Assembly: GCF_003350345.1 (NCBI RefSeq)
Contig: NZ_QNVJ01000064.1
Span: 248,001 to 312,000, forward strand
DNA from: Alkalilacustris brevis
Lineage (GTDB): Bacteria > Pseudomonadota > Alphaproteobacteria > Rhodobacterales > Rhodobacteraceae
Direction of reading: 5' to 3'
Length of the DNA stretch: 64,000 nt
The notes beneath the pieces are model-generated. The model was not told the DNA's origin. It made no database searches and saw nothing but the letters and a program-made list of their open reading frames with translations. This document shows positions 1 to 64,000 of the stretch, in pieces (position 1 is the stretch's first letter; the number at the start of each line of letters is the position of its first letter). The position numbers and the translations under genes were made by a program.

Positions 1-163
1 CTGCCTCCGGGCCGCCGCCCGAACGATCCTCGATTTCAAGAACCTGCGCGGGGCCAAGGCCCAGCCCCTGCCCTGTCCGGCCAAGGCGCAACAGGTAGTC
101 GTCGATCAGCGCCGCCTCGGGCCCGCCACGCAGCCGGCCCACGGCACAGATATGCAGCCGCAT
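1..163 (-). CDS. rlmH: 23S rRNA (pseudouridine1915-N3)-methyltransferase RlmH, N-terminal part
   Basis: Only the first 54 codons lie in the window; the gene runs off the left edge. The N-terminus (MRLHICAVGRLRGGPE, then ALIDDYLLRLGRTGQ) matches the start of alphaproteobacterial RlmH, a small SPOUT-fold enzyme that N3-methylates pseudouridine 1915 in helix 69 of 23S rRNA in assembled ribosomes. The SAM-binding C-terminal knot is outside the window and cannot be judged. The start codon overlaps the rsfS stop codon (TGATG), so translation is probably coupled. Pairing with rsfS is a common bacterial arrangement and supports the call. Confidence 0.9.
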   Translation of the reverse strand, partial: MRLHICAVGRLRGGPEAALIDDYLLRLGRTGQGLGLGPAQVLEIEDRSGGGPEA

Positions 164-537
164 CAGGCGTCGGACGGGGCCGGGGCACCTGCGGGCGCGG
201 ACTGCCACATCTTTTCAAGCTGGTAGAAGGCACGCACCTCGGGGCGGAAGACATGCACCACCACGTCGCCCGCGTCGATCAGCACCCAGTCGCCGGCATC
301 CTTGCCCTCGCAGCGGGCGGTGAAGCCGTAATCCTGCTTGAGCCGCTCGACCAGCTTGTCCGCGATCGCCGCCACCTGACGCGAAGACCGGCCCGAGCAG
401 ATCACCATGTGATCGGCCATGGTCGAGCGCCCACCAAGATCGATCGTGACGATCTCTTCGGCCTTCTCGTCATCCAGCGTTGAAAGAATGGTGTCCAGCA
501 GCGGCACCTGCGCCGCCTGCTTCTTGCGCGCGGTCAT
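163..537 (-). CDS. rsfS: Ribosomal silencing factor RsfS
   Basis: RsfS (DUF143/Iojap family) binds ribosomal protein uL14 and blocks subunit joining in starvation. The core from LLDTILSTLDDEKAEEI through TIDLGGRST, ADHMVICSGRSSRQV and GDWVLIDAGDVVVHVF to the FYQLEKMW tail is typical, and 124 residues is a normal length. I chose the ATG at 537 because an AGGAGG motif lies 7 nt upstream. The reading frame is open further upstream (ATG at 582, or beyond), but those starts have no well-spaced ribosome site. The stop overlaps the rlmH start. A possible 20-codon upstream ORF ends on this start codon. Confidence 0.92.
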   Translation of the reverse strand: MTARKKQAAQVPLLDTILSTLDDEKAEEIVTIDLGGRSTMADHMVICSGRSSRQVAAIADKLVERLKQDYGFTARCEGKDAGDWVLIDAGDVVVHVFRPEVRAFYQLEKMWQSAPAGAPAPSDA

Positions 538-596
538 CGCCGCGCCTCCTGCTGCGGCCGGGGCATCGGCCGCCTGCTCCATGTATGACAGGACAT
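534..596 (-). CDS. Possible 20-codon upstream ORF coupled to rsfS
   Basis: An ATG at 596 follows AAGGAGG by 3 nt and opens a 20-codon frame (MSCHTWSRRP...) whose TGA overlaps the chosen rsfS ATG as ATGA. The overlap and the purine-rich motif suggest translational coupling. The peptide resembles nothing I recognise, the ribosome-site spacing is short, and the frame lies inside the longer rsfS reading frame, so it may be coincidental. Confidence 0.2.
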   Translation of the reverse strand: MSCHTWSRRPMPRPQQEARR

Positions 597-692
597 GGTC
601 CTCCTTTGTTGCGCGCCGCGCGATGCGGCACCTCGTGTTCTTCAAAAGTAGCAACGCAGCTTGTGAAACTCAACGGGCAGCCCCCCGATCAC

Positions 693-704
693 GCGCAATT
701 GCGC
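693..704. promoter_or_regulatory. 12-bp palindrome in the rsfS-leuC divergent region
   Basis: GCGCAATTGCGC is a perfect 12-bp palindrome, followed closely by a second TGCGCAAGG-like half-site at about 723-731. It lies in the 427-bp non-coding stretch between the divergent rsfS and leuC genes and could be an operator. I recognise no specific regulator for it. The rest of 538-845 shows no gene I can support. Confidence 0.25.
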
Positions 705-845
705 AAGGCGTTGCCCAAATGCGCAAGGGCCGTATTTCGGCAATCCGCACTGGGGCGCAGGCTTTGGGCCGCTCCCGCCGCCGCATATTGCGTCACGCCG
801 CAAAGACGCCTAGATACAAGCGCATGATACGCTATTTCGACATGG

Positions 846-968
846 ATGACAGGCGGCGGCTGCCCTGGCGATTTTTCGGCCTGTCTCATTCTCTTCTGGC
901 TCTGGGCTGACGGGCATTCCGCCAGCCCCGTTCAGCCATTCAGCCTTCCGCAATGGAGAGAGCCATGA
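846..968 (+). CDS. Possible 40-aa hydrophobic ORF coupled to leuC
   Basis: The frame opens at ATG 846 shortly after an in-frame stop at 825 and ends at 968, with its TGA overlapping the leuC ATG (ATGA). The product has a hydrophobic stretch, [14 protein letters not shown], containing three CTC leucine codons close together. It may be a small membrane peptide or a leucine-sensing leader for leuCD, or may not be translated at all. There is no strong ribosome site in front of it. Family membership is unknown. Confidence 0.25.
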
Positions 969-2374
969 CAGCTCCGAAGACCCTCTACGACAAGATCTGG
1001 GACGATCATCTGGTCGATCAGGCCGATGACGGCACCTGCCTGCTCTATATCGACCGCCATCTGGTGCACGAAGTGACCAGCCCGCAGGCCTTTGAAGGCC
1101 TGCGCATGACCGAGCGCAAGGTGCGCGCGCCCGAAAAGACCATCGCCGTGCCCGACCACAACGTGCCCACCACGCCCGACCGCGCCTCGGGCGTGATCGA
1201 GAACGAGGACAGCCGCATCCAGCTCGAGGCGCTGGACAAGAACGCGCGCGACTTCGGGCTGAACTACTACCCGGTGAACGATATCCGCCAGGGCATCGTG
1301 CATATCATCGGGCCTGAGCAGGGCTGGACCCTGCCGGGCATGACCATCGTCTGCGGCGACAGCCACACCGCGACGCATGGCGCCTTCGGCGCGCTGGCAC
1401 ATGGCATCGGCACCTCCGAGGTGGAGCATGTGCTGGCCACGCAGACGCTGATCCAGTCGAAATCGAAGAACATGAAGGTCGAGATCACCGGCTCGCTTCC
1501 GCCGGGTGTGACGGCCAAGGACATCACGCTGTCCGTCATCGGCCGGACCGGCACCGCCGGCGGCACCGGGCATGTGATCGAATATTGCGGCCAGGCCATT
1601 CGCGAATTGTCAATGGAAGGCCGGATGACGGTCTGCAACATGGCCATCGAGGGCGGCGCACGCGCCGGGCTGATCGCGCCTGACGAAAAGACGTTCGAGT
1701 ATATCAAGGGCCGCCCGCACGCCCCGAAAGGTGCCGCCTGGGAAACCGCGCTCGCCTGGTGGAAGACACTCAAGTCCGACGAGGGCGCGCATTGGGACAA
1801 GGTGGTCAGCTTTGACGCCTCCGAGATCGCGCCGGTCGTCACCTGGGGCACCAGCCCCGAGGACGTGCTGCCGATCACCGGCACCGTGCCCGCGCCCGAG
1901 GATTTCACAGGCGGCAAGGTCGAGGCCGCGCGCCGCTCGCTTGAATACATGGGGCTGGAGCCTGGCACCCGGCTGCAGGACATCGAGATCGACACGGTGT
2001 TCATCGGCTCGTGCACCAACGGCCGGATCGAGGATCTGCGCGCCGCCGCCGCCGTGCTGAAAGGCAAGAAGATCAAGGACGGCATCCGCGCCATGGTCGT
2101 GCCCGGCTCGGGCCTCGTGCGCGCCCAGGCTGAAAAGGAAGGGCTGTCCGACATCTTCATTGAGGCCGGGTTTGAATGGCGGATGGCCGGCTGCTCGATG
2201 TGCCTGGCGATGAACCCCGACCAGCTGGCCCCGGGCGAGCGTTGCGCCGCCACCTCGAACCGCAACTTCGAGGGCCGCCAGGGCCGCGGCGGGCGTACCC
2301 ATCTGATGAGCCCCGCCATGGCCGCCGCCGCCGCACTGACCGGCCGGCTGACCGACGTGCGCGAGCTGATGTAA
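965..2374 (+). CDS. leuC: 3-isopropylmalate dehydratase, large subunit
   Basis: LeuC with LeuD isomerises 2-isopropylmalate to 3-isopropylmalate in leucine biosynthesis (cytoplasmic 4Fe-4S hydro-lyase of the aconitase family). The 469-residue product has the family signatures [18 protein letters not shown] near residue 140 and GSCTNGR near residue 350, plus the GCSMCLAMN motif near residue 410. The three cysteines in the latter two ligate the cluster. The start at 965 is preferred over the ATG at 953 because GGAGAG lies just upstream. leuD follows 13 nt after the stop, so the two form one operon. Confidence 0.97.
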
Positions 2375-2387
2375 GGAAGGCAGAGAC

Positions 2388-2993
2388 ATGGACAAGTTCA
2401 CAACCCTCACCGGGGTCGCCGCGCCGCTGCCTATGGTCAATGTCGATACCGACATGATCATTCCCAAGCAGTTCCTGAAAACCATCAAACGTTCAGGGCT
2501 GGGCAAGAACCTCTTCGACGAGATGCGCTATGACCAGAAAGGCAACGAGATCCCCGATTTCGTGCTCAACCAGCCGGCCTATCGCAACGCCGAGATCCTT
2601 GTCGGAGGCGAGAATTTCGGCTGCGGCTCGTCGCGCGAACATGCGCCCTGGGCGCTGCTGGATTTCGGCATCCGCTGCGTAATCGCGCCCAGCTTTGCCG
2701 ACATCTTCTTCAACAACTGCTTCAAGAACGGCATCCTTCCGATCACCCTGCCGCAGGAACAGGTCGATATCCTGATGGACGACGCGCGCAAGGGCGCCAA
2801 TGCCCGCATGACCGTCGATCTGGAAAACCAGACCATCACCACCTCGGACGGGCAAACGATTGGCTTCGAGGTCGATCCGTTCCGCAAGCACTGCCTGCTC
2901 AACGGGCTGGACGATATCGGACTTACGCTCGAGAAAGTCGCCGCGATCGATGCTTTCGAGGCAAGGGCCGCCACGCTCCGGCCCTGGGTCTGA
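2388..2993 (+). CDS. leuD: 3-isopropylmalate dehydratase, small subunit
   Basis: This 201-residue protein is the swivelling domain partner of LeuC. Visible signatures are the N-terminal [15 protein letters not shown] segment and the substrate-loop motif [14 protein letters not shown] near residues 80-93. Length and order match proteobacterial LeuD. A purine-rich AAGGAAGG ribosome site precedes the ATG. It is the second gene of leuCD. A terminator-like hairpin lies 65 nt after its stop. Confidence 0.97.
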
Positions 2994-3058
2994 ACTGGCG
3001 ACAAGGGTACGTACCTGGTGCCGCCTGGTGCCGGGATTGGCCGCGAATACCAGATATT

Positions 3059-3081
3059 GGGCCGCCCTGCCGGGGTGGCCC
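3059..3081 (+). terminator. Terminator-like hairpin after leuD
   Basis: GGGCCGCCC (3059-3067) can pair with GGGTGGCCC (3073-3081) in a 9-bp stem with one G-U pair and a 5-nt loop. It is followed by ATTTCATTT, a modest T-rich tract, as expected for a factor-independent terminator of the leuCD transcript. Confidence 0.65.
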
Positions 3082-3291
3082 ATTTCATTTGTTCAACCTG
3101 ATGCAAACCGGCGACAGTTTCGGCCCTCACACCAGAAAAAAATTAGCAAACCTACACAGAATGTTGCAGCCGGAAGTTAATCTGGGCAGGATTAAGGCAA
3201 AGATATGGCGCCCTGAAATGCGATATTCGGGGAAGGTCCAAACCAGGTCACGGCAAAGCACCGGGGCCGGACGCATTGAGGATGAGAGGCA

Positions 3292-4128
3292 GTGTTGACG
3301 CGGGTTCTGGGCGCTCTGGCGCGCGCATTTCTGGTATTTCTTCTGGTCACGATGCCGGCGCTCATGATGCCCGGAATCGCGACCGAGACCGCGCAGATCG
3401 TGCTGCTTTTTGCCTTTTTCGCAGCCCTGCTGACGGTTATCGAGTATTCCGCGCGCTATCCCGGCCTGATCGAGTTCCGCTACGCGCCACCCTACAACCG
3501 CATTCGCTTTCTTGCGCTCTTCCTGATCGTGCTCATGCTTTCGGCAATCGCCCGCGCGCAGCACGAACCGGGCACTCTGACGCTGTTCGTCCAGGCTGTG
3601 GGCACCCTGATCGGGCAGTCGATGGATTTCCCCTACAGCCCGGTTCGTCTGGTGACACTGATGCTGCCGGCTAGCAGTTCGGCCGAACATGTCCTGCTGG
3701 TACGCAGCGCCGCGGGGATCAGTTATTTCGTCTCGCTTTTCATGCTGATCGTTTTCGTCTGCAGCCTGCGTATCGGCGGATGGCCCGCGCGGCACAACGC
3801 TTTCAACGTCTGGGTGAACCTGCCGACATTCGATCCGACTGCCGGGGGCGATGTCGTGCTCAGGCTCGAGCGGGATGCCATGCTTAATATTGCGTTAGGG
3901 TTTTTCCTGCCATTCTTGATCCCGGCCCTCATCCTGACGGTCTCGGTCACTGTGCGTCCGGTCACACTGACCGATCCGCAAACACTGGTCTGGACAGTCG
4001 CCGCATGGGCATTCTTGCCGGCAACACTTCTGATGCGCGGGGTGGCGCTCAGCCGGATCGCGCGGATGATCCGCGAGAAACGGCGCCGCAATGGCGACAC
4101 CGAAGGCGCGGCGCTGCAACCTGTCTGA
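3292..4128 (+). CDS. Multi-spanning membrane protein, unknown function
   Basis: A 278-residue hydrophobic protein with about six predicted membrane segments: near residues 10-45 (two), 68-92, 140-165, 200-225 and 235-255. It ends with a basic cytoplasmic tail (REKRRRNG). I do not recognise a named family. It starts at GTG 3292 after GAGAGG, with a TTG one codon later as alternative. It sits immediately upstream of, and overlaps the open frame of, a secreted EEP-fold protein, and the pair may form a small operon. It could be an integral partner of that protein, but nothing here shows this. Confidence 0.7.
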   Translation: MLTRVLGALARAFLVFLLVTMPALMMPGIATETAQIVLLFAFFAALLTVIEYSARYPGLIEFRYAPPYNRIRFLALFLIVLMLSAIARAQHEPGTLTLFVQAVGTLIGQSMDFPYSPVRLVTLMLPASSSAEHVLLVRSAAGISYFVSLFMLIVFVCSLRIGGWPARHNAFNVWVNLPTFDPTAGGDVVLRLERDAMLNIALGFFLPFLIPALILTVSVTVRPVTLTDPQTLVWTVAAWAFLPATLLMRGVALSRIARMIREKRRRNGDTEGAALQPV

Positions 4129-5285
4129 CATCCAGCGAACGGGCGCCCTTCACGCGTGCGTTCTTCCTGATTCTGTCACTCTGCGCTGCACTGTTCTGCA
4201 CTGGCGCGGCGGCGGGCGACACGCTGCGTGTGGCAACCTTCAACGCCAATCTTTCGCGCAGCGGGCCGGGTCTCTTGCTGCGCGACATTCTCTCGGGGCA
4301 GGATGAGCAGATCGAGGCCGTGGCGCAGATCATCGCCGCCGCCAAGCCCGACATCCTTCTGCTCACCAAGTTCGATTACGATCATGGCGGCGTTGCGCTA
4401 AAGGCTTTTGCCCAGGCCCTGGCCGCCTGGGGCGTGGCCTATCCTTACCGTTTCGCCCTGCGCCCCAACAGCGGCGTGCGCACCGGCCTCGACATGACAG
4501 GCGACGGCCGCGAAGATACCCCCGACGATACCCAGGGTTACGGCACATTTGCCGGCCAGGGCGGCATGGCACTGCTGTCGCACCATCCGGTGGATGCGCA
4601 GGGTGTGCGCGATTTCTCGGAGTTTCTGTGGCGCGACCTGCCGGGCGCGCTTCTGCCGCGGCGCGATGGCGCACTCTTCCCCTCGGAAGAGGTGTTCGCG
4701 ATCCAGCGGCTTTCCACCACCGGGCACTGGGATGTGCCGGTGCTGCTGCCCGGGGGACAGTGGCTGCATCTCCTCGCCTTCTACGCCTCGCCGCCGGTAT
4801 TCGGCGGCCTCGAAGGGCGCAACCTGCGCCGGAACCATGACGAGGTGCGGTTCTGGAACCTGCTGCTGAGCGACGCCCTGCCGATGCCGCCGCCCGATGC
4901 CCCGTTCGTGCTGCTGGGTGATGCCAATCTCGACCCGTTCGATGGCGACGGCAAGCATGCGGCTATCCGCGCACTGCTTGCCCACCCCGCCCTTCAGGAT
5001 CCGGCGCCGCGCAGTGCCGGCGGGGCCGCGATGGCTGATGCGCCCGTCAACGAAGGGCATCGGGGCGAGGCCCCGCTTGACACTACCCACTGGCCACAGG
5101 CACGCGGCCCCGGCAACCTGCGGGTCGATTACGTGCTCCCCGCCGCCGGGCTGACACTCCGCGGGGCAGGAGTATTCTGGCCCGCCCCCGAAGACCCCGA
5201 GGCGCCGCTGCTGCGCACCCGCAGCGGCGAGGAAGCCTCGCGCCACCGGCTTGTATGGGTCGATCTGGCCCTACCCTTGCACTGA
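4005..5285 (+). CDS. Secreted endonuclease/exonuclease/phosphatase-fold protein
   Basis: The body of the protein has the EEP (DNase I-like) pattern: RVATFNANL near the N-terminus, LLLTKFDYD, GQGGMALLSHHPV, LLGDANLDPFDGDG, a DTTHWP segment, LRVDYVLP and a terminal SRHRLVWVDL. A signal peptide (RAFFLILSLCAALFC then GAAAGD) sits about 50 residues into the open frame. The start is uncertain: the ATG at 4005 overlaps the upstream gene by 124 nt; a CTG at 4125 would place the signal peptide at the N-terminus; the next GTG at 4230 would remove it. The usual metal-binding Glu of the first EEP motif appears to be Lys (LLLTKFDYD), so catalysis is uncertain. Confidence 0.75.
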   Translation: MGILAGNTSDARGGAQPDRADDPRETAPQWRHRRRGAATCLTSSERAPFTRAFFLILSLCAALFCTGAAAGDTLRVATFNANLSRSGPGLLLRDILSGQDEQIEAVAQIIAAAKPDILLLTKFDYDHGGVALKAFAQALAAWGVAYPYRFALRPNSGVRTGLDMTGDGREDTPDDTQGYGTFAGQGGMALLSHHPVDAQGVRDFSEFLWRDLPGALLPRRDGALFPSEEVFAIQRLSTTGHWDVPVLLPGGQWLHLLAFYASPPVFGGLEGRNLRRNHDEVRFWNLLLSDALPMPPPDAPFVLLGDANLDPFDGDGKHAAIRALLAHPALQDPAPRSAGGAAMADAPVNEGHRGEAPLDTTHWPQARGPGNLRVDYVLPAAGLTLRGAGVFWPAPEDPEAPLLRTRSGEEASRHRLVWVDLALPLH

Positions 5286-5452
5286 GGCCGGGCGGGTGCA
5301 GGCACATCAGCCCGGCGGCGAAGCGGGGCACATCATGCCTGCCAGGGACGGCTGACATACGCATGGCGGGGGCCCCGGTCGGCATGAAGGGCGCACCGTT
5401 TCCAAGGCCTGTGCCGGGCTGTTGGGCCTCTCCACCATCACTACGCCCGGTT

Positions 5453-5956
5453 TCAAACGCTGAAACGGTTTAGCAGGGCAGCGACCGCCCGTTCCGGCAG
5501 CTTGCCGCCGAGATGCGCATTCAGCGCCGCAAGACTTGTCCGCGCCGCCATGTCCGGGGCCATAGGCTGGCCCGGAAAGCGCCCGAACCGCGCTTCCAGG
5601 TGAAACTGCTCCAGCCGCTCTGCTTCCAACTCGGCCTTCTTGATCTGATTGCGCAGCTTCTGTTGGCCTTCGTCATCAACCGAAAAAGGCGAAGGTTTCA
5701 GCTTGCGGCGCAGGCTGCGCAGCGGCACGACCACGTCATCACGCCAGCCGGCCACCGCCGCATCGACCTGCGCCACACTGGCTGCATCGAAGGCAACGCC
5801 ATCGCGGGCACGAAACAGCAGATAAAGCGCAAGGTTGACATCCGCACTGCCCTCGTCTTGCAAGGCAAGGCAGGCTTCCTGCACCTCGGGGCTGTCGTAG
5901 AACTTCAGCGAGAAAGCCCAGAAACGCCCCGTTTCAACTTTTTGTTGCCCGGTCAT
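5453..5956 (-). CDS. TIGR02444 family protein
   Basis: A 167-residue protein beginning MTGQQKVETGRFWAF and containing YDSPEVQEACLALQDEGSAD and NLALYLLFRAR. These match the conserved start of the TIGR02444 (DUF2390) family, small proteins of unknown function found in proteobacteria. The middle region (KLRNQIKKAELEAERLEQ) is a likely coiled coil. The start at 5956 is chosen from a GAGAGGAG motif upstream; the frame remains open to 6163 without family similarity. It converges on the EEP gene; the 167 bp between them show nothing clear. Confidence 0.8.
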   Translation of the reverse strand: MTGQQKVETGRFWAFSLKFYDSPEVQEACLALQDEGSADVNLALYLLFRARDGVAFDAASVAQVDAAVAGWRDDVVVPLRSLRRKLKPSPFSVDDEGQQKLRNQIKKAELEAERLEQFHLEARFGRFPGQPMAPDMAARTSLAALNAHLGGKLPERAVAALLNRFSV

Positions 5957-6210
5957 CCGGCAACTCCTCTCTCCAGCCTCGGTCCTCGGCACCGCCAGCG
6001 CATTGGCCGGGCCGGGATCACCATGAACGAATGACGCTGCCCCCCTCAACACCCCGAGTGCAAGACCTGAATCTCGAGCGCAAGACCCGAAACCCTGCCC
6101 AGCCCGCTGGCAGGGGCCGGCGCCCCGGGTTAGGTTTGCGCCGATCTGCCCGACAGGACGCAAGCGCCAGAGTCGCGAGAGCCGCCCTTTTGAACAACCG
6201 GAGACACTCG

Positions 6211-6792
6211 ATGCCGCAACCCGCTCCCGCCGTTCTCGATTTCCTGCAACGCCGCCGCTCGTGCCCGGCCAAGATGCTGGGCCTTCCGGTGCCTGGCCGG
6301 GAAGATCTGATGCCGCTCTTGCAAGCGGCGGCGCGCAGCCCCGATCATGGCAAACTGGAGCCGTGGCGATTCATCGTTCTGGAACGCCGCGCGCTGCAAC
6401 GGCTGGCCGCACTGGCGGGCGAGTGCGGCCATGCGCTGGGGCTTGCGCCCGAGCAGGTCGAAAAGGGCGTGCGGCAATATGGCGATGCGCATCTGGCGGT
6501 GGCGGTCGTTGCCTCGCCCAGAGCATCCGAGAAGATTCCACAGATTGAGCAGCACCTGTCTGCCGGCGCGGTCTGCCTCGCGTTGCTAAATGCTGCCCTG
6601 GCCGCGGGTTGGGGGGGCAACTGGCTGAGCGGCTTTGCCAGCCATGACAGGAAGTTCTGCGAAATCGGGCTGGGGCTGGCCGAAGGCGAATTCATTGCCG
6701 GGATGATTCATATCGGCACCGCCCCCGCGCAACCGGTGCCAGAACGCCCGCGTCCGGACCTGGAAAAGATCGTGCAATGGGTCGCCGAATAG
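6211..6792 (+). CDS. Nitroreductase family protein
   Basis: A 193-residue FMN-dependent nitroreductase-fold protein resembling the short YdjA type. Signatures are the N-terminal FLQRRRSCPAKML, the FMN-phosphate-binding segment AARSPDHGKLEPWRFIVL, and a central AALAAGWGGNWLSG that lines the active site in this family. Substrate is unknown; members use NAD(P)H to reduce nitro compounds or quinone-like molecules. The start at 6211 follows a GGAGA motif; the frame is open upstream to 6031. No operon partner is evident. Confidence 0.85.
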   Translation: MPQPAPAVLDFLQRRRSCPAKMLGLPVPGREDLMPLLQAAARSPDHGKLEPWRFIVLERRALQRLAALAGECGHALGLAPEQVEKGVRQYGDAHLAVAVVASPRASEKIPQIEQHLSAGAVCLALLNAALAAGWGGNWLSGFASHDRKFCEIGLGLAEGEFIAGMIHIGTAPAQPVPERPRPDLEKIVQWVAE

Positions 6793-6815
6793 GCGGCCCC
6801 TGCGCGCCAACGCGC

Positions 6816-7100
6816 TCAGGGGCGGTGGAGATCCGAATCGAGCCTGTTGAAGATATCGATGTCGGCGACCGTGACCAGTTCGTTGATCAGCACGAAGGCC
6901 GCGATGCCCCAGCAGACCAGAGCGATGATCGTGGCCAGCTTGACCTTCTGGCGGATGTGCGGATCGACCGGCGCCGATGACGGGGTGCCCGGCACCGTTT
7001 CATTGGCTTCTTCCTGCGTCGTCAGACGCAGCGGCAGCACGATGAACAATGCCAAAAACCAGAACACCGCGAACAGCACGAAACCCGACATGATGGTCAT
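6816..7100 (-). CDS. DUF1467 family membrane protein
   Basis: A 94-residue protein with two membrane helices: VLFAVFWFLALFIVLPLRL near residues 7-25, and LATIIALVCWGIAAFVLINEL near 54-75. Between them lies a hydrophilic loop, and the pattern fits the alphaproteobacterial DUF1467 family of unknown function. Its ATG is 3 nt after the methylmalonyl-CoA epimerase stop, so they are co-transcribed. This neighbour pair recurs in alphaproteobacteria, but no functional link is established here. Confidence 0.85.
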   Translation of the reverse strand: MTIMSGFVLFAVFWFLALFIVLPLRLTTQEEANETVPGTPSSAPVDPHIRQKVKLATIIALVCWGIAAFVLINELVTVADIDIFNRLDSDLHRP

Positions 7101-7103
7101 GAC

Positions 7104-7508
7104 TCAGACCTCTTCCAACTCGATCAGGGTGCCGTTGAAATCCTTCGGGTGAAGGAACAGCACCGGCTTTCCGTGGGCGCCTATCTTGGGCTCTCCGCCG
7201 CCCAGCACCCGCGCGCCCTGCGCCAGCAGACGGTCGCGCGCAGCCGCGATATTTTCGACCTCATAGCACAGATGGTGGATGCCACCCGAGGGGTTCTTTT
7301 CAAGAAATCCGGCAATCGGGCTATTGTCGCCCAGCGGGTGCAGCAGCTCGATCTTGGTATTGGGCAATTCGATAAACACAACAGTGACGCCGTGGTCAGG
7401 CTCGTCCTGGGGTGCGGCGACGCTTGCGCCCAGCATGTCGCGATACTGCGCTGCGGCCACCTCCAGATCGGGGACGGCGATGGCGACATGGTTGAGGCGG
7501 CCAATCAT
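7104..7508 (-). CDS. mce: Methylmalonyl-CoA epimerase
   Basis: A 134-residue vicinal-oxygen-chelate protein that interconverts (R)- and (S)-methylmalonyl-CoA in propionyl-CoA assimilation. Visible metal-ligand motifs are LNHVAIAVPDL at the start, GGIHHLCYEVEN in the middle and NGTLIELEEV at the C-terminus; FLHPKDFNG is also typical. The start at 7508 is chosen from a GAGGAAG ribosome site; the frame extends to 7550. It is the first gene of a pair with DUF1467. No mutase gene is nearby. Confidence 0.92.
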   Translation of the reverse strand: MIGRLNHVAIAVPDLEVAAAQYRDMLGASVAAPQDEPDHGVTVVFIELPNTKIELLHPLGDNSPIAGFLEKNPSGGIHHLCYEVENIAAARDRLLAQGARVLGGGEPKIGAHGKPVLFLHPKDFNGTLIELEEV

Positions 7509-7703
7509 GTGAACTTCCTCGCTGAAACCGGCCAGTCCGGCCTGCATCAACGCCGCTTATGCCTGCCTGCCGCTTGACCCGCAAGCACCCCAAGCGCGGC
7601 CAGTTGGCGCAGCCCTGCGCCAGCAAGCGCGCTCTCGCAGGTTGGGGTAAAGTGGCAAAATTGCGGCAAAACCATGTCATAAACTAGCAAGTGCTTGACC
7701 TGT

Positions 7704-7719
7704 TAGTAAAAAATTACTA
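7704..7719. promoter_or_regulatory. A/T-rich perfect inverted repeat upstream of the sulfotransferase gene
   Basis: TAGTAA (7704-7709), AAAA, TTACTA (7714-7719) is a perfect 6-4-6 inverted repeat in an unusually AT-rich patch of the 254-bp mce-sulfotransferase divergent region. A TTGACC hexamer at 7695-7700 abuts it, so the repeat could be an operator overlapping a promoter for the plus-strand gene. No regulator can be named. Confidence 0.4.
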
Positions 7720-7762
7720 GGCGAAGGCGTTTTCCGGCGCGTCGCGCGCCGTTGTCTGGGCA

Positions 7763-8710
7763 GTGTTTGCGGTGAAGTTTGTTGCGATCTCCGGTTCCGG
7801 ATATTCGGGGGGCACGTTGCTGTCGCTCCTCATGTCGCAAGGGGCGGAGTGTTTCACCCTCGGACAGTTGGAACTGCTGTGGCAGGCCTGGGAGAGCGAT
7901 GCGCCCTGTCGCTGCGGGGCAAATCTGCGCGATTGCCCCGTATATGGCCCCCTTCTGGACGGGATGTTCAGCCCTTCGGCCAGCGGCGGCCTCACCCCTG
8001 CGGCGATGCGACGGCGCGGGGCCGCCTTTCTGAACTCTGCCGATCAGGTTGCCGACTGGGGCGATGTCGAGGCACGCGCACAATTACGGGCCGAGCATGA
8101 GGGCTTTCTGCACCCGCTTGCCGCCCTTCTCGACGCGACAAGCGAGACAAGCGGCGCACGTGTTCTTGTCGAGACCTCGGGTGATCCGCGCGTGGCGCTG
8201 GCGCTGGACCTGCTCGAAGGGGGTGACCTGCGCGTGCTCAACCTGCTGCGCGACCCGCGCGCGGTCGCGTGCAGCAGCTATCGGCGGGCGGGAGGGCTTG
8301 CCGCCACGTGGCGAGAGCTGCGCCGTTGGCGCCGCCGTCAGCAGCGGCTGGAACAATGGCGCCACGGTCTCGGCGCGCGCTACATGGCCCTGCGTTACGA
8401 AGATTTCACCGCCCGTCCGCGCGACACGCTGGCGAATGTGCTGCAATGGGCGGGGCTGCAAATGCCTGCGGGGCTGTTTTCAGGCCCGGACAAGGCAGCG
8501 CTTGCCACCGAAGGGCTGCATTTTGCCATTCCTGCCGATACCGGCTGCACCGCCACGCAAAACGGTCAGGTCGCGATCACCCCGCACGAAAGCTGGCGCG
8601 TGCCACGCAACGCCGCCCTGCGCGGGCTGGCGGTGGTAGCCACCTGGCCCGGCCTTCGCCGACATTACCCGCCGAACATGCGCGCGACAATCGGTCTGCC
8701 CCGCGATTGA
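7763..8710 (+). CDS. Sulfotransferase family protein
   Basis: A 315-residue PAPS-dependent sulfotransferase-like protein. The N-terminal SGSGYSGGTLLS is the P-loop-like 5'-phosphosulfate-binding loop. NLLRDPRAVACSS near residue 170 is the 3'-phosphate-binding motif with its conserved Arg and Ser, and LRYEDF follows as in many family members. The acceptor is unknown; relatives modify exported glycans or other small molecules. It starts at GTG 7763, with a second GTG three codons later. The paired cysteines CRCGANLRDCPVY near residue 50 are a feature I cannot assign. Confidence 0.8.
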   Translation: MFAVKFVAISGSGYSGGTLLSLLMSQGAECFTLGQLELLWQAWESDAPCRCGANLRDCPVYGPLLDGMFSPSASGGLTPAAMRRRGAAFLNSADQVADWGDVEARAQLRAEHEGFLHPLAALLDATSETSGARVLVETSGDPRVALALDLLEGGDLRVLNLLRDPRAVACSSYRRAGGLAATWRELRRWRRRQQRLEQWRHGLGARYMALRYEDFTARPRDTLANVLQWAGLQMPAGLFSGPDKAALATEGLHFAIPADTGCTATQNGQVAITPHESWRVPRNAALRGLAVVATWPGLRRHYPPNMRATIGLPRD

Positions 8711-8717
8711 GGGTGTA

Positions 8718-8954
8718 TCAGAAGGCCTTGAACGTCATCGTGGTCAGCGTGCGCACGATTCCCGGAATGTCGAACAGGCTGCGGTTGAGGTAATGGCCGA
8801 CATCTTCGTCATCGGGGATATAGACCTTGGCAATCAGGTCATACTCACCCGAGGTCGAATAAAGCTCGGATACAACCTCGCGGTCATAAATCGCGTCGGC
8901 AACCTCATAGGTTCTGCCCGGTGAACACCGAAACTGGACGAAAACGCAGCGCAT
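8718..8954 (-). CDS. Stand-alone AsnC/Lrp ligand-binding (RAM) domain protein
   Basis: A 78-residue protein (MRCVFVQFRCSPGRTYEVA ... SELYSTSGEYDLIAKVYIPDD ... IPGIVRTLTTMTFKAF) matching only the C-terminal effector-binding domain of Lrp/AsnC regulators. There is no helix-turn-helix. Such stand-alone domains form oligomers and may bind amino acids or co-assemble with full-length Lrp proteins. It converges with the sulfotransferase gene, 7 nt apart. Confidence 0.85.
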   Translation of the reverse strand: MRCVFVQFRCSPGRTYEVADAIYDREVVSELYSTSGEYDLIAKVYIPDDEDVGHYLNRSLFDIPGIVRTLTTMTFKAF

Positions 8955-9057
8955 CCCTGACTCCCTGACTGACGCCGGGCCAGCCTAGCGCATCGTCGCA
9001 CTCGACTGAAACCGCTTTCTGCGTGTCATGACCAGGGAATGCTGGAACACCAGCCTT

Positions 9058-9315
9058 TTACCCGGCCAGTCGCTCAAGAAGTTCACGGTTGCGGCAATAG
9101 TCGGGCGGGCTTTCGGCAGTGGCGTCGGCATGGGCATAGAGCCAAGCGCTGCATTCCTCGACCGAATCGCAGCGCATACAGCGCAACACGGCCCCCCGCA
9201 ACGACTCGGGCTCAAGCCGGCCGCTGGCCATCGCCTCGCCCACGTCGATGCCGACCGTATCCGCCATTTGACCGACCAGAGCCGCATGTTGATCGATACG
9301 CTTGAAGAAATTCAT
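9058..9315 (-). CDS. DUF6455 family protein
   Basis: An 85-residue cytoplasmic protein (MNFFKRIDQHAALVGQMAD ... GRLEPESLRGAVLRCMRCDS ... CSAWLYAHA ... PDYCRNRELLERL) with four cysteines, including a CMRC pair. It matches the DUF6455 pattern seen in rhodobacterial small proteins. The cysteines could bind metal, but this is not shown. A GAGGAGGG ribosome site precedes the start. An FNR-like box with matching -10 hexamer upstream suggests induction at low oxygen. Confidence 0.8.
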   Translation of the reverse strand: MNFFKRIDQHAALVGQMADTVGIDVGEAMASGRLEPESLRGAVLRCMRCDSVEECSAWLYAHADATAESPPDYCRNRELLERLAG

Positions 9316-9370
9316 CTCGAACCCTCCTCTTGCACTGCTGCCGGGCCGGTTGGCCCTGCGGTAAGGCTGA

Positions 9371-9376
9371 ATTCTG
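9371..9376 (-). promoter_or_regulatory. Putative -10 hexamer of the DUF6455 promoter
   Basis: CAGAAT on the minus strand lies 32 bp (centre to centre) downstream of the FNR-like box, the spacing expected for an activator at -41.5. It predicts a start site near 9364 and a leader of about 49 nt. Confidence 0.45.
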
Positions 9377-9398
9377 CACGAAGGCCGATTATGGAGAA

Positions 9399-9412
9399 AT
9401 GATCTGCATCAA
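9399..9412 (-). promoter_or_regulatory. FNR/FnrL-type operator
   Basis: On the minus strand the sequence is TTGATGCAGATCAT, matching the FNR consensus TTGAT-N4-ATCAA at nine of ten positions. It lies between the DUF6455 gene and the plus-strand gene at 9472. A -10-like hexamer is correctly placed only on the DUF6455 side, so that gene is the likelier target. Confidence 0.6.
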
Positions 9413-9471
9413 ATACGTTCAGGGTGCAGTCGGGGCTTTGCAGCGGCAGCCACCGGCGCTAGCCTGAACCC

Positions 9472-9738
9472 ATGTTTACCATCGAGCATGATTTCGACGC
9501 CACGGTCATCACCCTGATCGACGAGGGCAGCCCGCATCTTCAGGAGGATGTGAGCGTGCAGGCCTTCGAGGATTGCATCGTGGTCGAACAGCTTGATCCG
9601 CGCCGGGACGAGCCGGTGCGGATCACCCTTTCGCTTACGCAGCTGCGGGATCTGGGGGCGGCGCTGAACCTGCCCGAAGGGGTCTACCGGCTGCGCCGCG
9701 CCGCGCCGCACGGCACGGACAAGCCAGAAAATGGATGA
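9472..9738 (+). CDS. Conserved hypothetical 88-aa protein
   Basis: A small soluble protein (MFTIEHDFDATVITLIDEGS ... DCIVVEQLD ... RITLSLTQLRDLGAALNLPEGVY) without a signal peptide or membrane segment. I recognise no named family, but the codon use is like its neighbours. It overlaps the next gene by 8 nt, which indicates an operon with the ferredoxin-like and SixA genes. The FNR-like box lies about 66 bp upstream (centre to start), but no -10 matches it on this strand. Confidence 0.65.
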   Translation: MFTIEHDFDATVITLIDEGSPHLQEDVSVQAFEDCIVVEQLDPRRDEPVRITLSLTQLRDLGAALNLPEGVYRLRRAAPHGTDKPENG

Positions 9739-10435
9739 GACGGGCAACCGCCCCGCCGCCCGGCCGCCACAGGGTCAGGGCCGTCTCGATGCGCTGGCAC
9801 GGGCGGCGGCACGGCACCGGCTTGAAATCATGGGGGCCTTTCACCCGGTCCTGTCCGATAAGGTGCCCTCCGGCACTGGCACCCTGGTGCTGCTGGGGCC
9901 GCATGGCCCCGACTTCTGGGCGCATGTCAGCACACAACCGGAGTTCACGGATGGAGCAGCCGACCCGCTTGACCGCTGGTCGCACCGGGTGATCGCGGCG
10001 CTGGCCGCGCAGCTTGACGGGCGGGCGCTCTTTCCCTTCACCGGGCCGCCCTGGCACCCTTTCTACGAGTGGGCATTGCGCAGCGGGCGTGCATGGCCCT
10101 CGCCCGTGCGGCTGCTGGTGCATGACCGGGCGGGGCTGTGGGCCTCGTTCCGCGGGGCGGTTGCGCTGACCGAACGGCTGGACCTGGCCGAGCCCCCGCC
10201 CGCAAACCCCTGTTCGGACTGCGCCGAAAAACCCTGCCTTTCGGCCTGCCCTGCCGGGGCGCTTGGCAGCGCGGGGTATGACATTCCGGCCTGCCATGCC
10301 TGGCTTGACACCCCTGCCGGCGGCACATGTCTGAACGCGGGCTGTCTGGTGCGCCGGGCCTGCCCCGTTTCGGCCCGATACGAAAGACCCGCCCAACAAT
10401 CGGCTTATCACATGCAGCAGTTTCACCCCGCATGA
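9731..10435 (+). CDS. Ferredoxin-like 4Fe-4S protein
   Basis: A 234-residue protein whose C-terminal third has the iron-sulfur motifs CSDCAEKPCLSACPAGAL and CLNAGCLVRRACPVS, enough cysteines for two 4Fe-4S clusters. The N-terminal part resembles the fold region that precedes ferredoxin motifs in epoxyqueuosine reductase-like proteins, but the cobalamin-domain signatures of QueG are not evident. It is probably an uncharacterised electron-transfer or reductase protein. It overlaps both its neighbours (8 nt upstream, ATGA with sixA downstream). Confidence 0.75.
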   Translation: MDETGNRPAARPPQGQGRLDALARAAARHRLEIMGAFHPVLSDKVPSGTGTLVLLGPHGPDFWAHVSTQPEFTDGAADPLDRWSHRVIAALAAQLDGRALFPFTGPPWHPFYEWALRSGRAWPSPVRLLVHDRAGLWASFRGAVALTERLDLAEPPPANPCSDCAEKPCLSACPAGALGSAGYDIPACHAWLDTPAGGTCLNAGCLVRRACPVSARYERPAQQSAYHMQQFHPA

Positions 10436-10962
10436 GCAGGTCATCTCCCTTTCGCGTGATCCTGACACGTCATGCCCAGTCCGGCTGGGAGGATACGCCC
10501 GGCGGCGACCACGCACGCACCCTCACCGCGCAGGGGCAGGAAGATGCCCGTCGCGTCGGCCGCTGGCTGGCGCATCAGGGGCTGGCCCCCGATACAGCGC
10601 TGGTATCTACCGCCCGGCGCACCCGCGAGACATGGGAAAACATCGCCGTGGCACTGCCCGACACCTGCACAGTGGAGTTTCTAGACGAGCTTTACCGCGC
10701 CGGACCGGATGTGATGCTGCACCTGCTGCGCCGGGCACGGGGCAAGACCGTTCTGATGCTGGGGCACAATCCCGGCATAGCCGAATGTGCCCGTCTGCTG
10801 CTGGACCACGACCCGGCACATCCGCAGTTTGCCACCTATCCGCCCTGCGCGACCCTTGTTGCCGAGTTCCGCATTGCAGGCTGGACCGAGCTGCGTTTCC
10901 GCGCCGGCCAAGCAATGCAATTCATTGTGCCTGCCGATCTGGCGGATACCGAAAACATGTGA
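10432..10962 (+). CDS. SixA-like histidine phosphatase
   Basis: A 176-residue histidine phosphatase superfamily protein. The phosphate-accepting histidine is in the LTRHAQSGW motif near residue 12, followed by STARRTRETW with the second Arg. LDELYRAGPDVML and MLGHNPGIAE supply the second catalytic His. Length and motifs fit SixA, which dephosphorylates phosphohistidine of signalling or PTS proteins; the substrate here is unknown. The ATG overlaps the stop of the ferredoxin-like gene (ATGA). Confidence 0.88.
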   Translation: MSRSSPFRVILTRHAQSGWEDTPGGDHARTLTAQGQEDARRVGRWLAHQGLAPDTALVSTARRTRETWENIAVALPDTCTVEFLDELYRAGPDVMLHLLRRARGKTVLMLGHNPGIAECARLLLDHDPAHPQFATYPPCATLVAEFRIAGWTELRFRAGQAMQFIVPADLADTENM

Positions 10963-11002
10963 GCCGCAAGAGCGCGGGCGTCATCTCTCGATGCCTTAAT
11001 CC

Positions 11003-12022
11003 TCAGCGCAATGGAGGCGCATAGAGCAGCCCGCCCTGCACCCATTGTGCATTCAGCCCACGCGGCAGGCCGATCGGGGTCTGTTCCCCGACGGTCGAAG
11101 CAAAGATTTCTCCGAAGTTGCCGCCAGCAGCAATCGCCCGCGCGGCCCAGGCCTCGTCAAGCCCCAGCCGCGCACCAAGATCGCCCTCTTTCCCCAGGAG
11201 CCGGTTGATCGCGGTCGAGGCCGCGCCCTGTGCGTGCTCGGCTATATTGGTCGAGGTCACACCCAGTTCTTCGGCCAGAACCAGCGCGTAGAAAACCCAG
11301 CGTACGATCGAAAGCCAGGCGTCATCGCCCGCGCGGACATAAGTGCCCAGCGGTTCTTTCGATATGTATTCAGGCAGAATCACATGATTTTCCGAATCGG
11401 CGAAACTCGCGCGCATGGCCGCCAGCGCCGAGACCTCGGCAGAGTAAACCTCGCATTCACCGGCCATGTAGAGCTGCTGCGCCTCGGCATGGTTGCTCAC
11501 CTCGCGCAGTTGGAATGTCATGTTGTTGGTGCGGGAGTATTCCAGAAGATTGGCCTGCGTGGGCGTGCCCTGCTGCACGCACAGCGTGGCATCGTCCATC
11601 TCCAGCGCCGAGCCGAATCCGCTGGAACGTGGCACCATGAAGCCCTGCCCGTCGTAATAGGTGACACCGGCAAAACTCAGCCTCGGGTCCACGTCGTTGC
11701 CGAAGCTCCAGGCCGCGCCGCGCAGCACAAGATCAACCTGCCCGGCGGCCAACTCGTCGAACGGATCCTGCGCGGCAACCGGCACGAACACCACCGATGC
11801 GGCATTGCCCAGCACCGCAGCCGCCACCGCCCGGCAGAGCGCAACATCGAAACCCTGCCAGACCCCGCTGGAATCGGGCGCGGCGAAACCCGGCATATTT
11901 GGCTGCACACCGCAGACGAGGCTTTCGCGTTCATGCACCTTTTCAAGTGTCTGTGCCCCGGCGCCCGCCCCCATGACAAACCCCGCCGCGACAAGGACTG
12001 CCCCGAAAATGCTGCGCGTCAT
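11003..12022 (-). CDS. Amino-acid ABC transporter substrate-binding protein (SBP family 3)
   Basis: A 339-residue periplasmic protein with a signal peptide (MTRSIFGAVLVAAGFVMGAG, cleaved near GAGAQ). SLVCGVQPNMPGFAAPD, VWQGFDVALCRAVAAAVLG and VDLVLRGAAW fit the AapJ/BztA-type general L-amino-acid binding proteins; CVQQGTPTQANL and WVFYALVLAEELGVT are also typical of this group. No permease or ATPase genes lie beside it, so it is an orphan receptor here. The start at 12022 is chosen for AGAGGTGAGA; the frame continues to 12397 without family similarity. Confidence 0.85.
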   Translation of the reverse strand: MTRSIFGAVLVAAGFVMGAGAGAQTLEKVHERESLVCGVQPNMPGFAAPDSSGVWQGFDVALCRAVAAAVLGNAASVVFVPVAAQDPFDELAAGQVDLVLRGAAWSFGNDVDPRLSFAGVTYYDGQGFMVPRSSGFGSALEMDDATLCVQQGTPTQANLLEYSRTNNMTFQLREVSNHAEAQQLYMAGECEVYSAEVSALAAMRASFADSENHVILPEYISKEPLGTYVRAGDDAWLSIVRWVFYALVLAEELGVTSTNIAEHAQGAASTAINRLLGKEGDLGARLGLDEAWAARAIAAGGNFGEIFASTVGEQTPIGLPRGLNAQWVQGGLLYAPPLR

Positions 12023-12270
12023 TCTCACCTCTTCCTGCCTGACTGCCACGCCCCCGCAAGCTGCCTCGGCCTTGACCGTTGTCATTTTGCCGCGCGCCGA
12101 CCGATTCGTTCGGCCCTTTCCCCGGGTATGACGTGCAGCGTGCGGACACCATAAGCGAAAAACCGCCGTCGCCAAAAGGTGAATGGGTTGAGCAGGGGGA
12201 TTGGCCCGTTGAAGAGGTGTTGGCCCGCCCGGTCGAACGCGACCACCATGCTGACGCACCAGCGCAAAGT

Positions 12271-13008
12271 TCAGTGATCGCGCCGGGCGGCCACGCCCAG
12301 AAGTGACAAAAGCCGCGCCGCATCGAGAAACCCCGCACGCCTTGCGGCGGCATGGGCCGCGGCCTCGGCATCTTCGCCCCATAGTTCGATCTGCCACTCT
12401 TCGTCGATACGCGACAGCTGCCAGAGCGTCTCGGGCTTGTCGCGCCCAAGCGCCGCCGCCAACCCGATCACCAGCGAGCCGCTCAGCGCCACCAGCCCGT
12501 GCAACCCCACCAGCCCGAAGGGCGTGAAGCGGGCGACTTCGCGGCGAAGGGCTTTCAGGCTGGCCTCAGGCTGTGGGCGGGGCATGACACCATCGGCCCG
12601 CTCAAGCGACGCGCCAAGATCCCTTGCCGCCCAGTCCAGCAGCGGATCCCACGCCCGCGCCTGCCGCGCGCGCAGCGCCTCGGGCGCCGGGGCGCGGTAG
12701 CACAGCAGATCGCTTGCGCCATAGCCGGCGATCTCATCAACCACGGATTCGCGGCGCCCGGCCACCCCGTCGATGGCGGTATTGGCCGCCCGTGTAAGCG
12801 ACATGTTTTCGGGGCGGATGACATCCTCCTGTGCGTCCCATTCGGCGGCCAATGCCTCGGCCAATGGGCGGCTGGGCACCACCAGGGGGGCCTTCCCGGG
12901 GGTCTTTACCGGGCGCGAATCCAGCATGACGGCATAGCCCGCGCCCCCTTCGGCGGCGGCGACCGACACGGTTTTCCAAAACCGCCGCGCCTTCCATTCG
13001 CCGCTCAT
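12271..13008 (-). CDS. ATP12-family F1-ATPase assembly chaperone
   Basis: A 245-residue protein with the ATP12 signatures: WKARRFWKTVSV at the start, GYAVMLDSRPVKTPGKAPL, LAAEWDAQ, PLTRAANTAID-like MSLTRAANTAID, and DLLCYRAPAPEAL. ATP12 aids assembly of the F1 alpha subunit in mitochondria and alphaproteobacteria. It is last in a four-gene chain; its ATG overlaps the preceding HAD stop. The 248 bp between this gene and the downstream binding-protein gene show no further feature I can support. Confidence 0.9.
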   Translation of the reverse strand: MSGEWKARRFWKTVSVAAAEGGAGYAVMLDSRPVKTPGKAPLVVPSRPLAEALAAEWDAQEDVIRPENMSLTRAANTAIDGVAGRRESVVDEIAGYGASDLLCYRAPAPEALRARQARAWDPLLDWAARDLGASLERADGVMPRPQPEASLKALRREVARFTPFGLVGLHGLVALSGSLVIGLAAALGRDKPETLWQLSRIDEEWQIELWGEDAEAAAHAAARRAGFLDAARLLSLLGVAARRDH

Positions 13009-13682
13009 GCCGCGGCCTCCTGCAAAGCGGCCAGCGCCGGGCCAAGGGCCGAGAAATCCTCGATCACGCGGGCCGCGCCGGCCCGGTGCAATGCCGCGGC
13101 CGCGTGATAGCCCCAGGCCACACCGATCCCCGGCAAGCCGGCATTGCGCGCCATCTCCATGTCATAGCTGGTGTCGCCAACCATAACCGCATTTCCGGGC
13201 GCGACGCCGGTTTCGCGCAAGGCGGCCTCCAGCATCGACGGGTGCGGCTTGGACGGATGATCATCGGCCACCTGCGCGGTCACGAAATAATCACCCAGTT
13301 CATGGGTGCGCAGCATATGGTCTAGCCCGCGCCGCGACTTGCCCGTCGCCACCCCCAGCAAGACGCTGTCCTGCCCGGCCAGCGCCTGCAGCACGGCCCG
13401 CGCGCCGGGGTAAAGCGGCGATTCCGCCTGGGCACGCCGCGCTGCGAAAGCGCCGCGATACCCGGCGGTCAGCCCCTCGATCAGGTCGCGCGGCGCCTCG
13501 GGCGCCAGCCGGCGCATCGCCTCGGGCAGCGAAAGCCCGACGATGCCCAGCACAGCGGCGCGCGGTGGCGTGACCAGCCCCAGATCGCCGAAAGCAACCT
13601 GCATCGCGGCCATGATATGGTTCTGGCTGTCCACAAGGGTGCCATCCACATCGAAGACGACAAGGCGCAGCGGGGTGGTCAT
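13005..13682 (-). CDS. HAD-IA family hydrolase
   Basis: A 225-residue haloacid-dehalogenase superfamily phosphatase. Motif I is VVFDVDGTLVDS with both catalytic aspartates, motif II LLGVATGKSRRGLD, a conserved Lys occurs in HPSKPHPSML, and motif IV is VMVGDTSYDMEMA. The segment between motifs I and II is the alpha-helical cap of subfamily IA. Phosphoglycolate phosphatase-like activity is plausible but not demonstrated. It overlaps its neighbours by ATGA at both ends, between rluC and the ATP12 gene. Confidence 0.9.
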   Translation of the reverse strand: MTTPLRLVVFDVDGTLVDSQNHIMAAMQVAFGDLGLVTPPRAAVLGIVGLSLPEAMRRLAPEAPRDLIEGLTAGYRGAFAARRAQAESPLYPGARAVLQALAGQDSVLLGVATGKSRRGLDHMLRTHELGDYFVTAQVADDHPSKPHPSMLEAALRETGVAPGNAVMVGDTSYDMEMARNAGLPGIGVAWGYHAAAALHRAGAARVIEDFSALGPALAALQEAAA

Positions 13683-14728
13683 CCGGCCTCCTCGAACGGG
13701 TCGGCGGGCACATCGGCCTCGCGCCAGTCGAAGGTGGCCCAGCTGCGTTTCATGTGCTCGGGCAAGGGCGCGACCAGCGTCACCACGCGCCCGGTGATCG
13801 GATGGATGAACCGCAGCGAGCGCGCGTGCAGATGCAGCTTGCGGCTGATATCGCCGCCCAGTTGCGCACCCCAACCCTCGCCCAGGTTCTCCTGCCCCGA
13901 GCCGCCATATTTGCCATCGCCCACGATCGGGTGGCCCAGTTCGGCCATATGGGCGCGCAACTGATGCGTGCGCCCCGTCACCGGCACCAGCGCGACCCAG
14001 GCCGCGCGCTTGCCCAGCGCCGAAAGCACTGCGTAATCGGTGGTCGCGCGGCGCGCGCCTTCGGTCGCGGCCACCTCGTCGGGGTGAATGCAGCGCATCT
14101 TTTCACCCTCGCCGCCCGGGCCGCGCCCGCCGGCCTTGACCAGCGCGTAGCGGATCGTCCCCATCATGGGCTGCGGCACCCCGGCGACCAGCGCCCAGTA
14201 TATCTTGCGGGTTTCGCGGGCGCGGAAAGCTTCCGACAACCGCCGCGCCACCCTTGGCGTGCGCGCCAGCAGCAAGATGCCCGACGTGTCCTTGTCGAGA
14301 CGGTGCACCAGCATTGGCTTGTCCTTGTAGCCAAAGCGCAGCGCATCCGAGAGGCCATCGACATGCCGCTGCCCCAGACCAGAGCCTCCCTGGCTGGGCA
14401 GCCCCGGCGGCTTGTTGAGCGCGATGATATGCTCGTCCTTCCACAGCACCGCCGCCTGGATCATCCGCGCGTCGGCCTCGGGGATGCCCCGGTCGGGTTC
14501 GGGCGGCAGGGGCGCGTTGTCATCGGGCAGCGGCGGAATGCGCAGCTTCTGGCCCGGCTCCAGCCGTGTCGAGGGCTTGACCCGCCCGCCATCAATGCGC
14601 AGCTCGCCCTTGCGGCACATCTTTTCGATCCGCCCCTGGCTGAGCTGCGGAAACTGGCGCCGCAGCCAGCGGTCAAGCCGCTGGTCGCCCTCGTCGGGCC
14701 CGATCATGCGCGTCTGCACCCCGCTCAT
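13679..14728 (-). CDS. RluC/RluD-family 23S rRNA pseudouridine synthase
   Basis: A 349-residue protein with an N-terminal S4 RNA-binding domain (QRLDRWLRRQFPQLSQGRI ... GRVKPSTRLEPGQKL) and the RluA-type catalytic domain. The catalytic aspartate is in HRLDKDTSGILLLA; VTGRTHQLRAHMAELGHPI is the second signature. It probably modifies 23S rRNA at RluC-type positions, though exact sites cannot be assigned by sequence. The start at 14728 overlaps the crcB stop (ATGA), and its own stop overlaps the HAD start. Confidence 0.9.
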   Translation of the reverse strand: MSGVQTRMIGPDEGDQRLDRWLRRQFPQLSQGRIEKMCRKGELRIDGGRVKPSTRLEPGQKLRIPPLPDDNAPLPPEPDRGIPEADARMIQAAVLWKDEHIIALNKPPGLPSQGGSGLGQRHVDGLSDALRFGYKDKPMLVHRLDKDTSGILLLARTPRVARRLSEAFRARETRKIYWALVAGVPQPMMGTIRYALVKAGGRGPGGEGEKMRCIHPDEVAATEGARRATTDYAVLSALGKRAAWVALVPVTGRTHQLRAHMAELGHPIVGDGKYGGSGQENLGEGWGAQLGGDISRKLHLHARSLRFIHPITGRVVTLVAPLPEHMKRSWATFDWREADVPADPFEEAG

Positions 14729-15102
14729 GCCAGCCACCCCCGCGCAAGCCATACACCCGCAACAACCGCCGCCAGCGACAGGATCACCGAGCCCAGCGCA
14801 TAGCCCACCGCCCAGCCGTGCAGCCCCCGCTCCCACAAGAGCAACGCATCGAGCGAGAATGTCGAAAAGGTCGTATAGGCCCCCAGCACGCCGACCAGCA
14901 GAAAGGGCGCGTGGCGCATCAGCCCCTTATCGATCAGCCACACAAACACGATGCCGATCAGGAAAGACCCCAGCACGTTCACAAACAGCGTGCCGCTGGG
15001 CACGCCGGGGCCGAAAAGCCGCTGCGCCCCCATCTGGGTGCCATAGCGCAGGATCGCGCCGGCCGCGCCGCCCAGGGCAACTTGTGTCAGGGTCCAGAAC
15101 AT
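14725..15102 (-). CDS. crcB: Fluoride exporter CrcB/Fluc
   Basis: A 125-residue membrane protein of the Fluc family, with four hydrophobic segments. GGAAGAILRYGTQM, GTLFVNVLGSFLIGI (with the conserved Asn) and GAYTTFSTFSLDALLL (the FSTFS phenylalanine-box segment) are diagnostic. It forms dual-topology dimers that export fluoride. The start at 15102 is selected because the longer frame to 15579 lacks family similarity. It is first in the crcB-rluC-HAD-ATP12 chain. I saw no fluoride riboswitch-like sequence upstream. Confidence 0.92.
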   Translation of the reverse strand: MFWTLTQVALGGAAGAILRYGTQMGAQRLFGPGVPSGTLFVNVLGSFLIGIVFVWLIDKGLMRHAPFLLVGVLGAYTTFSTFSLDALLLWERGLHGWAVGYALGSVILSLAAVVAGVWLARGWLA

Positions 15103-15289
15103 GGGGCTTTCTCTTTCGCGCACGGGCGCGCTTGTCAACCGCCCGACACAGGCTGCGGCCGCCTTTCCCCGGCCGGCAGTACGGCCAATGCAGGCGCAGC
15201 CTGCCGCCAGGGCAAGGCGATTGCCCCTGCTGTCATATGAGCTAGTCTTGTCGCCAACTGGCCAGAGCCATCCGCAATCAGGAGCAATC

Positions 15290-16333
15290 ATGCGTAAGAT
15301 CCCGCTTGGAAGAACCGGCATCGAAGTTTCCGAAATCTGCCTTGGCTCCATGACTTGGGGCACCCAGAACACCGAGGCCGAGGCCCACGCCCAGCTTGAC
15401 CGCGCGATCGAACGCGGCGTCAATTTCATCGACACCGCCGAGATGTATCCGACCAATCCGATTTCAGCCGAGACCGTGGGGGGCACCGAGAGGATCATCG
15501 GAAACTGGCTGAAGGCCACGGGCCGGCGCGACCGTGTCGTGATCGCCACCAAGGTCTCGGGCGAAGGCACGAAAGTCATCGAGGGCGGCCCGCCGATCAG
15601 CCGCGCGCGGATGACCGAGGCTGTCGAAAACTCGCTGCGCAGGCTTCAGACCGATGTGATCGACCTTTATCAACTGCACTGGCCCAATCGCGGGTCGTAT
15701 CACTTCCGCCAGAACTGGAGCTTCGACCCCTCGCATCAGCGGCGCGACGAGACGGTGGCCCATATGATGGAGATCCTGGAAACCGCGCATGAACTGGTGC
15801 AGGCGGGCAAAATCCGGCATCTGGGCCTTTCTAACGAATCCGCCTGGGGCACGGCCATGTGGCTTCGCCTGGCCGAGGAAAACGACCTGCCGCGGATGCA
15901 GACGATCCAGAACGAGTATTCGCTGCTATGCCGTCTGTTTGACACCGACCTGGCCGAACTGAGCGTGAACGAGGAACTGCCGCTGCTGGGCTATTCTCCG
16001 CTGGCAGCGGGGCTTCTGAGCGGCAAGTATGCGGGCGATGTCACGCCCGAGGGCACGCGGCGCGCTCTCAACGCCAATCTGGGCGGGCGGATCACGCCCA
16101 GGGTCTGGAGCGCGGTTTCCGCCTATATGGGCATCGCCAACGAGGCCGGGCTTGACCCCTGCCAGATGGCGATTGCCTGGTATCGCAGCCGCCCGTTCAC
16201 AGCCATTCCGATCATCGGCGCAACCAGCACCGAGCAGCTCGACAACCTGCTCGGGGCCGCCGACCTGACGCTTTCCGACGATGTCCTTGCCGCCATCGGA
16301 CGGGCCTGGCGGGCGCATCCGATGCCGTTCTGA
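15290..16333 (+). CDS. Aldo/keto reductase, Tas-like
   Basis: A 347-residue NADP(H)-dependent aldo/keto reductase. RKIPLGRTGIEVSEICLGSMTWG, NFIDTAEMYPTNPISAETVGGTE (catalytic Asp and Tyr), VIATKVSGEG (Lys) and IDLYQLHWPNR (His) supply the catalytic tetrad. The YPTNP segment and the RRDETVAHMMEILE insert are typical of the E. coli Tas subgroup. The natural substrate is unknown. AGGAG precedes the ATG at 15290; the frame is open upstream to 15101, within the crcB 5' region. It appears to be a single-gene unit. Confidence 0.92.
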   Translation: MRKIPLGRTGIEVSEICLGSMTWGTQNTEAEAHAQLDRAIERGVNFIDTAEMYPTNPISAETVGGTERIIGNWLKATGRRDRVVIATKVSGEGTKVIEGGPPISRARMTEAVENSLRRLQTDVIDLYQLHWPNRGSYHFRQNWSFDPSHQRRDETVAHMMEILETAHELVQAGKIRHLGLSNESAWGTAMWLRLAEENDLPRMQTIQNEYSLLCRLFDTDLAELSVNEELPLLGYSPLAAGLLSGKYAGDVTPEGTRRALNANLGGRITPRVWSAVSAYMGIANEAGLDPCQMAIAWYRSRPFTAIPIIGATSTEQLDNLLGAADLTLSDDVLAAIGRAWRAHPMPF

Positions 16334-16342
16334 AGCACGCGA

Positions 16343-17011
16343 TCAGGCGATGCGGCGGAACGCCGGGCGATCGCCGGTATTGTCGAAAAACGGCACGCTT
16401 TCGGGCTGGCCCACGCCGGCCTCGACCAGTGCGGCGACTTCGGCCAGAACGACCTCGGTGATGAAGGGCAGATCGAAACGCCGCGCCTCGGCCAGCGGTA
16501 TCCATTGCAGGTGGCTGAGTTCCTCGCAGGCGGCCGAGAAATCGTCCGGGTCGCCTGCAATCCGCCCGGCCTCGACCAGAAAGAAGCGTGCGTCGAACCG
16601 GCGCGGTCGCCCCTTGGGCGTGACCGCGCGAAACACATAGCGCAGCCCGGTCGCGCTGGGGCACATTCCGCGCGCGGCAAAATCGGCCCAGTCGGGCGCG
16701 GGCGGATCAGGCCATTCACCCGGCGCGCCCAGCATCAGCCCGGTTTCTTCCCAAAGTTCGCGGATCGCTGCCGTCGCCAGCGCGGCCGGGTTCGCGCCAT
16801 CCTGCGCGATCCGGGACGCGCAAACCGGGTCAAGCGGCGCGGCCAGCGTAACATCGGCATCGCCCGGATCAACCGCGCCACCAGGAAACACCACCTTGTT
16901 GGGCATGAAGGCGGCCCCTGCCCCGCGCTGCCCCATAAGCACACGCGGGACGGTTGCGGCATCGCGGATCACCAGCACCGTGGCCGCGTCGCGAATTGCT
17001 GTCTTGTCCAT
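16343..17011 (-). CDS. NUDIX hydrolase
   Basis: A 222-residue NUDIX protein. The N-terminal part (RDAATVLVIRD ... VLMGQRGAGAAFMPNKVVFPGGAVDPGD) and the NUDIX helix AAIRELWEETGL are clear, with a long insertion between the GG and the REL-EE segment, as in NUDT7/NUDT19-type enzymes. The substrate is probably a CoA- or nucleotide-derived diphosphate, but cannot be assigned. The start at 17011 is chosen by comparison of the N-terminus; a further in-frame start is at 17074. It converges with the aldo/keto reductase gene. Confidence 0.85.
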   Translation of the reverse strand: MDKTAIRDAATVLVIRDAATVPRVLMGQRGAGAAFMPNKVVFPGGAVDPGDADVTLAAPLDPVCASRIAQDGANPAALATAAIRELWEETGLMLGAPGEWPDPPAPDWADFAARGMCPSATGLRYVFRAVTPKGRPRRFDARFFLVEAGRIAGDPDDFSAACEELSHLQWIPLAEARRFDLPFITEVVLAEVAALVEAGVGQPESVPFFDNTGDRPAFRRIA

Positions 17012-17119
17012 CTGATGCCTTCCTGCCGGGGCTGCGCCAAGGTTCCGGTTTCGCCCTGTTAGCCCGCCCGGCAACCCCTGGGCAAGCCGGATCGGCCTGA
17101 ACGCCCCGCCAAGGGACGC

Positions 17120-17563
17120 TCAGCCATCCGTGCCGCCGAAGCCGTGCATCCGGCGCGACCACTGGATTCCCACCATCATCCCCTTGAGCCGCGGCAACAG
17201 CCAAAGCGAGGCCACCACCGTGCCCAGCGAAAATATCAGCGCCATTGGCAACGGATCGGGCCGCCAGGTGATGAAGACCCAGTAGAACGGCGGCACCATC
17301 AACTTGCCCACGATCAGGATCGTCAGATAGGCCGGGCCATCATCGGCGCGCTGGTGATGCAACGCCTCGCCGCAGGTTGGGCAGGTATCGCGCACCTTGA
17401 GATACCCTTCCAGCAGGGTTCCCTCGCCGCAAGCCGGACACTTGCGCTGCCAGCCATTCAGCATGGCGGGCCGCACCGGCCGGTCTTGCCTGGCTGTGGC
17501 GTCGGAGGACGGCATGGCGGGATGTCCGCCCGAGGCAAGCTCGTGTTCGCTGTGCATGGGCTT
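17120..17563 (-). CDS. DUF983 family membrane protein
   Basis: A 147-residue protein with two zinc-ribbon-like CXXC pairs (KCPACGEGTLLEGYLKV, DTCPTCGEAL) followed by two membrane helices (YLTILIVGKLMVPPFYWVF; MALIFSLGTVVASLWLL). These match DUF983, an uncharacterised family found in alphaproteobacteria. A GGGAG motif precedes the ATG at 17563; the frame is open to 17596. The N-terminal 30 residues are hydrophilic and poorly conserved. Confidence 0.85.
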   Translation of the reverse strand, partial: KPMHSEHELASGGHPAMPSSDATARQDRPVRPAMLNGWQRKCPACGEGTLLEGYLKVRDTCPTCGEALHHQRADDGPAYLTILIVGKLMVPPFYWVFITWRPDPLPMALIFSLGTVVASLWLLPRLKGMMVGIQWSRRMHGFGGTDG

Positions 17564-17641
17564 CATACACTCCCGCATATCATTCAACTGCGCCACTCCT
17601 ATCAGCCCGCCCGGGCAATGTCAGCCATCCACCGGGCGCGG

Positions 17642-17678
17642 CATTGCGACGCTGCGCGTGCCATTGCGACGCTGCGCG
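17642..17678. repeat. 17-bp tandem direct repeat
   Basis: CATTGCGACGCTGCGCG occurs at 17642-17658 and again at 17662-17678, a 20-bp period. It lies in the 243-bp non-coding gap between the divergent DUF983 and EF-hand genes. It could be a pair of regulator half-sites or a recent slippage duplication. Confidence 0.5.
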
Positions 17679-17806
17679 CGACTTCGTGATCGCCGGCGCG
17701 ACGGAACGGCACCGGCGCCACGTATCAGAGGCATCGGTTCGCGTGAACATGCCGGGGCAAGAGGCCCCGTGCGGCGCAACGGCGAACAACGCAACAGGAG
17801 CAGACC

Positions 17807-18409
17807 ATGACACCCAGAACCAGCCTTTCACTCGCCGCGCTTGCCCTGACAATGGCAACGGGCGCGTTTTTCCTCGCCCCCGTCTCCGCCGAAGCTCAGG
17901 CCCCAGGCGACCGCACGCTCGCTTTTGAAGCGATGGATGCGGATGGTGACGGCATCGTCACGCAGGAAGAGTTCGAAGCCTTTCTCGCCGATCGCCCCCG
18001 CATGGGCCAACGCGGCATGATGCGCGACCGCGGCGCGATGCGTGGCATGTGGCAGCACGGCGGAATGGGCTTTGGCCCTGGCGCGGCAATGGATGAGGAC
18101 GGCCGCACCGGCTTTGCCGCGCGGATGATCGAACGCTTCGATACCGACGGCGACGGCGCCCTGAGCGAGGCCGAGATCGCCGCCGCGATGGAGCACATGG
18201 CCGAAATGCGCAACGATCCCGCAGCCCGCGCCCGCATGATGTTCGAGCACATGGATACCGACGGTGACGGCATGATCTCGCCCGAGGAATTCGAAACCGC
18301 CCACGCCGCCATGCAGGAACGTATGCAGCAGCGCGCCGAAGCAAGGGGTGGCCGGGCCGGGAAAGCGCCGGAGCACCGGCGCCACCGTCATGGGCCGCGC
18401 GGGAACTGA
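17807..18409 (+). CDS. Exported EF-hand calcium-binding protein
   Basis: A 200-residue protein with a signal peptide (SLAALALTMATGAFFLAP, cleavage near SAEAQA) and three EF-hand loops: DADGDGIVTQEE near residue 44, DTDGDGALSEAE near 113, and DTDGDGMISPEE near 148. All retain the acidic calcium ligands. A Met/Arg/His-rich spacer (MGQRGMMRDRGAMRGMWQH) separates loops one and two and could bind metals. AGGAG precedes the ATG. It lies just upstream of the ECF sigma gene, separated by a strong hairpin, and may belong to the same stress module. Confidence 0.85.
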   Translation: MTPRTSLSLAALALTMATGAFFLAPVSAEAQAPGDRTLAFEAMDADGDGIVTQEEFEAFLADRPRMGQRGMMRDRGAMRGMWQHGGMGFGPGAAMDEDGRTGFAARMIERFDTDGDGALSEAEIAAAMEHMAEMRNDPAARARMMFEHMDTDGDGMISPEEFETAHAAMQERMQQRAEARGGRAGKAPEHRRHRHGPRGN

Positions 18410-18424
18410 GCGGGCCGGCACATT

Positions 18425-18455
18425 GCCGGGGCGGGGGCTGAGCCCGCGCCCCGGC
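18425..18455 (+). other. Strong GC-rich hairpin between EF-hand and sigma genes
   Basis: Positions 18425-18433 pair with 18447-18455 in a 9-bp stem, continued after one mismatch by a 4-bp stem with a TGA loop. There is no T-tract, so this is more likely an mRNA-stabilising or Rho-linked element than a classical terminator. Confidence 0.5.
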
Positions 18456-18501
18456 GCTACCGCTTGCCGCGCGGAGCAACTGCAACTACTCCGTTTGACG
18501 G

Positions 18502-19113
18502 ATGGACATGCCCAAGGATCACGCAGCCCCCGCCGGGACGGAAACGCAGCCAGAGGCGCCGGATGCGGCGTTGATGGCGCTTTATTCCAATGGCGATCCG
18601 GGGGCGGCGCGGCTGCTGACCGTGCGGCACCTGCCGCGGGTTCTGGCCTTTGCCACGCGGATGCTCGGCGACAGGGCCGAAGCCGAAGACGTGGCGCAGG
18701 AGGCGATGATGCGTCTGTGGCGCATCGCCCCGGAGTGGAAGCCCGAGGCCGCGAAGGTCTCGACCTGGCTTTATCGGGTGACGGCGAATCTGTGCACCGA
18801 CAGGCTGCGCCGCCGGGGCCGCGCGGCGGGGCTGGACGACACGTCGGAACCTGCCGATGGCGCGGCCGGAGTCGAGGCAGGCCTGATCGCCGCCGATCGC
18901 GCCGATGCCCTGCGGCAGGCGCTTGCGGAACTGCCGGAACGACAACGCCAGGCGGTGATCCTGCGGCATATCGAGGGGCTGGACAACCCGGCCATCGCCG
19001 AAGCGATGGACACCGGCATCGAGGCAGTGGAAAGTCTGATAGCGCGGGGCAAGCGGGGCCTGATGGCGCGCCTGGCACCGCGCCGCAGCGAATTGGGGTA
19101 TGACGATGACTGA
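18502..19113 (+). CDS. ECF-family RNA polymerase sigma factor
   Basis: A 203-residue sigma-70 factor of the ECF type. Region 2 is visible as LPRVLAFATRMLGDRAEAEDVAQEAMMRLWR, and KVSTWLYRVTANLCTDRLRRR follows. Region 4 is LPERQRQAVILRHIEGLDNPAIAEAM through IEAVESLIARGKRGL. There is no visible C-terminal sensor extension. It overlaps the downstream short membrane-protein gene, which fits an ECF sigma/anti-sigma pair. Target promoters are unknown; genes of this module are likely members. Confidence 0.9.
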   Translation: MDMPKDHAAPAGTETQPEAPDAALMALYSNGDPGAARLLTVRHLPRVLAFATRMLGDRAEAEDVAQEAMMRLWRIAPEWKPEAAKVSTWLYRVTANLCTDRLRRRGRAAGLDDTSEPADGAAGVEAGLIAADRADALRQALAELPERQRQAVILRHIEGLDNPAIAEAMDTGIEAVESLIARGKRGLMARLAPRRSELGYDDD

Positions 19114-19495
19114 CCGGCACGACAAGCCGCGCCACACCACCGGGGAGGAGGCGCTGGAACGTGAACTGGCCCGGCTGGGGCGGCTGGCCCCTCAGCCGGG
19201 CCCGGATCTGGTTGCTCGGGTGCTGGCCGACGCGGATGCCCTGCAGGCGCAGCGCCACGGCGAAACGGCGCCCGTTGCCGCGCGCGCCCGTCCAGCAGGC
19301 TCGCAATGGTGGCACGTGACCCTTGGCCTGCTGGGCGGGCGGCAGGGGCTTGCAGGGCTGGCCACGGTGGCGCTGGCCGGGTTCTGGATCGGGGCCGACC
19401 CGCCGGCGCCAATCACCGCGCTCGAATCCGCGTTCTGGGGGGTTTCGGTCACTGTCGAGATACAGGACGACCCCTTGTTCACGCTGGAAGATTGA
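19106..19495 (+). CDS. Short single-span membrane protein, candidate anti-sigma factor
   Basis: About 129 residues: a hydrophilic N-terminal helix-rich segment (GEEALERELARLGRLAP ... DLVARVLADADAL), one membrane helix near residues 75-95 (GLAGLATVALAGFWIGA) and a short periplasmic tail. Position directly after an ECF sigma gene, with the start overlapping its stop, suggests an anti-sigma or sigma-linked regulator. The N-terminus does not show a zinc-binding (ZAS) HxxxCxxC motif. An alternative ATG lies at 19100. Confidence 0.7.
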   Translation: MTDRHDKPRHTTGEEALERELARLGRLAPQPGPDLVARVLADADALQAQRHGETAPVAARARPAGSQWWHVTLGLLGGRQGLAGLATVALAGFWIGADPPAPITALESAFWGVSVTVEIQDDPLFTLED

Positions 19496-19516
19496 CCGAC
19501 CGGAGAAACAACCGAA

Positions 19517-20032
19517 ATGACCAACGCAAGCCAGCCCTCGCCCTCCGGCCCGCCGCGCCAGCGCCTGCTGCGCGTTGTGCTTTTCGTGTCGCTCGCGCTC
19601 AACCTGCTGATCGGCGGGCTGGTTCTGGGCGCCGTTGTGGGCCGCGACGGACCGATGCATGACCGACATGTGATGCTCGACCTCAGTTTCGGCCCCTACA
19701 CGCGGGCGCTGGCGTCGGAAGACCGCGCAGCCCTGCGCGAGGCTTGGCGCACCCATGCGCCCGGCTGGCGTGATCTGCGCGAGACCCAGCGCGCGGAATT
19801 CGAAACCTTTGTCGACGCACTGCGGGCCGAGCCGTTCGAGCGGCAACAGCTCGACGCGGTCATGGAGCGGCAGCAGGCCCGGCAAACCGCGCAGCGCGCG
19901 CTTGCCTGGCAGATCCTGAGCGATCACCTCGCGGCCATGCCCGCGCACGCACGCGCAACCTATGCCGACCGGCTGTCAGAGGCAGCCAGTCGCAATGGCA
20001 GCAGCCGCCCCGAACGCACGGGGCGCGACTGA
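19517..20032 (+). CDS. Periplasmic Spy/CpxP-like (heavy-metal sensor) protein
   Basis: A 171-residue protein with an N-terminal membrane anchor (LLRVVLFVSLALNLLIGGLVLGA). The helical periplasmic domain has two LTXXQ-family-like repeats (EDRAALREAWRTHAPGWRDLRETQRAEFETF ... LDAVMERQQARQTAQRALAWQILSDHLAAM). This matches the periplasmic heavy-metal sensor family related to CpxP/Spy/CnrX. It follows the ECF sigma and candidate anti-sigma genes by 21 nt, and likely acts as envelope-stress sensor or chaperone for that switch. Confidence 0.8.
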   Translation: MTNASQPSPSGPPRQRLLRVVLFVSLALNLLIGGLVLGAVVGRDGPMHDRHVMLDLSFGPYTRALASEDRAALREAWRTHAPGWRDLRETQRAEFETFVDALRAEPFERQQLDAVMERQQARQTAQRALAWQILSDHLAAMPAHARATYADRLSEAASRNGSSRPERTGRD

Positions 20033-20064
20033 CCCTCGGGCATTTCTGCGGGCGTGCACAGCCC

Positions 20065-21450
20065 TCAGGCCGCGCGCAACCCGACGCTTACCTTGTTACG
20101 CCCGTTGGCCTTGGCCGCCATCAGCGCGGCATCGGCACGCTTGAGCACACGTTCCGTCACGCGGATGCCGGCGCCTTCGGGCGCGCCTTCCCCCGCGACG
20201 AGGCCGATCGACAAGGTGACCATGATGCCATGCGCCACGCCCGCCACGATGATCGGCTCGGCGCTGATCGCCCGGCACAGGCGCTCGGCCGCCAGCCGGG
20301 CGCTGCCCAGCCCGGCATCGGCCATGGCGATGATGAATTCCTCGCCCCCGATCCTGGCCAGCAGATCATTGGGCCGCAACTGCCCGCGCAACCTGCGCGC
20401 AACCTCGACCAGCACGGCATCGCCCGCAGCATGGCCCCAAGTATCGTTGATATCCTTGAAGCGGTCGAGATCCAGCATCATCACCGCATAGCGCCGCCCG
20501 GTCTGGTGCGCGCGCTCGGCAAGCTGGGCGATATAGGGCAGGCCGTAACGGCGGTTGTAAAGGCCCGTCAGCGGATCGGTCACGGCCATCTGCAACCCGC
20601 TGCGCAGGGTGGCGCGCAACCGTTCGGCACGGCGCTTGCGGCCAATCTGCGCATTCAGGCGGAAAGCCGCCTCATCAGGGGCGAATTCGGCAGCCAGAAG
20701 CTCGTTCGCCCCCAGATCCAGCGCCATGGACCCGCACACGGCGCCGCCCACGCCCATCACGACGCAAATCGCAGCATGGCGCGACGCGGTGCGCGCGCGC
20801 AATTCAGAGACCAGCCGCAACCCATCGCCCGGCGCCGACAAGTCGGCGCCTATCACATAAGCGTCGGGCGCCAGATCAAGGTCATGCAGTGCTACCTCGG
20901 GTGGCACCACGACCAGCCGCGCATCCATCAGAGGCGCCAGAACGCGCCGCCACGAAAGTGCTGTCTGCCGCTTCCCGGCGATCAGCGCAACGGTGGCAGG
21001 CTGCTCAAACCCGGCGGCAGGTTCGGAAAACCCGATGGCGCGGGAGGCGGCATCCCGCAAGCGCAGTTCGTTTTCGGTTTCGCGGGCGCGCAGCAGACTA
21101 CGAATACGCGCCATCAGCATTGCCTCGTCCAGCGGCTTGGTCAGGCAATCCTCGGCCCCTGCCCGCAGCGCCGCCATACGCTGCGCCGCATCCAGCGGCC
21201 CCGACAACATGAGAAGCGGGATGTCGCGGGTTGCCGGATCGGCCTTGAGCTGCCGGATAAGCGCAATCCCGGGCATGTCGGGCAGCACCATGTCGAGCAG
21301 GATCAGATCAGGGTTGCGCGTTCTCGCCAAATGCAGCGCCGCCGCGCCGTCAGGTGCCTGAATCGCCTCATGGCAGGCCGCAGCGAGCCGGGCCTTGATG
21401 ACAATCCGGTTCGTCGCAACCGGATCAATAATGAGGATCGCGCCTGACAT
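20065..21450 (-). CDS. PleD-like response regulator with GGDEF domain
   Basis: A 461-residue protein with two receiver domains and a diguanylate cyclase domain. REC1 (residues 1-120) has the phosphoacceptor in LILLDMVLPDMPG and the Lys in CLTKPLDEAM. REC2 (about 155-280) is degenerate. The cyclase domain begins AVTDPLTGLYNRRYGL and has an active ARIGGEEFII site preceded by the RPND inhibitory I-site with standard 5-residue spacing. It makes c-di-GMP and controls the motile-sessile switch in relatives. It is divergent from a DUF3572 gene. No divK precedes it. Confidence 0.9.
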   Translation of the reverse strand: MSGAILIIDPVATNRIVIKARLAAACHEAIQAPDGAAALHLARTRNPDLILLDMVLPDMPGIALIRQLKADPATRDIPLLMLSGPLDAAQRMAALRAGAEDCLTKPLDEAMLMARIRSLLRARETENELRLRDAASRAIGFSEPAAGFEQPATVALIAGKRQTALSWRRVLAPLMDARLVVVPPEVALHDLDLAPDAYVIGADLSAPGDGLRLVSELRARTASRHAAICVVMGVGGAVCGSMALDLGANELLAAEFAPDEAAFRLNAQIGRKRRAERLRATLRSGLQMAVTDPLTGLYNRRYGLPYIAQLAERAHQTGRRYAVMMLDLDRFKDINDTWGHAAGDAVLVEVARRLRGQLRPNDLLARIGGEEFIIAMADAGLGSARLAAERLCRAISAEPIIVAGVAHGIMVTLSIGLVAGEGAPEGAGIRVTERVLKRADAALMAAKANGRNKVSVGLRAA

Positions 21451-21556
21451 GGGTTCTCCGATGTTCCCGCAGATGCCGATGCGCCTTGCACCGCCCCGCC
21501 TGATCACCTTTTACTCACACTGGTTAAGGATTCCTTTAAGCGAGGGAGAGCAAGTC

Positions 21557-21841
21557 ATGTCGGCGAGCCGCGAAACCGCCGAGGTTGTGGCCCTTAAAGC
21601 CCTGCGCTGGCTTTGCGCGCATGAAGAACTTCTGCCCGTTTTTCTGGGCGCTAGCGGCGCCTCGCTGGATGACCTGCGCGAGAATGCGAGCGATCCGGAA
21701 ACCCTGGGCGCGGTGCTTGATTTTCTGCTGATGGATGAGACCTGGTTGCAGGCCTTCTGCACGCAGGAGGGCCTTACCCCCTCCGAGCCGGGCGCGGCGC
21801 GTGCCATGCTGCCCGGCGGGGCCACGATGCACTGGACCTGA
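21557..21841 (+). CDS. DUF3572 family protein
   Basis: A 94-residue soluble protein (RETAEVVALKALRWLCAHEELLPVFLGASG ... LGAVLDFLLMDETWLQAFC ... PGGATMHWT). It matches the DUF3572 family of alphaproteobacteria, often next to pleD/divK. Function is unknown. It starts at ATG 21557 after GGGAGAG, with the divergent pleD 106 bp away. Confidence 0.85.
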   Translation: MSASRETAEVVALKALRWLCAHEELLPVFLGASGASLDDLRENASDPETLGAVLDFLLMDETWLQAFCTQEGLTPSEPGAARAMLPGGATMHWT

Positions 21842-21862
21842 GCGGCGCCGCCGCCGGCGCGA

Positions 21863-22318
21863 TCAGAACTTGGGCAGGCTGCGGGTTTCGCCTTCGCGCA
21901 TACTGGCCATGATGCGCGCCAGTTGCTGCACCTCGTCGGCGGAAAGCTTGCCAAGAAAATGGCTGCCGTTTTCCTCGGCCACAGGGGTGGCGCGCAACAG
22001 CAATTCGCGGCCGCCCTCGGTCAGCTTGACGCGAGTGGTGCGGCGGTCGGGCTCGCCGTTGAACCGTACCAGCAGACCGGCGTCTTCCATCCCGCGCAGC
22101 GCGCGCGAAGTGGCCGAGCGGTCGATCCCGATAAACTCGGCAATCTCCGACGGCTGGCTTCGGCCCTCGTGCTCGACCGCGAGCAGCACGCACCAGGTGA
22201 TCCGGGTCAGGCCAAGCGCGCGCAACCCCTCCTCAAGACGCCGCTCCTGCATCCGCGAGGTCAGCGTCATTTGATAAAGCACCGAGTCGTGCAGCCGGTA
22301 TGTGTGGCATGTGTCCAT
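21863..22318 (-). CDS. MarR-family transcriptional regulator
   Basis: A 151-residue winged-helix regulator. The HTH/wing core is visible as LGLTRITWCVLLAVEHEGRSQPSEIAEFIGIDRSATSRALRGMEDAGLLVRFNGEPDRRTTRVKLTEGG, here quoted by segments: TWCVLLAVEHEG, SEIAEFIGIDRSATSRAL and EPDRRTTRVKLT. The start at 22318 is chosen by family N-terminus; the frame extends to 22366. It is divergent from the HAD gene at 22479, a possible target. Ligand is unknown. Confidence 0.85.
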   Translation of the reverse strand: MDTCHTYRLHDSVLYQMTLTSRMQERRLEEGLRALGLTRITWCVLLAVEHEGRSQPSEIAEFIGIDRSATSRALRGMEDAGLLVRFNGEPDRRTTRVKLTEGGRELLLRATPVAEENGSHFLGKLSADEVQQLARIMASMREGETRSLPKF

Positions 22319-22478
22319 CCGCCAATCGTTGGACAAGGCAACGAAAGTGTCAACATTGCGCGACACAATGCACCGGCGGGAAAATGCGTGCCGATACCCC
22401 TCGTACAGGCAAGGGTTGCAAAATGCGCGCCTCTTTCTATCCTGTTTGCCTCTCGCAACATCTCAGGAGGTGCCGCCC

Positions 22479-23192
22479 ATGCCCGCGCTTTCCGCGGTCG
22501 TCTTCGACAAGGACGGCACGCTTTTCGACTTTCACGCAAGCTGGGGCAACTGGACCGCGGCGCTGCTGGAAGAACTGGCTGGAGGCGACCGGATGCGCGC
22601 GGGGCGGCTGGGTGCTGCGCTGGGCTATGACCTGACACATCGCAGCTTTGCCCCCGACAGCCCGGTCATCGCCGAAACGCCCGAGATACTGGCGCAGATC
22701 CTGCTGCCCTATCTTCCCGGTTTCAGCGGCGCGAGCCTCGTGCAGCGCATGAACGTGCTGGCGGCACAGGCGCAGATGGTCGAGGCGGTGCCTCTGGCCC
22801 CTTTCACCGCATCGCTCTGCCAGCGCGGGCTTCGGCTGGGCCTTGTGACAAATGATGCCGAGGCATCGGCGCGCGCGCATCTGGCGGCCGCCGGGATCGC
22901 CGCCGGGTTCGATTTTGTCGCGGGCTTCGACAGCGGGCACGGGGCCAAGCCGCAACCGGGGATGCTTCTGGCCTTTGCCCGAAGTGTCGGCGTGGACCCT
23001 GCGCAGGTGGTCATGGTCGGCGACAGCCCGCATGACATGATTGCCGGCCGCGCGGCGGGCATGACAACGATCGGGGTGCTCACCGGACCTTCTCCGGCCA
23101 GTGACCTGGAGCCGCTGGCCGACGCCATCCTGCCCGATATCGGCCATCTGCCGCATTACCTCGACCGGCATCGAGGCAAGACAGAAGCGTAA
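22479..23192 (+). CDS. HAD-superfamily hydrolase (phosphoglycolate phosphatase-like)
   Basis: A 237-residue HAD-IA phosphatase. Motif I VVFDKDGTLFDFHASW has the catalytic aspartates (the substitution DKD is common in this group), motif II RLGLVTNDAEAS, a Lys in GAKPQPGML, and motif IV VVMVGDSPHDMIAGRA. Substrate is unknown. AGGAGG lies 8 nt before the ATG at 22479; the longer frame from 22302 is unlikely. It is divergent from marR. Confidence 0.88.
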   Translation: MPALSAVVFDKDGTLFDFHASWGNWTAALLEELAGGDRMRAGRLGAALGYDLTHRSFAPDSPVIAETPEILAQILLPYLPGFSGASLVQRMNVLAAQAQMVEAVPLAPFTASLCQRGLRLGLVTNDAEASARAHLAAAGIAAGFDFVAGFDSGHGAKPQPGMLLAFARSVGVDPAQVVMVGDSPHDMIAGRAAGMTTIGVLTGPSPASDLEPLADAILPDIGHLPHYLDRHRGKTEA

Positions 23193-23291
23193 TCGCGCGG
23201 CCCCTGCTCGCGGCTCTCCTTGAATGGCCGTTCTCATTTTCTTTACGCCCCGATCCTAGCATCGCCGCGGTGGGGATGCCGGAGGGGTTTC

Positions 23292-23891
23292 ATGCATGGT
23301 CTCATCAACCGCGCGGTCCAGTGCTTTTTGCGTGATGCGTATGGGGCCGACACCTGGCGGGCGGTCGCCGCGGATGCGGGCATCGGCGCGAACGGGTTCG
23401 AGGCCATGCTCAGCTATGACGATACGCTAACCGATGCGCTGCTCGTCGCAGCGGTGCAGCGGCTCGACCGCCCTTGCGAACAGATCCTCGAGGATCTGGG
23501 CACCTTTCTGGTTTCGCATCCCAGCTTCGAAGGGTTGCGTCGCCTGTTGCGCTTTGGCGGCGTGGGCTTTGTCGATTTCCTGTTTTCGCTTGACGATCTT
23601 CCCGGGCGCGGGCGGCTGGCGGTGCCCGACCTGGACCTGCCGCAGCTCGAAATGATCGAGGATGACGGCACCGCCGGGCGATACCGGCTGCTTTGCCGGG
23701 CACGACACCAGGGGTTTGGCCATGTCATGCTGGGAGTCCTGCGTGCCATGGCGGATGATTACGGTGCGCTGGCGCTACTGGAACATCGCCACACCGATGA
23801 AGACGCGGCAATCATAGACATCCACCTTCTGGATCAGCGCCACGCCTCGGGCCGCGCCTTCGATCTGGCCGAAGGCTGGAGGGGCGGATGA
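23292..23891 (+). CDS. H-NOX-like (heme NO/O2-binding fold) protein
   Basis: A 199-residue protein with the H-NOX (HNOB) N-terminus MHGLINRAVQCFLRDAYGADTW and overall fold length. It probably modulates the adjacent diguanylate cyclase, as H-NOX proteins do in response to nitric oxide. Two core heme features look altered: the position of the proximal histidine (residue 104, equivalent to His102 of the Thermoanaerobacter protein) is Pro (SLDDLPGRG), and the Y-x-S-x-R propionate motif is not intact (Y131 present, Ser absent, Arg at 136 and 138). GGAGGGG precedes the ATG. Its stop overlaps the cyclase start (ATGA). Confidence 0.85.
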   Translation: MHGLINRAVQCFLRDAYGADTWRAVAADAGIGANGFEAMLSYDDTLTDALLVAAVQRLDRPCEQILEDLGTFLVSHPSFEGLRRLLRFGGVGFVDFLFSLDDLPGRGRLAVPDLDLPQLEMIEDDGTAGRYRLLCRARHQGFGHVMLGVLRAMADDYGALALLEHRHTDEDAAIIDIHLLDQRHASGRAFDLAEGWRGG

Positions 23892-24967
23892 GCGCCGCGC
23901 GCGCACCCACAGCGCCGGTTCTGCCCGTCGGGCTGGACGCGCTTGGCAGGCTCATGCCAATGAGTCTCTGGGTCGGCCCCCGGGGCATCATCCATGGTGC
24001 CGGGCCGACGCTAGCCAAGCTGTTTGCCGGGCAGACCCTGATCGGCGCGGAGTTCTTCGATCTGTTCGTGATGCTGCGCCCGCGCAACGTGGGGGATCCC
24101 TCGGCGCTTGTGCAGTGCGGCGGACAGCGGCTGAAACTGCGCCTGCGTCAGCCGCCCCATACCGGCCTCAGGGGGCAATGCGTGGCACTGACCGGGGGGC
24201 AGGGGGTGTTGCTCAACATGTCTTTCGGGATCGCCGTGGCAGATGCGGTGCGCGACCACCGGCTGACCGACAGCGATTTCACCCCCACCGATCTGGCCGT
24301 CGAGATGCTGTATCTCATCGAAGCGAAATCAGCAGCGATGGAAGAATTGCGCCGCCTGAACCTTCGGCTGCAGGAGGCCCGTGCCGCCGCCGAAAACCAG
24401 GCGCTGACCGATGCCTTGACCGGGCTGCGCAACCGCCGGGCGATGGACCTCGCGCTTGAAGACGCCGCGCAGCGCCACATCGCCTTCGGCCTGCTGCATG
24501 TCGATCTGGATCGTTTCAAACAAGTCAACGACACGCTTGGCCATGCTGCGGGCGATCATGTTCTGGCCCATGTCGCCCGCATCCTGCGTGAGGAAACGCG
24601 TGCGGACGATACGGTTGCGCGGGTGGGCGGCGATGAATTCGTGCTGATCCTTCCCGGTCTGACAAGCGGCCGCGCGCTCAACCGCATCGCGGAGCGGATC
24701 ATCCGGCAGATCGAGGCTCCGGTCAGGTTCGATGGCCAGCTTTGCCGGGTCTCGGCGAGCATCGGCATGACCAGTTCTGTGCATTACCCGGCGCCGCGCC
24801 CCGACCGCCTCCTCAGCGATGCCGACCGCGCACTCTATGTCTCGAAGAACAGGGGCCGGGGGCGGTATACGCTTTTTACCCCGTCCCTCAAAGGAGACCC
24901 TGCCTGCCATTGCCGCGCGGAGCCCGGAACGGCGCAGGGCCAGGGCGCCCCCGGCGCGCGCGCATAA
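23888..24967 (+). CDS. HNOBA-GGDEF diguanylate cyclase, partner of the H-NOX-like protein
   Basis: A 359-residue protein. The N-terminal part (about 20-150) has features of the H-NOX-associated HNOBA domain: FDLFVMLRPRNV, TGLRGQCVALTGG, LLNMSFGIAVADAVRDH and DSDFTPTDLAVEMLYLIEAK. A short coiled coil (AAMEELRRLNLRLQEARAAAE) leads to the cyclase domain, starting ALTDALTGLRNRRAMD. The active site is ARVGGDEFVLI, preceded by an RADD inhibitory I-site. It synthesises c-di-GMP. Translational coupling to the H-NOX-like gene (ATGA) supports one signalling unit. Confidence 0.9.
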   Translation: MSAARAPTAPVLPVGLDALGRLMPMSLWVGPRGIIHGAGPTLAKLFAGQTLIGAEFFDLFVMLRPRNVGDPSALVQCGGQRLKLRLRQPPHTGLRGQCVALTGGQGVLLNMSFGIAVADAVRDHRLTDSDFTPTDLAVEMLYLIEAKSAAMEELRRLNLRLQEARAAAENQALTDALTGLRNRRAMDLALEDAAQRHIAFGLLHVDLDRFKQVNDTLGHAAGDHVLAHVARILREETRADDTVARVGGDEFVLILPGLTSGRALNRIAERIIRQIEAPVRFDGQLCRVSASIGMTSSVHYPAPRPDRLLSDADRALYVSKNRGRGRYTLFTPSLKGDPACHCRAEPGTAQGQGAPGARA

Positions 24968-25116
24968 TGCCGAAAGAATGCGCCACCTCTGGCCACGTCT
25001 CGCGGTGCTGGCAGTCGCGCGCGGCAACGGCTTTGCCGCATGGTCCCGCGCGTGACCTTTGGCAAAACCGGGAGTTACGCCGTGTTTCGACAAATCGACC
25101 GTGATATTTCAAAGGC

Positions 25117-25190
25117 TGGAGCGGGTGAAGGGAATCGAACCCTCGTCGTCAGCTTGGGAAGCTGCTGCTCTACCATTGAGCTACACCCGC
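25117..25190 (-). tRNA. tRNA-Gly(CCC)
   Basis: A 74-nt tRNA including an encoded CCA. The acceptor GCGGGTG (from 25190) pairs with CACCCGC before the U discriminator. The D-arm (GTAGCTCAATGGTAGAGC), anticodon loop TTCCCAA (anticodon CCC) and T-arm GGTTCGATTCC are all present. Position 27-43 of the anticodon stem is a G-A mismatch. It reads GGG glycine codons. The flanks 24968-25116 and 25191-25269 hold no gene I can support. Confidence 0.95.
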
Positions 25191-25269
25191 CTGTGCAAGC
25201 CGAGGTAGCCAAAGCCGCGCGGGAGGTCAAGCGCGATGCGCGCGGCGGACGGCGTTTCAGGCCAGTGCG

Positions 25270-26553
25270 TCAGAACCGGCCTGGCCGAAAGGGGGCGGGA
25301 TCGAGCGCGGCTTGGCGCCCGGCAACGCCGTCAGCAATTACTTCCGCGGTAACAGGCGCCAGGGTAAGGCCCAGATGCCCGTGGCCGAAGGCCAGCCAGA
25401 CCCCCCGCGCCCCCGGCACCGGGCCGATGACCGGCAAGGAGTCGGGCAGCGAGGGGCGAAATCCCAGCCATTGCCGGCAGGGCGGTGGCAGATCGGGCAG
25501 GAAATGCCGCGCGTGGCGTTCCAGAGCACGCAGCCGACGGGGGGCCGCCGGGGCGTTCAGCCCGCCCAGTTCAACCGTGCCGGCCACCCGCAGCCTGCCC
25601 GCCATCGGGCAGAAATAGAACCCGCGCCGCTCAGGGCTGACGGGGCGGCTGAAACGGCTCGCGGCGGCATCAAACTCCAGGTGATAGCCGCGTTCGGTTT
25701 CAAGGGGAACACGCGCCCCCGCCGCCTGTGCAAGCGGGGCTGACCAGGCGCCGGCGGCGATCACCACATGCCGGGCAGTCAGCGAAAGGCCTGGCCCGGT
25801 CAAGCTGGCCCCGCCCCGCCCCCCAGGGCGCAGACCGGTGACGTGTGTGTCGATCCGGCGCACGCCCGCCATCGCAGTGGCGTTGGCCAGCTTGCGCATC
25901 ATCGCGGTCGGGTCGGTCACGCTGCGGCCATCGGGGAAATACGCCGCCCCCGCCACCTTGCCCGCCGAGACAGCAGCGGCAAGTGCCGGTTCCATTTGCG
26001 CGACCTCGGCACCGCCTAGCTGTTCCAACTGCACGCCAAGGGCGCGCTGCCAGGCGCGGCCACCTTCGGCGGCGATGCTCTCGCGTTCTGATTCGTAAAG
26101 AAGCAGCGCCCCGTTCGCGCGCAGCAGTTCCGTGCCATCTATCTCGGCGGCCAGATCCTGCCACCCGCTGCCCGCGCGATTCATCAGGCTGGCCAGCGCC
26201 TGCGCGTTGCGCTGTGCCGGGCGGGGCAGCGACTGCCGCAGAAAGCGCAGCAGCCAGGGCGCCAACGTGGCAATCGCCGCAGCCCGGATCGACAGCGGGC
26301 TTGTCGATGACAGCAGCAATCGTGGCAAATCGCGCAGCAGGCCCGGCTGACCCAGCGGCAGAACCGCGTAATCCGCAATCACTCCCGCATTGCCATGAGA
26401 GGCCCCTTCGCCGGCCTGGTCCGTGGGGGCGATCAGCGTTACCTCGTGGCCTTCGCGCGCCAGGCGCAGGGCGATCGAAAGCCCGGTCACCCCGGCGCCG
26501 ATAACGGCGATCTCGCCCTCTTCAGGGGTTTGTTGCGGATCACGGGGCTGCAA
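25270..26553 (-). CDS. FAD-dependent D-amino-acid dehydrogenase-like oxidoreductase (DadA family)
   Basis: A 427-residue DAO-fold flavoprotein. The N-terminal dinucleotide-binding motif is IAVIGAGVTGLSIALRLAREGHEVTLI; GASHGNAGVIADYAVLPLGQPG and the C-terminal WLGFRPSLPDSLPVIGPVPG and GHGHLGLTLAPVTAE match DadA-type dehydrogenases that oxidise D-amino acids and pass electrons to the respiratory chain. Substrate cannot be fixed. It begins at TTG 26553, since no in-frame ATG precedes the Rossmann motif. No alanine racemase gene is adjacent. Confidence 0.88.
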   Translation of the reverse strand: MQPRDPQQTPEEGEIAVIGAGVTGLSIALRLAREGHEVTLIAPTDQAGEGASHGNAGVIADYAVLPLGQPGLLRDLPRLLLSSTSPLSIRAAAIATLAPWLLRFLRQSLPRPAQRNAQALASLMNRAGSGWQDLAAEIDGTELLRANGALLLYESERESIAAEGGRAWQRALGVQLEQLGGAEVAQMEPALAAAVSAGKVAGAAYFPDGRSVTDPTAMMRKLANATAMAGVRRIDTHVTGLRPGGRGGASLTGPGLSLTARHVVIAAGAWSAPLAQAAGARVPLETERGYHLEFDAAASRFSRPVSPERRGFYFCPMAGRLRVAGTVELGGLNAPAAPRRLRALERHARHFLPDLPPPCRQWLGFRPSLPDSLPVIGPVPGARGVWLAFGHGHLGLTLAPVTAEVIADGVAGRQAALDPAPFRPGRF

Positions 26554-26712
26554 GCCGGGCCTTGTTCTGTTTTATCACGTCGCGGTTGGATTGCGCGAGT
26601 GTTCCTCGGCGCGCTGCCTGCATAGAGAACGATTCGCCGCCTTGCGTCCAGACGCATGTGCAAATGTCCGTGCGGGTGATGCAGCATGGACTCGCTATGT
26701 GACCGCGCGCGC

Positions 26713-27651
26713 TCAGTACCCCTGGCCGGGGTCAACCTGGTGCAGAAACGGCAGGCCGGTTTCCCCGCGCAGGATGTTCTGCGCAATCACACGGGCGGCG
26801 CTGGCGGGGCGGGTTTCCGCGGCGATATGCGGCGTGACGGTCACGCGCGGATGCGCCCAGAAGGGATGCGCTGCAGGCAGCGGTTCGGTGCGGAAGACAT
26901 CGAGCGTGGCATGGGCGACATGCCCGCTGTCGAGCGCGGCAATCAGCGCCTCGTCATCGATCAGCGCGCCGCGCCCGGGGTTGATCACCACGGCCCCGCG
27001 CGGCAGTTGTGCCAGCCGCTCGGCATTGAGCAACGACTCGGTCAGCGGGGTATGCGGCAACAGAAGCACCAGAATCTCCGCCTCGGTCAGCGTCTGCACA
27101 AGCCCGCATTCGCCGGCATGGCACGTGATCTGCGACTGGTCCCGCGGGGTGCGGCTCCAGCCGGTGACGTTGAAGTTCAACCGGGCCAGGGCGTCGGCAC
27201 AAGCCCGGCCCAAGGCCCCCAGCCCGAGAACGGCGACCTTGCGGTCTCGTGCCAGCGGGGGCGGTTCCTGATTCCAGGTGCCGTTCTGCGCGGCCAGGAG
27301 CGCGTCCAGCCCCAGATGGTAACGCAGCACATGGCCGGTGACATATTCAACCATCCCCTCGGTCAGCCCGTAATCGACCATGCGGCAGAGCGGCTGGGTC
27401 AACGTCGGGTTGTTCACGATCTTCTCCACCCCCGCCCAGAGGTTGAGCACCGCCTTGCAGCCGGTATAGGGGCTGAAATCCTCGATCACGCCGTCGGGCG
27501 AATAGATGATGTAATCCACCGCCGCTGGGTCGCGTGGCGGTGTCTCAAGCAGTTCGGCCTCGACGCCCGCTTCCCTCAGCGCATCGCGCAACGGGGTGGC
27601 ATAATCGGGCCAGAGATCAGGATTGGCGGCAAAATAAATGTCAACGCTCAT
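26713..27651 (-). CDS. Glyoxylate/hydroxypyruvate reductase A-like dehydrogenase
   Basis: A 312-residue D-2-hydroxyacid dehydrogenase of the GhrA group. NAD(P) binding is shown by VAVLGLGALGRACADALARLN and GWSRTPRD. Catalytic Arg, Glu and His are in NPGRGALIDDEAL, FRTEPLPAAHPFW and VTPHIAAET. It reduces glyoxylate or hydroxypyruvate. Its ATG overlaps the rodA stop (ATGA), so it is the last gene of the mre operon, an order that seems conserved among relatives. Confidence 0.92.
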   Translation of the reverse strand: MSVDIYFAANPDLWPDYATPLRDALREAGVEAELLETPPRDPAAVDYIIYSPDGVIEDFSPYTGCKAVLNLWAGVEKIVNNPTLTQPLCRMVDYGLTEGMVEYVTGHVLRYHLGLDALLAAQNGTWNQEPPPLARDRKVAVLGLGALGRACADALARLNFNVTGWSRTPRDQSQITCHAGECGLVQTLTEAEILVLLLPHTPLTESLLNAERLAQLPRGAVVINPGRGALIDDEALIAALDSGHVAHATLDVFRTEPLPAAHPFWAHPRVTVTPHIAAETRPASAARVIAQNILRGETGLPFLHQVDPGQGY

Positions 27652-28796
27652 GCCCGTCCCCTAGGCCTGTGAATATGCGCGCTCTGCACCAGGCCGAATC
27701 CGATCATCAGCACCAGCATGGCCGAGCCACCGTAAGATACCAGCGGCAAGGGCACCCCCACAACCGGGGCGAGACCCATGACCATCGCCATGTTGACCGC
27801 GAAGAACAAGAAGAAATTGGCCGCCACCCCCAATGTCACGAGCTGCGAAAACCGGCTTTTCATCTTCATTGCCGCAACGATACAGAAGATCAGGATCAAC
27901 GCATAGAGCAACAGCAGTGAGGCCCCACCAAGAAAGCCGAACTCCTCGGCCAGGGTTGTGAAGATGAAATCCGTGTGCTTTTCCGGCAGGAAGTTCAGCC
28001 GCGATTGCGTGCCCTGCATGAAGCCGCGTCCCGACCAACCGCCCGAGCCGAGCGCGATCTTCGACTGGCTTATGTGATAGCCTGCACCCAACGGGTCTAT
28101 CGACGGGTCGAGAAAAGCGTCGATCCGGCGATACTGGTAATTCTGCAAAAGCTGCCAGTCGGTCCCGCGCGAGACCATCACAGCCGTGACAACGCCCACG
28201 CCCGCGCCGATAACCACGGCGAAGTAGATCCAGCTGACACCGGCCAGGAACATCACTGCCCCGCCCCCGGCCAGCAAAAGCAGTGCGGTGCCCAGATCGG
28301 GCTGGCGCAGGACCAGCGCGGTGGGCAGCAGGATCAGCAAGAGCGCGATCACCACCCAGACCGGGCGCGAGGTCTTGCGGATGTCAAGCCAGTCGTAATA
28401 GGCGGCCAGCACCATTACCAGCGTGATCTTGGACAGTTCCGAAGGCTGAAGCCGGATGATGCCGAGATCGATCCAGCGCTGTGCCCCCATACCCACCGAA
28501 CCGAAGAATTCGACGAACACCAGCAGCAGCAGCGAAAGCCCGTAGGCGAGCCCGGCGACATTGCGCCAGAACCAGATCGGCACGAAGGCTACCACGAACA
28601 TCATCGCCAGCCCCAGCGCAAAACGCTTGATCTGCGGGTCGGCCCAGGGGGCAAGCTGCCCCCCGGCAATGGAATAGAGCATCAGGAACCCGACCCCGGC
28701 CACAGCCGAAAGCAGCAGCACCAATGCCCAGTTCACATGAAGCACCTTTGCCGCGCCGGTCGGCACACGCTGAACCGCGTATTCGAGATAGCTCAT
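27648..28796 (-). CDS. rodA: Rod-shape SEDS peptidoglycan glycosyltransferase RodA
   Basis: A 382-residue polytopic SEDS protein that polymerises glycan strands with PBP2 in the elongasome. About ten membrane segments are evident. Family signatures include RWIDLGIIRLQPSELSKI, RQPDLGTALLLLAGGG (with the catalytic-type Asp), AGYHISQSKIALGSGGWSG and FLPEKHTDFIFTTLAEEFGF. It overlaps mrdA upstream and the ghrA-like gene downstream (both ATGA). Confidence 0.96.
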   Translation of the reverse strand: MSYLEYAVQRVPTGAAKVLHVNWALVLLLSAVAGVGFLMLYSIAGGQLAPWADPQIKRFALGLAMMFVVAFVPIWFWRNVAGLAYGLSLLLLVFVEFFGSVGMGAQRWIDLGIIRLQPSELSKITLVMVLAAYYDWLDIRKTSRPVWVVIALLLILLPTALVLRQPDLGTALLLLAGGGAVMFLAGVSWIYFAVVIGAGVGVVTAVMVSRGTDWQLLQNYQYRRIDAFLDPSIDPLGAGYHISQSKIALGSGGWSGRGFMQGTQSRLNFLPEKHTDFIFTTLAEEFGFLGGASLLLLYALILIFCIVAAMKMKSRFSQLVTLGVAANFFLFFAVNMAMVMGLAPVVGVPLPLVSYGGSAMLVLMIGFGLVQSAHIHRPRGRA

Positions 28797-30739
28797 GCGC
28801 GCCCCCGCGACCCTTGCGTGCTGCGCTCGATCCGTTCGATCAACTCGCGCTGCATGGTTTCGATGCGATTGCGCTGCGGGGCCGGATAGGCCGATAGCGG
28901 CGGCGTGCCTTCATGAAGCGCCTGCAGGATGATGTCGCGCGCGACCGGCGCCGCCGCGCTGGAGCCGCCGCCGCCATGTTCCACCACCACCGACACCGCA
29001 AGGCGCGGGGCGTCGGCGGGCGCGAAACCGACGAAGAGCGCGTGGTTGCGCCGGTTCCAGGGCAGATCCTCCTGGCTGCGCACGCCTGCGGCGCGCTCTT
29101 CGGCGGTAATGCTGAAGACCTGGCTTGTCCCGGTCTTGCCGGCCATGCGGTGCGAGGCCTCCACAATCCGGGTGGAGTAGGCAGTGCCGCGCTGGTGGTT
29201 CGAAACCTCGTCCATCCCCCGCCGCACGAGGTTGAGCCAGCGCTGGTCGAGCCCAAGCGGCGGGGCGTCGGCGGCGCCCGGCATTTCCTGGCCATCTATG
29301 GCGCGCACAAGCCGGGGTGCGACGGCACGGCCGCTGGCCAGCCGCGCGGTCATCACAGCCAGTTGCAGCGGCGAGGAAAGCACGAAGCCCTGGCCGATCG
29401 CGGCATTGATCGTGTCGCCCACCAGCCACGGCTCGCCGCGGCGGGTCTGTTTCCATTCGCGTGTGGGGTTGAGACCGGCGGCAATGGCCGAAAGCGGCAG
29501 GTCGTGCCGCTGGCCCAGCCCCAGCCGCGCGGACATGTCGTTGATGCCCTCGATTCCCAGCCGCTGGGCGATCTCGTAGAAATAGACATCGCAGCTTTCG
29601 CTGATCGCCGAGACCATGTTGACCCGGCCATGCCCGCCCCGCCGCCAGCAATGAAACCGCCGCCCCGACACATCCATGTGGCCGGGGCAGAAGATCCTTT
29701 CGTCGGGCGTGACGATTCCGGCTTCGAGCGCGGCCAGAGCCACCACCATCTTGAAGGTCGAGCCGGGCGGATAAAGCCCTTGCGCCGATTTGTCGGCGAG
29801 CGGGCGAAACTCGTTTTCCGTCAACGCGCGGTAATCGGGCACCGAAATGCCGCGCACGAAAAGATTCGGGTCAAAACTGGGGGCCGAAGCGATGGCCAGA
29901 AGATCGCCGCTATCAACATCCATGACGATGGCCGAGGCGCTTTCGCCCTCAAGCCGCGCCATCACATAGCTCTGCAGCCGGTGATCCACTGTCAGCTGGA
30001 CATTGCGCCCCGGGGTGCCCTCCTGGCGGTCCAGCTCGCGCATGACGCGGCCCACGGCGTTCACTTCGATCCGGCGCGAGCCGGCGGCGCCGCGCAGCAC
30101 GCCTTCCAGGTGCCGCTCGACCCCGATCTTGCCAATCTGGAACCCGGGGATCTGCAACACAGGCTCGGGCGCCTCCAGCGCGGCCAGGTCCGCCTCGCTC
30201 ACCGGGCCGACATAGCCCACCACATGGGCAAACTCCGGCCCCAGCGGATAATGGCGCGACAGGCCCATCTCGGGGGTGACGCCGGGCAAGGCCGGCGCAT
30301 TGGCGGCAACCTTGGCCACAGCGTTCCATGGCAGGCGTTCGGCCACGGTGACGGGCACGAACGGGCGGTTGCGCATGGTGTCACGCAAAGCGCGCGCGAC
30401 ATCCTCTTCGCTCAGGTCGATCAGCAGGGCGAGGCGCCGCAACACCTTTTCCACATCGCCCGCATCCTCTCGCACGATGACCACGCGATAGTTCTGCTCG
30501 TTGCCGGCGATCACCTGGCCCTGCCGGTCATGGATCAACCCGCGGATCGGCGGAATCAAGCGGATATTGATGCGGTTCTCGTCGGCCAGCAGGCGAAACT
30601 GATCGGCCTGCTCGACCTGCATCTGGCGCATTCGGAACAGCAGCGCCCCCATCGCCATCGCCTGCACGCCGCCCAGAATGAGCGCCCGGCGCGAAATCTT
30701 GCGCGCACTTTCCTCGGTATCGCGGCGCGGCGGCTTCAT
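28793..30739 (-). CDS. mrdA: Penicillin-binding protein 2
   Basis: A 648-residue class B PBP, the transpeptidase of the elongasome. One N-terminal membrane anchor (RRALILGGVQAMAMGALLF) precedes a pedestal domain (RLIPPIRGLIHDRQG). The active-site motifs are STFK in YPPGSTFKMVVAL (nucleophile Ser), SCD in SESCDVYFYE and KTG in MAGKTGTSQ. The start at 30739 overlaps the mreD stop; the frame is open to 31141 in another product. It acts with RodA encoded downstream. Confidence 0.96.
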   Translation of the reverse strand: MKPPRRDTEESARKISRRALILGGVQAMAMGALLFRMRQMQVEQADQFRLLADENRINIRLIPPIRGLIHDRQGQVIAGNEQNYRVVIVREDAGDVEKVLRRLALLIDLSEEDVARALRDTMRNRPFVPVTVAERLPWNAVAKVAANAPALPGVTPEMGLSRHYPLGPEFAHVVGYVGPVSEADLAALEAPEPVLQIPGFQIGKIGVERHLEGVLRGAAGSRRIEVNAVGRVMRELDRQEGTPGRNVQLTVDHRLQSYVMARLEGESASAIVMDVDSGDLLAIASAPSFDPNLFVRGISVPDYRALTENEFRPLADKSAQGLYPPGSTFKMVVALAALEAGIVTPDERIFCPGHMDVSGRRFHCWRRGGHGRVNMVSAISESCDVYFYEIAQRLGIEGINDMSARLGLGQRHDLPLSAIAAGLNPTREWKQTRRGEPWLVGDTINAAIGQGFVLSSPLQLAVMTARLASGRAVAPRLVRAIDGQEMPGAADAPPLGLDQRWLNLVRRGMDEVSNHQRGTAYSTRIVEASHRMAGKTGTSQVFSITAEERAAGVRSQEDLPWNRRNHALFVGFAPADAPRLAVSVVVEHGGGGSSAAAPVARDIILQALHEGTPPLSAYPAPQRNRIETMQRELIERIERSTQGSRGRA

Positions 30740-31275
30740 AGCGGGCGCCCCAGGGCATCGACCTCGCCAGTGGCGGGCTTGCGCACGCGCAGGGCCGCAT
30801 GGCACGCGGCCACAACCAACGGATAGGCCATGACGGTCAGCAACATCTGTAACAGGCTCAATCCCAGCACGGGCCGGGGAAGCATTGCAAGGTTCAGCAG
30901 CAGCCGCTCGGCCAGGAACATGGCCATCATCACCAGTGAAACCATCCCCCACTCGGCGGGAAAGCCCAGCTCGCGCATAAGCGCCTGCCGGTGGCGCAGG
31001 AACTCCGTGCCCATCAGCACGATGGCGGCCCACAGCCCCGGCGGGCGCATCAGCAGCAGGTCTTCCAACACAAAGACGGCAGCCACGAGCAGGGCCGGCA
31101 TGTAATCGGGCCGCCGCAGCACCCAGGCCAGCACAAGGCATAGCAGAAGGTCAGGCCCGGGCAGGCCCGCAGGCATCAGGTCAAGCGGCAACAGACGCAG
31201 AAACAGCGACGCGCCCGCCAGCGCCACGAACAGCGCCCAGTACCGCCAGGGGCTGGTCCAGACTGGCTCAGCCAT
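30736..31275 (-). CDS. mreD: Rod shape-determining protein MreD
   Basis: A 179-residue inner-membrane protein with about five hydrophobic helices, including YWALFVALAGASLFLRLLP, LLLCLVLAWVLRRPDYM and LVMMAMFLAERLLLNLAML. Weak sequence conservation is normal for MreD; identity rests on length, topology and position between mreC and mrdA. It overlaps mreC by 8 nt. Confidence 0.9.
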   Translation of the reverse strand: MAEPVWTSPWRYWALFVALAGASLFLRLLPLDLMPAGLPGPDLLLCLVLAWVLRRPDYMPALLVAAVFVLEDLLLMRPPGLWAAIVLMGTEFLRHRQALMRELGFPAEWGMVSLVMMAMFLAERLLLNLAMLPRPVLGLSLLQMLLTVMAYPLVVAACHAALRVRKPATGEVDALGRPL

Positions 31276-32209
31276 CGGCGCGCTCCGCCTGAAGCTCGCT
31301 TTCGGAAAGCGGCGCTTCCTCAGCGGGCTCTTCCGGCTCTTCCGGATCGGGCAGCGGCACCAGCAGCGCACCGGCGTCGTCGATCCGCTCCATCGGGCGC
31401 GAGCGCAGCACACGCAGAAACTCAAGGCGCTGGTAATCGGCGGCCAGGCGCACGCGCAACTGCCGGTCGCTGCCCTGGGCAACCTGCCCCACCAGCAGCC
31501 CGGCGGGAAACACCCCGCCATCGCCCGAGCTGACGACCCTATCGCCCGGTCGCACATCCTGCGCGGATTCGAGGAAATCCAGCGGCGGCATCGCGCTGTT
31601 GTCGCCCACCAGCAGCGCGCGCTGGCCCGAGGGCTGCACCGTGACCGGGATCCGGCTGTTGGAATCGGTCAGTAGCACCACGCGGCTGGATTGCTGACCC
31701 ACGCCCGAGATCCGCCCGACAAGGCCTAGCCCGTCCATCGCCGCCCAGCCATCCTGGATGCCATCACGCGCGCCCACGTTCAGCAACACCGAACGCCGGA
31801 AGGGCGAGCCGGAATCGGCCAGCACCACGCCCGTGACATGGGTGAGCTGCGGATTGAGCCGCACCTGGTTGAGGTCGCGCAGCCGCGCATTCTGCTGTTC
31901 AAGCTGAAGTGCGGCCTCGCGCCAGGCCTTCATCTGCTGCAATTCGCGCCTGAGTTCCTGATTCTGTTCGTAAAGCCGCGCGTAGGACCGAGCCTCGCCC
32001 AGCATGTTGGCAGCCTTGGTGACGGGCAGAAGCGCCCAGTCGAAGCTGGGCACCACACGGTCGACAAGCGCGATGCGGAACCGTTCCACCCGCGGGCTGT
32101 CGACCCGCCAGAGCGCGAAAACCGCCAGCAGCGTCACCACCAGACAGCCGATCAGGATACGCCTTACCGGGCGGGCATATGCGTCCTGGGGTGTCCGCTC
32201 CTTTGCCAC
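31268..32209 (-). CDS. mreC: Rod shape-determining protein MreC
   Basis: A 313-residue protein with a membrane anchor near residues 15-32 (RRILIGCLVVTLLAVFALW), a coiled coil (ARLYEQNQELRRELQQMKAW ... LQLEQQNARLRDLN) and the beta-domain (VTGVVLADSGSPFRRSVLLNVGARDGIQDG, here two adjacent segments). MreC scaffolds the elongasome in the periplasm and activates PBP2. The C-terminal tail is acidic and Pro/Glu-rich (PLPDPEEPEEPAEEAPL). It is 49 bp after mreB. Confidence 0.95.
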   Translation of the reverse strand: MAKERTPQDAYARPVRRILIGCLVVTLLAVFALWRVDSPRVERFRIALVDRVVPSFDWALLPVTKAANMLGEARSYARLYEQNQELRRELQQMKAWREAALQLEQQNARLRDLNQVRLNPQLTHVTGVVLADSGSPFRRSVLLNVGARDGIQDGWAAMDGLGLVGRISGVGQQSSRVVLLTDSNSRIPVTVQPSGQRALLVGDNSAMPPLDFLESAQDVRPGDRVVSSGDGGVFPAGLLVGQVAQGSDRQLRVRLAADYQRLEFLRVLRSRPMERIDDAGALLVPLPDPEEPEEPAEEAPLSESELQAERADG

Positions 32210-32258
32210 GACTGCCTTTCCTCACGCATGTCCATGCCGGGGTGCCGCCGGGGTGCCG

Positions 32259-33410
<1,152 letters not shown>

Positions 33411-33450
33411 TTATAGGCGTGTGCGGGTATCGGCGTAAAGAGGCGGGGCC

Positions 33451-33474
33451 GGGCGGATCAGCAGCAATCCGCCC
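33451..33474 (-). terminator. Hairpin between leuA and mreB
   Basis: GGGCGGAT (33451-33458) and ATCCGCCC (33467-33474) form a perfect 8-bp stem with an 8-nt loop, 67 bp downstream of the leuA stop on the minus strand. The tract after it (GGCCCCGCCTCTTTACG) has only a short T-run. It likely separates leuA from the mre operon. Confidence 0.55.
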
Positions 33475-33540
33475 GCGCGCGCAGATGTGACAGGTGCAAG
33501 TATGCGGCCACTCAGCGGCGGGCGCACACCCTACCGCCCT

Positions 33541-35142
33541 TCAGGACGCGGCCGAGGTGATGTCAACGCCAGGGCGGCCTGCACGCTCATAGCCGAGATA
33601 CCGGTTCAGCGCCGTCACATAGGCCTTGGCCGAGGCCACGACCGTATCGGTATCGGCCGACTGCCCGGTAAAGATGCGCCCGTCCTTTTCCAGCCGGACA
33701 CTGACGGTGGCCTGGGCATCGGTGCCTTCGGTCACGGCATGGACCTGGTAAAGTTGCAACCGCAGCTCATGCGGCACCAGTGCCTTGATGGCGTTGAAGG
33801 TGGCATCCACGGGGCCGTCGCCGGTGGCGTGGGTCTCGGCACTCTTGCCGTCGATGTCCAGCGTCATGTCCGCAGTCTGCGGCGCGGTCGTGCCGCAGAC
33901 CACCTTGAGCGATTTCAGTTGCACGATCTCGTTATGTGCGGCGGTCGTGGACTCCTGCATCAGCGCGATCAGGTCGTCGTCATAGACCTCTTTCTTGCGG
34001 TCGGCCAGCGCCTTGAACCGCACGAAAATGTCGCCCAGCTGGTTGTCGGCAACCTCATAGCCCAGGTCGCGCAGCTTGGCGCGCAGCGCGGCGCGGCCCG
34101 AATGCTTGCCCATCACCAGGTTGGTCGAGGCCAAGCCGATATCCTCGGGGCGCATGATCTCGAAGGTCTCGGCGTTCTTGAGCATCCCGTCCTGGTGGAT
34201 GCCGGATTCATGGGCAAAGGCGTTCTTGCCGACGATGGCCTTGTTGAACTGCACCGGAAAGCCCGACACCGCCGCCACCAGCCGGCTGGCCTGCATGATG
34301 CGCCGGGTGTCGATGCCGGTGGTGAAAGGCATGATATCATGGCGCACCTTGAGCGCCATCACCACCTCTTCGAGCGCAGTGTTGCCCGCACGCTCACCCA
34401 GGCCATTGATGGTGCATTCGATCTGACGTGCCCCGGCCTCGACGGCGGCCAGGGCGTTGGCGGTGGCCATGCCCAGATCGTTGTGGCAATGGGTGGCGAA
34501 GATCACCTGATCGGCGCCGGGCACACGCTCAAGCAGCATCTCGATGATCTCGGCACTTTCGCGCGGTGCGGTATACCCCACGGTATCCGGAATGTTGATC
34601 GTGCTGGCACCGGCCTTGATGGCGATTTCCACGACCCGGCAGAGGTAGTCGCGCTCGGTCCGGGTGGCGTCCATCGGCGACCATTGCACATTGTCGCACA
34701 GGTTGCGCGCGTGCGTCACCGTCTCGTGGATGCGCTGGGCCATTTCGTCCATGTTCAACGCGGTGATGTCGCGGTGCAGGGGCGAGGTGCCTATGAATGT
34801 ATGAATGCGCGGGCGCGGGGCCTGTTTCACGGCCTCCCAGGCGCGGTCGATATCGCCGAAACTGGCGCGCGCCAAGCCACAGATCACGGCATTCTTCGAG
34901 CGGCGCGCGATCTCGCTGACGGCGCGGAAATCCCCTTCCGAGGCGATGGGAAAGCCCGCCTCGATGATATCGACGCCCATTTCGTCGAGCAGCGCGGCGA
35001 TCTCGAGCTTTTCTTCGTGCGTCATGGTCGCGCCGGGCGACTGTTCGCCATCGCGCAGGGTGGTGTCAAAGATCAGAACGCGGTTCGGGTCGCGGGCGGC
35101 TGGGGCTGCCACGGCCTGTGCGGGTGTGATGTTGTCGGTCAT
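33541..35142 (-). CDS. leuA: 2-isopropylmalate synthase
   Basis: A 533-residue LeuA catalysing the first committed leucine step (acetyl-CoA plus 2-oxoisovalerate). The TIM-barrel has RVLIFDTTLRDGEQSPGA, the metal-binding HCHNDLGMATANAL and NGLGERAGNTALEEV. The C-terminal half carries the regulatory domain (LKVVCGTTAPQTADMTLDIDG ... DGPVDATFNAIKALVPHELRL, in separate segments) that mediates leucine feedback. Upstream lies a Leu-rich leader ORF with alternative RNA hairpins. leuCD lie 31 kb away, so leucine genes are split. Confidence 0.97.
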   Translation of the reverse strand: MTDNITPAQAVAAPAARDPNRVLIFDTTLRDGEQSPGATMTHEEKLEIAALLDEMGVDIIEAGFPIASEGDFRAVSEIARRSKNAVICGLARASFGDIDRAWEAVKQAPRPRIHTFIGTSPLHRDITALNMDEMAQRIHETVTHARNLCDNVQWSPMDATRTERDYLCRVVEIAIKAGASTINIPDTVGYTAPRESAEIIEMLLERVPGADQVIFATHCHNDLGMATANALAAVEAGARQIECTINGLGERAGNTALEEVVMALKVRHDIMPFTTGIDTRRIMQASRLVAAVSGFPVQFNKAIVGKNAFAHESGIHQDGMLKNAETFEIMRPEDIGLASTNLVMGKHSGRAALRAKLRDLGYEVADNQLGDIFVRFKALADRKKEVYDDDLIALMQESTTAAHNEIVQLKSLKVVCGTTAPQTADMTLDIDGKSAETHATGDGPVDATFNAIKALVPHELRLQLYQVHAVTEGTDAQATVSVRLEKDGRIFTGQSADTDTVVASAKAYVTALNRYLGYERAGRPGVDITSAAS

Positions 35143-35161
35143 CTGCGGATTCTTTCTGTTG

Positions 35162-35269
35162 TCCTTAGCCTGAGGCCCGCCGGTGGCACCTTGAGGGCCT
35201 TCGTGCGGGATGGGCGCGCGTCACCTCTGAGCGGCGCGCCCGGACGGCACGCTCAGAGGCTGCTAAGGA
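35162..35269 (-). promoter_or_regulatory. Complementary segments of the leuA leader RNA
   Basis: The leader Leu-codon region (TCCTTAGC, 35269 to 35262 on the minus strand) is perfectly complementary over 8 nt to GCTAAGGA (35169 to 35162), which lies 20 nt before the leuA ATG. This pairing would compete with ribosomes translating the Leu codons. A separate local hairpin spans 35173-35200 (AGGCCC/GGGCCT). Neither is followed by a U-tract, so control could be translational or Rho-dependent. Confidence 0.45.
35224..35259 (-). promoter_or_regulatory. leuA leader hairpin containing the leader-peptide stop codon
   Basis: CCTCTGAGCG (35224-35233) and CGCTCAGAGG (35250-35259) are a perfect 10-bp inverted repeat with a 16-nt loop. 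The TGA of the leader peptide (35253-35255) lies inside one arm, so a ribosome at the stop codon would melt this stem. That is the geometry of a ribosome-mediated attenuator. Confidence 0.7.
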
Positions 35270-35339
35270 GAAGGAGGCCACGGAAACGGCGCCGCAGCAG
35301 GGCGGCGGCAGGCTTCGTGATATCCGGTCCTCTGATCAT
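35253..35339 (-). CDS. leuL: leuA leader peptide (leucine attenuator)
   Basis: A 28-codon ORF from ATG 35339 encodes a peptide ending RRRFRGLLLLSSL. The codons near the end are CTC CTT CTC CTT AGC AGC CTC TGA: four consecutive leucines and a fifth just before the stop. Lying 110 nt upstream of leuA, it fits the role of a leucine-sensing leader whose translation controls leuA. The ribosome site before ATG 35339 is weak, so the exact start is uncertain. Confidence 0.7.
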   Translation of the reverse strand: MIRGPDITKPAAALLRRRFRGLLLLSSL

Positions 35340-35534
35340 GAGCGGGAATATATCGTCTGAAACAGAAAAGAAAACCCGAAAACCGCAAGCGGCGACTGAC
35401 GGATACCGCCTCCGGCGGGGATATTTTTCTCACAGTGAAGAAGGCAGGGCGGCGCTTGCCCGTCGAAGCAATCGGGCTAACTGAAGACATGGTTTCTGGC
35501 GCCAGCAGGCGCCGCGGAGCAGGAATAAGGCGGC

Positions 35535-36200
35535 ATGGAACGGGCATTGATCATCGGCGCGTCAGGCGGGATCGGCGGCGCGGTTGCGGCGCAGCTTTCC
35601 CGCGAGGGTGTCGCGGTCGAGGGGCTTTCGCGGCGCGAACACGGCTTTGACCTCTGTGCGCCTGAAACGGTCGAGGCGCAGCTTACCCGTCGCGACGGGC
35701 CCTATGATCTGGTCTTCATCGCCACGGGCGCGCTCGAGCTTGACGGGCGGTTGCCGGAAAAGGCGCTGCGGCAGGTAACGGCCGAGGGGCTTGCGCGGCA
35801 ATTCGCGGTCAACGCCATAGGTCCTGCGCTGATCCTGCGCCACGCCGCGCGGCTGCTGCCCCGCGACAGGCGCTCGGTGCTGGCGGCGCTTTCGGCCCGG
35901 GTGGGGTCGATTGCGGATAATCGGGCGGGTGGCTGGTATGGCTATCGCGCGGCCAAGGCCGCCCTGAACCAGATCGTTCATGGTGCGGCGATCGAACTGG
36001 CGCGCACCCATCCAGAGGCCATCTGCGTGGCGCTGCATCCCGGCACGGTTGCGACCGGACTGACCGCGGCCTATCGCGGGCGATACCCGGCGGTGCCGCC
36101 CGATCAGGCGGCCGCGCGGCTGCTGAAGGTCTGCGCAGGCCTCACGCCCGAACAGAGCGGGGGCTTTTACGACTACAGCGGCACGGCGGTGCCCTGGTAG
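35535..36200 (+). CDS. Short-chain dehydrogenase/reductase
   Basis: A 221-residue SDR. The N-terminal ALIIGASGGIGGAVAAQLSREG is the cofactor-binding motif; the catalytic Tyr and Lys are in GGWYGYRAAKAALNQI, preceded by LSARVGSI with the Ser. VALHPGTVATGL is a further family landmark. The size and GGWYGYRAAKAALN sequence resemble the CsgA-type SDR group. Substrate is unknown. It is divergent from the leuA leader region. Confidence 0.9.
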   Translation: MERALIIGASGGIGGAVAAQLSREGVAVEGLSRREHGFDLCAPETVEAQLTRRDGPYDLVFIATGALELDGRLPEKALRQVTAEGLARQFAVNAIGPALILRHAARLLPRDRRSVLAALSARVGSIADNRAGGWYGYRAAKAALNQIVHGAAIELARTHPEAICVALHPGTVATGLTAAYRGRYPAVPPDQAAARLLKVCAGLTPEQSGGFYDYSGTAVPW

Positions 36201-36254
36201 CGATGCCGGGCCGGTGGCCGCCCCTGGCCCGCGCGCGCCGGATGTGCAGGCGGC

Positions 36255-37727
36255 TCAGCCGCCGTCGCCCGGCCCCTCGGGCATGACGGGCGTGTCTTCG
36301 CCGGTGGTGCCGTCGCTCAGCGCGCCGTCTTCCCATGTGCCCGAAACCGTCTGCCCGCCGGCATAGCGCAGCACGCCCTCACCGTGGCGCTGGCCGGCGC
36401 GGAAGCTGCCCTCGTAGACGTCGCCGGTGGAATAGGTGGCGAGGCCCTGGCCCTCGATCTCGCCCGCGACCCAGTCGCCTTCATAGGTGAAGCCGTCGGG
36501 CATCTCCAGACGGCCCTGGCCGTGGCGCTCGCCGCTGCGGAACTGGCCATCATAGACCGAACCGTCGGGATACCGCGCGACACCCTGGCCGTGGCGCTGG
36601 CCGGCGGCCCATTCGCCCTCGTAGCGGTAGCCATCGGGGTGGGTCATCACGCCCTGCCCGTGGTTCTGCCCGTCGCGGAACGCCCCCTCATAAACCATGC
36701 CGTCGGCAAACTGAGCTACCCCCTCGCCGCTGATCACGCCGCGCGACCAGCCGCCCTCGAAACTGGAGCCATCGGCGAATTCCATGCGGCCCTGGCCATC
36801 GGGCACGCCGCTGCGGAACTGGCCTTCATAGACCGAACCATCGGCATAGGTGGCGCGGCCTTCGCCTTCGATCCGGCCGGCGACCCAATCGCCCTCGTAG
36901 GAAAAGCCTTCGGCACTGTCATAGCGGCCGCTGCCGTGGCGCTGGTCATTCTCGAAGCGGCCGACATAGGTTGCGCCGTCGTCATAGGTGACACGGCCAT
37001 CGCCGTGGCGCTGGCCGGCCAGGAAGCCGCCCTCGTAGACATCGCCATTGGCATATTCGAGCCGGCCGTCCCCCTCCATCTGCCCGGCCTGCCACTGGCC
37101 TTCGTAGAGGGCTCCATCGGCCATGGTCAGCCGGCCTTCGCCTTCGCGCTCGCCGTCCTCGACCCGGCCTTCATAAACTGCGCCATCGGCATAGGTGATC
37201 CGGGCCTCGCCGCGTTTGATGCCTTCGTCCCACGCGCCCTCGTAGCGATAGCCGCCTGGGCTTTCCATCACGCCCTGGCCGTGATGGCGGCCGGTCAGAA
37301 AGCCGCCCTCGTAGGTGACGCCATTGGCGTATTCGACGCGCCCCTCGCCCGTCATCTCGCCGGTGTCCCAGTCGCCTTCGTAGTGGCCGCCATCGGCGAA
37401 GACCATGCGGCCATGCCCGTGCGGGCGCCCGCGCAGGAACATGCCCTCGTAAACAGCGCCGTTGGGATAGCGCGCCACCCCCTGGCCGGTGATTTCGCCC
37501 TCGACCCATTCGCCGGAATACTCGAACCCGTTGGGCAGCCGGTAAGTGCCCTGGCCATGCTGACGACCGTCGCGGAAGGTGCCCTCATAGACACCGCCAT
37601 TATCGTATTGCCTGACAACAATCTCGCCCGGCTCCTGCGCCCAGGTCGCGCTGCCCTGCGCCAACAACGCCACCGCACCCAGACCTGCCGCCATGATCGT
37701 GCCGCGGCAACCGCCGATATCCGCCAT
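36255..37727 (-). CDS. Exported MORN-repeat protein
   Basis: A 490-residue protein with a signal-peptide-like N-terminus (IMAAGLGAVALLAQGSATWAQ) followed by about eighteen consecutive 23-residue MORN repeats of the form YEGxFxxGxxHGxGxxxxxDG, from about residue 38 to 450, and an acidic tail. MORN arrays form elongated beta-hairpin rods and bind lipids or proteins. Periplasmic or surface location is inferred. The start at 37727 is supported by GAGGG upstream; the frame extends to 37940. The repeats make the DNA itself internally repetitive. Confidence 0.85.
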   Translation of the reverse strand: MADIGGCRGTIMAAGLGAVALLAQGSATWAQEPGEIVVRQYDNGGVYEGTFRDGRQHGQGTYRLPNGFEYSGEWVEGEITGQGVARYPNGAVYEGMFLRGRPHGHGRMVFADGGHYEGDWDTGEMTGEGRVEYANGVTYEGGFLTGRHHGQGVMESPGGYRYEGAWDEGIKRGEARITYADGAVYEGRVEDGEREGEGRLTMADGALYEGQWQAGQMEGDGRLEYANGDVYEGGFLAGQRHGDGRVTYDDGATYVGRFENDQRHGSGRYDSAEGFSYEGDWVAGRIEGEGRATYADGSVYEGQFRSGVPDGQGRMEFADGSSFEGGWSRGVISGEGVAQFADGMVYEGAFRDGQNHGQGVMTHPDGYRYEGEWAAGQRHGQGVARYPDGSVYDGQFRSGERHGQGRLEMPDGFTYEGDWVAGEIEGQGLATYSTGDVYEGSFRAGQRHGEGVLRYAGGQTVSGTWEDGALSDGTTGEDTPVMPEGPGDGG

Positions 37728-37923
37728 GCGATACGCCCTCGCTTGCCTCACCTGAGCCCCCGTAACCTGTTGCCCCCCGGCGGTGCCGAGACTAGATGAC
37801 CCCCTTGCACCTGGCAAGCTTTTGTCCCCGCTCAAGGCGCAAGACCGCCGGGAAAGGCACGCGGTAGCGACCATCCGCGGATCGCCATTCAGAACATGTC
37901 TTGGCCCAGCGGCTGCCGCGTCA

Positions 37924-39597
37924 TCAGCGGACGCCCGCACGCTTCAGCCCCTCGAGATACAGGTCAAGCTGCCCGCTGCGCCTGAGGTAGAACAGCCGCG
38001 ACCTGGCAAGCGCGAGGCTGAAATCGGGCCGCACCCGCGCCAGACTTTCCCGCACCTGCGAGATCTGCCGCTTGTCGCCCAGATGGCCAAGGGCCGCCAG
38101 CAGGTTCGCCTGCGCCGAGTAATGCGCATTGGGCACCTGAACGGCACGCCGCGCCACCCGGACGGCGGCTTTGAAATCCTCGCCGAACAAAAGCGCAAGC
38201 GACATGTAGGAATGAAACGCCCAGCGAAACGGGTCATGCGGGCTCAACTCGATCGCCCGTTCGAAATGCTGGATGGATTCGGCAATCCGCCCCTCATAGG
38301 CCAGCGAGTCGCCAAGCCCGCAATGCGACACCGCCAGATAGGGGTTCAGGTCCAACGCGTGCTCCAGCGCATCGATGGCCAGATCATACTCGCGCCGGGC
38401 AAGCCGCACCCGGCCGAGCGCGAAATAGCCCTGCGGATCGCGATCGTCGCGCTCAAGCCCCTGCAGCGCCAGCGTCAGCGCATCATCCAGCCGCGCCTGG
38501 CTCGCCGGATCCTCGAAATAGACCATGCCCAGCGTGATCGCATAGGCGAGGCGGGTATACGGCTCGGCGAATTCCGGGTCGGTCCGGATTGCCATGCGCA
38601 GGAAATCGCGCGCACGGCGATTGCTTGGCGCGGTGAACCTGTAGAATTCGCTCATACCCAGATGATAAAGTTCCCAGGCACCGCGGTTTTCGCGTGGTGT
38701 CCGCTGCGCCCGGCGCTGCTCGAACCCGCCGACCTCGACCGCCAGCCGCGAGGCGATGAGGCCGCACAGCTCGTCCTGGAAGTCGAAAAGCCGTGTCATG
38801 TCGAGGTCGAACCGGTCCGCCCAGATGGCACGCATCGACCTGACCTCGATGGCTTCCGCTGAAATGCGCATCCGGTCGGCGGATTTGCGCACGCTGCCGG
38901 TGACAACATGGGTCGCGCCAAGCTGCCGGGCGATGGCATCGACCCCCTCGCCGGACTTGCGGAAGGCAAAGGCCGGGTTGCGCGCAACAACATTCATCCA
39001 GCGGTGCTTGCTGAGGCAGTTCAGGATATCCTCAGTGATGCCGTCAGCAAAGAAGCCGCCGCTGTTATCGGTGGAGCGGTTCTCGAACGGCAGCACGGCA
39101 ATCACCGGGCGCATCAACCCCGGCTCTGGGTGGGGCGCAGCCGGAGCAGCCGGGGTTGATGCGCCCCCGCCCGTCACCTCCTGCAGAAAGCGGAAACCCC
39201 GCCCATGCACCGTGCGGATCGTGTGCTGCGCGCTTCCGCTATCGCCCAGCGCCTGACGCAGCGCCTTTACCTGGCTGCTCAGCGCGGTCTCTGAAACGGC
39301 ACGACCGCCCCAGAGCGTGCGAAAGATTTCATCGCGCGAAACCGTCCTGTCGCGGTTTTCCATCAACAAGAGCAGCAGGTCGAAGGTGAGCGGCTCCAGC
39401 GGGACACGCCGGCCATTGCGATGCAGTTCAAACTTGGCGGTATCGACCGAAAAGGGACCGAAGTGGCGAACCGCACCCAACCCTGCCCCGTCAGGGCCGA
39501 GGGCCACGCCATGCACGCGGCGTCTTGCAGGCGGGCTTTCCCCTCCGGGTTTTCCGGAAAGATCGACAACGGCCGAGGCTGAGGTCTGTCCAGGCAT
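37924..39597 (-). CDS. Winged-helix (OmpR-type) regulator with TolB-like and TPR regions
   Basis: A 557-residue protein. The DNA-binding domain (about 45-140) has FGPFSVDTAKFELHRNGRRVPLEPLTFDLL and SETALSSQVKALRQALGD ... IRTVHGRGFRFL, as in CadC/HilA-like regulators. A central RPVIAVLPFENRSTDNSGGFFADGITEDIL resembles the adenylate-cyclase-associated TolB-like domain. The C-terminus is TPR-rich (YFALGRVRLARREYDLAIDALEHALDLNPY ...). No membrane segment or cyclase domain is evident. The chosen start is ATG 39597; TTG 39657 is an alternative. Targets unknown. Confidence 0.82.
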   Translation of the reverse strand: MPGQTSASAVVDLSGKPGGESPPARRRVHGVALGPDGAGLGAVRHFGPFSVDTAKFELHRNGRRVPLEPLTFDLLLLLMENRDRTVSRDEIFRTLWGGRAVSETALSSQVKALRQALGDSGSAQHTIRTVHGRGFRFLQEVTGGGASTPAAPAAPHPEPGLMRPVIAVLPFENRSTDNSGGFFADGITEDILNCLSKHRWMNVVARNPAFAFRKSGEGVDAIARQLGATHVVTGSVRKSADRMRISAEAIEVRSMRAIWADRFDLDMTRLFDFQDELCGLIASRLAVEVGGFEQRRAQRTPRENRGAWELYHLGMSEFYRFTAPSNRRARDFLRMAIRTDPEFAEPYTRLAYAITLGMVYFEDPASQARLDDALTLALQGLERDDRDPQGYFALGRVRLARREYDLAIDALEHALDLNPYLAVSHCGLGDSLAYEGRIAESIQHFERAIELSPHDPFRWAFHSYMSLALLFGEDFKAAVRVARRAVQVPNAHYSAQANLLAALGHLGDKRQISQVRESLARVRPDFSLALARSRLFYLRRSGQLDLYLEGLKRAGVR

Positions 39598-39805
39598 CGC
39601 GGTTCCCGAGATCTGCCGCTCAAGGGCCGGACGCTGCCCGCAAGCACCGAGCTGCAATCCTGCGTCAGCGCCGCGGCACCTTCGGCGTCAAGGCTGTATT
39701 ATCCACGAAAATGCTTGAAAATGCAAATGAGCCACACCTTTTCCACGGCGCCACGCCCCGACCGCAACTGGCCGGGGCGGGTGCTGTAGGGGCGTGGTCC
39801 AACTG

Positions 39806-40702
39806 TCACCCGGCCGGGTTGCGCGCCGAAATGAACCAGGACGAACTGTCCATGACGATGCCGTCGCTGTCGCGTTTCTGCCGGTTGATTGCCTCTTCCA
39901 GCGCGGCCTCGATCTGCGTGCGCTTTTCCTCGGCCTCGGCGCCGGCCTCGCGGAACACTTCACCCGCCGGGCCGATGGCAAGTTGAAAGGCGATCGCGTC
40001 CTTCACATCGTGGCCGATCATCACCGGCGCGTCGATCCGTTCAAAGGTGATGTCTTCGTAACCGGCGATCTCCATCATTTTGCGCACCGTCGGCTCGTCG
40101 GACATCGAGAACGGGCCTGGTCCGCAGGTGCGAGCGTCCTCACCCGGTGGTGGCAGGAAGCGCAGCACCTCCTGCTTGGCCATCGACAGCCAGGGGTTAT
40201 CCTCGGGACTGCGCCAGACGATATGCACCATCCGCCCACCGGGCTTGAGCGACTTGCGCATGTTCCGCAGCCCTGCGACGGGGTTTGCAAAGAACATCGT
40301 CCCGAACCGTGCAAAGGCGAAATCGAATTCCGCCTCGGGCAGGGCGACTTCGGCGTCACCGCGTACGAAGCTGACATTCTTCAGCCCGGTCTCGGCCAGA
40401 TCCTTGCGGGCTATTTCCAGGAACATGTCGCAACAGTCGATCCCGACGACCTGGCCATCCGGCCCGACCATGCGCGCCAGCTTGAGCGCGGTATCCCCCC
40501 AGCCGCAGCCGACATCGACGGCCCTGTCACCCTCGCGCACCGGCAGTTTGGGAAAGACGGCCTCGCTGTGGCGGGTCAGCCCGCCGACCAGGATATGCCG
40601 GAAACGGTTGAACTTGGGCCCGAGCACCTCGTTCCAGAATTGCACGAACTCCGAATCCGCGCCCTGTCCGGGTACCTGTTGCAGCGTTTCTGTCTGTGTC
40701 AT
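39806..40702 (-). CDS. Class I SAM-dependent methyltransferase
   Basis: A 298-residue protein with SAM-binding motif I AVDVGCGWGDTALKLARMVG, motif II/post I VVGIDCCDMFLEIARKD, acidic loop GDAEVALPEAEFDFAFARFGTMFF and the post-motif LKPGGRMVHIVWR. It resembles the Methyltransf_11/UbiE-like group; a small molecule is the likely substrate. The start at 40702 is chosen (MTQTETLQQ); the frame extends to 40753. It sits downstream of irr on the same strand with a 168-bp gap. Confidence 0.88.
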   Translation of the reverse strand: MTQTETLQQVPGQGADSEFVQFWNEVLGPKFNRFRHILVGGLTRHSEAVFPKLPVREGDRAVDVGCGWGDTALKLARMVGPDGQVVGIDCCDMFLEIARKDLAETGLKNVSFVRGDAEVALPEAEFDFAFARFGTMFFANPVAGLRNMRKSLKPGGRMVHIVWRSPEDNPWLSMAKQEVLRFLPPPGEDARTCGPGPFSMSDEPTVRKMMEIAGYEDITFERIDAPVMIGHDVKDAIAFQLAIGPAGEVFREAGAEAEEKRTQIEAALEEAINRQKRDSDGIVMDSSSWFISARNPAG

Positions 40703-40870
40703 GCGCGCCTCCCATGCTGATTTGCACAAGCATGTCGCGAAGCCCGCCACCATGCTTGAGGGAAATCTGGAGAAAACATGAGGAGCGCGTGGATTCGTAC
40801 GGTGGCCGCCTTCACCCGCGTCCGCGCGCAGGCGGCCCGCCTGAAATCCTTTCGCCGAAGCGGGGCCGGA

Positions 40871-41320
40871 TCAGTCCGCCTTGCGGCGCAGACGGATCAC
40901 CACATCGACACGCGCAATCTCGGCATTCCGGGGCGGGCTGGGCAGGCGCGCGATTTCCATTTCGCTGGCCGGCGCATCCGTCAGCTCAGCCGTGTCTTCC
41001 CAGTAGAAATGCGGGTGGTCGTCGATCCGGGTGTCGAAATAGCTTCGCGCCCCGTCCACCGTAACCTCCTGCATCAGCCCCGCATCGCAGAAGGCACGCA
41101 GGGTGTTGTAGACAGTGGCAAGCGAAACCCGCTCGCCCGCGGCCTTGGCGGCGCTGAACAGGCTTTCGGCGGTGACATGCCGGTGCTGGCCATCACCCAC
41201 GAGAAGCTCTGCCAGACTTAGGCGTTGCCGGGTCGGGCGCAGCCCGGCACGGGCAAGCCAGTTTGCGGCGCTGTGCGTCGCGGCATCAACGGCATTGATC
41301 TGGGTTTTCTGCGTGGTCAT
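40871..41320 (-). CDS. irr: Iron response regulator Irr (Fur family)
   Basis: A 149-residue Fur-fold protein. The HTH region contains LRPTRQRLSLAELLVGDGQHRHVTAESLF and VSLATVYNTLRAFCDAGL. The HxH motif in DDHPHFYWED is characteristic of Irr, which binds heme and is degraded or released when heme/iron is plentiful. It lacks the CxxC zinc motifs of Fur. It is divergent from fabA, an arrangement common in Rhodobacterales. The start at 41320 gives MTTQKTQIN. Confidence 0.92.
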   Translation of the reverse strand: MTTQKTQINAVDAATHSAANWLARAGLRPTRQRLSLAELLVGDGQHRHVTAESLFSAAKAAGERVSLATVYNTLRAFCDAGLMQEVTVDGARSYFDTRIDDHPHFYWEDTAELTDAPASEMEIARLPSPPRNAEIARVDVVIRLRRKAD

Positions 41321-41501
41321 GTGGTAAATAATAGGTCTGCCCGTTACGGTTTTCAAACGCTTTCACTGCATCACCGGGCGCGCCGGCACAATCGCGACGT
41401 CTGTCCGGCTGACCGTGGGCGCCGCGCCCTGCAGACTTGCCAGCGCCGCGACCGCGATGATAGAGGTGCGGCTGACCAGAATGAGGAAGGAATATCCCCC
41501 G

Positions 41502-42011
41502 ATGCCCGATTTCCCGAGCCATTTCGACAAGGAGGCTCTGCTGGCCTGCGCAAGGGGCGAATTGTTCGGGCCGGGCAACGCGCAGCTGCCTGCGCCGCCC
41601 ATGCTGATGATGGATCGCATCACCGACATTTCGGGCGACGGCGGCGAACATGGCAAGGGCCATGTGGTGGCCGAATTCGACATCACTCCCGACCTGTGGT
41701 TCTTCGAGTGCCATTTTCCCGGCAATCCGATCATGCCGGGCTGCCTGGGCCTTGACGGGCTGTGGCAGCTGACCGGGTTCAACCTGGGCTGGCGTGGCTG
41801 GCAGGGGCGTGGCTATGCGCTGGGGGTGGGCGAGGTCAAGTTGACCGGCATGGTGCGCCCCGACCGCAAGCTGCTGCGCTATTTCGTGGATTTCACCAAG
41901 GCGGTGCAGACCCGCCGGCTGACCATGGGGGTTGCCGATGGCCGCGTCGAAGCCGATGGTGAAACCATCTATTTGGTCAAGGACATGAAGGTCGCCCTTT
42001 CGGAAACCTGA
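41502..42011 (+). CDS. fabA: 3-hydroxyacyl-[acyl-carrier-protein] dehydratase FabA
   Basis: A 169-residue dehydratase/isomerase that introduces the cis double bond in unsaturated fatty-acid synthesis. The catalytic His is in [21 protein letters not shown], which also carries the catalytic Asp; the [12 protein letters not shown] segment is typical. It is first of fabA-fabB-fabI. AGGAAGG precedes the ATG at 41502. The frame extends upstream to 41415 but the family N-terminus ([10 protein letters not shown]) is at 41502. Confidence 0.96.
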
Positions 42012-42036
42012 TCAACAGCTATTCAAGGAGAGCGCA

Positions 42037-43266
42037 ATGCGCCGTGTCGTCGTTACCGGGCTCGGGATCATCGCGCCCATAGGCAATTCCGCCGCCGAGG
42101 TCGAAGCCAGCCTGCGCGCGGGCCGTTCGGGGATCGTGGCCGCGCCCGAATATGCCGAACTGGGCTTTCGCAGTCAGATCCACGGCAAACCGCAGATCGC
42201 GCTGGAAGACCATATCGACAAACGACAGCTGCGGTTCATGGGGGCCGGTGCCGCCTATAATTATCTGGCAATGGAACAGGCCATCGCCGATAGCGGCCTT
42301 GAAGAGGCCGATATCTCGAACCCGCGCAGCGGTCTGGTGACGGGCTCGGGCGGGCCGTCGACCTCGAACTTCTTTCTTGCGCACAACATCGTGAAGGAAA
42401 AGGGCAGCCCCAAGCGGATGGGCCCTTTCATGGTCACCCGCTGCATGAGCAGCACCAATTCGGCCTGCCTGGCCACGCCGTTCAAGATCAAGGGCGTGAA
42501 CTATTCCATCACCTCGGCCTGTTCGACCAGCGCGCATTGCATCGGCCACGGCGCCGAGCTGATCCAGATGGGCAAGCAGGACATTGTCTTTGCCGGCGGC
42601 GGCGAGGAACTGGATTGGACGCTTTCCTGCCTGTTCGACGCGATGGGCGCGATGTCGTCGAAGTACAATGACGCGCCCGAGACCGCCTCGCGCCCCTTTG
42701 ATGCCACGCGCGACGGCTTTGTCATCGGCGGCGGCGGTGGGATGCTGGTGCTCGAGGAACTGGAGCACGCCAAGGCGCGCGGCGCCAAGATCTATGCCGA
42801 ACTGACCGGCTATGGCGCCACCTCCGATGGCTATGACATGGTCGCGCCCTCGGGCGAGGGCGGCGAGCGGTCGATGCGGCTGGCGCTGGACACCCTGCCT
42901 GCAGGGCGGCGGATCGACTACATCAACGCGCATGGCACCTCGACGCCCGCGGGCGACGTGACCGAAGTGGAAGCCGTGCGCCGCGTCTTTGGCGAGGGCG
43001 ACATGCCGCCCATCGCCTCGACCAAATCGCTCACCGGGCACAGCCTTGGCGCCACCGGCGTGCACGAGGCGATCTACAGCCTCCTGATGATGCAGGGAAG
43101 TTTCATCGCCGCCTCGGCAAATATCACCGAGCTGGACCCGGCCCTGAAACCCGGCGAAATCGTTACCGAACTGCGCGAGGGGGTCGAGCTGGACAGCGTC
43201 CTGTCCAACAGCTTCGGCTTTGGCGGCACCAACGCGACACTCGTTTTAAGCAAATTTCTGGATTGA
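42037..43266 (+). CDS. fabB: 3-oxoacyl-[acyl-carrier-protein] synthase I FabB
   Basis: A 409-residue beta-ketoacyl-ACP synthase. The active-site cysteine is in [14 protein letters not shown] near residue 165, and two catalytic histidines are in [11 protein letters not shown] and [13 protein letters not shown]. With FabA it extends unsaturated acyl chains. AAGGAG precedes the ATG. It lies 25 nt after fabA and 15 nt before fabI. Confidence 0.96.
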
Positions 43267-43281
43267 GCCGGGGAAAACCGA

Positions 43282-44070
43282 ATGGCCGAATTGATGAAGG
43301 GCAAGCGCGGGCTCATCATGGGCGTCGCGAACGAACGTTCGATCGCCTGGGGTATTGCCAAAGCGCTGGCTGATGAAGGCGCAGAGCTTGCCTTTACCTA
43401 CCAGGGTGAAGCCTTCGGAAAACGGGTGGAGCCGCTGGCGGCATCGGTCGGCTCAGACATCCTCGTGGATGTGGATGTGACCGACGATGCCTCGATGGAC
43501 GCAGCCTTCGCGCACCTGCGCGAAAAATGGGGCAGCATGGATTTTCTGGTCCATGCGATAGCCTTCTCCGACAAGAAGGAACTGCACGGCCGTTTCATTC
43601 ATACCAGCCGCGAGAACTTCACCAACTCGTTGTTGATCTCGAGCTATTCCTTCATCGATGTGGCGCGCCGCGCCTCCGAGATGATGCCGGATGGTGGCAC
43701 GCTGCTGACGCTGACCTACCAGGGCTCGAACCGGGTGACGCCGTTCTACAACGTGATGGGCGTGGCAAAGGCGGCGCTGGAATCGGCAGTGCGCTACCTT
43801 GCCAACGATCTGGGGCCTGACGGTATTCGCGTGAACGCCATTTCGCCGGGGCCGATGAAGACACTGGCGGGCGCGGCCATTGGCGGCGCGCGGCGCACCT
43901 ATCGCCAGGCCGAGCTGAATTCGCCCCTGCGCGCCAACCCCACGCTTGAGGCAGTGGGCGGCACTGCCGTCTACCTGGCCAGCGATTACGGAGCCTGCAC
44001 CACGGGCGAAATCTTGCATGTCGATGGCGGCTATCACGTGATCGGGATGCCGCAGTCGGAGAATATCTGA
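43282..44070 (+). CDS. fabI: Enoyl-[acyl-carrier-protein] reductase FabI
   Basis: A 262-residue SDR-type NADH enoyl-ACP reductase. GLIMGVANERSIAWGIAKAL is the characteristic cofactor motif and YNVMGVAKAALESAVRYLA carries the catalytic Tyr-x6-Lys. DGIRVNAISPGPMKTLA follows. It completes each elongation cycle and ends the fabABI operon. A weak CCCCG/CGGGG hairpin lies about 14 nt past the stop. Confidence 0.96.
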   Translation: MAELMKGKRGLIMGVANERSIAWGIAKALADEGAELAFTYQGEAFGKRVEPLAASVGSDILVDVDVTDDASMDAAFAHLREKWGSMDFLVHAIAFSDKKELHGRFIHTSRENFTNSLLISSYSFIDVARRASEMMPDGGTLLTLTYQGSNRVTPFYNVMGVAKAALESAVRYLANDLGPDGIRVNAISPGPMKTLAGAAIGGARRTYRQAELNSPLRANPTLEAVGGTAVYLASDYGACTTGEILHVDGGYHVIGMPQSENI

Positions 44071-44134
44071 GCCTGCACTCCCCGGCCACGCGGGGCGCTC
44101 TTCGCTTGTATCCGGTCAGCCCGCGCGCACCTAT

Positions 44135-45076
44135 TCAGGCGCGGGCGCGACGCTCCAGCCGCCGATAGACCCAAGGCATCACCAGCGGCGTCAGATACAT
44201 GGGAAACTGATAGACGCCCAGAAACAGCAATAGCCCCAGCGCCAGATCGGGTGGAAGCGCGCCGAAGAACAGCGCAAGGTTGCGGTTGCCCGCGATGATC
44301 CCGATGGCCGGGGCGGCGTTGCGCGCGCCAGCCTGCCGCGCCAGCGCCCAGGCCAGGATCTGCGCGCCGAAGTTCAGCACCAGAAGCAGCGCAAGGATCC
44401 ACCAGAACTCGGGCGCGCCGCTCAACAGCGCGGGGCTGACCGCCGACATCAGCGCCACGACCACGGCCATCATGCTCAGCGCCGTGAGCCCGTCGATCGC
44501 CTGCACCGAGCCGGGGCTGCCAAAACGCGGCACCAGCGCACGCAACAAAAGGCCACCGCCGCCAGCCACCGCGATGATCGCCATCAGCCGCCCCGCCGCC
44601 GCAAGCGTGGCGCCCGCATCGCCGAACACCGGCATCAGCCACAGCACCGGCAGCGCCGTGAGCGGCAACAGCGCCGTGCCCAGCACAAGCTGGCGCAGGG
44701 CCGGCACCGGGTCGGAGCCCGACAGCACCGCCAGACCGGGGCTGCCCGAAATCGGGCTGGCCGCCAAGAGCAGCACCACGCCGATTCCGATCAGGCTGTC
44801 AGCCCAGCCCGCCAGGAACAGCACCCCCAGCGCCAGCATCGGTGGCAAGGTCTGCAACACCAGCGTCAGCGCAACCTGCCCCGGCAATTCCGCCAGACGC
44901 GGGCGCGCCGCCGCAGGCCCGATGCGCAGCGCCGCCAGAAACAGCAGGAAGGCGATGATCGGCACGATGGCCGGTTGCAGGTGTTGCGCCAGCCCCGGCA
45001 GCGCCACCCCAAGGACCAGCCCGCCCACCAGAACCAGCCGCCCGTTGCGGGCGCTCCACCACAGAAAGCGCAGCAT
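44135..45076 (-). CDS. BASS (bile acid:sodium symporter)-like membrane transporter
   Basis: A 313-residue protein with about nine to ten membrane helices. ASPISGSPGLAVLSG and the GNRNLALFFGAL segment resemble the conserved core motifs of the BASS superfamily, sodium-coupled organic-anion transporters. Substrate is unknown. It lies 2 nt after a MarR-like gene and near the 5-oxoprolinase gene, so a substrate related to that enzyme is plausible (inference). It could also belong to another ten-helix family. Confidence 0.65.
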   Translation of the reverse strand: MLRFLWWSARNGRLVLVGGLVLGVALPGLAQHLQPAIVPIIAFLLFLAALRIGPAAARPRLAELPGQVALTLVLQTLPPMLALGVLFLAGWADSLIGIGVVLLLAASPISGSPGLAVLSGSDPVPALRQLVLGTALLPLTALPVLWLMPVFGDAGATLAAAGRLMAIIAVAGGGGLLLRALVPRFGSPGSVQAIDGLTALSMMAVVVALMSAVSPALLSGAPEFWWILALLLVLNFGAQILAWALARQAGARNAAPAIGIIAGNRNLALFFGALPPDLALGLLLFLGVYQFPMYLTPLVMPWVYRRLERRARA

Positions 45077-45077
45077 C

Positions 45078-45620
45078 CTAGAGCGCCGCCGCCGCGCGCG
45101 CCGCCTGGTCGTAGCTGCCCGACAGCATCCGCATCAGTGCCGCCAGCCGCGACATCTCGGCCTCGTCCAGCCCCAGCTGGCCCGCGCTGCGTAATAGAAG
45201 CGCCGCGCGCACCTCGGCATAGCGCGCGCAGAGCGCCTGCCCCGCATCAGTGATGGCGATGGTCTTCTCCTTGCCCTTGCGCCCCGGCGCGACCAGCCCG
45301 TGACCTTGCAGCTTGCGGATCGCATAATTGGCAAGGTGCGTATCCTCGATGTTGAGCACCAGGCAGATGTCGGCCAGCGTCTTGGGCCGCGCGCGGTGAT
45401 GCACCAGATGCAGGATCAGCACCTCGAGCGGCGACATCGACGGCCCGCCCGCCGCCGCCATGCAGCGCACGATCCAGCGCTGATAGGCGTGCGTCTGCAT
45501 GGTCAGGGCGAATTCAACCTCCGACAGGGCCGGCAGGCTGGCATCGGCCAGATGCGCCGCCGAGACCACCGGGCCGACCCCTGCGCCCTGCGGCCCGCTC
45601 TTTCGCGCCTCATCGGTCAT
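45078..45620 (-). CDS. MarR-like winged-helix regulator
   Basis: A 180-residue protein. The winged-helix region comprises [49 protein letters not shown], given here as [27 protein letters not shown] and [12 protein letters not shown], then [16 protein letters not shown]. It likely regulates itself, the BASS gene and the divergent 5-oxoprolinase gene through a palindrome in the shared upstream region. The start at 45620 is chosen; the frame extends to 45680. Confidence 0.82.
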
Positions 45621-45674
45621 GGCTGCGCCCTCATGCCGCCTGCGTTTGCGTTGACCCGATACTTGACCTTTCAC

Positions 45675-45687
45675 TGACAATTTGTCA
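45675..45687. promoter_or_regulatory. Perfect palindrome in the marR/5-oxoprolinase divergent promoter
   Basis: TGACAA-T-TTGTCA is a perfect 6-1-6 palindrome. On the minus strand, a perfect TTGACA -35 hexamer overlaps it, with a CAAGTA/AAGTAT -10-like hexamer 17-18 nt on. A regulator bound here would block the marR promoter, typical of MarR autoregulation. Confidence 0.55.
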
Positions 45688-45733
45688 ACAAAATGCCAGC
45701 GCCAGCCTGCAGCCCCCAGCGAAAGGACAGCCC

Positions 45734-48700
45734 ATGCCCCGCCACGACCCGCATTGGGATTTCTGGATCGACCGCGGCGGCACCTTTACCGATGTGATCG
45801 GGCGCGCACCTGACGGGGCGCTACACCCGCTCAAGCTGCTCTCGGAAAACCCCGGCGTCTATGACGACGCCGCGATCGAGGGTATTCGCCAGCTTCTTGG
45901 CGGTGTGGTGGACCCGGCCCGGATCGGCACGGTGCGGATGGGCACCACAGTGGCCACCAACGCGCTGCTGGAGCGCAAGGGCGACCGCACGGCGCTGCTG
46001 ATCACCCGAGGTTTCCGCGACGCGCTGCGGCTGGGCTATCAAGCCCGACCCGACATCTTCGCCAAGGAAATCATCCTGCCCGAGATGCTCTATGAGCGGG
46101 TGATCGAGGTGGAGGAACGCCTGCACGCCGATGGCGCGGTCGAGACTCCGCTCGACCTGTCGTCGCTGGACACCCCGCTGAAGGAGATACGCGAGGCCGG
46201 CATCGACGCGGTGGCCATCGTGCTGATGCACGCTTGGCGCAGCCCCGAACACGAGGTGAAGCTGGCCGAGCATGTGCGCGGCTTCGGCTTCGGCCAGGTT
46301 TCTGTCAGCCATGAGGTCTCGCCGCTGATCAAGCTGATCGGGCGTGGCGACACGACGGTCGTTGATGCCTATCTCTCGCCCATCCTGCGGCGCTATGTGG
46401 CGCGGGTGTCGGACGCGCTCGGCGCGACGCCGGCGGGCACGCCGGGGCCGACGCTGCAATTCATGATGTCCTCGGGCGGGCTGACCGCGGCGGAACGCTT
46501 TCAGGGCAAGGACGCCATCCTGTCCGGCCCCGCCGGCGGCGTCGTGGGCATGGCGCGCACGGCCGAGATCGCCGGTTTCGACCGGGCCATCGGCTTTGAC
46601 ATGGGCGGCACCAGCACCGATGTCGCGCATTACGCGGGCGACCATGAGCGGGCGTTTGATACCGAAGTTGCCGGTGTGCGGATGCGCGCGCCAATGATGC
46701 GGGTGCACACCGTGGCCGCCGGCGGCGGCTCGATCCTGCACGCCGAGCCGGGGCGCTTTCGGGTCGGCCCCGACAGCGCGGGCGCCGACCCAGGCCCGGC
46801 CTGCTATCGCCGCGCCGGGCCGCTCACCGTCACCGACGCCAATGTGATGCTGGGCAAACTCAACCCCGATTTCTTCCCCGCCATCTTCGGCCCCGGCCAG
46901 GACCAGCCACTGGATCGCGACACGGTGGCCAAGGCCTTTGCCGAAATCGCCGAAAGCACCGGCGAGGGGCGCAGCCCCGAAGAGGTCGCCGAGGGTTTCA
47001 TCCGCATCGCGGTCGAGAACATGGCGAACGCCATCAAGAAGATCAGCGTCCAGCGTGGCCATGACGTGACGCGCTACCTGCTCAACAGTTTCGGCGGCGC
47101 GGGCGGACAGCATGCCTGCCTGGTGGCCGATGCGCTGGGGATGGAATCGATCCTGGTGCACCCGCTTTCGGGGCTGCTTTCGGCCTATGGCATCGGGCTG
47201 GCGCGGGTGTTCACGACAAGGCAGAAGGCGCTTGAGGCCCCGCTCGAACCTGCCAGCCAGCCCATGATCGGCACCGCGTTGGCCGAGCTGCACAAAGAGG
47301 TTAAGGCCGAGTTGCGCAGCCAGGGGCTGGACGCAGGCGAGGTCAGGACTCGTGCGCTGCTGCACCTGCGCTATGAGGGCACCGACACCGCGCTGCCGGT
47401 GGATTTCGGCGGCCAGGACCTTGCCGCCGCCCGAGCGGCCTTCGAGGCCGCGCACGAGGCGCAGTTCGGCTTTGTCAGCCCGGGCAAGCGCCTGATCGTC
47501 GAGACCGTCGAACTCGAAGGATTTGACATCGAGCCCGCTGCCGCACCCGAGCGCAGGCTGGAAAGCCTTGACACAGACGCCGACAGCGACACCACCGCGC
47601 GGCTGTTCAGCGGCGGCACATGGCATCAGGCGCGGGTGTTTCGCCGCGAGGGGCTCGCGCCCGGGCACAAGCTGCGCGGCCCGGCGCTCATCATCGAGGC
47701 CAACCAGACCATCGTGGTGGAACCCGGCTGGCAGGCGCAGATCACGCCGCGCGACCATGTGCTGCTGACCCGCCACGAGCGGCAGCGCCGCGAGCAGGCC
47801 ATCGGCACCCGCAAGGCCGACCCGGTGCTGCTGGAGGTGTTCAACAACCTGTTCATGAATATCGCCGAACAGATGGGCGTGGCACTGCAGAACACAGCGC
47901 AATCGGTCAACATAAAGGAACGGCTGGATTTCTCCTGCGCGGTGTTCGATGCTTCGGGCGCGCTGGTGGCCAATGCGCCGCATATGCCGGTGCATCTGGG
48001 CTCGATGGACCGCAGCGTCGAAACCGTGATCCGTCTGAACGCGGGCCATATCCACCCCGGCGACGTATTTGCGCTCAACGCGCCTTATAACGGCGGCACG
48101 CATCTACCCGACATTACCGTGGTCACGCCGGTCTTTGACGAGGCTGGCGCCGAGATCCTCTTCTGGGTGGCCGCGCGCGGCCATCACGCCGATGTCGGCG
48201 GCACCGCGCCCGGCTCGATGACGCCGCTGGCCACCACGGTGGACGAGGAAGGCGTGCTGATCGACAATTTCCGCCTGGTGGAGCGCGGGCAGTTCCGCGA
48301 TGCGGCGCTGCGCAAGCTGCTCACTGATCACCCCTGGCCCTGCCGCAACCCCGACGCCAACATTGCCGATCTCAAGGCCCAGGTCGCCGCCAATGCCCGC
48401 GGCATCAGAGAGTTGCGCCGCATGGTCGGCGAATTCGGCATCGACGTGGTGCGCGCCTATATGGGCCATGTCCAGGATAACGCCGCCGAGGAAGTCCGCC
48501 GCCTGATCGAGCGGCTGGACGATTGCGCCTGCACCTATCAAACCGACACCGGCCAGCAGATCCAGGTGCGGATCACGGTCGACCGTGACCGCCGCGAGGC
48601 GACAGTGGATTTCACCGGCACCTCGGACGCCACCAACAACAATTTCAACGCCCCCGAGCCGGTGACACGCGCGGCAGTGCTCTATGTCTTCCGCGTCATG

Positions 48701-49363
48701 GTCGAGGCACCTATCCCCATGAACGCAGGCTGCCTGCGGCCCATCCGCATCACCATCCCCGAGGGCTGCATGCTCAAGCCCGCCTATCCGCGCGCCGTGG
48801 TCGCCGGCAATGTCGAGACCAGCCAGCATGTCACCAATGCGCTGTTCGAGGCCCTTGGCGCGCTGGCCAACCACCAGGGCACCATGAACAACCTGACCTT
48901 CGGCAATGCCCGCCACCAGTATTACGAAACCATCTGCTCGGGCAGCCCCGCGGGCTGCATGAATGACGGGCGCGGCTTTCACGGCACCGCCGGGGTGCAT
49001 GTGCACATGACCAACTCGCGCCTGACCGACCCGGAGGTGCTGGAGTTGCGCTTTCCGGTGCTGCTGGAAGAATTCAGCCTGCGGCCCGGATCGGGCGGGG
49101 CGGGGCGCTGGCACGGCGGCGATGGAACGCTCAGGCGGCTGCGCTTTCTCGAGCGGATGGATTGCGCGATCCTGTCCTCGCATCGCAGCCATCCGCCGCG
49201 CGGGGTGCAGGGCGGCGGTGACGGCCAGCCCGGCCGCAGCATCGTCACCCGGCGCGACGGCCAGGAAGAAGCGCTTCCCGCCTGCGCCCAGACCGTACTC
49301 GAACCGGGCGAGACGATCACCGTGATCGCGCCGACCCCGGGCGGCTATGGCCGCGCCGGGTAA
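45734..49363 (+). CDS. Hydantoinase/5-oxoprolinase (HyuA-HyuB fusion)
   Basis: A 1209-residue fusion. The HyuA part (about 1-660) has the ATP-binding [47 protein letters not shown] and [14 protein letters not shown]. The HyuB part (about 695-1205) begins [21 protein letters not shown] and has the [16 protein letters not shown] and [15 protein letters not shown] signatures. This is the arrangement of ATP-dependent 5-oxoprolinase, which opens pyroglutamate, though some fusions act on other lactams. GAAAGGACAG precedes the ATG. It is divergent from a MarR-BASS pair. Confidence 0.92.
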
Positions 49364-49438
49364 TCGCCGAGGGTCATTAAATCACACCATGAACTCCCCA
49401 CATCGCGCCTGTAGCAGTTGCAACAAAAGGAAGTGTCG

Positions 49439-49660
49439 ATGTTCGTGCGAAATGTTGGCATCATCGATCGCGTGCTGCGGGTCGTGATCGGCCTTGCGCT
49501 GATCGCGGGGTATTTCATCTGGCCCGAACTTGCCTGGAACTGGGCGTTCTGGATCGGCATGGTGCCGCTTGCCAGCGGCCTCGTCGGCTGGTGCCCCCTC
49601 TACCGGTCCCTGGGCTGGAGCACCCGCGACAGCGATGACGGAGGTGCGGCACGCGCCTGA
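49439..49660 (+). CDS. DUF2892 (YgaP-type transmembrane) protein, copy 1
   Basis: A 73-residue membrane protein: MFVRNVGIIDRVLRVVIGL, then two hydrophobic helices (GLALIAGYFIWPEL, AFWIGMVPLASGLVGWCPLYR) with a conserved CPLY cysteine. This is the DUF2892 pattern, often linked to sulfur or arsenic handling. AGGAAG precedes the ATG. A terminator hairpin follows 10 nt after the stop. It shares about half its core with the second copy 240 bp downstream. Confidence 0.85.
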   Translation: MFVRNVGIIDRVLRVVIGLALIAGYFIWPELAWNWAFWIGMVPLASGLVGWCPLYRSLGWSTRDSDDGGAARA

Positions 49661-49669
49661 CGCACCGCA

Positions 49670-49693
49670 CCCGCCGGACATTCCGGCGGGTTT
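49670..49693 (+). terminator. Terminator after DUF2892 copy 1
   Basis: CCCGCCGGA (49670-49678) and TCCGGCGGG (49682-49690) form a perfect 9-bp stem with a 3-nt loop, followed by TTT. It separates the two DUF2892 genes into distinct transcripts. Confidence 0.75.
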
Positions 49694-49829
49694 CCGGTCT
49701 CGAACATCGCGCGGCGGTGCCGACACAAGTCAGCGCGCATTTCTTCTTGGCAAAAATATCCTCGCCGAAGGCCACCGCCGGCAAGGGGCACGCGCCCCGA
49801 ATAATATGCGCGCGAGGAACAAGACTACT

Positions 49830-49862
49830 CATATTCAAATTCATTACTATATCTTGAATGTG
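49830..49862. promoter_or_regulatory. AT-rich imperfect inverted repeat upstream of DUF2892 copy 2
   Basis: CATATTCAA (49830-49838) and TTGAATGTG (49854-49862) are an 8-of-9 inverted repeat with a 15-nt AT-rich spacer, 35 nt before the gene start. The spacer could contain the promoter -10. The ATTC/GAAT arms recall ArsR-family sites but the spacing does not fit the published ATTC-N8-GAAT pattern. Confidence 0.35.
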
Positions 49863-49896
49863 CGCTGTGCAGCCCTTCAGGAAAGGAACCAACACC

Positions 49897-50103
49897 ATGT
49901 TCGAACAGAATGTCGGCGGCATCGACCGCATCCTTCGCATTGTCCTGGGCCTTGTGCTCATCGCCGGGTTCTTCCTCTTTCCCGAGGCCGGCCTGCGCTG
50001 GCTGTTCCTGATTGGCATCGTGCCCCTGGCGACCGGAGTTTTTGGCACCTGCGCACTCTACAGTCTGCTTGGCATCAACACCTGCCCCGCCAGCCGCCAC
50101 TGA
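49897..50103 (+). CDS. DUF2892 (YgaP-type transmembrane) protein, copy 2
   Basis: A 68-residue paralogue of the upstream gene: MFEQNVGGIDRILRIVLGL, two hydrophobic helices (GLVLIAGFFLFPEAG, WLFLIGIVPLATGVFGTCALY) and the conserved cysteine (GTCALYS). AGGAAAG precedes the ATG. It has its own AT-rich promoter region, suggesting separate control from copy 1. Confidence 0.85.
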   Translation: MFEQNVGGIDRILRIVLGLVLIAGFFLFPEAGLRWLFLIGIVPLATGVFGTCALYSLLGINTCPASRH

Positions 50104-50240
50104 GGTTGGAAACACTCCGCGCATAACGCGCGCCTGCGCGCGGGCGGCCCCGGCTTGTCTGCCCCCGCGCATGGGAGTAGGCCTTCGCACATGCGACTCG
50201 GCGCCGCGCAACTGCGGCCCGCAACCGGAGCCTGCCCCGC

Positions 50241-51476
50241 GTGACCTCAGCCCCCGCCCGCGATAATTCGATCTACTTCCTTGCCACCGCCACGTTCTTC
50301 ATGATTTCCGCGATCATGGGCACGCGCCCGGTGATCCCGCTATATGCCGTGACACTGGATATCGGCGCGGGCGAGGTCGGCGTCCTGGTGGCGGTATTCT
50401 CGCTACTGCCGCTCGTCGTGGCCACGGCGGCGGGCGCGTGGATGGACAGGCATGACAGGGCCATCGCGCTGCTGCTGGGCGGGGCGGTGGCAATGCTTGG
50501 GCTGGTGCTGCCCTTCTTCTTTCCAAGCCGCGCGGGCATCTATGCGGCGCAGGTTATCGCAGGGTTCGGCTTCACCTTATATGTACTGGCCAGTCAGAGC
50601 AGCGCCGGAAACCCGAAAAAGGACAGCTGGACCCGCGAAAGGCACATCGCCATCTTCAGCATGTCGTTTGCGCTGGGCAGTCTCGCCGGTCCGATGCTGA
50701 GCGGATACCTGGCTGACCAGATCGGCTTCGGGCTGACCTTTCTGTTCATGTCGCTCAAGGGGTCGGTGGCACTGCTGCCGGGTCTTGTGCTGCTGTATCG
50801 TGAACGCAAGGCCGCCCGCGCCGCTGCCTCCCTAACGCCCGCGACCGAAAAGCCCGCGCCCCGCGGCAGCGCCTGGCCCGAGCCGCGGCGCATCCTGGGC
50901 TATCATCCCTATATGCACCGCGCCTTTCTGGTCAGCATCCTGATCTTGATGGGCAAGGACATGTATGTCGCCTATTTTCCGCTTTACGCGATCGAGGCCG
51001 GCGTCACCGCCACCTGGATCGGTATCATCATCGCGGTGCATAACGGCGGCGGGGTGGTGATGCGGGTGGTGATGCTGCCGCTGGTGCGGGCCTTCGGCAA
51101 GAACCGGGTCATTGCCACCTCGGTGCTGTTTTCGGGCCTGACGCTGTTGGCATTGCCGCTGTCACAGGGAATCGTGGCGATGACGCTCGTCTCGCTTGCG
51201 CTAGGGTTGGGGCTGGGCATCGGCCAGCCCTTGTCGATCTCGCGCACGATCAATCTTTCGCCGTCTGACAAGGTGGGCGAGGTGCTTGGCTTCCGCCTTA
51301 CGCTGAACCGGCTCACCCAGGTCGTTACACCGCTATGCTTCGGCGGCGTGGTGCTGGCGACGGGGATCGCCGGGGTGTTCTGGAGCCTCGGCCTGATCCT
51401 GGCATTGGGCAGCAGCCGGCTTGTCATCCCGGGCGAGGACGGCACGGCCAGACAACCCAAAATGCGCCGCCGCTGA
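50241..51476 (+). CDS. MFS transporter
   Basis: A 411-residue major facilitator with twelve predicted helices. The loop 2-3 motif appears as GAWMDRHDRAIALLLGG (G-x3-DRHDRR type) and SFALGSLAGPMLSGYLADQ resembles the antiporter-like helix 5 region. A central cytoplasmic loop (YRERKAARAAASLTPATEKP) splits the halves. Substrate is unknown. It starts at GTG 50241. Confidence 0.85.
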   Translation: MTSAPARDNSIYFLATATFFMISAIMGTRPVIPLYAVTLDIGAGEVGVLVAVFSLLPLVVATAAGAWMDRHDRAIALLLGGAVAMLGLVLPFFFPSRAGIYAAQVIAGFGFTLYVLASQSSAGNPKKDSWTRERHIAIFSMSFALGSLAGPMLSGYLADQIGFGLTFLFMSLKGSVALLPGLVLLYRERKAARAAASLTPATEKPAPRGSAWPEPRRILGYHPYMHRAFLVSILILMGKDMYVAYFPLYAIEAGVTATWIGIIIAVHNGGGVVMRVVMLPLVRAFGKNRVIATSVLFSGLTLLALPLSQGIVAMTLVSLALGLGLGIGQPLSISRTINLSPSDKVGEVLGFRLTLNRLTQVVTPLCFGGVVLATGIAGVFWSLGLILALGSSRLVIPGEDGTARQPKMRRR

Positions 51477-51593
51477 ACGGGGCATCCGAAGGCAAGGCCA
51501 TCACACGACGGCCACAGCGATTTGAGGGCTTGGCGCTCAGGCGTCACCCGGCTTAAGCTTGCGGCTTCATTCAGGCGACCCCATTTCCTGCCG

Positions 51594-54308
51594 ATGTTCA
51601 AAGCGCTTTTTCCAGTCGTACTTGCCCTTGCCCTGCCTGCCGCACCGCTGGCCGCGCAGATCGGCCCGGCCGCCGGTGGCAGCGCCAGCCCGCGCCTTGC
51701 CGCTGAACTGCAAGACGCCGCCAGCGCCTTCCTGCGCGCCTATCGCCTGCAAGATTGGGCCGCCGCTGTCGAACTGGGCAAGCCGCTGCTCGCCCGGATC
51801 GAGGCCAGTCACGGCCCCGCCCACCCCGAGCGCGCGCAGGTCGGGGCAAATCTGGCCTGGGCGCTGTGGCATTCGCGCGCGCATGAAGAGGCGCTGCAAC
51901 TCTTCGACACGCTCCACGCCGAGATCCCCCCCGACAACCCCGGCCATGACGCATTCCAGGCCGACTATGCCCTGTTCCTGATCCGCGCCGGGCAGAACAC
52001 CCGCGCCCTGCCCGTGGCGCTTGCCGTGGCCGGACGCGCCGAGCGCGAGCGCGGCCCCGACGCCCCCGAAACGCTGTCGCGCCAGCGCAGCCTCGCCGAC
52101 CTGCTGCGCCAGATGGGGCAGCTGGAAGAAGCGATCGAGATCTATCGCACCTTGCTTGCCCGGCAACAGGCCCGCCCCGGCCTGCCCGCCGCGCGCGAGG
52201 CTGCCACCATCCAGTTCATGCTGGCCGACAGCCTCGACAAGATCGGCGAGATGGACCGCGCCATTGCTGCCTATCACGCCAGCGCCCGCGCCCATGATGC
52301 CGCCTATGGCCCGGAACACCCCGAAACCCTTGCCGTGCGCTTTGCACTGGCCCGCGCGCTGGACTGGATGCGCGACAGCGCCGGGCTGGCCGCCGAACTG
52401 GAGCATACCATGCCGCGCATTGCGCGCGTTTTTGGCGCCGAAGGGGTGGAATATGCAGGCTGGGTGCAGCTGCGCGCCTGGCAACGGCTGGAGGCGGGCG
52501 ACACGACCGGCGCCCGCACCGACATGACCGAGGCCGCGCGCATGATCGCCGGCCAGCTGCCCGACAATCACCAGCTTGTCGGCGTGGCCTATCGCTGGTT
52601 GTGCATCCTGCTATGGGAACTGGGTGATATCGAAGGCGCCTGGGGGGCCTTCGAGGCGATGCTTGGCGCTCAGGCACCCGACCGCAAGATGCTGCTCGAC
52701 CTGCTGGAGGAACGCCACGACCGCGGCCTGATCGACGAACATGAGCTTGCCCGCCTTGCCCTGCTCCACCTGCAGGGCACCGTAAGCGGCTCGGTCCGCG
52801 GCGCCGTGCGCGAACAATACCTGCGCGGCATGTTGCGCGACCCCGAACTCGCCCGGCTCTACCGGCTGGGCACCGACACGGTCGAGGAACGCAACGCCGT
52901 GCAAAGCGAGTTGATCGAACTGGTGCGCCGCCCGCTGGAACAGCGCCCACCGGGGCAGGAAGCCGCCCTGTCCGCGCGCCACGCGGAATTGAACCGGATC
53001 GCCAAGGATGCCTTCGCGCAGGTCGATGCAGCCGAGCCTGCCTTTGCCGCCCTGCGCGGTGAAACTCTGGTGGAGCTTGACGCGCTGCAGGCGATGCTCG
53101 CAGCCGACGAGGCCTTTGTGCTGATCGATCACCAGCGCCATGACGAGGAATGGAGCATCGTCATCGCCGTCACCCGCGATCAGGCCGCCGCGCGCATCTT
53201 CTGGCACCCGGTGGACGGGATCGAAGGCGCCGTTGCCGAGATCCGCGACAACATGAACCTGACGCTGGGCACCCGCGGGGCGGTGGCGATCGGCGGCGGC
53301 GCGGACGATCCGCGCGTCTTTCCCTGGGAGGCGGCAGTCAGGCTGTTCGACCTGTCTTTCGGGCAGGTGTCCGACCTGACCTATGGCAAGGCGCACCTTT
53401 ACGTCGAGCAGCGCGGCCCGATGTCGAGCCTGCCGCCGGGGCTGTTGCTGCCCTACGTGCCCGAAGCTGACCTGAGCACCGCGACGGCACCCTGGCTGAT
53501 CCATTTTCACGCGCTCACGGTCCTGCCGTCGCTCACCAGCCTGCAAGCGCAAGTGCTGGGCCGCGAGGCCCCGCGCGCGCCCGAACCTTATGCCGGCTTT
53601 GCCAACCCGGTCTTTTCCGGGGTCGCGCCTGAACCGGCATTGATGACTGCTGCCACCTCGGAAAGCGCCTTGCGCGGACTGCTGGCCCCGCTACCCGAAA
53701 CCGCCATCGAGGCCCGCGCGGTGCAGGCCGCGCTGAGCGGCAGCGCCGGGCCGCAGGCCGCCGCCACCCAGCCGCCCGCCGGTGCGCTGTTGCTCGGCCC
53801 GGAGGCCAGCGAGGCCGCGCTCAAGGCAATGCCTCTCGATCGCTACCGGGTGCTGCATTTCGCCACGCACGGGCTGATTACCGGCGAAAGCGCGGGGGGA
53901 ATGCTGCTGAACGAGCCGGCACTCGCCCTCACCCCCGGCGGCGGCGAAGACGGGTTCCTGACCGCCTCGGAAATCGCCATGCTGCAACTCAACAGCGACT
54001 GGGTGGTGCTGTCGGCGTGCAACACGGCGCTCGGCGAGCGGCCGGGGGCCGAGCCGCTTTCGGGGCTGGCGCAAGCCTTCATCTATGCCGGCGCACGGGC
54101 GCTTCTGGTCAGCCATTGGCCGGTGGAAAGCCACTCGGCCGTGCAGCTTATGACCGATATCTTCCGCCTGCGCGCGCAGCACCCGCAAGAACGCGCCGCC
54201 GAAACCAAGGCGCACGCGATGTCCGCCATGATCACCGACCCGCCCGATCTGCGCTGGTCGCACCCGGCCTATTGGGCGCCCTTCATCCTGGTGGGCAACC
54301 CCGACTGA
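51594..54308 (+). CDS. Exported TPR-CHAT domain protein (putative caspase-like peptidase)
   Basis: A 904-residue protein with a signal peptide (MFKALFPVVLALALPAAPLA, cleavage near AAQ). Several TPR-like helical repeats (about 40-330, e.g. LADLLRQMGQLEEAIEIYRTLL) precede a CHAT domain (about 550-900). The CHAT catalytic pair is visible: His in RVLHFATHGLI and Cys in WVVLSACNTALGE, so it may be an active caspase-family cysteine peptidase. LVSHWPVESHSAVQLM and the terminal HPAYWAPFILVGNP are typical. Location is periplasmic or beyond. The start at 51594 is chosen for the signal peptide; the frame is open to 51522. Confidence 0.88.
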   Translation: MFKALFPVVLALALPAAPLAAQIGPAAGGSASPRLAAELQDAASAFLRAYRLQDWAAAVELGKPLLARIEASHGPAHPERAQVGANLAWALWHSRAHEEALQLFDTLHAEIPPDNPGHDAFQADYALFLIRAGQNTRALPVALAVAGRAERERGPDAPETLSRQRSLADLLRQMGQLEEAIEIYRTLLARQQARPGLPAAREAATIQFMLADSLDKIGEMDRAIAAYHASARAHDAAYGPEHPETLAVRFALARALDWMRDSAGLAAELEHTMPRIARVFGAEGVEYAGWVQLRAWQRLEAGDTTGARTDMTEAARMIAGQLPDNHQLVGVAYRWLCILLWELGDIEGAWGAFEAMLGAQAPDRKMLLDLLEERHDRGLIDEHELARLALLHLQGTVSGSVRGAVREQYLRGMLRDPELARLYRLGTDTVEERNAVQSELIELVRRPLEQRPPGQEAALSARHAELNRIAKDAFAQVDAAEPAFAALRGETLVELDALQAMLAADEAFVLIDHQRHDEEWSIVIAVTRDQAAARIFWHPVDGIEGAVAEIRDNMNLTLGTRGAVAIGGGADDPRVFPWEAAVRLFDLSFGQVSDLTYGKAHLYVEQRGPMSSLPPGLLLPYVPEADLSTATAPWLIHFHALTVLPSLTSLQAQVLGREAPRAPEPYAGFANPVFSGVAPEPALMTAATSESALRGLLAPLPETAIEARAVQAALSGSAGPQAAATQPPAGALLLGPEASEAALKAMPLDRYRVLHFATHGLITGESAGGMLLNEPALALTPGGGEDGFLTASEIAMLQLNSDWVVLSACNTALGERPGAEPLSGLAQAFIYAGARALLVSHWPVESHSAVQLMTDIFRLRAQHPQERAAETKAHAMSAMITDPPDLRWSHPAYWAPFILVGNPD

Positions 54309-54349
54309 CGGGACACCGGCCGCGGCAGGCAGGCAGATCGCGCGGAGTG

Positions 54350-55168
54350 TCAGCGCAGGCGCGGCGGGCGCTCCGGATCCGTCCCCGGCGCGGGCCGGGG
54401 GCCAGGCGGCTCGGGCGCGGCCTCGGGTTCGGGCAGGTCAAAACGCAGACCGACACGCGCCAGCCTGGGCAACAGGGCGTCCTCTGCATCCAGAAACGCC
54501 ACGTCCAGCGCCGCGGCCTCAAGCCCCGAGAACGCCAGCGCCTCGCCCACTGCGCGGGCCAGCGCGCGCTCGGCCTCGGGCACGGTGCCGACAAAGGCCA
54601 GCAGATGCCCCTGCCCGCCCCCCTTGTAGCGCACGCCGCACAGCCAGGCCGCCTGTGCCAGCCCCGCAGCCCGCGCCAGCCGCGCATCGAGCGCGGGCAA
54701 CAGCGCCTCGGGCAGCGCGCCGGGCGGGGTGATTTCTTCGGGACGTGCGGTCATCTCGCGCGGGGTCTCATTCAGCATCCCGGCCAGCCAGTCCATTGCC
54801 TCGGCGGGCAACAGAATGGACGAGGGTGCAACATCCAGGTTCAGACCCAGCCCTAGCGCCTGCCCCGCCAGCATCCGCGCCAGAACCCGGCCCGGCAGCG
54901 CGGCATAAGGCACCGCCGCCCCGGCAAAGCCCGCCAGCCGCGCCTCCGTGTCAAAGGCCAGTACCACCGGTCCGCTTTCCAGCGGAAACACCTGCGGGCG
55001 CAAGGTTTCGCCCTTCGCCTCTTCCTCGAGCATCAGGAAAAGCTCGCTGTCGGCAAGGCAGGCGTGAAAGGCCATGCGCGCGGCCACATCGCTGGGCGCG
55101 GCGGACATCGCCGCATGGGCGTGGTCAAGCGCGGTTTCGTCGGGCATCTGCTGCTGGGGTGTCGTCAT
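54350..55168 (-). CDS. SseB-family protein
   Basis: A 272-residue protein with the SseB N-terminal-like pattern: ALDHAHAAMSAAPSDVAARMAFHACLADSELFLML, LRPQVFPLESGPVVLAFDTEARLAGFAG and LLPAEAMDWLAGMLNETP. Despite the name this family is widespread and not tied to type III secretion. The C-terminus is Pro/Arg-rich (PRPAPGTDPERPPRLR). Its ATG at 55168 overlaps the stop of a truncated uracil-DNA glycosylase gene (ATGA), so it was the second gene of that operon. Confidence 0.8.
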   Translation of the reverse strand: MTTPQQQMPDETALDHAHAAMSAAPSDVAARMAFHACLADSELFLMLEEEAKGETLRPQVFPLESGPVVLAFDTEARLAGFAGAAVPYAALPGRVLARMLAGQALGLGLNLDVAPSSILLPAEAMDWLAGMLNETPREMTARPEEITPPGALPEALLPALDARLARAAGLAQAAWLCGVRYKGGGQGHLLAFVGTVPEAERALARAVGEALAFSGLEAAALDVAFLDAEDALLPRLARVGLRFDLPEPEAAPEPPGPRPAPGTDPERPPRLR

Positions 55169-55468
55169 TCGGACAGGGCCTTCTGCACGGCGCGGCGCAG
55201 CGCGGGCAACAGCTCGGCCGCGAACCACGGGTTACGCCTGAGCCAAGCCGTATTCCGCCAGGACGGATGCGGCAAGGGGAAGACGGCAGGCTCGGCCCCG
55301 CGCGCGGCAAGTTCGCGCCAGCGGGCCACCGTTTCAGTCACACCCGCGCGGCTGCCCAGGTGCCAGCGCTGCGCATATCCGCCCACCAGCAGCACCAGCC
55401 GCAGGTCGGGCAGCGACGGCGAACAGGGCGGGGGGCCTGCATGGCAACCGCAGCGCGGGCGGCAGCAC
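55165..55468 (-). pseudogene. Uracil-DNA glycosylase family gene, 5'-truncated remnant
   Basis: Only the C-terminal part remains: LRLVLLVGGYAQRWHLG through FPLPHPSWRNTAWLRRNPWFAAELLPALRRAV. This contains the conserved HPSxRN motif of the UDG superfamily. A full gene is about 190-210 codons; the N-terminal iron-sulfur/active-site region (with the GxAPG motif) is missing. Similarity upstream is marginal (PPPCSPSLPDLRL) and stops near 55468, at the stop of the HlyD-like gene. The fragment's stop overlaps the sseB start. It is probably non-functional. Confidence 0.75.
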
Positions 55469-56221
55469 TCAGCCGTCAGGCATGAACGCCCGGCAAGACG
55501 TGCCCGCGATGATCGCGCCGTCCTCGTTGTCGATCAGGGCATGAAGCCGGAAGGTCTGGCTCACCGGCTCTATCAGCACATCGACGAACGAGATTTCGGC
55601 CTCCACCTCATTCCCGTCCGCCAACGCGATCACAAGCGTCTCGCTGACGCTGAGCGGCTGATGAAACTGGCCGGGCACATCCAGTTCGGCCTGCAGCGTA
55701 TCGACCTGCACGAGCCGGATCAGCGGGCCATCGGGCGCAACCTCGCCCACATCGGCGAAAAGCTCGACCACCACGCCATCGTGGGGCGCGCGCAGAACAT
55801 AACGCCGCTGCTCGGCGATCAGCCCATCACGCTGAATCTGCGCAATCAACAGCTCCGATTCAATCTCGCTCAGTTCCGCGACGGACAGAACACCTTGCAT
55901 CTGATCGGCCCGCTCAAGCCGCTGGCGGGCCATTTCAAGCGTGACCTCGGCCTGCCGCATCTGCGCAACAAGGCTGCCCTGGCCCAACTCGAGCAGCACA
56001 TCGCCCTCTGAAACGCGGTCGCCAAGCCGGTGATGCACGGTCTCGATGATCTCGCGCGCACTGACCGACAGGCTTGAATCGCGTTTGGGCACCAGGCGGC
56101 AGTTGGCCGCCCCCAGATCGAGCACGCCACCGGGCGCGGACTGTGCAAAAGTCGGCGTCGTGAACGCAAGCGCAACGGCCAGCGTGCTACCTGAGACGGC
56201 TGAAAAGAAATACTTCATCAC
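55469..56221 (-). CDS. Periplasmic HlyD-like adaptor subunit
   Basis: A 250-residue protein with a signal peptide (MMKYFFSAVSGSTLAVALAF, cleavage near TFAQSA) rather than an HlyD membrane anchor. The barrel-sandwich halves are visible as HHRLGDRVSEGDVLLELGQ and RAPHDGVVVELFADVGEVAPDGPLIRLV, bridging a short helical hairpin (QMRQAEVTLEMARQRLERAD). It is the last gene of the export cluster, overlapping the SecA-like gene by 35 nt. I infer a periplasmic adaptor linking the two HlyD-bearing membrane proteins to an outer-membrane channel not encoded here. Confidence 0.85.
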   Translation of the reverse strand: MMKYFFSAVSGSTLAVALAFTTPTFAQSAPGGVLDLGAANCRLVPKRDSSLSVSAREIIETVHHRLGDRVSEGDVLLELGQGSLVAQMRQAEVTLEMARQRLERADQMQGVLSVAELSEIESELLIAQIQRDGLIAEQRRYVLRAPHDGVVVELFADVGEVAPDGPLIRLVQVDTLQAELDVPGQFHQPLSVSETLVIALADGNEVEAEISFVDVLIEPVSQTFRLHALIDNEDGAIIAGTSCRAFMPDG

Positions 56222-58151
56222 GCTCCATATCCGCTTTGAACAGTTGCTTTCTCACCCGCGCCTTCTGCCGCTCTCGGTTGCGCTGATACAGACGCAACCA
56301 TACCCGAAACACACGATCTGCCAAGCCCGGAGCCGTGCGCGCCAGCGCCACGAGGCCCTGGCGCACCAGCGCTGTCATCGCCTCGTCAAGGGGGCGCTCG
56401 TCCAGCGCATGGGCGAAATCGTGGCTGCCGGGGTCGCCCTGACGCCCGGCGCGGCCGAAAAGCTGCCGCTCAAGCCGCGCGGAAGGCAACACCTCGGCAA
56501 TAATGACATGCAGCCCGCCAGCCGCGCGCACCTCCGGGTTCAGCTTGATGTCGGTGCCGCGCCCGGCCATGTTCGTCACCACCGAGATCGCGTCGATCTG
56601 CCCGGCCTGCTTGACGATCTCGGCCTCCTGCTCAAGATGCTTGGCGTTCAGCACCTGATGCTCCAGCCCTTTACGGTGCAGGGCGGCACTGATCGCGTCC
56701 GAGGCCTCGACCGTGTTCACCCCGATCAGAACCGCGCGGCCCGCGGCCTGCATCGCTGCGGTGCGCTCGGCCACCCAGGCGTCACGCTGGGCCGAGGTGA
56801 CGAATATGCGATCATGCTGGCAGAAATTGCGCACTGGCCGATGTGTCGGCACATGAACCGATGCGGCCCGGTAGACCTTGCGCAATTCGCCCCGCACCTC
56901 GTGCAGGGTCCCGCTCATGCCGCAAATCTTGTGATACTTGCGAAAATAGCTCTGGAAGCTCAGCTTGGCGATTGTGCGCCGGTTGGGCGAAACCTCAAGC
57001 CCTTCGCGCACCTCCAGAACCTGATGCAGCCCCCAGGGCAGCGAGCGGTCGGGGGTGGGGCGCCCTGTCTGCGGGTCGATCAGCACGATCTTGTCTTCCT
57101 CGACGAAGTAATGCACATCGCGGCGGAACTTTTCCCGCGCGGTCTTGGCCTGCATCAGCACCTCTTCGGCCAGCGCGAAGGACTGCCATTCAGGCGCCGG
57201 ATCGGAGATGTCGTCGATCAGCGTTTTCAGGAAACGCGGGTTCAGATAATAGCTTTCGCTACGGCTGACATACTCCCAGACACTCGGGTCCATCCGGTCA
57301 ACCAGATCTATGGCCTGCTCGACGAAATGGCGCGACAGGGCAGACGACTCCTCGCGGGTGAGGATTAGCGGAATGTTCGCATCGTCGATCAGAACGCTGT
57401 CGGCCTCGTCGATGATGACAAAGCCCAGTTCCGTCACCATCCGGCGATCCTGCTGGAACGAGGATTTGACCCGCTCGGCGAAGGAGCCGGATTCCTGCAG
57501 CTTGATGCGATCCTTGAGATAGTCGAAGACCAGTTCCTTGTTGGTGCAATATGTCACGTCGCAACCATAGGCCGCGCGACGTTCCTTCGGGTTCATGCCG
57601 TTGACAACGGTGCCCACCTCAAGCCCCAGCATACCGAGCACCGGCGCAACCTCTTCGGCGTCACGCGCGGCGAGATAGTCGTTCACCGTCACCACATGAA
57701 TGGGCGTGCCGGCCAGCGCATGAAGCGCGGCGGGCAGTATGGCGGTGACAGTCTTGCCCTCGCCCGTTGCAAGCTCGACAAAATTTCCGTTGGCCAGGTG
57801 AAACCCGGCCAGCAACTGGTTGTCATGGTAGTGAAACCCGAAGACCCGCTTCAGAACCGCATCGACCAGCGCAAAGCATTCCGCCAGGTCGACATCTTCC
57901 AGCGCGGCCTTGCGCAGCCGCGCGGGAAGCGCACGCGCGCGCTGCCTCAGCTCCGCCTCAGGCAGGTCGGACAGGGCTGCCCGCTCACGGTGAATTCCGC
58001 GCAGCACCCGGCGCGCATGCAGGCGGCGGTTGCACTGCTCGCGCCAGCGCTGCCTGGCGATGTCGATCAAGCTGCGCTCGCCATGTGCGATTTCGGCGGC
58101 ATTCAGCGCCAGCCCGGTGCGCGGCGGGGGGATATCACTGACCCGGGCCAA
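56187..58151 (-). CDS. SecA paralogue lacking most C-terminal domains
   Basis: A 654-residue DEAD-type ATPase clearly related to SecA: Walker A ELATGEGKTV (residues 127-135), CDVTYCTNKELVFDYLKD, Walker B FVIIDEADSVLIDDANIPLI (244-), NBD2 KICGMSGTLHEV (409-), TNMAGRGTDI (526-535) and GRAGRQGDPG (566-575). It ends just after VRKQLFKADMERDEV, so the long helical scaffold, the two-helix finger and the zinc-binding tail of housekeeping SecA (about 850-900 residues) are mostly absent. The preprotein-crosslinking domain region is short and divergent. It overlaps genes on both sides and is surely part of the export operon. Confidence 0.9.
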   Translation of the reverse strand: MARVSDIPPPRTGLALNAAEIAHGERSLIDIARQRWREQCNRRLHARRVLRGIHRERAALSDLPEAELRQRARALPARLRKAALEDVDLAECFALVDAVLKRVFGFHYHDNQLLAGFHLANGNFVELATGEGKTVTAILPAALHALAGTPIHVVTVNDYLAARDAEEVAPVLGMLGLEVGTVVNGMNPKERRAAYGCDVTYCTNKELVFDYLKDRIKLQESGSFAERVKSSFQQDRRMVTELGFVIIDEADSVLIDDANIPLILTREESSALSRHFVEQAIDLVDRMDPSVWEYVSRSESYYLNPRFLKTLIDDISDPAPEWQSFALAEEVLMQAKTAREKFRRDVHYFVEEDKIVLIDPQTGRPTPDRSLPWGLHQVLEVREGLEVSPNRRTIAKLSFQSYFRKYHKICGMSGTLHEVRGELRKVYRAASVHVPTHRPVRNFCQHDRIFVTSAQRDAWVAERTAAMQAAGRAVLIGVNTVEASDAISAALHRKGLEHQVLNAKHLEQEAEIVKQAGQIDAISVVTNMAGRGTDIKLNPEVRAAGGLHVIIAEVLPSARLERQLFGRAGRQGDPGSHDFAHALDERPLDEAMTALVRQGLVALARTAPGLADRVFRVWLRLYQRNRERQKARVRKQLFKADMERDEVFLFSRLR

Positions 58152-60297
58152 AACGCGCCATCAGTGCGGTGTAGACCACCGGCCAAAGCCGGTCGAACAC
58201 GGTTTCGGGCGGATGGTGCAGCTTGATGCGCACCCGCGAGCCGATGGCGGCGGGCGGAAGCGGCCCCTCGATTTCAAGCGCGAATCCCGACTGCACCGTG
58301 TGGAAGCCGTCCATGTCCTCGCTGTCCTGGGTCATGACCGGCCCGCCGAAACGGTCGGCCAACTGCGGCGCATGCAGGCTGCGCGTGGCATTTTCCAGGA
58401 TATGACCCTGCGCAGCATCGGCCTGCGCCTGTGTGCCGTCAGGGAAAAGCAGCGCATAGCCGGACACACCGCGGCGCAACTGCCGCGCGCGCCGTTCCTG
58501 CACAAAGCCCACGATGCGGCGGTTTTCCGGCGCATCGACCACCCCCAGCATGGCCCGTAGGGGCACGAATGCCCCTTGGTGAAACACTGCAGCCTCGGCG
58601 GACCAGCGCCCCGAGGCCGCCGCGCGCACCTCGGCCTCGCCGATGCGGCGGTCAAGATCGGCGCGCACGGCCTCAAGCGCGTCGATCTCGCGCTGAACCG
58701 CGGCGGCGAAACCGGCATTGCCGCTGGACTGCGCGCCGCGCAGGCGGATGGTGGCGCCTTCGATCTTGGCGTCGAGCACCTCGCGTTCGGTCAGCAGGGC
58801 ATCGGGGCGCAGAGAGAAAAGCGGTGCCCCCTCTTCCACCGGCATTCCCATGCGGACATGGATTTCATCAATGAACCCGGCCACCGGCGCATAGACGGTG
58901 CCCGACTCGGCATGGATCACAACCCCATCCACCACGGTGCGGCTGGGCAGCGGTACCACCGCAAGAAGTACGCCGGCGCCAAGCGCGAAGGCCCCGGCAC
59001 GAAGGAAGAACTTGCGCGGCATGAATGTCCCCGACGTGCCTTTGAAGAATGCAGTAACCGATTTGATGCTGGGATGCACCAGCCCCGCATAGACAACCCA
59101 TATGGCCAGAAACTGCCCCATGAAGGGAACAATCTCGATCACCAGAAGCGCGATGGTCAGGGTGATGAACACCTTGTAGCACGCGGCTGCCACCCCGTAG
59201 GCGGCCAGCCACATGCGCGCACTCGGCCCCGCCGTTTCGCTGTCGGGCGCAAGCTGAGAGCCCAGCGCAAGACGCAGCCACCGCCCCAGAAGCTTGTTCG
59301 CGCGGGTGCCCAGATTGGGTGTCTGCGTCAGATCGGACAGGATGTAATAGGCATCGAAACGCAACAGCGGGTTGCCGTTGAAGAACAGTGTCGAAACCGT
59401 GCAGATGAACACCACGTTGAACAGCACGGCCCGCCACAGCCCCGGATCGCTATAGGTCCACAGGATCATGGCCATGGCGGCCAGCGCAAGCTCGGCCAGG
59501 ATACCCGCCGCGGTGATCAGCGCACGCGATTTGTGCGCGCGCAGGCGGTTGGCCTCGGAGGCGTTGACATAGGGCATCGGCACGAAAACCAGAAACATCA
59601 CGCCGGCTTCGAACACATCACCGCCAAAGCGGCGGATGGCCAGCGCGTGCGCCAGTTCGTGAATGAGCTTTACCACCGGATAGACCAGCGCGAGGATCAG
59701 AAGATTGTCGGGCGCAAGCGCCCGGTCGGCCAGGTTGCGGCTGAACGGCTGCCAGTTACCGATGGCGAAATAGACCCCCGTCGCAATCAGCGCGATGAAG
59801 GCCAGCAGCCCAAGACGCGAGAACAGCACATGCGCCAGCAACGTGGCTGGTGCGAGGCGCAAGAAGTTCTTGGGATTGATCAATGGGATCTTCTGACTGA
59901 CAGGCGATTTCAGGACGCGCAGCACCTTCTCCCAGGACTTCTTTTTCTGAAGACGCGCGATCTGGGCCGAGCGCGGCGGCGTATCGACCGAGATCAGCCC
60001 CGACTGATACATCTGCGAAAGCGTCTCGATCAGTTCGTTCTGGGTGGGCAGGTTCGGCGCGTTCGACCAGGCAAGCTCGTTCCAGACATCCTCGATCGAA
60101 TGCTGCCCGTCGAATTGGCTGAAGATGCGGAAATCGGCCTCGGACAGGCGATAGGTCTTGCCGCCGGTGCGGTCGTGAAAGACATACCAAAGCTCACCCA
60201 GGTAATCATGCACGAAAACTTCAAGCTGGGTGCGCAGCCTTGGCCTGAGGTCAGCAACCCGGTGCCAGTCCTGGCTGAGAAGCTGAAGATGCGCCAT
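58135..60297 (-). CDS. PqqD-like / M50-like / HlyD-like fusion membrane protein
   Basis: A 720-residue protein with three parts. Residues about 20-105 resemble a PqqD-like winged helix (RTGGKTYRLSEADFRIFSQFDG ...), a fold that binds leader peptides. Residues about 150-430 are a polytopic site-2-protease (M50)-like domain with HELAHALAIRRFGG (HExxH at 213-217) and the second motif NPLLRFDAYYILSD (Asp 315). From about 440 to the end is a HlyD-like barrel-sandwich region (AESGTVYAPVAGFIDEIHVRMGMPVEEGAPLFSL). It overlaps secA-like downstream by 17 nt. It may be the membrane component of the exporter and may process its substrate. Confidence 0.85.
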   Translation of the reverse strand: MAHLQLLSQDWHRVADLRPRLRTQLEVFVHDYLGELWYVFHDRTGGKTYRLSEADFRIFSQFDGQHSIEDVWNELAWSNAPNLPTQNELIETLSQMYQSGLISVDTPPRSAQIARLQKKKSWEKVLRVLKSPVSQKIPLINPKNFLRLAPATLLAHVLFSRLGLLAFIALIATGVYFAIGNWQPFSRNLADRALAPDNLLILALVYPVVKLIHELAHALAIRRFGGDVFEAGVMFLVFVPMPYVNASEANRLRAHKSRALITAAGILAELALAAMAMILWTYSDPGLWRAVLFNVVFICTVSTLFFNGNPLLRFDAYYILSDLTQTPNLGTRANKLLGRWLRLALGSQLAPDSETAGPSARMWLAAYGVAAACYKVFITLTIALLVIEIVPFMGQFLAIWVVYAGLVHPSIKSVTAFFKGTSGTFMPRKFFLRAGAFALGAGVLLAVVPLPSRTVVDGVVIHAESGTVYAPVAGFIDEIHVRMGMPVEEGAPLFSLRPDALLTEREVLDAKIEGATIRLRGAQSSGNAGFAAAVQREIDALEAVRADLDRRIGEAEVRAAASGRWSAEAAVFHQGAFVPLRAMLGVVDAPENRRIVGFVQERRARQLRRGVSGYALLFPDGTQAQADAAQGHILENATRSLHAPQLADRFGGPVMTQDSEDMDGFHTVQSGFALEIEGPLPPAAIGSRVRIKLHHPPETVFDRLWPVVYTALMARFGPGQ

Positions 60298-62099
60298 CAG
60301 GGGGTCCAGCGCCAGAAAAACTGGTAAAGCGTATCGAATACCGGTTTCACCCAGATACGCCAGAGCGGTTCGGGCGGCAATTCCAGCCGGGCCACGCCCT
60401 GCATCCCGTTTTCCAGCCGCAGGCCCTGCGGCTCGACCAGCGCGTAACCAACGAAACGCAACTCACCCTCTTCGGGCTGAGCCGCCGGATTGACGCGAAG
60501 CACCTGAACGGGCAGCGGGCGGTCGGGGGCAACATTCATCCGCAGCCGCCCCGAAAGCCCCTGCTCAAGCCGCGCGCCGTCGCGGTTCGAGACACTGAGG
60601 CGCGCCTCGGTCGCCTGGCGCGAGGCGATCATCAGCAGGTTCTCGCCATGCTCGATATTCGAGCCCACCCTCTGGCGCAGGTCGCCCTGCAGCACGATGC
60701 CGTCGATCTCGCTGCGCACAAGGGTGCGCGCGATGTCACGTTCGATCAGTTCCAGCCGCGCCTGCACTTCCGAAGCCTCGGCGCGGGCGACAGCGGCGGC
60801 GCCGAGGTTGCGTTCGCGTTGGGCGATGGCCTCTTCGGCGCGCAGTTTTTCAAGCTGCGCAATCAGTTCCAACCGCCGCAACTGCATGTCGGTATCGTCG
60901 ATCCGCGCCAGCACGTCACCGCGCTGCACCGCATCGCCCGGCAGCACCATGATTTCCAGCAGCGTGCCGTCCATTGGAGCGGCCACCGCGCGCAGACCCG
61001 GATCGTCGATCACCGTTTCGGCCCGCAAGGTCGCTGGTGTCTCCACCAGAACCAGAGCCGCAATCAGCGCCGCCAAGGCCAGGCCGATGACCTTTGCCCA
61101 GATATGCCGCGGCCCGAGCAGATAGCCGAAGAACTGGCCCAGATCGTCAACCGCCTTGCCGATCAGGGTGCGCGCGTTCTTCTGCTGAAGCTCCAGCACC
61201 GGTTGCGCCATGATCCAGAGCGGCTCCCACAGCTTGAGATCGGGCACGGCCTCAAGCCTGGTCCATTGCAGCACCATCGCGCCACGCATCTCCGCACGGG
61301 CATCGGATAGCGGAATCACCGCGACCGCCTCGTCGCCATGCTCGGCGGCAAGCGTGGCCAGCGGGGTCTGCACCGGATCACCCTTTTTCCAGAACAGTTC
61401 ACGGCGCTGGCGCAGGGCCTCGGTCGCGGCCTGTTCCGTCAGGTCATTGAGTTGCGTGCGCCGATCAAAGCTGACCACGCCCGAGATCGAGCGCAGCCGC
61501 ACCCGGCGCCCGCGCCCCCTGCTCACGAGCGAGATCCGCGCGGCATCGAAAACCTCGGCCACTTCGACGCAAAGGCTTTGCCGTGCTTCGGTAATGTCAT
61601 CGGAAGACAGCATCTCGGCCGAAATGGTGAAGGCGCGCGCCTGCACATTCAGCCGGTGCTGCGCCGCCTCAAGATCCTGCCGCGCGACGAGATGCACCAC
61701 CCAGCCGGCCGCAATCTGGATATGCTCCATCAGTAGCTCGACCTGCCGCGCGGGCATCGCCTTCAGCCCCAGCAGCACGAAGATCCGCCGATTGCTGACC
61801 CTCAGCGGCAGCACCAGCGCCTCGGCGATGGTGTCTTGCTCGACATCGAGCGGGGCGATCACGCCATTGCCGCTGTCTGCGGCCTCGGTCAGCGGCTTGT
61901 GATAGGCCCGGCGCAGGGCAAAGCTTTCAGGGGCAGCGGCGCGCACCTCGAACGAAGTCTCGGCCAGTTCGACGACAGCCGCCTCGACGATGCCGCGCAG
62001 GCTCCCCACCACATGGCGACACCATGCGTGGAGATCGGGAAACACCGTCTCGCCCGCGCCCGGATCAATGCCCAGAAAGCTCTCATTCGCCGCCACCAT
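60297..62099 (-). CDS. GAF-like sensory domain fused to a HlyD-like adaptor
   Basis: A 600-residue protein. The N-terminal half (about 20-300) is soluble and GAF-like, probably two domains (e.g. SLCVEVAEVFDAARISLVSRG ... EAVAVIPLSDARAEMRGAMVL). One membrane helix (about 332-353, IGLALAALIAALVLVE) follows, then HlyD-type lipoyl halves (AAPMDGTLLEIMVLPGDAVQRGDVLARID ... GIVLQGDLRQRVGSNIEHGENLLMI) around a long coiled coil (ELIAQLEKLRAEEAIAQRERN). It appears to be an inner-membrane adaptor with a cytoplasmic sensor. Its stop overlaps the M50-like gene start (TGATG). Confidence 0.87.
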   Translation of the reverse strand: MVAANESFLGIDPGAGETVFPDLHAWCRHVVGSLRGIVEAAVVELAETSFEVRAAAPESFALRRAYHKPLTEAADSGNGVIAPLDVEQDTIAEALVLPLRVSNRRIFVLLGLKAMPARQVELLMEHIQIAAGWVVHLVARQDLEAAQHRLNVQARAFTISAEMLSSDDITEARQSLCVEVAEVFDAARISLVSRGRGRRVRLRSISGVVSFDRRTQLNDLTEQAATEALRQRRELFWKKGDPVQTPLATLAAEHGDEAVAVIPLSDARAEMRGAMVLQWTRLEAVPDLKLWEPLWIMAQPVLELQQKNARTLIGKAVDDLGQFFGYLLGPRHIWAKVIGLALAALIAALVLVETPATLRAETVIDDPGLRAVAAPMDGTLLEIMVLPGDAVQRGDVLARIDDTDMQLRRLELIAQLEKLRAEEAIAQRERNLGAAAVARAEASEVQARLELIERDIARTLVRSEIDGIVLQGDLRQRVGSNIEHGENLLMIASRQATEARLSVSNRDGARLEQGLSGRLRMNVAPDRPLPVQVLRVNPAAQPEEGELRFVGYALVEPQGLRLENGMQGVARLELPPEPLWRIWVKPVFDTLYQFFWRWTP

Positions 62100-62130
62100 C
62101 GGGCCGCCCTACCCTGTGCACGCGTTCCGG

Positions 62131-62457
62131 TCAGCCGGTTGTGATCGTGCCTTCACCCTGCGGCTGCACCGTCTGCCCCCCGGCTTCGATCTGGCCGTAG
62201 CGGGCCTCATGCTGGGCGATCGCGTTGACCAGCATCGCCGCCAGGCGCTTGGCCGTGGGCGGCGTCATGATGATGCGGTCGTTCAGATCCACCTCGAAAT
62301 CCTTGGTCTTGCCGTGCCAGGAACGACCGATGCCGATAAGCAGAGCGAACTCTTCCTGTGTTGCGGCCACGTTGGCCACGTTCGCATAGCTGGTGCGCAT
62401 GTTCTGGTCGCGAAAGACGACCGTCTTGCCACCCTGTTCTGCCTTCATATCCGTCAT
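62131..62457 (-). CDS. DUF3467 family protein
   Basis: A 108-residue cytoplasmic protein (VVFRDQNMRTSYANVANVAATQEEFALLIGIGRS ... DRIIMTPPTAKRLAAMLVNAIAQHEARYG) matching the DUF3467 family of unknown function. GGAGG precedes the ATG at 62457. It lies between the RTX-like gene (45 bp upstream) and the GAF-HlyD gene (31 bp downstream). By position it may be a chaperone or regulator for the exported substrate (inference). Confidence 0.88.
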   Translation of the reverse strand: MTDMKAEQGGKTVVFRDQNMRTSYANVANVAATQEEFALLIGIGRSWHGKTKDFEVDLNDRIIMTPPTAKRLAAMLVNAIAQHEARYGQIEAGGQTVQPQGEGTITTG

Positions 62458-62502
62458 CAGACCTCCAGTAGGTTTCCAAGCCATGCGCCGTTCGCGCAGC
62501 TG

Positions 62503-64000
62503 TTACTGTATCCGCCGCTCCGCATCGCCGGGCTGCCCGCACAACACGAAGCGCGACCCGTCCCACATGCGCAGCCTGCTTTCCAGGCTGTTCACGCGAA
62601 TCTCGCGCCGGCGGGTCATCGTGGCCACCGCGAAGATCCCAGCGCCCGCCTTGAGCGTATCATAAACCGCCAGCCCGTCATCGGCCAGTGGCCATGCGTC
62701 ATCGGCACCACCGTCTTCCGCAGCCGAAGCGCCGTTCATGGCTCCCGACCGCAGCGCGGCAAAACGGCCCAGCCCGTCGTCGCCGGAACCATTCAGATAC
62801 AGGGCGGCTTCTTCTTCGGCCTCGGCGTCTTCCTCGCCTTCCTCGCCGTCTTCGGAGTCTTCCTCCGCCTCCTCGCCGTTGGCGTCTTCGCCGGCGCCTT
62901 CGGCGGGTGTCTCTTGCTGGCCATCCTCGGCGGGTTGCTCCGCATCTTCTTCGGGCAGTGGAAGAAGGTCGTCGTCTTCCTCTTCATCCTCGCCGGCTGT
63001 CAGGTCGGCCATCATGCTGCTGAAGGCCGCCAGAAGATCGTCAAAGGTGTAGCTGGCCTGCGGCCCGGTCGCGGAACTGGGAACGCCGAAGACTTCGGAT
63101 ACGAAAGAAAGCGGCTCGGTCGTGCCTGTCAGGTCATCGAGCGGATCGTCACCTTCATAGGCGTTGCGCGTTTCGCGGTCGAAGCGGTTGTCGGTGGCGC
63201 CGAAATTCTCGACCTTGTCGATCGCCAGCCCGGCCGCCCAGCCCTGATACCCTTCTGCCGGGTCCAGCGCGTCAATCGCCTTGTCGGACTGGAACAGCAT
63301 CCGGCCATAGGTTTCCAGCACGATGTCGCGGGCAATCGCCACCCGGAAAGTGTTGATCATCGTACCGCCCATGACCAGCGCGCCGTCGAAATCCTCGGTG
63401 GCCGAAGCCCCCTCGCCCACGAAATGGCCGGTCAGGATCACATCGCCACCGCCCTGAAGGAAACTGCCCGCGCTGGAGACGATTTCATGCAGCAGCCCGT
63501 TGTTGAAAGTGATGTCGGCATAGTCGCCCAGCAAGACATCGCGCCCGGCATCGCCATAGATCAGATCACTGCCGCCGCCGCCCAGGATGATGTCGTTCCC
63601 GGCACCGCCGCGCAGATCGTCATTGCCACCGAAGCCCAGTTCGCTGGTCGCCATGAACACCGGCGCCATGGCGTCAATCGCCGGGTCGAACTCCGCAGTG
63701 CCGAGATCGCCAAACAGGATATGCGTGCCGCTTTCCGGGCTGAAGCTGTGGTCGCGGTTGTCGCGCGAAAGGTAATCACCCTCGAGCCTGCGGCCAGTCC
63801 AGATCGTGTCATCGCCGCCGCCGCCAAAGACAACTCCCTGCCCCGCACCGGCAATCAGCATGTCATTGCCCGCCAGATCGGTATGGATGTCTTCCATATA
63901 GGCCAGGTTGCCGCTCGACGCCCATTCGATGCGCCCGTGATCGAGCAGCACGAAGACATCGCCATCGCCCAGCAGCACGGTGTCGTCGCCACGGCCGAGG
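62503..64000 (-). CDS. Large RTX-like exported protein, C-terminal part
   Basis: Only the last 499 codons are in the window; the frame is open at the right edge. RTX-type nonapeptide segments occur near the top (LGRGDDTVLLGDGD, GGGGDDTIWTG, GGNDDLRGGAGNDIILGGGGSDLIYGDAGRDVLLGD, the last given as consecutive motifs), interspersed with other sequence. A highly acidic Glu/Asp-rich linker (about 70 residues) follows, then a basic C-terminus (TMTRRREIRVNSLESRLRMWDGSRF). The last part may be an export signal. It is the likely substrate of the downstream export genes. Confidence 0.88.
   Translation of the reverse strand, partial: LGRGDDTVLLGDGDVFVLLDHGRIEWASSGNLAYMEDIHTDLAGNDMLIAGAGQGVVFGGGGDDTIWTGRRLEGDYLSRDNRDHSFSPESGTHILFGDLGTAEFDPAIDAMAPVFMATSELGFGGNDDLRGGAGNDIILGGGGSDLIYGDAGRDVLLGDYADITFNNGLLHEIVSSAGSFLQGGGDVILTGHFVGEGASATEDFDGALVMGGTMINTFRVAIARDIVLETYGRMLFQSDKAIDALDPAEGYQGWAAGLAIDKVENFGATDNRFDRETRNAYEGDDPLDDLTGTTEPLSFVSEVFGVPSSATGPQASYTFDDLLAAFSSMMADLTAGEDEEEDDDLLPLPEEDAEQPAEDGQQETPAEGAGEDANGEEAEEDSEDGEEGEEDAEAEEEAALYLNGSGDDGLGRFAALRSGAMNGASAAEDGGADDAWPLADDGLAVYDTLKAGAGIFAVATMTRRREIRVNSLESRLRMWDGSRFVLCGQPGDAERRIQ

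Follow-up and report, generated by a model that had tools for sequence, protein, structure and literature searches.

Little is understood of how bacteria bring polypeptides of 5,000-15,000 residues out of the cell as single chains. SecA2/SecY2 is an accessory system that exports large glycoproteins. The C-terminal domain of SecA regulates its ATPase activity and carries the regions for interaction with SecY and SecB, and an artificial fragment of the E. coli protein, SecA N68 (SecA 1-609), displays high ATPase activity without this domain (PMC5456053). LEPR-XLL giants have been named (PMC10868602) and a planctomycete surface motif has been reported (PMC8567305), in the available text of both papers without an exporter. 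Neither did we find, in what is available of the open-access literature, an exporter assigned to the PF07595 or LEPR-8K motifs. A description of the SecA/M50/HlyD gene set explored here was not found in open-access literature either; its novelty, judged on such papers, is provisional.

The gene set was analysed in a window of 64,000 nucleotides from Alkalilacustris brevis, by which we mean the whole stretch of DNA studied. Related loci were collected by scanning 84,980 species genomes with the M50 protein that neighbours the SecA-like gene as query, which yielded 351 relatives, and 80 loci were kept. The operon comprises the following features.

55469..56221, minus strand: small RND/HlyD-type periplasmic adaptor, 250 aa, overlapping the SecA-like gene by 35 nt
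56187..58151, minus strand: short SecA-like ATPase, 654 aa, consisting of NBD1, PPXD, NBD2 and the first HSD helix
58135..60297, minus strand: PqqD-like domain, M50 metalloprotease membrane domain and HlyD/MexA-type periplasmic adaptor, 720 aa, the proposed platform
60297..62099, minus strand: GAF-like N-terminal domain, single TM and HlyD periplasmic adaptor, 600 aa, in 74 of 80 loci
62131..62484, minus strand: DUF3467 protein, 117 aa (E 1e-17), in 30 of 60 tested loci
62503..64000, minus strand: 3' end of the giant gene, whose remainder runs past the window to contig C8:352271; the proposed substrate

The gene order downstream of the giant is hence DUF3467, GAF-HlyD, PqqD-M50-HlyD, short SecA and small HlyD adaptor, the last being present in 44 of the 58 loci with enough sequence. 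A TolC-type gene lies upstream of the giant gene at the window locus, and Methylosinus plasmid pMSC49a carries the whole gene set in one run, TolC included; with a weak profile TolC was detected inside 1 of 53 loci, and most loci thus do not contain it. The operon genes, in the window as in pMSC49a, include no ABC exporter ATPase, and none of the accessory proteins is evidently a large channel for polypeptides. Just downstream of the operon an SseB-domain protein is encoded (54350-55228, minus strand, E 5e-7), and 51522-54308 on the plus strand, opposite to the adjoining operon, encodes a TPR-CHAT protein of 928 aa with a caspase-like protease domain (E 2e-43). In genome G005 (L039 19554 to L040 213) a protein of 219 aa is encoded between DUF3467 and GAF-HlyD, its start resembling a signal peptide and its C-terminus (GLGALMLVRRRRRAA) a PEP-CTERM/sorting signal; several other loci have unlabelled genes of like size at this place.

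The short SecA gene starts with TTG and overlaps the stop of the M50 gene by 17 nt. As a first-pass annotation of the same DNA had noted, all SecA ATPase motifs are intact (GEGKT, DEAD, TNMAGRGTDI and GRAGRQGDPG), which is what characterizes the SecA superfamily, and Pfam profiles identify SecA_DEAD (E=1e-85) and the SecA P-loop (1e-39). The preprotein cross-linking domain (PPXD, PF01043) is inserted in NBD1, covered by both fold and profile (E 1e-11), and the preprotein clamp is kept. An AlphaFold model of the protein alone, as had been suggested, was built with 47 homologues (mean pLDDT 87, pTM 0.86) and has the SecA fold with one HSD helix. Its nearest solved folds are SecA structures, the best of them in the SecY-bound state (6itc, TMq 0.81).

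The host genome encodes one other SecA, a full-length housekeeping protein of 896 aa from its canonical start, and the C-terminus of the short protein aligns opposite its residue 659. Housekeeping and short SecA share NBD1, PPXD, NBD2 and the first HSD helix at 34-39% identity, as well as a common fold (TMq up to 0.81). The first-pass annotation had described a protein without scaffold, two-helix finger or zinc tail that stops at the start of the long scaffold helix. Finger and zinc C-tail are indeed absent, as is the helical wing (HWD), and the complete HSD of housekeeping SecA is therefore not present either; the first HSD helix, however, is retained as a 44-residue C-terminal helix (residues 608-651 of the model), hence the stop was placed too early. 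What is missing is nevertheless, as claimed, the C-terminal third that contacts SecYEG and SecB. It is not encoded nearby: tblastn with host SecA residues 660-896 gave a best E of only 0.8 near the locus, which rules out a split SecA and, together with the model, an intact finger elsewhere. Fixed differences are found in motif II (DEAD in short, DEVD in housekeeping SecA) and at R562, which is Asn in all full-length SecAs. The short protein scores 461.6 bits against the NCBIfam secA equivalog (cut-off 800) and 335-448 bits against the SecA2 models (three NCBIfam groups and the B. anthracis type; cut-offs 725-1100), and the curated cut-offs rule out SecA2 membership.

A short SecA homologue adjoins the M50 gene in 79 of the 80 loci, including L063 and L069 where it was found by tblastn; the contig of the 80th ends inside the M50 gene. 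The pair occurs in Pseudomonadota and in deltaproteobacterial lineages (Myxococcota- and Desulfobacterota-type). Intact copies measure about 640-730 aa and all lack two-helix finger, HWD and C-tail. The C-terminal end falls at one alignment position, within one residue, in 70 of 72 short SecAs, and catalytic residues are invariant across 47 sequences, which together with the motifs supports the earlier view of an intact and probably active motor. A phylogeny against full-length SecAs, likewise suggested beforehand, separates the 37 short from the 32 full-length sequences by a single branch with 100% support. All 20 genomes checked have a full-length-type SecA match besides the short protein or proteins, in 19 above the family cut-off. 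In a mirror-tree comparison the distances of short SecA correlate with those of the M50 protein at r=0.90 and with those of host SecA at r=0.41; this co-divergence and the linkage to LEPR-XLL giants indicate that the operon moves as a unit. Genomes G327, G340, G341 and G344 have two short SecAs each, and G344 encodes two LEPR-XLL giants, each paired on its contig with a separate short SecA. In G013 (L018; G013:C3:961587-963421) the short SecA is frameshifted near GGLHV and the giant gene is likewise split into several frames. Public records name family members SecA, DEAD/DEAH helicase or 'prepilin peptidase' (for instance NZ_AP022333.1:174172-176088 and NZ_CP088148.1:53990-55951, labelled 'prepilin peptidase' and 'DEAD/DEAH box helicase'), and with such conflicting names the family appears uncurated.

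The RTX frame upstream, in which the first-pass annotation had missed the proposed substrate, forms the 3' terminus of a gene that is 41.8 kb long and encodes 13,922 aa. The N-terminus of this giant (start MNKFVKSPISRRRMAVEPLEDRILLSVDLIPYAP) combines a basic region with a LEPR-XLL motif (EPLEDRILLSVDLIP) that matches NF012209 (LEPR-8K) and PF07595 (planctomycete cell-surface motif); DUF4347 follows the motif and RTX repeats are found at the end. Permissive thresholds make the 24-position LEPR-8K model noisy; only matches above cut-off were therefore used, and these were judged jointly with frame size and neighbourhood. Among 61 related genomes such matches occur in 4/4 with short SecA vs 1/57 without (hypergeometric P about 1e-5). 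Seventeen of the 20 short-SecA genomes have matches, most of them in frames of between 5,600 and 15,050 aa. In 16 of the 17 a LEPR-XLL giant adjoins short SecA within one contig, as a rule immediately upstream and in the same orientation. A basic region and the consensus [F/L/I/V]ExLEPRxLLSADL are common to the N-termini; seven were measured, and their hydrophobic core is weaker than that of a classical signal peptide. In G034 a LEPR-XLL match above cut-off lies in a 746-aa frame, and no SecA match of any kind was detected (E 0.001).

The M50 protein, whose homologues are annotated as PqqD family or M50, has HELAH (HExxH) at 213-217 and D315, both invariant among homologues. A PqqD-like fold is predicted for its N-terminus from secondary structure and the PqqD names of homologues. 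Its C-terminus, overlooked at first, is a MexA/AcrA-like, TolC-type periplasmic adaptor with an alpha-hairpin. The first-pass annotation had nominated the protein as membrane partner of the motor: adjacency and co-divergence support the tie between the two, whose physical docking is proposed.

Short SecA is always accompanied by one constant group of three or four envelope genes and by the gene of a giant surface protein, and is thus probably a dedicated export engine. The best reading of the operon is an ABC-less, type-I-like exporter with the giant as its presumed substrate. We think it somewhat likelier than an even chance that short SecA powers, as its dedicated ATPase, a machine exporting LEPR-XLL giants and is docked on the PqqD-M50-HlyD protein. 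The PqqD-like cytosolic (peptide-binding) domain would recognise the basic N-terminus of about 25-40 residues and LEPRxLLSADL at the inner membrane. Short SecA would dock on the PqqD-M50-HlyD protein rather than via a two-helix finger in SecY, and the unfolded giant would be gripped in its clamp (NBD1/PPXD/NBD2) and fed by ATP-driven steps into the conduit, its leader possibly being trimmed by the M50 active site. The three HlyD-type adaptors (M50-HlyD, GAF-HlyD and small HlyD) would build a tunnel across the periplasm that leads to an outer-membrane channel of the TolC type, a layout as in type I secretion with a SecA motor replacing the ABC ATPase, and outside Ca2+ would then fold the RTX end.

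Support for a dedicated motor comes from the near-universal M50 adjacency, the uniform ends, the invariant catalytic residues, the separate clade and the closer co-divergence with M50 than with host SecA. To this may be added the co-occurrence and contiguity with LEPR-XLL giants, the hairpin of the M50 adaptor, the TolC genes at the window and Methylosinus loci in operons free of an ABC ATPase, the lack of a SecY paralogue, and LEPR N-termini that, where checked, have no strong hydrophobic core. Against it stand the best fit of the model to SecY-bound SecA, by which SecY could still be the channel, accessory proteins of which none is obviously a large polypeptide channel, the usual absence of TolC from the locus, and a more distant set of loci, here called type B. 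These have M50-HlyD, GAF-HlyD and small HlyD genes, in some cases with TolC-like genes, and next to them giants starting with LEPRxMFDAA or similar (ALEPRMMFDAA or LEARIAFDAA in L203, L205, L206 and L208); in type B genomes only full-length SecA was found and no short SecA. Such conduits can therefore work without the short motor, which is confined to the LEPR-XLL branch and dispensable for some conduits of this type. The more far-reaching form of the proposal, a one-step secretion system of a categorically new kind in which a SecA-type motor on PqqD-M50-HlyD, not SecYEG, moves chains of up to about 15,000 residues via HlyD and TolC to the surface under an N-terminal LEPR-XLL signal, we consider somewhat less likely than not. 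That the motor works without SecY is, in particular, our inference.

Type B loci are the strongest argument for the SecYEG-dependent alternative and chiefly keep it alive, since they imply that housekeeping Sec may serve such conduits. Short SecA would then be cargo-specific in a SecA2-like manner, delivering giants to housekeeping SecYEG, perhaps with full-length SecA, while HlyD/TolC would act from periplasm to surface only. Retention of PPXD and first HSD helix, and a model nearest to SecY-engaged SecA, are consistent with this two-step route. A second SecY was not found, 20 of 21 genomes including this one having a single SecY, which rules out a SecY2 partner; only the housekeeping SecY could then serve as partner. 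We nonetheless regard this route as rather unlikely, as every intact homologue is devoid of the SecY-engaging parts, short SecA co-diverges with the M50 protein and much less with host SecA, and the LEPR-XLL N-termini have no clear signal-peptide core.

It is improbable that short SecA is instead an unfoldase or chaperone that holds the giant unfolded or times its cytosolic delivery, another energy source moving the chain. The type B conduits and the N68 fragment are in agreement with such a role; the operon encodes no alternative energy source, however, and short SecA is strictly adjacent to a membrane protein. N68 is somewhat shorter than short SecA, and by analogy its activity makes ATP hydrolysis by a motor of this length plausible under the dedicated-motor reading as well. 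Finally, a truncated, decaying copy without function, about which the first-pass annotation had already been wary, is practically out of the question: although the C-terminal third is missing and one homologue is frameshifted, the shared end point, catalytic residues conserved across more than 40 diverse sequences, the own clade and the conserved operon rule it out, and the protein is a naturally short SecA relative.

The question of giant export becomes testable with a SecA family that lacks the SecY-engaging finger and is strictly paired with LEPR-XLL giants and a protease-adaptor fusion. For the LEPR-XLL/planctomycete-type surface motif the operon provides a candidate exporter, and short SecA constitutes a natural experiment on which SecA parts motor function needs.

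Compared with known systems, PF07595 and NF012209 both match the N-terminus of the giant and both describe substrate motifs, not exporters. The PqqD-M50 part matches the daptide HExxH intramembrane metalloprotease (NF041824, E 7e-39) far under its cut-off (134 vs 300 bits); unlike that protease, the M50 domain carries a fused HlyD adaptor and has a SecA as its companion. Unlike the housekeeping gene, that of short SecA, which has lost HWD, two-helix finger and C-tail, lies within an adaptor operon adjoining a giant-protein gene. SecA2 is likewise a second SecA that serves a substrate subset, but SecA2 proteins retain HSD, HWD and finger (models of about 760-790 aa), and the present system differs further in having no SecY2, in being Gram-negative and in its HlyD/TolC partners. 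With type I secretion (HlyB-HlyD-TolC, LapBCE-type) it has HlyD adaptors, TolC and an RTX giant substrate in common, whereas the operon contains a SecA-type motor and an M50 protease instead of an ABC ATPase and the signal motif of the giant appears to be N-terminal.

Follow-up and report, generated by a model that had tools for sequence, protein, structure and literature searches.

A PqqD-M50-HlyD protein encoded beside a LEPR-XLL-tagged giant in Alkalilacustris brevis and its proposed role in secretion

In a stretch of 64,000 nucleotides from Alkalilacustris brevis (the window), we found that a single 720-residue protein combines a PqqD-like domain at its N-terminus, an M50 core of seven helices that resembles site-2 proteases, and a HlyD domain on the periplasmic side. 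Our preferred reading, which we regard as somewhat probable, is that this protein serves a secretion machine dedicated to a giant surface-type protein, as its receiving station in the inner membrane, where the leader would be captured and cleaved and the chain handed off to TolC. Tagged giants beside such loci across bacterial phyla suggest both the cargo of an orphan machine and its mode of recognition. The locus itself was already described in 2015 (PMC4452313); new here are the 13,922-residue LEPR-XLL neighbour, the tag common to the giants, and the split of tag versions and clades.

Domain architecture and topology

The protein is encoded at 58135..60297 on the minus strand, with ATG as its start codon, and was characterised by its open reading frame, Pfam and NCBIfam searches, a homologue scan and an AlphaFold2 model (mean pLDDT 89). 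The initial annotation had read PqqD-like, M50-like and HlyD-like modules in one polypeptide, and all three proved to be real by profiles, homologues and model. The M50 family PF02163 matched the 720-residue protein at 4.6e-5, below the Pfam gathering score, and was found in 52 of 56 homologues. The HlyD family PF13437 was weak in the window's copy and present in 45 of the 56, while PF05402 (PqqD), not reached by the window's copy alone, was reached by 37 (best 2.2e-9).

The PqqD-like (RRE-type) domain, predicted to be cytosolic, covers residues of about 17-102 (59992..60249, minus strand). The family profile matched the solved PqqD structure 3g2b over residues 17-102 (E 1.8e-4), and in the model the region folds as three strands followed by three helices, the b3-a3 winged-helix arrangement, so that the fold and, via the homologues, the sequence profile both identify a PqqD/RRE domain. 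At the other end, the HlyD-like C-terminus that had been taken for a periplasmic adaptor is a HlyD/MacA-type domain at residues 448-701 (58195..58956, minus strand), whose model matches the MacA, AcrA and MexA adaptors with VIA Z of 12-14; the best Foldseek matches of the whole model are all HlyD-type. The predicted topology has seven transmembrane helices; with it, the PqqD domain and the active site would both face the cytosol, and HlyD would lie outside.

Conservation of the active site

The zinc motif HELAH (residues 213-217; 59647..59661, minus strand) lies at the cytosolic end of transmembrane helix 196-223, and the third zinc ligand, D315, belongs to an NPLLRFD motif (59353..59373, minus strand). 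Sequence and model place HExxH and the downstream Asp inside the membrane core, as in M50 site-2 proteases, and H213, E214, H217 and D315 are invariant in sets of 11 and of 56 sequences. All 106 homologues have HExxH, with the Asp motif at the expected spacing; because a scan for the NPxxRFDG peptide supplied 80 of the 106 homologue contigs, these contain the Asp by construction, and the unbiased figure comes from the other 26, whose selection was independent of it and all of which keep it (26/26). The earlier claim that HExxH and the downstream Asp are retained is thus borne out, and homologues of the same architecture show none of the loss that would speak against it. The M50 protein is a candidate for zinc-dependent proteolysis.

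Operon and related loci

The genes run in the order giant RTX protein, DUF3467, GAF-HlyD, PqqD-M50-HlyD, short SecA-like ATPase and HlyD, with a TolC gene alongside; they share the minus strand and overlap or nearly touch. The DUF3467 protein (117 residues, 62131..62484, minus strand; PF11950, 1.1e-17) occurs in 27 of 86 related loci. Its candidacy as a SecB-like chaperone was unsupported (model pLDDT 78, Foldseek E at least 0.17, VIA Z below 5, SecB not among the matches listed). The GAF-HlyD inner-membrane adaptor (600 residues, 60297..62099, minus strand) has one transmembrane helix near residues 333-351 and a weak Pfam match to GAF. Downstream of the M50 gene, the short SecA-like ATPase (654 residues, 56187..58151, minus strand; PF07517, 1e-85) carries GEGKT and DEAD motifs and has no SecA_SW match; it is second to a canonical SecA encoded elsewhere in the genome (on C97). 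The last gene encodes a HlyD/RND-type periplasmic adaptor (250 residues, 55469..56221, minus strand; PF16576, 1e-12; TIGR01730, 1.2e-26) with a signal-peptide-like N-terminus. The genes of the operon and those for TolC and Omp85 gave no match to an ABC transporter family, and the adaptor motif RxxxLxxxxxxS was absent from all three adaptors. An SseB-like reading frame at 54350-55228 was rejected as an operon member, having no homologue in the 86 loci.

A single-sequence peptide scan of the genome contigs returned no relatives because the peptides were too specific; a profile scan found them. GAF-HlyD and M50 occur together in 84 of the 86 related loci, the remaining two being interrupted by contig ends, and SecA-like and free HlyD genes are present in 67 and 59, respectively. 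The locus also occurs in cultured alphaproteobacteria such as Methylosinus and Mesorhizobium. Some loci lack SecA yet keep the core and the cargo tag, and genomes with these or with type B loci (the second M50 clade) contained no second SecA. Of the 52 loci flanked by 8 kb or more on each side, 45 have a same-strand giant, as a raw count, and in 7 a giant is absent within 10 kb.

We also observed a related branch on Citrobacter and E. coli plasmids, with a large Ig-like protein as presumed cargo. The IncHI protein RSP was discarded as the cargo of this branch, since according to published work the type IV system of the plasmid exports it; the plasmid cargo is a different gene.

The giant neighbour and its N-terminal tag

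The 3' end of the giant RTX/LEPR-XLL gene occupies 62503..63999 (minus strand), and its start lies beyond the window; the open frame continues on the contig to G000:C8:352271 and encodes 13,922 residues. The protein opens with the LEPR-XLL tag LEDRILLSVD, has NF012209 and DUF4347 at its N-terminus, and contains RTX repeats internally. Near this N-terminus the LEPR-XLL model NF012209 scored 19.6 bits (23.3 bits in the genome search) against a cut-off of 17 bits. Of 10 further giant N-termini run against the same model, 8 passed; two type B giants fell short, one with 15.4 bits and the other with no match, so their tag was recognised by eye.

Wherever the start of a genuine same-strand giant could be read, it showed the pattern (L/M/F)E(P)Rx(L/M)(L/F)(S/D) or differed from it by one residue. 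Among background reading frames the tag occurred in 12 of 2,456, counted by a stricter pattern than was used for the giants. Two long frames, in loci L066 and L086, resembled giants but were Arg-rich, judged spurious and left out of the genuine giants. The initial annotation had envisaged a conserved peptide at either end of the RTX-like substrate; the N-terminal tag does recur in the giants of homologous loci, and their C-termini shared no motif by eye. In hydropathy (12-residue maximum) the tag reaches 1.47 against 1.79 for the signal-like N-terminus of the free HlyD, values that do not cleanly separate it from a Sec signal. Across 289 genomes NF012209 was passed in 7, four of them through short reading frames, and 3 of the 7 were shared with the 17 M50 genomes; the model is too short to be suited, alone, to genome-wide counting.

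The tag exists in two versions, ..LLSAD and ..MFDAA, which separate exactly with two M50 clades. All 10 D-type cargoes fall in one M50 clade (support 1.0), where no S-type cargo is found; LEPRxMFDAA is a second version of LEPR-XLL paired with a distinct M50 clade. One genome (G005) has both machines, each adjoining its own tag version. The agreement amounts essentially to one old split, and is therefore no proof of direct contact.

Discussion

We infer an order of events in which the cytosolic PqqD-like domain would capture the LEPR-XLL leader with which the giant chain begins; the tag is the proposed ligand of this domain. The M50 core, with its active site facing the cytosolic side of the membrane, would then cut the leader at or near LLS-A-D of the tag. 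In loci that encode the short SecA-like ATPase, this enzyme may power the crossing of the inner membrane; in the others the housekeeping SecA probably does so. The M50 protein's own HlyD domain together with GAF-HlyD and the free HlyD would connect the exit to TolC. The proposal of recognition, processing and hand-off in one molecule had been made in the initial annotation. Since both the modules and the active site proved genuine and conserved, it is now a fair and better-founded hypothesis, with recognition and cleavage of the leader as its conjectural part.

HlyD-type adaptors, a TolC channel and RTX cargo are shared with type I secretion. The differences are a locus without an ABC transporter, a conserved N-terminal cargo signal and, in one subtype, an accessory SecA. 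The C-terminal signals of type I systems are poorly conserved.

The locus is closest to the one that Kamneva, Poudel and Ward (2015) described as an orphan secondary SecA_DEAD/HlyD locus related to type I systems (PMC4452313). Both have a short SecA without wing-scaffold, a HlyD protein with a weak M50 match, GAF-HlyD, HlyD and sometimes TolC, adjacent and without an ABC transporter. That study gave no substrate and no analysis of the active site, and PqqD and DUF3467 do not figure in the part of it used here; its set was defined by SecA, whereas ours extends to loci that lack SecA but share the core and the cargo tag. In the proposal of Kamneva et al., the M50 proteins supply the missing transporter function (PMC4452313), and the absence of an ABC transporter among the scanned locus genes and of a second SecA in type B or SecA-less genomes leaves room for such a route through the inner membrane. 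It is possible, if rather unlikely, that the M50-HlyD protein belongs to the giant-export machine as a structural part of the channel, in line with the pore idea of that paper, proteolysis being incidental and the leader read by another part or perhaps never cut. However, two clades and many phyla retain H213, E214, H217 and D315, and a purely structural role needs no such ligands.

Site-2 proteases are classically signalling proteases, and the core shares with them the HExxH and NPxxRFD ligand set, a re-entrant strand pair and an active site predicted to face the cytosol. The protease might accordingly cut a target other than the giant, such as GAF-HlyD or a regulator, in a regulated-intramembrane-proteolysis switch where GAF senses a signal and export is controlled; the weak GAF match lies in the adjacent partner, and the two genes stay together wherever the contig allows. 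We consider this improbable: the annotated loci showed no anti-sigma or transcription factor as a constant component, and it is the cargo tag whose conserved sequence varies alongside the M50 clade. In contrast to other site-2 proteases, the core here is framed by PqqD on one side and the periplasmic adaptor on the other, and no signalling substrate is recognised.

A RiPP-type maturation enzyme, with PqqD binding a small precursor and M50 cleaving it as in daptide or YydF/LiaK pathways, is very improbable: the daptide intramembrane metalloprotease model NF041824 (daptide_HExxH, 379 residues) spans the PqqD-like and M50 regions (residues 27-403, 7e-39) and the YydH/LiaK model matches weakly (3.6e-5), but the former scores 133.9 bits against an equivalog cut-off of 300, the protein has an additional HlyD domain and sits in a secretion locus, and its conserved neighbours are SecA, HlyD, TolC and giants rather than modifying enzymes and short precursors. 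The RiPP framing of the initial annotation was dropped on these grounds.

Returning to the receiving-station reading, LEPR-XLL has been described as an N-terminal motif of large proteins (NF012209, and the related Planctomycete extracellular family PF07595), and it is this same motif that forms the N-terminal tag of the cargo; no machine linked to it was found in the literature searched. A broader proposal, which we advance tentatively and with less confidence, is a distinct, ABC-less secretion class in which an RRE-bearing site-2 protease would receive giant proteins as cargo and act as their leader peptidase. LEPR-XLL would be the address tag at the N-terminus, tags and receptors would have co-diverged as two pairs, and a private SecA motor would be optional. 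Two orphans would then explain each other: a LEPR-XLL tag that marks many giant bacterial proteins without a known machine, and a secondary-SecA/HlyD locus without a known cargo since 2015. If the link is true, it would give a widespread ABC-less route its substrate class, its address tag and a candidate leader peptidase.

Results

We found PqqD-like, M50-like and HlyD-like parts in one polypeptide of 720 aa (the M50 protein), as the initial annotation had claimed; its reading frame at 58135-60297 (-) proved exact, and the architecture is borne out by profile searches, 56 homologues and an AlphaFold2 model. The initial annotation had suggested a single molecule that recognises, processes and hands off its substrate. 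Direct matches of the window copy to the M50 and HlyD profiles are weak; a stronger one, to a daptide protease model, spans residues 27-403 (7e-39) and stays under that model's equivalog cut-off. Among the 56 homologues, Peptidase_M50 was matched in 52, HlyD_3 in 45 and PqqD in 37, and the family profile retrieves solved PqqD and many solved adaptors. In the predicted fold (mean pLDDT 89), the N-domain is b3-a3, seven long helices are of membrane type, two strands form a re-entrant pair, and the C-terminal part is an adaptor resembling MacA/AcrA/MexA (Z 12-14); helix parity would place PqqD and both zinc motifs on the cytosolic side and HlyD in the periplasm. At a related locus on a Myxococcota contig (L112), the M50 ORF has 2,004 aa, with about 1,280 residues ahead of the PqqD-M50 part; this extension may be a fusion, or the frame may be open there by chance.

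The HExxH motif and downstream Asp, whose lack of conservation the initial annotation had named as grounds for rejecting its proposal, are both kept in homologues. No variation was seen at H213, E214, H217 or D315, either among 11 sequences from tblastn and whole-genome searches or among the 56 homologues. HExxH with a correctly spaced NPxxRFD occurs in 106 of 106 homologues, of which 80 came from an NPxxRFDG peptide scan, so that the unbiased sample for the Asp is the remaining 26.

The gene belongs to an operon ordered giant RTX protein, DUF3467 (62131-62484), GAF-HlyD (60297-62099), M50 protein, SecA-like ATPase (56187-58151) and HlyD (55469-56221); no junction between neighbouring genes, whether overlap or gap, exceeds 35 bases. 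A TolC-family gene lies directly upstream of the giant gene and is followed, in the same orientation, by a gene for an Omp85-superfamily protein of about 378 aa (G000:C8:354795-355934, source-contig numbering). A canonical SecA and a SecB are also encoded in the source genome. DUF3467 is strongly conserved among type A operons (see below), and comparison of its predicted fold with the PDB gave no confident match. Facing the downstream end of the operon, a 928-aa TPR-CHAT protein (51522-54308 (+); CHAT 2.4e-43) is possibly a caspase-like protease and, as far as seen, unrelated to the operon.

The giant gene extends far past the window and encodes 13,922 aa with two cysteines, RTX repeats and a DUF4347 domain near the N-terminus. 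Its N-terminus, MNKFVKSPISRRRMAVEPLEDRILLSVDLIPY, scores 19.6 bits against LEPR-XLL (NCBIfam NF012209; cut-off 17). DUF4347 follows this tag (residues ~73-222; G000:C8, beyond the window) and holds one of the two cysteines, in YACDLGQG after a His-Gly-His stretch, a putative pair recalling caspase-like dyads.

Plasmid homologues of the M50 protein likewise adjoin giant genes, DUF3467, HlyD proteins and SecA, and one of these giants is annotated LEPR-XLL. We compared 86 loci, comprising six plasmid loci and 80 contigs from many phyla, including Proteobacteria, Desulfobacterota, Nitrospirota, Verrucomicrobia, Planctomycetota and Myxococcota. GAF-HlyD is present in 84/86, SecA-like in 67/86, a free HlyD in 59/86 and DUF3467 in 27/86. 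A same-strand giant was found in 45 of the 52 loci having at least 8 kb on either side, a figure that stands without a control gene family, and none was within reach in the other seven. A SecA-less branch is carried by enterobacterial plasmids (Citrobacter freundii pB18196_2, L018, and further Escherichia/Citrobacter records), where it adjoins a 4,465-aa Ig-like protein with the N-terminus LESRQLFDGA, with tellurite-resistance genes nearby.

The initial annotation had suggested looking for a conserved peptide at either end of the RTX-like substrate, and one was found at the N-terminus; no C-terminal motif common to the giants was seen. The tag (L/M)E(P/A/R)(R/K)x(L)(L/F)(S/N/A/Y) occurs in 12/12 same-strand giants with a readable start judged genuine (two Arg-rich frames judged spurious and one L019 frame, a second fragment, were left out), on every plasmid giant examined and on both giants traced in genomes G005 and G013. 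Among 2,456 other ORFs, 12 match a strict version of its core. The LEPR-XLL model is passed by eight of ten further giant N-termini; both type B N-termini among the ten miss it (15.4 bits; no hit). By hydropathy, the tagged N-terminus is not cleanly set apart from a Sec-type signal.

Two tag versions, LLSAD-type (type A) and LEPRxMFDAA-type (type B), match two M50 clades. When 106 M50 proteins were placed in a tree, all ten with a cargo Asp at tag position 8 fell in one clade of 19 members (support 1.0), and the 21 whose cargo has Ser, Asn or Ala at that position all lay outside it. Adding G005 and G013 makes the split 23 to 10, with a Fisher value of ~1e-8 that ignores shared ancestry; as a single old split, it is consistent with co-divergence and does not prove tag-receptor contact. 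G005 is a useful case with both machines, each beside its own tag version: type A adjoins a 12,521-aa frame with FEPRVLLSAD (contig 12), and type B a giant with LEPRMMFDGA (contig 9). At G013:C3:899701-961477, next to that genome's type A machine, the giant is broken into frames of 2,246, 6,527 and 2,043 aa, through either decay or sequencing error.

Discussion

G005, G013, G337 and G338, the genomes of type A that were tested, have an additional SecA. The private SecA is optional, because type B and SecA-less genomes, several of them complete, show only full-length SecA; the core is M50, GAF-HlyD and HlyD. From the observed parts, operon, active site, tag and tag-clade correspondence, we infer a route and order of events in which the PqqD domain would capture the tag, M50 would cut the giant from the cytosolic side, at the tag or close to it, SecA, private or housekeeping, would help the chain through the inner membrane, and the HlyD domains would connect the exit to TolC. 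The seven fully flanked loci with no giant and the hydropathy result count against this reading.

For the same locus, Kamneva et al. 2015 (PMC4452313) proposed a type I-like role in which M50 might serve as a pore; zinc, catalytic residues, adhesins and haemolysins are not mentioned in their text. A published passage on LEPR-XLL names no machine, and no literature linking LEPR-XLL to this locus was found in a search that left most subscription journals and preprints outside. Our results extend the locus of Kamneva et al. by a candidate cargo with its tag, by evidence on the active site and by a sister branch that lacks SecA.
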